In this document: one piece after another, positions 1-16,965 of the stretch | Layout of the letters: each line of letters starts with the position of its first letter | Numbering within the stretch: position 1 is the stretch's first letter | Source of the DNA: Enterococcus sp. DIV0212c | Lineage (GTDB): Bacteria > Bacillota > Bacilli > Lactobacillales > Enterococcaceae | Assembly (NCBI RefSeq): GCF_017377505.1 | Contig: NZ_JAFREN010000024.1 | Span: 1 to 16,965 of the forward strand | Direction of reading: 5' to 3' | DNA length: 16,965 nt | Translations under genes and position numbers: made by a program | The notes under the pieces: generated by a model | Seen by the model: only the letters and a program-made list of their open reading frames with translations | Database searches by the model: none | Told to the model about the DNA's origin: nothing

Positions 1-22
1 GTTTTTGTCTTAAACTTTTTTA

Positions 23-985
23 TTATTCCATACCAATCAAATAATCGTCATCTTTCATTGCTTCAACAGTACCTAATAAGTAGCCATTGCCGACTTGTGA
101 GAAGAAATCGTGATTGCTTGTACCAGTAGAGATACCATTCATAACGATTGGGTTCACATCATTCGCTGTATCAGCAAATAATGGATCCATGCCAAGGTTC
201 ATCAAAGCTTTGTTAGCATTGTAGCGTAAGAAAGTTTTTACTTCTTCCGTCCAACCTAGCTCATCATATAATTGTTCTGTATAACGTTCTTCGTTTTCAT
301 ACAGTTCATAAAGAAGGTTGTACATCCAATCTTTCATTTCATTTTGTTCTGCTTCAGGTAATTCATTGAAACCTAATTGGAATTTGTAGCCAATATAAGT
401 ACCATGAACAGATTCATCACGAATGATCAATTTGATGATTTCAGCAACGTTTGCTAATTTGTTATTTCCTAAGTAGTAAAGAGGTGTGTAAAAACCAGAG
501 TAGAATAAGAAGGTTTCTAAAAATACACTGGCAACTTTCTTTTCTAACGGTGTACCATTTTTATAAATTTCATTGATTTTTTCGGCTTTTGTTTGTAAGT
601 AGATATTCGTATTTGTCCATTCAAAGATTTCATCGATTTCTTTTTTAGTGTTTAATGTACTAAAAATTGATGAATAGCTTTTAGCGTGGACAGATTCCAT
701 AAACTGAATGTTGTTTAAAACAGCTTCTTCATGTGGTGTACGAACATCGTTTCTTAGTTGCTCCATACCGCTTTCAGATTGTACAGTATCTAGTAGTGTC
801 AGGCCACCAAAAACATATCCTACAGTTGTTTTTTCAAGGTCTGAAAGTGTTCTCCAGTCATCTAAATCGTTGGATAAAGGAATACGTGTATCTAACCAGA
901 ATTGTTCTGTTAGTTTTTCCCAAGTTGATTTATCAATCACATCTTCAATGGCGTTCCAGTTGATCGCTTCATAATATGTTGCCAT
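23..985 (-). CDS. nrdF: class Ib ribonucleoside-diphosphate reductase beta subunit NrdF
   Basis: This is the radical-generating small subunit of the class Ib ribonucleotide reductase; it holds the dimetal/tyrosyl-radical cofactor that NrdE needs to reduce NDPs to dNDPs in the cytoplasm. The 320-residue length is normal for NrdF. By alignment from memory with E. coli NrdF the full ligand set is present: D66, E97, H100, E157, E191 and H194, with the radical tyrosine at Y104 in the segment ESVHAKSY. The ATG at 985 is preceded on the minus strand by GAGGAGG, so the start is secure. It is the last gene of nrdHIEF, 105 bp after nrdE; a hairpin lies in that gap. No terminator is visible in the 22 bases left in the window. 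Identification is very secure; whether the metal is Mn or Fe in vivo is not shown by sequence, although the presence of NrdI favours Mn. Confidence 0.97.
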   Translation of the reverse strand: MATYYEAINWNAIEDVIDKSTWEKLTEQFWLDTRIPLSNDLDDWRTLSDLEKTTVGYVFGGLTLLDTVQSESGMEQLRNDVRTPHEEAVLNNIQFMESVHAKSYSSIFSTLNTKKEIDEIFEWTNTNIYLQTKAEKINEIYKNGTPLEKKVASVFLETFLFYSGFYTPLYYLGNNKLANVAEIIKLIIRDESVHGTYIGYKFQLGFNELPEAEQNEMKDWMYNLLYELYENEERYTEQLYDELGWTEEVKTFLRYNANKALMNLGMDPLFADTANDVNPIVMNGISTGTSNHDFFSQVGNGYLLGTVEAMKDDDYLIGME

Positions 986-1030
986 GTATTTTCCTCCTCA
1001 TTACCTTTACGTTAAAATACAGTAAATCAT

Positions 1031-1068
1031 AGAACAAGGCGACCATAGGACGCCTTGTTTGTTTTTTT
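1031..1068 (-). promoter_or_regulatory. stem-loop in the nrdE-nrdF gap
   Basis: A 9-bp perfect stem (1033-1041 with 1051-1059, AACAAGGCG/CGCCTTGTT) continues after an A/A mismatch into a CC/GG pair with a 3-nt loop. On the plus strand it is followed by seven T, as a terminator would be, but no plus-strand gene ends here. On the minus strand, the sense of the nrd mRNA, the A-run precedes the stem and no U-run follows, so it more likely acts as an mRNA stability or processing element that sets the nrdF/nrdE ratio. The function is inference. Confidence 0.5.
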
Positions 1069-1090
1069 ACGAGTTTGTTGGTATCAATTT

Positions 1091-3256
1091 TTAGATGACA
1101 CAACTCTCACATTGGTTACTACCAATCTCTTCAGCATCATCCGTAAATGTTCGTACATAATAAATTGATTTAACACCTTTATGGAAAGCATAGTGGCGTA
1201 AAATATTCAAATCACGTGTTGTTTGTTTTGGTGAATCTTTCCATTCGTATAAACCTTCTGGAATTTCAGAACGCATAAACAATGTCAAACTCATTCCTTG
1301 ATCCACATGTTGTTGTGCTGTTGCATAAACATCGATTACTTTACGCATATCCATGTCATAAGCAGATGTGTAATAAGGAATCGTATCATTTGCTAGATGA
1401 GGAGCAGGGTAGTAAATTTTACCGATTTTCTTTTCTTGGCGCTCTTCGATCATACGAGTGATTGGGTGGATACTAGCACTTGTATCATTGATATAAGAAA
1501 TAGAGCCATTAGGTGCTACAGCTAAACGATTTTGGTGGTACAAGCCGTCTTTTTTCACTGCATCACGTAAGTTTGCCCAGTCTTCAGAAGTTGGAACAAA
1601 AATATCTTTAAAGATTTCTTTGACTTTATCTGATTGAGGAGTGAAGTCTCCTTCAATATATTTATCGAAATATGAACCATTAGCATAATCAGATTTTTCA
1701 AAATTATGGAATGTTTCGTTGTATTGTTTTGCAATGTTATTACTTTCTACTAAAGTCCAGTAGTTTAATAAAGTAAAGTAAACATTGGTAAAATCAAGTG
1801 AGTCTTTAGAGCCATATTCCATATGGTTTTTAGCAAAGAATGTATGCAGACCCATCGCGCCAAGTCCAATTGTATGACTTAATCGATTTCCGTTTTGAAT
1901 AGAAGGAACGACATCGATATCAGAGGCATCAGTAACAAAAGTTAACGCACGTGTCATTGCACGAACAGATTTACCAAAATCAGGGCTGTCCATCAAGTTG
2001 ACGATATTTGTTGAACCTAAGTTACAGCTGATGTCTGTACCAAGTGTTTCATATTCTTGTTTGCCATTTAAAACAGAAGGTGTTTGAACTTGTAGGATTT
2101 CTGAACATAAGTTACTCATAATGATTTTGCCATATGCAGGATTGCTTCTGTTGGCTGTATCGATATTGATGATATATGGGTAGCCAGATTCTTGTTGTAA
2201 TTTAGAAATTTCATTTTCTAGATCACGTGCTTTGATTTTACGTTTACGAATTTTAGGATTAGCAACTAGATTATCGTATTCTTTGGTAATATCAACGTAA
2301 GAGAAAGGCACGCCATACTCACGTTCTACACTATAAGGACTGAATAAGTACATATCTTCATTATTACGAGCTAATTCGTAAAACTTATCAGGAACCACAA
2401 CACCTAAAGATAAAGTCTTCACACGAACTTTTTCATCCGCATTTTCTTTTTTCGTTGATAGGAACATCTCGATATCTGGATGGAAAACGTTTAGGTAAAC
2501 AACTCCAGCACCTTGACGTTGACCTAATTGATTCGAATAACTAAAGCTATCTTCGAACAATTTCATAACAGGAACCACGCCGCTGGCAGCTCCTTCATAA
2601 CCTTTGATCGGTGCTCCTGCTTCACGTAAGTTTGCTAATGTGATCCCCACACCGCCGCCAATACGTGATAATTGTAAAGCGGAGTTGATTGAACGGCCAA
2701 TGCTGTTCATATCATCTGTCACTTGGATCAAGAAACAAGAAACAAGCTCGCCACGACGTTTACGTCCAGCATTTAAGAAAGAAGGTGTCGCAGGTTGGTA
2801 ACGTTGATGAATCATTTCATCCGCTAAAACCAAAGCCAATTCTTCATTGCCATCAGCAAAATACAATGCATTGAAAGCTACACGATCTTCATAGCTTTCT
2901 AAGTATTCAGTTCCTTCATTGTTTTTAAGCGCATATTGTGAATAAAACTTGTAAGCTGCCATAAATGATTTAAATTCAAAATTCTGTTCATCAAGAAATG
3001 TATATAATTGTTCAATAAAAGCCATAGAATATTTTTCAATAAATGCAGTTTCTAAATAATCATTGTCGATCAAGTAATTAATTTTTTCTTCTATAGTATT
3101 GAAAGTTCTTGTATTAGGAAGAACATTTTCTTTGAAGAAAGCTTCCAATGCTTCTTTATCCTTATGTAAAGGAATTTGTCCGTCAACAGGACGGTTGATC
3201 TCATTATTCAGCTTAAAATAGCTAACATCTTTAATTTCTTTTAGACTCAAGTTCAT
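1091..3256 (-). CDS. nrdE: class Ib ribonucleoside-diphosphate reductase alpha subunit NrdE
   Basis: Catalytic large subunit that reduces ribonucleoside diphosphates. It has 721 residues, as expected for NrdE; the short N-terminus lacks the ATP-cone of NrdA. Visible catalytic features are the redox cysteine pair C174 (in ELVSCFLIQ) and C411 (in DISCNLGST), the radical-site triad N382/C384/E386 in SNLCSEI, tandem tyrosines Y699-Y700 (SIYYVR) for radical transfer, and a C-terminal mobile pair C716/C719 (CESC) that is re-reduced by NrdH. The ATG at 3256 lies inside the end of nrdI, giving a 26-bp overlap and probable translational coupling; the local ribosome site is weak (AAGAAAG). Nothing is missing or broken. 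Its neighbours confirm the class Ib assignment. Confidence 0.97.
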   Translation of the reverse strand: MNLSLKEIKDVSYFKLNNEINRPVDGQIPLHKDKEALEAFFKENVLPNTRTFNTIEEKINYLIDNDYLETAFIEKYSMAFIEQLYTFLDEQNFEFKSFMAAYKFYSQYALKNNEGTEYLESYEDRVAFNALYFADGNEELALVLADEMIHQRYQPATPSFLNAGRKRRGELVSCFLIQVTDDMNSIGRSINSALQLSRIGGGVGITLANLREAGAPIKGYEGAASGVVPVMKLFEDSFSYSNQLGQRQGAGVVYLNVFHPDIEMFLSTKKENADEKVRVKTLSLGVVVPDKFYELARNNEDMYLFSPYSVEREYGVPFSYVDITKEYDNLVANPKIRKRKIKARDLENEISKLQQESGYPYIINIDTANRSNPAYGKIIMSNLCSEILQVQTPSVLNGKQEYETLGTDISCNLGSTNIVNLMDSPDFGKSVRAMTRALTFVTDASDIDVVPSIQNGNRLSHTIGLGAMGLHTFFAKNHMEYGSKDSLDFTNVYFTLLNYWTLVESNNIAKQYNETFHNFEKSDYANGSYFDKYIEGDFTPQSDKVKEIFKDIFVPTSEDWANLRDAVKKDGLYHQNRLAVAPNGSISYINDTSASIHPITRMIEERQEKKIGKIYYPAPHLANDTIPYYTSAYDMDMRKVIDVYATAQQHVDQGMSLTLFMRSEIPEGLYEWKDSPKQTTRDLNILRHYAFHKGVKSIYYVRTFTDDAEEIGSNQCESCVI

Positions 3257-3608
3257 TCACTACTTTCTTAAAGGATTCCACGTCTTCGTTCGTGCCGCTA
3301 AATTCAAAAGCAAAAAGCATCGGAACGTTGTAATCACGTGCTATGTCTTTGGCTGTATATACGTATAATTCTGCGAAATTGAGGTTGCCGCCTCCAGCGA
3401 CGCCTTGCAAATATTCTCGATTATTTTTGTAATCAAGAAAATCGTTCACTACTTCGGTAATTTCTTGGTCATAAGTAGGAACAACTAAGACAAAAGGCTC
3501 ATTTATCTCAAAAAAAGGATTCGCAGGCTCAATTTCGCAAGCTGCTAAATCCAATTTTTTAATGAAGCGTCTGGTTTGTCCGGTGACTGAAAAATAAACA
3601 ATTTTCAT
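3231..3608 (-). CDS. nrdI: NrdI, flavodoxin-like protein for class Ib RNR
   Basis: Small FMN protein that supplies the oxidant used to assemble the Mn(III)2-tyrosyl radical cofactor of NrdF. The 125-residue product starts with KIVYFSVTGQTRRF, the phosphate-binding loop of flavodoxin-like NrdI proteins, and has the glycine-rich FMN loop GVAGGGNLNFAELY at about residues 68-81. It begins 1 bp after the nrdH stop and overlaps nrdE by 26 bp, so nrdH-I-E are tightly coupled. NrdI needs an electron source; the FNR-type reductase at 11717-12730 is a possible one (inference). Family and role are well established; identification is secure. Confidence 0.95.
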   Translation of the reverse strand: MKIVYFSVTGQTRRFIKKLDLAACEIEPANPFFEINEPFVLVVPTYDQEITEVVNDFLDYKNNREYLQGVAGGGNLNFAELYVYTAKDIARDYNVPMLFAFEFSGTNEDVESFKKVVNELESKRN

Positions 3609-3609
3609 T

Positions 3610-3834
3610 TTAGCTAGCCAATTGTTTTAATTGATCAGGACGGAATCCTACAACTGTTGTAGCATCAGAAGTGATAACCGGAACACTTTGGAATCCTTGT
3701 TCTTTTAACCAGTCGATTGCGTCTGGTTGGATATCGATATTTACTTCTTCAAATGCTATATTATTCTCGCTCAAAAAGCGTTTTGCCATTTTACATTGGA
3801 TACAATTATTTTTAGAAAAGATTTTTACGTTCAT
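3610..3834 (-). CDS. nrdH: glutaredoxin-like NrdH redoxin
   Basis: Electron donor for NrdE. A 74-residue thioredoxin-fold protein with the active-site CIQC at residues 12-15, the cis-Pro segment SVPVIT and the GFRPDQL C-terminal motif typical of NrdH. NrdH proteins resemble glutaredoxins but are reduced by thioredoxin reductase. It is the first gene of the operon: the ATG at 3834 follows GAGGGGG on the minus strand, about 26 nt downstream of the predicted transcription start. The order nrdH-nrdI-nrdE-nrdF is the classical class Ib order. Identification is secure. Confidence 0.96.
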   Translation of the reverse strand: MNVKIFSKNNCIQCKMAKRFLSENNIAFEEVNIDIQPDAIDWLKEQGFQSVPVITSDATTVVGFRPDQLKQLAS

Positions 3835-3866
3835 TTTTAATTCCCCCTCAATTAGTTTACTTCACT

Positions 3867-3894
3867 AGTATAAATCTCTCAGGGAAAAAGTCAA
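3867..3894 (-). promoter_or_regulatory. nrdHIEF promoter
   Basis: Minus-strand sigma-A promoter: -35 TTGACT (3894-3889), 16-bp spacer, -10 TATACT (3872-3867). The predicted start is near 3860, leaving a short leader before nrdH. It is the only near-consensus promoter I see facing nrdH. Confidence 0.8.
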
Positions 3895-3901
3895 CACTTA
3901 G

Positions 3902-3948
3902 GCACTACATCTTGTGGTTGTTTTTTGGTGTAATACCATGTTTTGTGT
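3902..3948. promoter_or_regulatory. paired NrdR-like boxes upstream of nrdH
   Basis: Two 16-bp near-palindromes, GCACTACATCTTGTGG (3902-3917) and ATACCATGTTTTGTGT (3933-3948), each match about 12 of 16 positions of the NrdR box ACACWATATATWGTGT (consensus from memory). They lie exactly 31 bp apart, about three helical turns, as NrdR boxes usually do. The pair ends 7 bp from the nrd -35 element. NrdR represses RNR genes when ATP/dATP levels signal sufficiency. Confidence 0.7.
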
Positions 3949-4062
3949 TTTTGAAAGAAATATGAAAACACGTATTCTCTAGTTTTGAGCGACTATTATT
4001 GCTATTTTCGTGTTTAAAAAAGAAATTTATTAAATTTTGGATTGGAATTTTTAATTAAGAAA

Positions 4063-4110
4063 ACACAAGATATAGTGGTCGAACACGAAGAGACACACTA
4101 ACCAGATAGC
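4063..4110. promoter_or_regulatory. distal NrdR-like box, with weaker partner
   Basis: ACACAAGATATAGTGG (4063-4078) matches about 14 of 16 positions of the NrdR consensus, better than the proximal boxes. A weaker partner, ACACTAACCAGATAGC, starts 32 bp further (4095-4110) and keeps only one half-site. The pair sits midway between nrdH and feoA, over 160 bp from the nrd -35. I see no good promoter directly at it. Confidence 0.5.
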
Positions 4111-4157
4111 CCCTATTTTTAACATGAATTATTTTCTTACTATAGGTAGAAAGAACA

Positions 4158-4186
4158 TTGATTTAAGTATCACAAACAGGTATACT
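4158..4186 (+). promoter_or_regulatory. feoAB promoter
   Basis: TTGATT (4158-4163), 17-bp spacer, TATACT (4181-4186): a near-consensus sigma-A promoter facing feoA. Predicted start near 4193, giving a leader of about 110 nt with a small TAGCT/AGCTA hairpin (4263-4277) before the AGGAGG at 4292-4297. Confidence 0.78.
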
Positions 4187-4189
4187 TAA

Positions 4190-4209
4190 TGAGAACGATT
4201 ATCAATATC
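4190..4209. promoter_or_regulatory. Fur box over the feo start site
   Basis: GAGAACGATTATCAATATC (4191-4209) matches about 16 of 19 positions of the classical Fur box; the inner 7-1-7 form TGAGAACGATTATCA is 4190-4204. It directly follows the -10 and covers the predicted start, a position suited to iron-dependent repression of feoAB. Confidence 0.8.
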
Positions 4210-4303
4210 AATGGGATTTTTTATGAAATTTTTTCACAATTAGTGAGATAGGTTTGAATATATAGCTTCACGAGCTACAACATAAAAATAGGAGGACAAC
4301 TCA

Positions 4304-4771
4304 ATGTTGACATTGGCACAGGCAAAGTTGAATAAGGTTTATACAATTGAAGAGATTCAGGCAGAAGGTTTTGCGAAGAAGCATTTGAATAATCTTGGTC
4401 TTGTGCCAGGTGGGAAAGTTGTGTTGGTCAATCACTCTAGGGAGAATGGAATTGTTTTGTTACACAACAGCCGGATTGCAATTAATTTATCTGTATTGAA
4501 ACAAATTATAATAGTAGAAAAAAGTATCGATGAAGAAAATTGGATATCTCTAGATCAATTAACAGTAGGCGAAAAAGCCCGTGTAATTGGGATTCATGGG
4601 CAAGGTGCTGTTAAAAGACGATTGATGGATATGGGACTGACAAAGGGTGTGGATTTACTCGTTAGAAAAATGGCTCCATTAGGTGATCCGATTGAGATCA
4701 ATCTTCGTGGATATGAACTGACGCTAAGAAAAAACGAAGCAGAATTAGTCTTGGTACAGAAAGAAGGATAA
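4304..4771 (+). CDS. feoA: ferrous iron transport protein FeoA, two-domain form
   Basis: Cytoplasmic SH3-like protein that assists the FeoB Fe(II) transporter. FeoA is usually about 75-85 residues; this one has 155 and reads as two FeoA domains in tandem. The first is residues 1-72 (starting MLTLAQAKLNKVYTI and containing LNNLGLVPGGKV), the second residues 80-153 (starting SLDQLTVGEKARVIGI and containing RRLMDMGLTKGV and APLGDPIEINLRGYELTLRK). The second domain matches the canonical family better; the first has lost the GDP signature. ATG 4304 follows AGGAGG with 6 nt spacing. feoB starts 3 bp after the stop, so the two are coupled. A Fur box and promoter lie upstream. I recall enterococcal FeoA being this long, so this is probably lineage-typical rather than an assembly fusion. 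Confidence 0.93.
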   Translation: MLTLAQAKLNKVYTIEEIQAEGFAKKHLNNLGLVPGGKVVLVNHSRENGIVLLHNSRIAINLSVLKQIIIVEKSIDEENWISLDQLTVGEKARVIGIHGQGAVKRRLMDMGLTKGVDLLVRKMAPLGDPIEINLRGYELTLRKNEAELVLVQKEG

Positions 4772-4774
4772 AGG

Positions 4775-6928
4775 ATGAAAGAACAGCATATTGCTCTGAC
4801 AGGAAATCCGAATAGTGGGAAGACAACAGCGTTCAATGCATTGACGGGGGCGAATCAATATGTAGGGAATTGGCCGGGGGTTACGGTTGAACGAAAAGAA
4901 GGGAAGCTGAAAAAAAACAAGCAGATAACAATTCAGGATTTACCAGGTATTTATTCTCTTTCTCCATATACACCAGAAGAGGTGGTTGCCAGAGATTATT
5001 TATTGAGCGGTGGTCCAGATGTTATTGTAAACATCGTTGATGCGACAAATTTAGAACGAAACTTGTATTTGACGACTCAATTGATGGAGACGGGGATTCC
5101 AGTTGTAGTTGGGTTGAATATGATGGATATTCTAGATAAAACTGGCAGAAAAATCAATAGTGAAAAACTCTCTTATGGTTTAGGTGTGGATGTACTGGGC
5201 ATAAGTGCCTTGAAGAATCGTGGACTTGATGAATTAGTAAAAAAAGCAGTTAAACTAACAGAAGACTTTCCGCCAGAGTTTAACTATCCGACTTATGATA
5301 ATCGTTTAGAAGCAGCATTAAATGAAATCATGGATGTTTTAGGAAACAGTGTATTGGAAAAACAAGCACGTTGGTATAGTATCAAATTATTTGAAAGAGA
5401 TGCTAGAGTTCATACAGAATTAAAATTGAGTACACTACAGCAAAATGAAATAGAAGAAATTATTAAGATCACAGAACAAATCTTTGGTGATGATAGTGAA
5501 TCGATTGTCATCAATGAACGATATGAATTTATTACTCGTTTAACAGCTCTTTGTTCAATTGAGAAAAACGAAATCACATTCAGTACAAGTGATAAAATCG
5601 ATCGAATCGTGACCAATCGCTGGTTAGCTTTGCCGATTTTTGCATTGATTATGTGGTTTGTTTACTACTTAGCGATTCAAACTGTTGGGACAATGGGAAC
5701 GGATTGGATTAATGACGAATTGTTTGGAAATCTTGTGCCAAATACAGTTGAAGGTCTATTAGCTAGTTGGCAAGTGGCACCTTGGATGCAAAGCTTGATT
5801 TTAGATGGAATTATTGCTGGAGTTGGCGCTGTGTTGGGTTTCTTACCTCAGTTAGTTGTTCTATTCTTATGTTTAGGTTTCTTGGAAGATTGTGGCTATA
5901 TGTCAAGAATTGCCTTTGTGATGGATCGTTTATTTAGAAAATTTGGTTTATCTGGTAAATCGTTTATTCCAATGTTGATAGCGACAGGTTGTGGAGTACC
6001 AGGTGTCATGGCCAGCCGTACGATTGAAAACGAAAAAGACCGTAAGATGACGATCATGGTTACAACCTTTATGCCATGTTCAGCAAAATTGCCGATCATT
6101 GCATTGATTGCTGGTGCTTTTTTTCCAAAAAGTAGTTGGGTTTCACCATCCGCTTATTTTATTGGGATAGCAGCAATCGTATTATCGGGAATCGCGCTGA
6201 AAAAGACACGTTCATTTTCAGGAGATCCAGCTCCATTTATCATGGAATTACCAGCGTATCATATGCCGCAATTGCGTGGTGTTCTTCGTCATGCGTATGA
6301 TCGTAGTAAGTCTTTTGTTAAAAAAGCGGGAACGATTATTTTCGTGATGAGTATCATTATTTGGTTTACATCTACGTATACATTTACATTACAAGAAGCA
6401 GGTGCTGATCAAAGCATTTTGGCCAATTTAGGTAAAGTTATCGCGCCATTATTCGCACCACTTGGTTGGGGCACGTGGCAAGGAGCGGTTGCTACAATTA
6501 CTGGTTTGGTTGCAAAAGAAAATGTGATTGGCACATTCGGTATTTTGTTCGGACATTTAGGTGAAGTATCTGAGGATGGTGTGGAAGTTTGGTCTGCATT
6601 ACAAGCTGCCTTTACTCCTGTAGCTGCGTATTCATTTTTAGTCTTTAATTTGTTATGTGCACCATGTTTTGCGGCTATCGGTGCGATTCGTAGAGAAATG
6701 GGCGACTGGAAATGGACCTGGGGGGCAATCGGATATCAATGCGGTTTAGCTTATGTTGTTAGTTTCATTATCTATCAATTTGGACACGTTATATTTGAGA
6801 ATGGTCAAGTTGGTGTGGGGATTGTTATTGCAACACTGCTATTAATCATCATGGGCTATTATTTAGTTAGAAAACCAAAAGTAAAAGAAGAACCAGTTAT
6901 CACAATGGCAACTTTAGAAAGAGGGTAA
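4775..6928 (+). CDS. feoB: ferrous iron transporter FeoB
   Basis: Membrane Fe(II) transporter with an N-terminal G-protein domain. G-motifs: G1 GNPNSGKT (residues 10-17), G3 DLPG (55-58), G4 NMMD (115-118), G5 near SALKN. A helical spacer domain covers roughly residues 165-270. The transmembrane part, from about residue 285 (LALPIFALIMWFVYYLAI), has two Gate regions; the conserved CGVPG at about 408-412 and the following segment TTFMPCSAKLPI hold the cysteines expected for the translocation path. The C-terminal end lacks a FeoC-like domain. 717 residues is within the normal range. It is coupled to feoA and followed 4 bp later by the small Cys-rich gene. Confidence 0.97.
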   Translation: MKEQHIALTGNPNSGKTTAFNALTGANQYVGNWPGVTVERKEGKLKKNKQITIQDLPGIYSLSPYTPEEVVARDYLLSGGPDVIVNIVDATNLERNLYLTTQLMETGIPVVVGLNMMDILDKTGRKINSEKLSYGLGVDVLGISALKNRGLDELVKKAVKLTEDFPPEFNYPTYDNRLEAALNEIMDVLGNSVLEKQARWYSIKLFERDARVHTELKLSTLQQNEIEEIIKITEQIFGDDSESIVINERYEFITRLTALCSIEKNEITFSTSDKIDRIVTNRWLALPIFALIMWFVYYLAIQTVGTMGTDWINDELFGNLVPNTVEGLLASWQVAPWMQSLILDGIIAGVGAVLGFLPQLVVLFLCLGFLEDCGYMSRIAFVMDRLFRKFGLSGKSFIPMLIATGCGVPGVMASRTIENEKDRKMTIMVTTFMPCSAKLPIIALIAGAFFPKSSWVSPSAYFIGIAAIVLSGIALKKTRSFSGDPAPFIMELPAYHMPQLRGVLRHAYDRSKSFVKKAGTIIFVMSIIIWFTSTYTFTLQEAGADQSILANLGKVIAPLFAPLGWGTWQGAVATITGLVAKENVIGTFGILFGHLGEVSEDGVEVWSALQAAFTPVAAYSFLVFNLLCAPCFAAIGAIRREMGDWKWTWGAIGYQCGLAYVVSFIIYQFGHVIFENGQVGVGIVIATLLLIIMGYYLVRKPKVKEEPVITMATLERG

Positions 6929-6932
6929 AAAC

Positions 6933-7064
6933 ATGGCAACGTTTATTTTAGCAGTATTTATTTTTGGCAGTGCTGGATATGTTGTCTATTCTCGAATCAA
7001 AAAAGGGAAGAGTTGTGATGATTGTCATACGACGTGTCCTGTAAAAAAAGAGCAGGGAGAATAA
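6933..7064 (+). CDS. FeoB-associated Cys-rich membrane protein
   Basis: A 43-residue product that starts 4 bp after the feoB stop, with GAGGG at the feoB end as ribosome site. Residues 2-20 form one hydrophobic segment (ATFILAVFIFGSAGYVVYS); the cytosolic tail has a short Cys motif, CDDCHTTC (residues 28-35), then a charged end. This layout fits the FeoB-associated Cys-rich membrane protein family, found after feoB in many Firmicutes and sometimes treated as a FeoC stand-in. Its exact role is not established; metal handling or redox sensing at FeoB is inferred. Confidence 0.85.
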   Translation: MATFILAVFIFGSAGYVVYSRIKKGKSCDDCHTTCPVKKEQGE

Positions 7065-7070
7065 AAAAAG

Positions 7071-7122
7071 TCAGATACAATGAGATAAAACGAACGTAAT
7101 TTATTTCGTTGTGTCTGATGTT
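7071..7122 (+). terminator. terminator of the feo operon
   Basis: TCAGATACAA (7071-7080) pairs with TTGTGTCTGA (7109-7118), 10 bp with one G-U, and encloses an inner ACGAA/TTCGT stem. It starts 7 bp after the last stop codon. The downstream T-run is weak (GTTTCC) while a run of A precedes the stem, so termination may be incomplete. Confidence 0.65.
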
Positions 7123-7127
7123 TCCTC

Positions 7128-7156
7128 TTGAATAAACGACTTTCAAGTGCTACAAT
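7128..7156 (+). promoter_or_regulatory. tRNA-Lys promoter
   Basis: TTGAAT (7128-7133), 17-bp spacer, TACAAT (7151-7156), 19 bp before the mature tRNA 5' end. A near-consensus stable-RNA promoter. Confidence 0.8.
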
Positions 7157-7175
7157 ATTTAAGTACTAGTTATTC

Positions 7176-7248
<73 letters not shown>

Positions 7249-7249
7249 T

Positions 7250-7335
7250 TGGGTGCCAAACCCACGAGAACGAAGGAATATCGGCGCTATTGCAGCGTTT
7301 AGAAGATAATCCTTGCGTTCTTATTTTTATTTTGA
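7250..7335 (+). terminator. stem-loops and terminator behind tRNA-Lys
   Basis: TGGGT-GCCAA-ACCCA (7250-7264) is a small hairpin straight after the tRNA. It is followed by AGAACGAAGGA (7267-7277) pairing with TCCTTGCGTTCT (7310-7321) with one bulge, enclosing a CGCT/AGCG hairpin (7285-7297), then the T-rich run TATTTTTATTTT. The second structure is a good rho-independent terminator. Confidence 0.75.
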
Positions 7336-7356
7336 CACATTTTTTTATAAATCAAA

Positions 7357-7399
7357 AAGCCATTAGCATTGACCCATTCAAGTCGGTTGCTAGTGGCTT
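7357..7399. terminator. 12-bp inverted repeat, terminator-like
   Basis: AAGCCATTAGCA (7357-7368) pairs with TGCTAGTGGCTT (7388-7399) with one G-U and a 19-nt loop. The U-run (TTTTTG) follows on the minus strand, so if it is a terminator it acts on leftward transcription, yet I see no leftward gene ending here. Confidence 0.5.
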
Positions 7400-7660
7400 A
7401 TATATATTCGTTAGACTTAAGTAGTAGAAACGATACGAATCTGTGTGACACTTTATCAAAATACATACTAAAATAGTTTGCCTACACTCTATATAATAGC
7501 TAAAGGTCACTAACTAGTTTCTAGTAATAATTGTAACAGATTAAATCACAAAAAAATATTCTCTTTTTTTTGAAACATTCCGACTTAAAAAAGATAAAGT
7601 CGCTTTAAGGAATATTTATGTTGATTTCTTTGTTTTTAAATAGTTATTTAAATAATTAGA
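7400..7660 (+). other. AT-rich intergenic stretch with possible leader RNA
   Basis: No sizeable gene. A TATAAT at 7492-7497 lacks a clear -35. TTGAAA (7570-7575), 17 bp, GATAAA is a weak promoter candidate. A nested hairpin (CGACTT 7581-7586 with AAGTCG 7597-7602, ATTC 7577-7580 with GAAT 7610-7613) lies over AAGG, the ribosome site of a 13-codon ORF (ATG 7618, TAG 7657-7659). That ORF ends one base before a terminator hairpin. Whether it is translated is unknown. Confidence 0.35.
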
Positions 7661-7690
7661 AAACCTATTATTTATAGGTTTTTTTTGTTT
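7661..7690 (+). terminator. rho-independent terminator or attenuator
   Basis: Perfect 8-bp stem AAACCTAT (7661-7668) / ATAGGTTT (7674-7681), 5-nt loop, followed by a T-run to about 7690. It lies 146 bp before the secreted-protein gene, so it either ends a small upstream transcript or attenuates the downstream gene. Confidence 0.7.
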
Positions 7691-7835
7691 TTCTTAAATT
7701 TACGTAACGTTATTTTATATTGATTGGATAAATATAGATAAATAGTTTGAGATGTGTGTATATATTTATTTATTATTTACTTTTTGAGAGTTGAATGTTA
7801 ACTTTTAGTTGTAAAAAAATTATTGGAGGCGTTTT

Positions 7836-8957
7836 ATGTTGAGAAAAAGTTTATTATTGTTAACTATTGGTATGTCGAGTGCAGCATTGTTTGTATTTAC
7901 AGATGGAAGCTATGCAGCTGCAGAAAAGGAGGAGGCAAGCAACAGTGTGTTAGTTGAAAATAAGAAGAATAATTTATTTGATAAATTTGTCAATAAATTG
8001 TCTTTTTCTTCTGAAGAAAACGAACTTATTCTAGAACTTAATCAAGAAGTTACGGGATATGAATCATTGATATTACGTGAAGATTCTCCTTCTGGTAATG
8101 GTGTGGGGGTAGTTGGAGACGACAGAAACAGAATGTTTATTGATTATTCAGAGCTTAGAAATGGTCATAAATATTACTTAGAGTATACTTTCCCAAATGA
8201 AGGAATCAAGGAAGTTGAAGAAGTAACTAATTCAGAATTTGTAGACTATATTAATAAAAAATCATTTTTGGATTTACATTCGATTACATCGGATGATCAA
8301 TTTATAATTGGGAAAACAAATCCTAATACTAAAGTAATCGTTGAAATTCTTTCTGACGATGACTACAATTATCCAACAGAATCAGATGAAAATGGAGAAT
8401 TTAGCGTATCTGTACCTAAAACATTACCAGGGAGACGTGTTTTTGTTAAGTCATATGGCGTATATGATGAGTCTTTAGCTAATGCGTATGTAACCAAGGG
8501 CGTTGAAGAAGTATCTAATTGGTTTTATAACCCGACTTTTCTAAATAATGGGAAGGGCTGGAATATGTATGGATCAGCAACTACTATCACTCCAGAAGAA
8601 GATTTTACGAACTTTATAAGTACCACATCTAATGGTAAAATTGGTGCTAATCAGTTGGTTGAAGGCAAATACGGTACGTATTATACTGTTTCTATGGATA
8701 TTAAAGTTAATAAATTTAAAGAGGGAGTAGAAGGTGAACATAGAAACATTTATCTTGGAAATGTACTTCCAGGAGGGGCGATTAATCCAGGATTTAGTAG
8801 CAGGATCGATATTACTGATGCGAAAGATCAATGGAAAACAGTTAAGTTTGCCAGTCCTTTCTATGGAAATGGTACTAGCTTAGAGTTAGGATTTACCATA
8901 TGGGGAGTAGACAATGTTGATATTAGAAACGTTTATTATGATAGATTTGATAGATAG
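7836..8957 (+). CDS. secreted protein with Ig-like and binding-type domains
   Basis: Exported protein of unknown function, 373 residues. A Sec signal peptide is clear: MLRK, hydrophobic core at residues 5-21, signal peptidase site near SYA-A (residue 27). There is no lipobox, LPXTG or transmembrane anchor, so it is probably released or held by binding. After a linker and a poorly recognisable N-terminal beta-rich part, residues 150-230 resemble a bacterial Ig-like repeat (GKTNPNTKVIVEI then DENGEFSVSVP). Residues 231-373 begin SNWFYNPTFLNNGKGW and look like a jelly-roll carbohydrate-binding module; this is a fold guess from pattern. ATG 7836 follows GGAGG. It lies alone between terminators, in the accessory-looking stretch behind the tRNA. 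A cell-wall or host-glycan role is possible but unproven. Confidence 0.85.
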   Translation: MLRKSLLLLTIGMSSAALFVFTDGSYAAAEKEEASNSVLVENKKNNLFDKFVNKLSFSSEENELILELNQEVTGYESLILREDSPSGNGVGVVGDDRNRMFIDYSELRNGHKYYLEYTFPNEGIKEVEEVTNSEFVDYINKKSFLDLHSITSDDQFIIGKTNPNTKVIVEILSDDDYNYPTESDENGEFSVSVPKTLPGRRVFVKSYGVYDESLANAYVTKGVEEVSNWFYNPTFLNNGKGWNMYGSATTITPEEDFTNFISTTSNGKIGANQLVEGKYGTYYTVSMDIKVNKFKEGVEGEHRNIYLGNVLPGGAINPGFSSRIDITDAKDQWKTVKFASPFYGNGTSLELGFTIWGVDNVDIRNVYYDRFDR

Positions 8958-9034
8958 TATTTAATCGTTCAAGAAACTTCATTCTTCTTGTTTAGAATGT
9001 GACTTGTTGGGATTGAACCAATCAGTAAATAAAA

Positions 9035-9076
9035 GACCCTCCTGATTTCTTACTAATAGAAGTCAGGAGGGCTTTC
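9035..9076 (+). terminator. terminator after the secreted-protein gene
   Basis: Stem 9037-9050 with 9058-9071, 14 bp including one G-U (core CCCTCCTGA/TCAGGAGGG), 7-nt loop, followed by CTTTCC. Strong stem but short T-run. A smaller CAAGAA/TTCTTG hairpin lies just upstream (8970-8990). Confidence 0.75.
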
Positions 9077-9180
9077 CATTAGTTGGAGTAGTTTTCTACT
9101 TTATTCAATAATCATATCAAGTGAGTATTCTGTTATTTAATGATAAACTAAAGAAAAGAAACGCTTAGGAGGGGAAAAAG

Positions 9181-10062
9181 ATGAAAAAGAAACTTATTTA
9201 TTCATTTATACTATTAGCAGGACTATCTCTAGCTGCTTGTGGAGGAAAAGGCAAGACAGTTGACAGTTCAACTACAACTAAAAGCACTGAAAAAACAAGT
9301 CAAACAAGTACATCAAATAGTAGTACAACAAAATCTAGTATGAGCCAAAGTTCAACAAACGCATCAACATCTTCAATTACGTCTGAAACAAAAACGAGCG
9401 AAAGCCAATCTGCTGTCAAATCAGATAATAATTCACCTGCAAACCAAGCTGAAACTGTATTAAATAATTTGAAAGCAGCATTTCCAAATGATGCTTTACC
9501 ACAAGCAATATTAACAAGTAAAACAGCAAAATATTTAACTGCTGCAACGACGAGTCCTGCTGATCAAGGGAATTTCAGAGTTTTATATTACGCTGAAGAT
9601 CACGGGATTGCAGTGAATGATCTTGCAGTCAACGACTTACAACCGATCGCCTCATTTGAGAAAAAAACGTATGATTCAAATGAATCTGCTGCTAGTGCAG
9701 TCAATCAAATCATCGATAACGGTGGAAGCCAAATCGATTTAGGCTATGGAATTACAGGATATCAACAAGGCGCCGCAGGATCTAGCTATTTATCATGGCA
9801 AGAAGGAAATTGGAGTATGGTAGTTAGAGCCTCAAATATTGGCGGTGAAGTAGCTGAACCACTAGCTAAGGAAGTCGTGACTTATTTAGAAAAAGCGATG
9901 CTTCCAGCTCCTCAAAGCGTTGGGCAGATTTCTTTAACCGCTAGTATAAGTGATAGCTATCAAAATAATTCAGTCGTTTGGCAAAAAGGGACGACAGTCT
10001 ACACAGTTCAACACTTTGATGCCTTACAAGCACTCAAAATGACTGTATCGACAAATCAATGA
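9181..10062 (+). CDS. Ser/Thr-rich lipoprotein of unknown function
   Basis: 293-residue membrane-anchored lipoprotein. The N-terminus has positive charges (MKKK), a hydrophobic core and a lipobox ending LAAC, with lipidation at Cys20. Residues 25-92 are a low-complexity linker dominated by Ser, Thr, Lys and Asn, of the kind that spaces a domain away from the membrane through the wall. Residues 93-293 form a folded domain containing AAFPNDALPQAILTS and GYGITGYQQGAAGSSYLSW; I do not recognise a named family. ATG 9181 follows AGGAGGGG. It is probably monocistronic; no strong promoter or terminator is clear, only a weak ATTAGT/ACTAAT hairpin (10098-10127) behind it. It is not a classical ABC solute-binding protein by size or motifs. 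Confidence 0.88.
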   Translation: MKKKLIYSFILLAGLSLAACGGKGKTVDSSTTTKSTEKTSQTSTSNSSTTKSSMSQSSTNASTSSITSETKTSESQSAVKSDNNSPANQAETVLNNLKAAFPNDALPQAILTSKTAKYLTAATTSPADQGNFRVLYYAEDHGIAVNDLAVNDLQPIASFEKKTYDSNESAASAVNQIIDNGGSQIDLGYGITGYQQGAAGSSYLSWQEGNWSMVVRASNIGGEVAEPLAKEVVTYLEKAMLPAPQSVGQISLTASISDSYQNNSVVWQKGTTVYTVQHFDALQALKMTVSTNQ

Positions 10063-10211
10063 TTTCAATAATTATTTTCTAACAACCCAAACGAAGTATT
10101 AGTCGGTTAATAAGAAATTCTACTAATCAAAAAATAATAAGAAAAGCCTTGTGCCTGTTATTTCTTTCAAGAAAGATCGATTTTCAATGAAAAAATAAAG
10201 CAGAATCATCA

Positions 10212-10241
10212 TTGACGAAACATTCACTCATCTTGTACAAT
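10212..10241 (+). promoter_or_regulatory. promoter of the structured RNA gene
   Basis: TTGACG (10212-10217), 18-bp spacer, TACAAT (10236-10241). Predicted start near 10248. An inverted repeat TGTAC-AATGA-GTACA (10234-10248) covers the -10 and the start site and could be an operator. Confidence 0.65.
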
Positions 10242-10247
10242 GAGTAC

Positions 10248-10500
10248 ATGATAGAAGCGAAATAATAAAATAAAAAGGCACTTCACAATTTGGTGGCCGC
10301 CAAATTGCGAAGCCCTGATAAGTCAGCAGACACTGACCAATCAAGTTGCCCTCGTCAATGCAAAAGCACTGACATGATTCATTGTACTCAATTTTTAGGA
10401 AAATATCTACCCCTAAAAATACACGAGATGACGAACATGCCAGCGTTTACTTATTGAACGATACAACGGTATTGGAAGGAATTCTGATACCGTTTTTTAT
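10248..10500 (+). ncRNA. structured non-coding RNA, family not recognised
   Basis: About 250 nt bounded by a promoter and a terminator, with no ORF. Helices seen: GGCACTTC-A-CAATTTGG, loop TGGCCG, CCAAATTG-C-GAAG-CC (10277-10314); GTCAG/CTGAC (10322-10337); ATTTTTAGG/CCTAAAAAT (10391-10420) with outer TGTA/TACA; TCGTCA (10352-10357) with TGACGA (10429-10434); AACGGTAT/ATACCGTT (10465-10494) followed by T6 and ATTTTTG, the terminator. GGCA(C)TT can alternatively pair with AAGTTGCC (10343-10350). GATAGAAGC (10250-10258) is also complementary to 10505-10513, just past the terminator. It lacks the hallmarks I know of RNase P RNA, tmRNA and SRP RNA; 6S-like RNA or a new sRNA remain possible. No gene follows on the same strand closely enough for a riboswitch. 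Confidence 0.6.
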
Positions 10501-10504
10501 TTTT
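10465..10504 (+). terminator. terminator of the structured RNA gene
   Basis: AACGGTAT (10465-10472) / ATACCGTT (10487-10494) with a 14-nt loop, followed by TTTTTTATTTTTG. A clear rightward rho-independent terminator. Confidence 0.75.
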
Positions 10505-10537
10505 GCTTCTATCTACTGTTATAAATATCCTTGTTAG

Positions 10538-10722
10538 TTGTACTTAGATATAGGAGCTGGGTATGATTTAACGTTTGGGGATGTATTGGATAAAGTCTAT
10601 CACTATAGGCATTTGATTTATCTATTGGGGAAGAAAATCAACGACTGAAAAAATGGGTTCGTTTAAAATCAGAAGGAACTCTTGTTACCTATAGTGATAG
10701 CTTTAAACAAAAGTATAAGTGA
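10538..10722 (+). pseudogene. decayed coding remnant, unidentified
   Basis: Two short reading frames appear to continue each other after a frameshift. 10538-10648 contains GAGYDLTFGDVLDKVYHYR; 10609-10722 contains GEENQRLKKWVRLKSEGT and ends in a Lys-rich tail with TGA at 10720-10722. Neither has a start codon with a ribosome site. The composition looks protein-like but I do not recognise the family. A long inverted repeat (10592-10609 with 10688-10704) overlaps it. A further in-frame scrap (ITTEAIETLKKIKN) lies near 10755-10800. This could be an old gene remnant or chance coding; confidence is low. Confidence 0.35.
10592..10704. repeat. long inverted repeat with 78-bp interior
   Basis: CTATCACTATAGG (10597-10609) is the exact reverse complement of CCTATAGTGATAG (10688-10700); after one extra T, AAAG (10592-10595) and CTTT (10701-10704) extend the arms to 17 bp. 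No T-run follows, so it is not a normal terminator. It may be a remnant of a small mobile element or an RNA hairpin. Confidence 0.6.
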
Positions 10723-10839
10723 ATGTCATATACTTTGAACTTATTATAATATAAGAATTACTACCGAAGCAATTGAAACGCTGAAAAAAATAAAAAATCT
10801 TGTTTTAAGAAGGTTCTGCCTTTACTGCAATAAATACAA

Positions 10840-11346
10840 TTATTGTGTGATCATACTTTTATCAGGTTGAGAATGGGCTAAACGACTAGCCGCAGCTGCA
10901 GCAATTGCGCCGACGATATCATCTAAAAATGTATGGACTTGAGGTCCCTCATGGGAATTCAGTTTGGCTAAGATCCCGGGTTTTACTTTGTCGATATATC
11001 CATAGTTAGTAAAACCAATCGAACCATAAACATTAACGATCGAAAGTGCCAAAATTTCATCAATACCATAAAGGCCTTCATCTTCTTCCAAAATTTCTTG
11101 TAAAGGATGAAGTAATTTCTTTTCCTCCGCTAAAATATCTAACTGAATACCAGTAATGATTGCGTTGTGAACTTCACGTTTAGACAACACACTATCAATA
11201 TTTTCAATACAAGTCTCTAAATCAAGATCTTCGATATAAGGTTTCTGCAAAAATAAAACTAATTCTGCTAAATCTTTCATCTCAACGCCCCGATCTTTCA
11301 AAAGTTGTCGGGCCGTATGCTCTAACGTTTCACCTTTTATCACCAA
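10840..11346 (-). CDS. PgpA-family protein (YutG-like), phosphatidylglycerophosphatase A related
   Basis: Cytoplasmic/peripheral member of the PgpA family. The signature ends are present: ALSIVNVYGSIGFTNYGYID and FLDDIVGAIAAAAASRLAH, with the acidic DD and the small-residue helix typical of the family. Activity on phosphatidylglycerophosphate is known for proteobacterial PgpA; for the short Firmicutes YutG type it is uncertain. The frame stays open to an ATG at 11388 (and a TTG at 11391), but those have no ribosome site and lie at the divergent promoter. GGAGG at 11359-11355 sits 8 nt before a TTG at 11346, giving 168 residues, close to the family length as I recall it; I chose that start. 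It is divergent from the DUF1450 gene. Confidence 0.82.
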   Translation of the reverse strand: MVIKGETLEHTARQLLKDRGVEMKDLAELVLFLQKPYIEDLDLETCIENIDSVLSKREVHNAIITGIQLDILAEEKKLLHPLQEILEEDEGLYGIDEILALSIVNVYGSIGFTNYGYIDKVKPGILAKLNSHEGPQVHTFLDDIVGAIAAAAASRLAHSQPDKSMITQ

Positions 11347-11431
11347 AATAAAAACCTCCAATGCGTCATTTTTAAACTTAGAATACATCAATGGTATACT
11401 ATCTAGAGAGAAAAATGCAAGGAGAAGATCT

Positions 11432-11674
11432 ATGAATCCATTAATAGAATGCTGTGAACAAAATTTAGCTAAAGGTGCAGAACTATTGTTGAATGACCCT
11501 TTTATCGAGGAAAACGGTGATGTAATCTCTTATTCCTGTATGAATGAATGTGTCCTTTGTGCCCAAACGTTCTTTGTTTTGTTCGAAGGTGAGCGTATTA
11601 CCGGTGCTACACCAGAAGAACTGGTTGAAAATATAAAAAAAGCCATTGTATTATGGCAGGAAGATATGGGTTAA
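11432..11674 (+). CDS. DUF1450 family protein (YuzB-like)
   Basis: 80-residue cytoplasmic protein. It resembles B. subtilis YuzB from memory: start MNPLIECCEQNLAKGAELL, a central Cys cluster SYSCMNECVLCAQTFF (Cys at about 36, 40 and 43), then GERITGATPEELVENI. Function is not established; the cysteine spacing suggests a metal or redox site. The ATG follows AAGGAG. It ends at a bidirectional terminator shared with the convergent FNR gene. Partnership with that reductase is inference from position only. Confidence 0.85.
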   Translation: MNPLIECCEQNLAKGAELLLNDPFIEENGDVISYSCMNECVLCAQTFFVLFEGERITGATPEELVENIKKAIVLWQEDMG

Positions 11675-11715
11675 AAAAATAGAACCTGCCGTTAAAAGGC
11701 AGGTTCTATTTTTTT
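11673..11715. terminator. bidirectional terminator
   Basis: 18-bp perfect stem 11673-11690 / 11698-11715 (core AATAGAACCTGCC / GGCAGGTTCTATT), 7-nt loop, with A/T runs on both flanks. It serves the DUF1450 gene on plus and the FNR gene on minus, both ending within 2 bp of it. Confidence 0.93.
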
Positions 11716-11716
11716 A

Positions 11717-12730
11717 TTAAAGTATTTTAGCTTCTTTTCCTTCGAATAAACTAGTACTATGCATTGGCTGAGTCCTTGTACCTGGTTTAATATAGTGAAG
11801 GGCATTGTTGACAGCAGTCGGTGCTTCACCAAAGCCTGTTGCAATCAGTTTTACTTTACCATCATAATTGCAGATATCACCAACGGCGTAAACACCAGGA
11901 ATATTTGTCGACATGTCTGAGTTAACTTCGATTGCATTGCGGCTGACATCTAAACCCCAGTCCTTTAAGTGACCTAATGATGAAGTGAAACCATAGTTGA
12001 TGATCAAAGAATCTAAATCAAGTTTTTCAAAATTATCTGCTTTGGTTTCTTTCAACTGGATTCCTTTGAAAGAGTTATCTTCAACTAATAGTTGATCAAT
12101 GACATATGGCGTGTAAATAGAGACTTCAGAATTCTTTAAATTATCTACACTGTGTTCATGTCCACGAAATTCTGGACGACGATGGATGATGGAAACTTCT
12201 TCTGCGATAGGTTCCAACATCAAAGCCCAATCGATAGCAGAATCACCGCCGCCTGCGATAGCAACTTTTTTTCCAGAAAATTTATTCATATCAGTAACAT
12301 AATAATGGACATGATTTCCTTCAAGTTCTTCTGCACCATCAATGGTTAAACGTCTAGGTTGAAATGAACCATTTCCGATAGCAAAAATCACTGCTTTAGA
12401 ATAGTGAACGCCTTTTGATGTTTCGATACGTAGATAGCCATCTTCTTGAACTAAATTTCTCACTTCTTCTTCTAAACAAGTCTCATGAGCGAAAGGAGCA
12501 ATTTGCTTTTCTAAATTTTCAATCAGCTCACTGGCTTTAATTGCGGGGAAACCAGGAACATCGTAAATATATTTTTCAGGATAAAGTGTAGATAACTGTC
12601 CGCCAAGTTGTGGGAGACTATCGATGATTTTAGTTTTGGCTTTACGAATACCTGCATAAAAAGCGGCGAAAAGACCTACAGGACCTGCGCCAACAATCGT
12701 TAAATCATATATATTTTTTGAATCAGACAT
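11717..12730 (-). CDS. thioredoxin-reductase-like ferredoxin/flavodoxin-NADP+ reductase
   Basis: Flavoenzyme (337 residues) of the TrxR-like FNR group, like B. subtilis YumC. It has the FAD-binding GAGPVG (residues 14-19), GGQLSTLYPEK (43-53), the NADPH-binding GGGDSA (160-165), the HRR triad (183-185) for the 2'-phosphate and GVYAVGDI near residue 280. The CxxC pair of true thioredoxin reductase is absent, as expected for FNR. It passes electrons from NADPH to ferredoxin or flavodoxin; NrdI in this same window is a plausible flavodoxin-type acceptor (inference). ATG 12730 follows CTGGAGG. Monocistronic, ending at the bidirectional terminator. A prior annotation as 'thioredoxin reductase' would be wrong. 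Confidence 0.93.
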   Translation of the reverse strand: MSDSKNIYDLTIVGAGPVGLFAAFYAGIRKAKTKIIDSLPQLGGQLSTLYPEKYIYDVPGFPAIKASELIENLEKQIAPFAHETCLEEEVRNLVQEDGYLRIETSKGVHYSKAVIFAIGNGSFQPRRLTIDGAEELEGNHVHYYVTDMNKFSGKKVAIAGGGDSAIDWALMLEPIAEEVSIIHRRPEFRGHEHSVDNLKNSEVSIYTPYVIDQLLVEDNSFKGIQLKETKADNFEKLDLDSLIINYGFTSSLGHLKDWGLDVSRNAIEVNSDMSTNIPGVYAVGDICNYDGKVKLIATGFGEAPTAVNNALHYIKPGTRTQPMHSTSLFEGKEAKIL

Positions 12731-12956
12731 TGAAATTTCCTCCAGTTTCTATAATAAAAAAGTTTTCATCTATAAAGATAAAATCAAAAAATGATTGTAT
12801 ATCGTTTTTCACAAAATAGCACTTGTAACGGAAAAAAGCAAGTAAGAGTTTGTGAAAAAAAGGTTCATTTAAAAGATTGGTAAAGATAATGGAATTTTCA
12901 AGTGAAGTTGTTTATGATATTATAAGTAAGTAAAAATTAACGAGGAGGAAATAACT

Positions 12957-13544
12957 ATGTCAGAATTTCCACAATTAGATTTAGCAAATGTTAAAGGCCC
13001 TAAAGCCGTGATAAAAACCAACCGCGGAGATATTACTGTTCAACTTTTCCCGGAACATGCACCAAAAACAGTTGAAAACTTTGTTCAACTAGCGAAAAAA
13101 GGGTATTACGATGGTGTGATATTCCACCGTGTCATTCCTGATTTCATGATCCAAGGCGGCGACCCTACCGGAACAGGTATGGGCGGCGAAAGTATCTATG
13201 GTGAAAAATTTGAAGATGAATTTTCTAAAGATGTTTTCAATTTACGTGGTGCATTGTCAATGGCAAATGCGGGACCGAATACTAACGGCAGCCAATTTTT
13301 CATCGTGAACAATCAAAATGTTCCAGCTAACATGATGGGACAATTAGAAGGTGCTGGTTTCCCAGCAGAAGTAATCGAAGCATATAAAAAAGGCGGAACA
13401 CCATGGTTAGATTTCCGTCATACTGTTTTCGGTCATGTTGTGGAAGGTATGGATGTAGTTGATGAAATTGGCGGTGTACAAAGAGACTCTCAAGATCGTC
13501 CAACTTTTGATGTAGTCATTGATAAAGTAGAAATCAACGAATAA
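12957..13544 (+). CDS. cyclophilin-type peptidyl-prolyl cis-trans isomerase
   Basis: Cytoplasmic PPIase of 195 residues, no signal peptide. The cyclophilin core is complete: [19 protein letters not shown] (56-74, with catalytic Arg58, Phe63 and Gln66), [17 protein letters not shown] (100-116) and [19 protein letters not shown] near the end. An insertion of about 30 residues ([18 protein letters not shown] onward) before that last block is typical of bacterial cyclophilins in lactic acid bacteria. ATG 12957 follows GAGGAGG. It catalyses proline isomerisation during protein folding. Monocistronic, with a bidirectional terminator behind. Only weak promoter candidates (TATTAT near 12918) are visible. 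Confidence 0.95.
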
Positions 13545-13560
13545 CAGTCTAGTGACATAA

Positions 13561-13603
13561 AAAAAGTGAAGCATAAACAATTCCAGTTTATGTTTCACTT
13601 TTT
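13561..13603. terminator. bidirectional terminator
   Basis: 18-bp stem 13561-13578 / 13586-13603 with one G-U, 7-nt loop, flanked by A and T runs. It ends the cyclophilin gene (plus) and the convergent MalY/PatB gene, whose stop is at 13607. Confidence 0.92.
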
Positions 13604-13606
13604 ATT

Positions 13607-14773
13607 CTATTCAAAAGCCCGTTTGATTCTACGTAAGCCTTCTATTAATGTTTCTTTTGGACAAGCAACATTTAAGCGCATATGTTGTGTTCCTTTTGGA
13701 CCAAAGGTAATTCCGGCATTTAATACTACTTTTCCTTTGTGAACGAGTTGTTTTTGCAGTTGTGCATCGGTCAGCCCCAAAGCTGAAAAATCTAGCCAGA
13801 TTAGATAAGTACCTTCTGGACGCATCATTTTAACTTGGGGAAGTTCAGTTTCTAAGAACTCGGTCACAGTATCAATATTTTCCTTTAGATAAACTAAGAG
13901 CTCTTCTAACCACTTATCCCCGTTGTTATAAGCAGCTTCTGTACCTACGTAACCGAAGATATTGATCTCATTCTGGAAATTACGTTCTTGTGCATCAACA
14001 AATTTAGTTCGTAAATCAGGATTTTCTATAAAAATCATTGAGTTTTTGATACCAGCTAAATTAAACGTTTTTGTTGCAGCAGTCAAAGTAATTGAGAAAT
14101 CCTTAAATGTTGGATGAACATTCGTGAACGTTGTAAATACGTGAGGAGCAAAAATCAAGTCTTGATGAATCTCATCACTAATGACAAGCACATCATATTT
14201 GGCACATAATTTACCAAAAGCTTCCAATTCACTTTTTGTCCAAACTCGCCCGCCAGGATTGTGAGGATTACATAAGATAAACAGACGGACATTTTCTGCG
14301 ACGATTTGCTTTTCCATCGCATCTAAATCCATTACAAAGTGTTCTTGCTCTATTAATAAAGAACTACGAATAAGTTTCCGATTGTTTTGTTCGACAACTT
14401 TAGCAAATGGAGGATACACTGGATCATGGATCAAAATTGCATCACCAGGTTCAGTATATGCTTGGATAGCGATTGAAAGACTCGGAACAACGCCACTATT
14501 GAAAAGAATTGCTTCTTTAGTGACTGTATAATCATGACGGCGCTTTTGCCAACGCTGTATTGCTTCGTATAATGATGCCGGAGCAGGAGAATAACCCAAG
14601 ATACCTTGTTCCACAGTTTTCTTTAATGCGTCTAAAACAGGCAAATTTGCCTTGAAATCCATGTCAGCGATCCATAGTGGCAGTAAATCCGTTTCTCCAT
14701 ATGTATCTTTAATGGAATCCCATTTAGAACAATTCGTATTGCGGCGATTATAGACTGTATCAAATTTTACCAT
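13607..14773 (-). CDS. MalY/PatB-family PLP-dependent C-S lyase (cystathionine beta-lyase type)
   Basis: Fold-type I PLP enzyme of 388 residues. The schiff-base lysine is K235 in TAATKTFNLAG. Other motifs are LWIADMDF (33-40), GYSPAP (60-65), LCNPHNPGGRVW (167-178) and the cofactor-contacting ISDEIH (198-203). These match the MalY/PatB class, which cleaves cystathionine or cysteine conjugates to pyruvate, ammonia and a thiol; it is often annotated as an aminotransferase. Substrate cannot be fixed by sequence. ATG 14773 follows AGGGAGG. A minus promoter lies at 14829-14857, overlapped by a short palindrome. Monocistronic and convergent with the cyclophilin gene. Confidence 0.92.
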   Translation of the reverse strand: MVKFDTVYNRRNTNCSKWDSIKDTYGETDLLPLWIADMDFKANLPVLDALKKTVEQGILGYSPAPASLYEAIQRWQKRRHDYTVTKEAILFNSGVVPSLSIAIQAYTEPGDAILIHDPVYPPFAKVVEQNNRKLIRSSLLIEQEHFVMDLDAMEKQIVAENVRLFILCNPHNPGGRVWTKSELEAFGKLCAKYDVLVISDEIHQDLIFAPHVFTTFTNVHPTFKDFSITLTAATKTFNLAGIKNSMIFIENPDLRTKFVDAQERNFQNEINIFGYVGTEAAYNNGDKWLEELLVYLKENIDTVTEFLETELPQVKMMRPEGTYLIWLDFSALGLTDAQLQKQLVHKGKVVLNAGITFGPKGTQHMRLNVACPKETLIEGLRRIKRAFE

Positions 14774-14828
14774 TCAATTCTTCCTCCCTATTATAAAAGC
14801 ATTTTTTCGTTAAATACGATTTAACTAT

Positions 14829-14857
14829 AGTATAATGGACTTTCAATAAAATATGAA
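14829..14857 (-). promoter_or_regulatory. promoter of the MalY/PatB gene
   Basis: TTCATA (14857-14852), 17-bp spacer, TATACT (14834-14829) on the minus strand. The palindrome ACTATAGT occurs at 14824-14831 over the -10 and again inside TACTATAGTA at 14871-14880, 48 bp away, upstream of the -35; together these look like a paired operator. Confidence 0.55.
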
Positions 14858-14970
14858 CAAAAAGAATTGTTACTATAGTAGAAATAAATTCATGCACATT
14901 TGAATAGAACATGATATCATTTTAAATGAGAAACTCAATTTGATGGAAATGACGAAAAGAGGATAATGTA

Positions 14971-15339
14971 ATGGAGTACAAAATAGGGATGATTCTTAAT
15001 GGAACAATTACGGGTTTGCAACCATATGGCGCTTTCGTTTCCTTGAGTGACACGACTCAAGGACTAATTCATGTTTCAGAAGTGCAGGCAGGTTATACAA
15101 AAAATATTCATAGTTTATTGACAGTTGGGCAAAAAGTTCAAGTTCAAGTCATAGATATCGATGAATATTCAAAAAAAATCAGTTTATCTTTGAGAACTTT
15201 AGAAACACAAAACCAGCAGCCTAATCAACGAAGAAAGAAATATTTCACCAATAAAAATAGGAAAATCGGTTTTGCTACATTGGAAAAAGAGCTTCCTATC
15301 TGGACTGATGAAGCAATGGATGAATTACTTACGAAATAA
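14971..15339 (+). CDS. S1 domain RNA-binding protein (YugI/GSP13-like)
   Basis: 122-residue cytoplasmic protein. Residues 4-75 are one S1 domain of the OB fold: KIGMILNGTITGLQPYGAFV, then TQGLIHVSEV, VGQKVQVQVIDID and KKISLSLR. The tail is basic (QRRKKYF, NKNRK) and then acidic. It resembles the general stress protein 13 / YugI / CvfD group, single S1-domain proteins linked to ribosomes and to post-transcriptional control. ATG 14971 follows AGAGGATAATGTA. No clear promoter, only partial matches. The gene is followed 73 bp later by a gene on the same strand with its own extended -10 promoter. Confidence 0.9.
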   Translation: MEYKIGMILNGTITGLQPYGAFVSLSDTTQGLIHVSEVQAGYTKNIHSLLTVGQKVQVQVIDIDEYSKKISLSLRTLETQNQQPNQRRKKYFTNKNRKIGFATLEKELPIWTDEAMDELLTK

Positions 15340-15361
15340 TTCTGTTTTTTTTCAGAAAATG

Positions 15362-15370
15362 TGGTACAAT
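15362..15370 (+). promoter_or_regulatory. extended -10 promoter
   Basis: TGGTACAAT (15362-15370) is a TGn extended -10 without a good -35; it lies about 42 bp before the next start codon. A TTCTG-T8-CAGAA hairpin (15340-15357) just upstream may partly separate this gene from the S1-domain gene. Confidence 0.5.
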
Positions 15371-15412
15371 TCTCCTAGTTTATGAAAACAAAAATTAATT
15401 GAGGTGGATGTT

Positions 15413-15775
15413 TTGTCTAACAAAAAAGTCGCTGGTACTATTATGCTGAATCTAAATGATGGTTCGAAAAAGTTTCTAGTTCATCCAGTTGGTGATTCAA
15501 TGGAGTTTGTTAAAACAAAAGTTTCTAAGGATATGACAGGTTTAGCGAGTATGTTGCAAGTCTTTAAAGAAGAGATTCAACTAGATGTAACTTCAATTAG
15601 TTTAGTCGAGTTAACAAATGCGCATACAGATGCTGAAAATATGCCCTTATTTGTATTTGAAATGAGCGAAGATCATATGGTTCCTGCGATAGATGACAAG
15701 TATGTCTGGGAAAAGCCATCTGAATTAAAGAATTTATTAGCTTCTTATGAAATTGAAGGAGTACCGATGTTTTAA
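15413..15775 (+). CDS. conserved-looking small protein, function unknown
   Basis: I do not recognise this 120-residue protein. The frame opens further upstream at a GTG (15404), but that GTG overlaps the ribosome site GAGGTGG (15401-15407); the TTG at 15413 has proper spacing and gives the N-terminus MSNKKVAGTIMLNL. It is soluble, with no signal or membrane segment, acidic in the second half, and reads as an alpha/beta domain: beta-rich start (GTIMLNLNDGSKKFLVHPV), central helix, then LFVFEMSEDHMVPAIDD and a C-terminal helix. A terminator follows. It could be a lactobacillales-specific housekeeping protein; no function is claimed. Confidence 0.8.
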   Translation: MSNKKVAGTIMLNLNDGSKKFLVHPVGDSMEFVKTKVSKDMTGLASMLQVFKEEIQLDVTSISLVELTNAHTDAENMPLFVFEMSEDHMVPAIDDKYVWEKPSELKNLLASYEIEGVPMF

Positions 15776-15837
15776 AATTAAGCAGATAGATAAAAATAAG
15801 AGGTACTACTTTTATATACCTTTTGTTTTCGCATTAT

Positions 15838-15877
15838 GGAAAGAAGCAAAACTAACAATTAGTTTTGCTTCTTTTTT
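15838..15877 (+). terminator. rho-independent terminator
   Basis: AGAAGCAAAACT (15842-15853) / AGTTTTGCTTCT (15861-15872), perfect 12-bp stem, 7-nt loop, then a run of T. A weaker AGGTA/TACCT hairpin lies upstream at 15801-15821. Confidence 0.9.
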
Positions 15878-15908
15878 TATAAAGTATATGTAATAGGAGG
15901 AAATCATA

Positions 15909-16415
15909 TTGAAACTAAAACAAGTAACAAAGGATGAAACCCAAATAGCAATGTCGATGCTGAAAGAAACTGCTGAATGGTTAAAAGAAGTAGGAAGTGA
16001 TCAGTGGTCAGAAATTCTACACGGCGAAGATAAGCATGGTTTAGCAAATGCAGTAGAAAAAGGTGAAGTATTTTTTCTCTATAATAGTAGTAACTTATTA
16101 GTTGGAATGGCAGCGGCGTGGAAAACACCTACAATATGGGATGAATTACTTTGGGAAGACTATGGAATTTACCAAGAAGCTTGCTATGTACATCGTGTAC
16201 TTATTCGCCCAATATATAAAGGGGAAGGATATGGTAAGGAATTATTGAATGCATTAAAAACAAAGTTTGAAGGTGAAGTATCGGAGTTACGCCTAGATTG
16301 CTTAGCAAGCAATTATAAGCTGATACAGTTTTACAAAGAAAATAAGTTCACCAATATTGGAAGTTCAACAGATTCTAATGGGATAAAATTCGAACTATTT
16401 TCTTATTCTTTATAA
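15909..16415 (+). CDS. GNAT-family N-acetyltransferase
   Basis: 168-residue acetyl-CoA-dependent acetyltransferase; substrate unknown. Motif A is visible as VHRVLIRPIYKGEGYGKELL, with the pyrophosphate-binding R/Q-x-x-G-x-G/A element at YKGEGYG, followed by motif B LRLDCLASNYKLIQFYKENKF, where the Asn-Tyr and the final FYKENKF are typical. The N-terminal part (EWLKEVGSDQW) matches a common subgroup of small-molecule GNATs. The start is a TTG at 15909, 8 nt after AGGAGG; no ATG fits. It lies between a terminator and the rRNA promoter region and is transcribed alone. Confidence 0.92.
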   Translation: MKLKQVTKDETQIAMSMLKETAEWLKEVGSDQWSEILHGEDKHGLANAVEKGEVFFLYNSSNLLVGMAAAWKTPTIWDELLWEDYGIYQEACYVHRVLIRPIYKGEGYGKELLNALKTKFEGEVSELRLDCLASNYKLIQFYKENKFTNIGSSTDSNGIKFELFSYSL

Positions 16416-16497
16416 AATCAATCGGAAATATCGAGTATTTCAAAGGGATTGATAAGTCTATACTCTATATAAAGTGTAAAGGCGAAAATAGCTAGAT

Positions 16498-16537
16498 AAG
16501 TGGTAAAACTCAATAAAAAAAAATATCACTTTTTTTC
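16498..16537 (+). terminator. terminator before the rRNA promoters
   Basis: AAGTGGTA (16498-16505) pairs with TATCACTT (16524-16531) with one G-U; T7 follows. It closes the GNAT transcript and insulates the rRNA promoters. Confidence 0.65.
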
Positions 16538-16547
16538 AAAATAATGG

Positions 16548-16576
16548 TTGACCAATTAGAGAAAACTTGTTATATT
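16548..16576 (+). promoter_or_regulatory. rRNA operon promoter P1
   Basis: TTGACC (16548-16553), 17-bp spacer, TATATT (16571-16576). First of four tandem rightward promoters. Confidence 0.75.
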
Positions 16577-16673
16577 ATATCTTGTCGCAAGGCACTGATG
16601 AAACACGCCGAACGATACAGATAATATAACATTCCAAGTTTGAAAAAAACTTTGGAAATCAGAAAAATTGTTG

Positions 16674-16702
16674 TTGACAAACAATAATTAACCTGATAAA
16701 CT
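16674..16702 (+). promoter_or_regulatory. rRNA operon promoter P2
   Basis: TTGACA (16674-16679), 17-bp spacer, TAAACT (16697-16702). Predicted start near 16709, exactly where the hairpin GTTGTC-N11-GACAAC (16709-16731) begins. Confidence 0.75.
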
Positions 16703-16793
16703 AGTGAAGTTGTCACAAAAGAAACGACAACGAAGCGAGAAATAAAATAACATTTCAAGTTTGAAAAAAACTTGAAAAACCAGAAAAAAGTTG

Positions 16794-16822
16794 TTGACAA
16801 ACAACTGACAACCTGATAAACT
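16794..16822 (+). promoter_or_regulatory. rRNA operon promoter P3
   Basis: TTGACA (16794-16799), 17-bp spacer, TAAACT (16817-16822), 120 bp after P2. GTTGTT-GACA-AACAAC (16790-16805) forms a palindrome over the -35, and GTTGTC-N11-GACAAC (16829-16851) starts at the predicted +1. Confidence 0.75.
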
Positions 16823-16891
16823 AATGAAGTTGTCACGAAACATTCGACAACATCAAGCAGAAAAAACTTTTAAAACTTTTGAAAAAAAGTG

Positions 16892-16920
16892 TTGACATCA
16901 AATCGAAGATTTGATATGAT
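16892..16920 (+). promoter_or_regulatory. rRNA operon promoter P4
   Basis: TTGACA (16892-16897), 17-bp spacer, TATGAT (16915-16920): the best match to consensus of the four and nearest to the rRNA. The spacer is almost wholly a perfect palindrome, ATCAAATC-GAA-GATTTGAT (16897-16915). Confidence 0.85.
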
Positions 16921-16965
16921 ATAAAAGTTGCTGCGAGGTAACACAGTAGACCTTTGAAAACTGAA
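16921..16965 (+). other. rRNA operon leader (5' end only)
   Basis: Begins just after P4 and ends with ACCTTTGAAAACTGAA, a sequence commonly seen shortly before 16S rRNA in Firmicutes. The window ends here; the 16S gene itself is not included. Confidence 0.75.

Follow-up and report, generated by a model that had tools for sequence, protein, structure and literature searches.

Introduction

LhrC of Listeria is a multicopy family of sibling small RNAs (sRNAs) of Gram-positive bacteria, and pairs of antisense RNAs are familiar from plasmid copy control and from type I toxin–antitoxin systems. The enterococcal locus described here resembles sibling families such as LhrC in that a genome has several similar genes of this kind, every one of them with a promoter and a terminator to itself; 11 such homologous copies were found in the genome that carries it. 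It also recalls the antisense pairs, in that its two promoters predict two fully overlapping transcripts of opposite direction.

The locus lies in a stretch of 16,965 nt from Enterococcus sp. DIV0212c (contig NZ_JAFREN010000024.1), referred to below as the window. A preliminary description, made from the sequence alone, had placed an orphan structured RNA gene of about 250 nt on the plus strand at 10248–10513. We find that the flagged spot is a real small structured RNA gene without an Rfam family, but that it is encoded on the minus strand, is shorter than described and is one of many sister genes.

Results

Organization and Conservation of the Locus

Read on the minus strand, the locus presents, in order, a conserved promoter (TAGATA-17-TACAAT), a hairpin, a three-way junction and a T-run terminator, which together predict an RNA of ≈105 nt read leftwards from its own promoter. 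A second promoter and terminator lie on the plus strand. The features are, in window positions:

10404..10409, minus strand: -35-like box TAGATA (identical in 15/15 orthologues), followed by a 17-nt spacer (14/15)
10381..10386, minus strand: -10 box TACAAT of the small RNA (identical in 15/15 orthologues; also the consensus of 80 non-redundant copies)
10270..10374, minus strand: small RNA of ≈105 nt with both ends predicted, comprising hairpin P4, the three-way junction P1/P3/P2 and a U-run (from fold, consensus and covariation)
10354..10373, minus strand: hairpin P4, 8 pairs (window fold; covariation)
10348-10353 / 10274-10279, minus strand: helix P1, which with P2 and the T-run makes up the terminator
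10346..10347, minus strand: junction AA separating P1 from P3 (unpaired in window fold and consensus)
10314..10345, minus strand: helix P3 with its loop (window fold and minus-strand consensus)
10280..10313, minus strand: helix P2, 14 pairs (window fold and minus-strand consensus)
10212..10241, plus strand: second promoter TTGACG-18-TACAAT (TTGACG 10212-10217, TACAAT 10236-10241), sigma-70-like; both hexamers in 15/15 orthologues
10249..10496, plus strand: putative counter-transcript of ≈250 nt covering the small RNA, predicted from the plus-strand promoter and terminator
10465..10494, plus strand: terminator hairpin P6, then a T-run; no other hairpin folds in the consensus made from 58 non-redundant copies
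10250..10258, plus strand: left arm GATAGAAGC of the outer inverted repeat, covarying with the right arm
10505..10513, plus strand: right arm GCTTCTATC of the outer inverted repeat, covarying with the left arm

The plus-strand sequence AAAAAGGCAC, read on the minus strand, is the terminator GUGCCUUUUU, and ATTGTAC...TTTCTAG likewise becomes a promoter, whose consensus across 80 non-redundant copies is TAGAAA-17-TACAAT. At the -35 box the family consensus reads TAGAAA, compared to TAGATA in the window copy and its orthologues, and the minus-strand box agrees with the -35 consensus TTGACA at only 4/6 positions. A loose -10 pattern was found in 128/150 entries and missed in 22/150; this set, which was also used for the counts of the outer repeat, the plus-strand promoter and the T-run below, includes orthologues and some doubles. 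By eye, the window copy and 10 other copies in its own genome have a similar pair of minus-strand boxes. The -35 box is flanked by an inverted repeat, TTTTTAGG / CCTAAAAA (10392-10399 / 10412-10419), which, judged from the sequence, is a possible operator; what had been taken for a helix with a C-rich bulge after TTTTTAGG is this same repeat.

Positions 10200–10499 form an island of conservation, with 84–98% identity per 25-nt bin across 14 orthologues from the same genus. Identity is 76% in the bin directly after 10499 and 51–63% in the adjoining bins at 10050–10174 and 10525–10599, while the end of the lipoprotein gene reaches 68–80%. Conservation is not limited to the island: 10600–10649 (89–94%) and 10725–10749 (90%), where there is no annotated plus-strand gene, are also conserved in the 14 orthologous loci. 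These loci are flanked by pgpA (14/14) and by the lipoprotein gene (12/14). The locus copy is present in 15/22 genomes of the genus and absent from 7/22, in which the best match had an E-value of 0.017; both neighbours are present at six of these seven loci, and the remaining one is cut off. Judged by sequence and neighbours, the bearers apparently include E. moraviensis, E. ureasiticus, E. quebecensis, E. plantarum, E. termitis, E. ureilyticus and E. rivorum.

Structure and Strand

The alignment drew on 51 reference sequences, from which duplicates and nine orthologues had been removed beforehand; 35 of the 51 were aligned. In these 35 sequences, 83.8% of the cells of structure P1–P4 were paired, compared to 19.9–35.9% when the structure was slid, and 23/37 pairs showed double-sided changes. 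The covariation score was 0.284 against 0.140 in shuffles; by one further measure, the number of additional pair types, the alignment was not higher than the shuffles (44 and 47.4, respectively). Covariation thus supports a structure in the region, as the preliminary description had supposed, but the selected fold is that of the minus strand. For the minus-strand alignment the consensus energy was -27.7 kcal/mol, and 20 of its 32 pairs had double-sided changes, whereas the plus-strand consensus (RNAalifold) reached only -8.2 kcal/mol. Among 59 distinct copies the minus-strand energy was lower in 58 (mean -41.2 vs -28.6 kcal/mol), with a mean strand difference of -12.7 kcal/mol compared to -5.3 kcal/mol in shuffled sequence. 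The window copy (10374-10270) folded at -53.1 kcal/mol (z -7.8) on the minus strand and at -35.2 kcal/mol (z -4.6) on the plus strand. For the whole flagged region, the minus strand gave -91.1 kcal/mol (z -7.7); the plus-strand fold of 10248–10505 (-74.4 kcal/mol, z -7.5) is likewise far more stable than that of shuffled sequence.

Mismatches in the paired columns pointed the same way. Read on the plus strand, 125 copies contained 389 A.C mismatches against 97 G.U. In the 35-sequence set the plus strand had 127 A.C and 33 G.U, while shuffles predicted 171 and 86; since the shuffles also predict an excess of A.C, the bias is partly compositional. The sequence C-A-A-C-U-U is invariant in 35/35 aligned sequences, and the junction AA sits in the minus-strand context GGC-AA-CUUG.

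An alternative pairing of GGCACTT with AAGTTGCC (GGCACUU/AAGUUGCC) had been proposed as a sign of conformational switching. The helix could indeed form in 96.3% of cells in the 35 sequences, but only 1/7 of its pairs showed a double-sided change. Conformational switching thus has almost no covariation to support it.

Promoter, Terminator and Outer Repeat on the Plus Strand

Several plus-strand observations of the preliminary description were borne out. The promoter hexamers TTGACG and TACAAT and the terminator hairpin with its T-run are present, though the counts of such sites in the region are not above chance (promoter-like, 7 vs 5.8 in shuffles; terminator-like, 2 vs 1.0). The next plus-strand ORF of ≥60 aa starts at 11432, and on neither strand do all 15 orthologues share an ORF of ≥12 codons with a ribosome-site-like sequence. 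A frame of 54–55 codons starting with TTG is open in only 5/15 orthologues. A type I toxin–antitoxin system, with a toxin mRNA on the plus strand and an antitoxin RNA on the minus strand, would account for the two overlapping, opposite transcripts predicted here, but would require a toxin frame; this explanation was rejected because no common ORF exists in the 15 orthologues, and it is almost certainly wrong.

The plus-strand promoter occurs in a minority of copies, 4/11 in the window's own genome (by eye) and 17/150 entries (loose pattern), which means that the family as a whole cannot be controlled by a counter-RNA. A T-run follows on the plus strand in 91/150 entries, and the consensus of 58 copies, for which the T-run was itself a selection criterion, folds a single hairpin, P6, before it. 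The arms of the outer inverted repeat change together in orthologues (GAAGC/GCTTC, GAAGT/ACTTC). Only 4/12 and 14/58 representatives, however, exceed the 95th percentile of swapped pairs, and the repeat is clear in 28/150 entries; it therefore marks a subset of the family.

We considered whether a single plus-strand RNA of ≈250 nt might be the functional molecule. The promoter hexamers, the covarying outer repeat and the z-score of the plus-strand fold are in its favour, but the energies and mismatch counts favour the minus strand, and most copies are without the plus-strand promoter. This interpretation is very unlikely, and a plus-strand RNA with paired ends was retained only as the counter-transcript.

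Copy Number and Distribution

Paralogues of the window copy were found with BLAST, and a covariance model, R1, was built from the 35 aligned copies and structure P1–P4. Of the 13 rows that R1 returned in the window's genome, 11 are copies; the other two are an echo of the window copy on the opposite strand and a weak, partial match. The gene is hence no orphan, and all 22/22 genomes of the genus have matches (6–37 each, opposite-strand echoes included). At the family level 61/105 genomes were positive and at the order level 73/395; at the class level there were 3/398, all belonging to the same order, and a spread beyond the order was rejected. A scan of 80 of the 89 stretches found with an exact pattern gave 177 rows, from which 125 copies were kept (>42 bits); the 52 dropped rows were mostly opposite-strand echoes, plus a few possible weak copies. 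Hosts of the exact pattern include Enterococcus, Tetragenococcus, Vagococcus, Listeria goaensis, a Streptococcaceae MAG and one Bacillus contig.

Carriage by phages or plasmids was considered and rejected: there was 1 match in 50,697 phage records and 1 in 72,556 plasmid records, and the exact pattern gave 0 matches in viral contigs. The phage record, OR847221.1 (L146), is labelled “Listeria phage”, and its RNA match has the same query range and identity as that in an E. faecium plasmid record; it may represent enterococcal contamination.

In Rfam 15, only a tRNA-Lys elsewhere in the window reached the gathering score, which agrees with the earlier statement that the element shows no hallmarks of RNase P, tmRNA or SRP RNA and also speaks against 6S RNA, and the best match within 10150–10620 at E ≤ 10 had an E-value of 1. 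The matches of one cassette copy, to rliE (E 0.17) and STnc370 (E 0.63), remained well below gathering, and in 26 RNA loci only rli117 was matched, elsewhere in those loci.

Tandem pairs of the RNA ≈300–450 nt apart, often ahead of a gene for a protein of ≈95 aa, were seen in 12 stretches (L056, L060, L065, L067, L069, L078, L089, L096, L104, L108, L109 and L132). In L066, near 2070–3457, an IS110-type transposase gene (DEDD_Tnp_IS110) follows an RNA copy that breaks off within the P4 region, and the sequence looks as if the element had inserted there. L048 resembles this arrangement; the domain scan covered the L066 copy only.

The number of copies and the T-runs on both strands might suggest a MITE-like mobile element, or a terminator or insulator repeat, with no function as an RNA. 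Some copies have an inverted repeat close to their ends, and in other genomes there are sites without the element; both could be read in the same sense. One locus, however, is kept in 15/22 genomes of the genus at 84–98% identity, homology extends past the inverted repeat into the plus-strand promoter, and the internal promoter and the junction are conserved. Flanking target-site duplications were not seen by eye, though the empty sites are too diverged for a firm negative. We regard such an element as distinctly improbable.

Genomic Neighbourhoods

Among the 125 copies, 35 ORF ends fall within -30 to +10 nt of the start of the RNA core. Thirty-two of the 35 adjoining proteins were scanned against Pfam, two near-repeats and one edge fragment being left out. 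Most had no family; the others matched DUF2247 (4), KptA (3), SUFU (1), Fic (1) and colicin immunity (1). The 23 proteins encoded just upstream of these included EndoU (5), LXG (3), CdiA_C (2) and PT-TG (2) and single cases of others. By their sequences, many copies elsewhere thus abut genes of polymorphic toxin–immunity cassettes. LXG toxins were tried as a driver of RNA copy number and discarded (rho -0.06 in 22 genomes). L066, L064, L105 and L113 contain arrays built from pieces of toxin and immunity genes, with a copy of the RNA gene closing one unit after another; such copies could serve as homology for recombination.

These positions raise the main rival to a trans-acting RNA, namely that the minus-strand RNA acts as a cis-antisense RNA, pairing mainly with the 3′ UTR of the upstream plus-strand gene and altering its stability or termination. 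The targets would be the toxin–immunity operons elsewhere and, at the window copy, the lipoprotein gene at 9181–10062. The 35 closely placed ORF ends are consistent with this, as is the possibility that P6 would terminate the upstream mRNA; in G013, which is without the RNA, the lipoprotein gene has a P6-like terminator behind it. In copies outside the tight set, however, the left neighbour is on the plus strand in just 33/67, so the RNA does not as a rule lie antisense behind a gene, and a general rule of this kind was abandoned. Some copies, moreover, have a plus-strand promoter of their own, and plain antisense action needs no conservation of a fold. Cis-antisense action is an unlikely main mode, but it may hold for the cassette copies.

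The second recurrent neighbour is the protein of ≈95 aa (encoded, e.g., at L065:4714-5004 (-), L095:330-605 (-) and L080:4723-4992 (+)), whose gene is preceded by 27/125 RNA copies. How many RNA matches a genome has tracks this gene (rho 0.80, 22 genomes). Among the best 30 genome matches of the protein that were listed, at least 28 have an RNA copy within 1 kb (by eye), and in those 28 the minus-strand RNA is always divergent from the gene. The protein occurs in 39/105 family-level genomes, 37 of which also have the RNA, and 24 of the 61 RNA-bearing genomes are without it. It has 89 homologues at E ≤ 0.001. In the three proteins scanned against Pfam and NCBIfam no family exceeded the cut-off; the predicted structure is all-helical (pLDDT 78.2) and had no match in the PDB at E ≤ 0.001. 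The window's genome contains four matches to the protein, while a tblastn search of the window with 33 sequences gave none.

Since 27/125 copies precede this gene, the RNA might be a cis-acting leader, that is, a riboswitch or attenuator, of a neighbour such as the ≈95-aa gene. Both fold and promoter point away from that gene, however, and the window copy is without it. The idea was dropped once the strand evidence favoured the minus strand, and we consider it extremely unlikely.

On the opposite side from the new RNA, rli117 (RF02909) directly follows the ≈95-aa gene in 8/12 matches. This Listeria sRNA also occurs in toxin loci of Enterococcus and Bacillus, at L095:59-291 (-), L076:4306-4558 (-), L137:2773-3032 (+) and L142:1561-1815 (+), among others.

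Discussion

The locus is conserved in sequence at both promoters and both terminators, it belongs to a family, and that family maintains a structure on the minus strand. From these elements we infer transcription, its exact ends, protein binding and control by a counter-transcript, and on balance we think it probable that the locus is a member of a multicopy small-RNA family and that its structured minus-strand RNA acts in trans and, at this copy, is opposed by a counter-transcript. The sigma-70-like promoter at 10409–10381 would start an RNA of ≈105 nt near 10374, which would form a hairpin at its 5′ end, then a compact three-way junction that includes the invariant unpaired AA, and would end at its own T-run near 10270. 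At the window copy, the plus-strand promoter would produce a counter-transcript of ≈250 nt running over the small RNA and ending at P6. The small RNA may be a trans-acting regulator that is structured and probably bound by a protein; a protein-binding RNA is the first choice because the fold is kept while the loops vary. The counter-transcript might titrate the small RNA or interfere with its transcription, as suggested by the conservation of an opposite promoter that would yield a fully complementary RNA.

A wider scheme can be sketched, to which we attach little probability. Dozens of sibling sRNAs would form a high-copy RNA system; some would have an antisense counter-RNA dedicated to them, and many would be accompanied by the ≈95-aa protein as a partner. 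Within toxin cassettes, the gene for the RNA would lie antisense in the 3′ UTR of the toxin–immunity mRNA, and stand-alone copies could regulate the toxin arsenal or help cassettes to recombine via the shared RNA module.

Searches of open-access papers (including PMC12870237, PMC5593968, PMC7724050, PMC3166299, PMC8631354, PMC5689173 and PMC6901971) brought up no multicopy sRNA family like this one; individual members may already be listed in supplementary tables of published sRNAs. An RNA family found in 22/22 genomes of a genus, with neither an Rfam family nor a description in the papers searched, would amount to a major omission from the annotation of enterococci. The case also shows that reading the wrong strand can hide an RNA gene. 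The position of the copies at the ends of toxin–immunity cassettes and beside a conserved, uncharacterised protein offers an entry to a possible RNA control of bacterial antagonism.

Among known enterococcal small RNAs, Ern0160 of E. faecium and Ref19C of E. faecalis, which lie beside queA, were first considered because one copy of the new family is also near queA. In that genome, G023, the copy is on the other side of queA, and R1 had no match in the gap between queA and the ATPase-like gene of the related genomes L193, L194, L196 and L198 (filters off, E ≤ 1). Membership was therefore rejected, the two being set apart by place and model, not by alignment. The rli117 RNA shares the toxin and immunity neighbourhoods of the new RNA, yet is a separate RNA. 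The antisense pairs differ from the present locus in that here there is neither a peptide ORF nor a replicon, and the conserved fold is that of the short minus-strand RNA. Compared to LhrC, the new RNA matches no Rfam family, is more numerous, with 6–37 matches per genome of the genus, adjoins toxin–immunity genes and the ≈95-aa gene, and in some copies faces a conserved opposite promoter.
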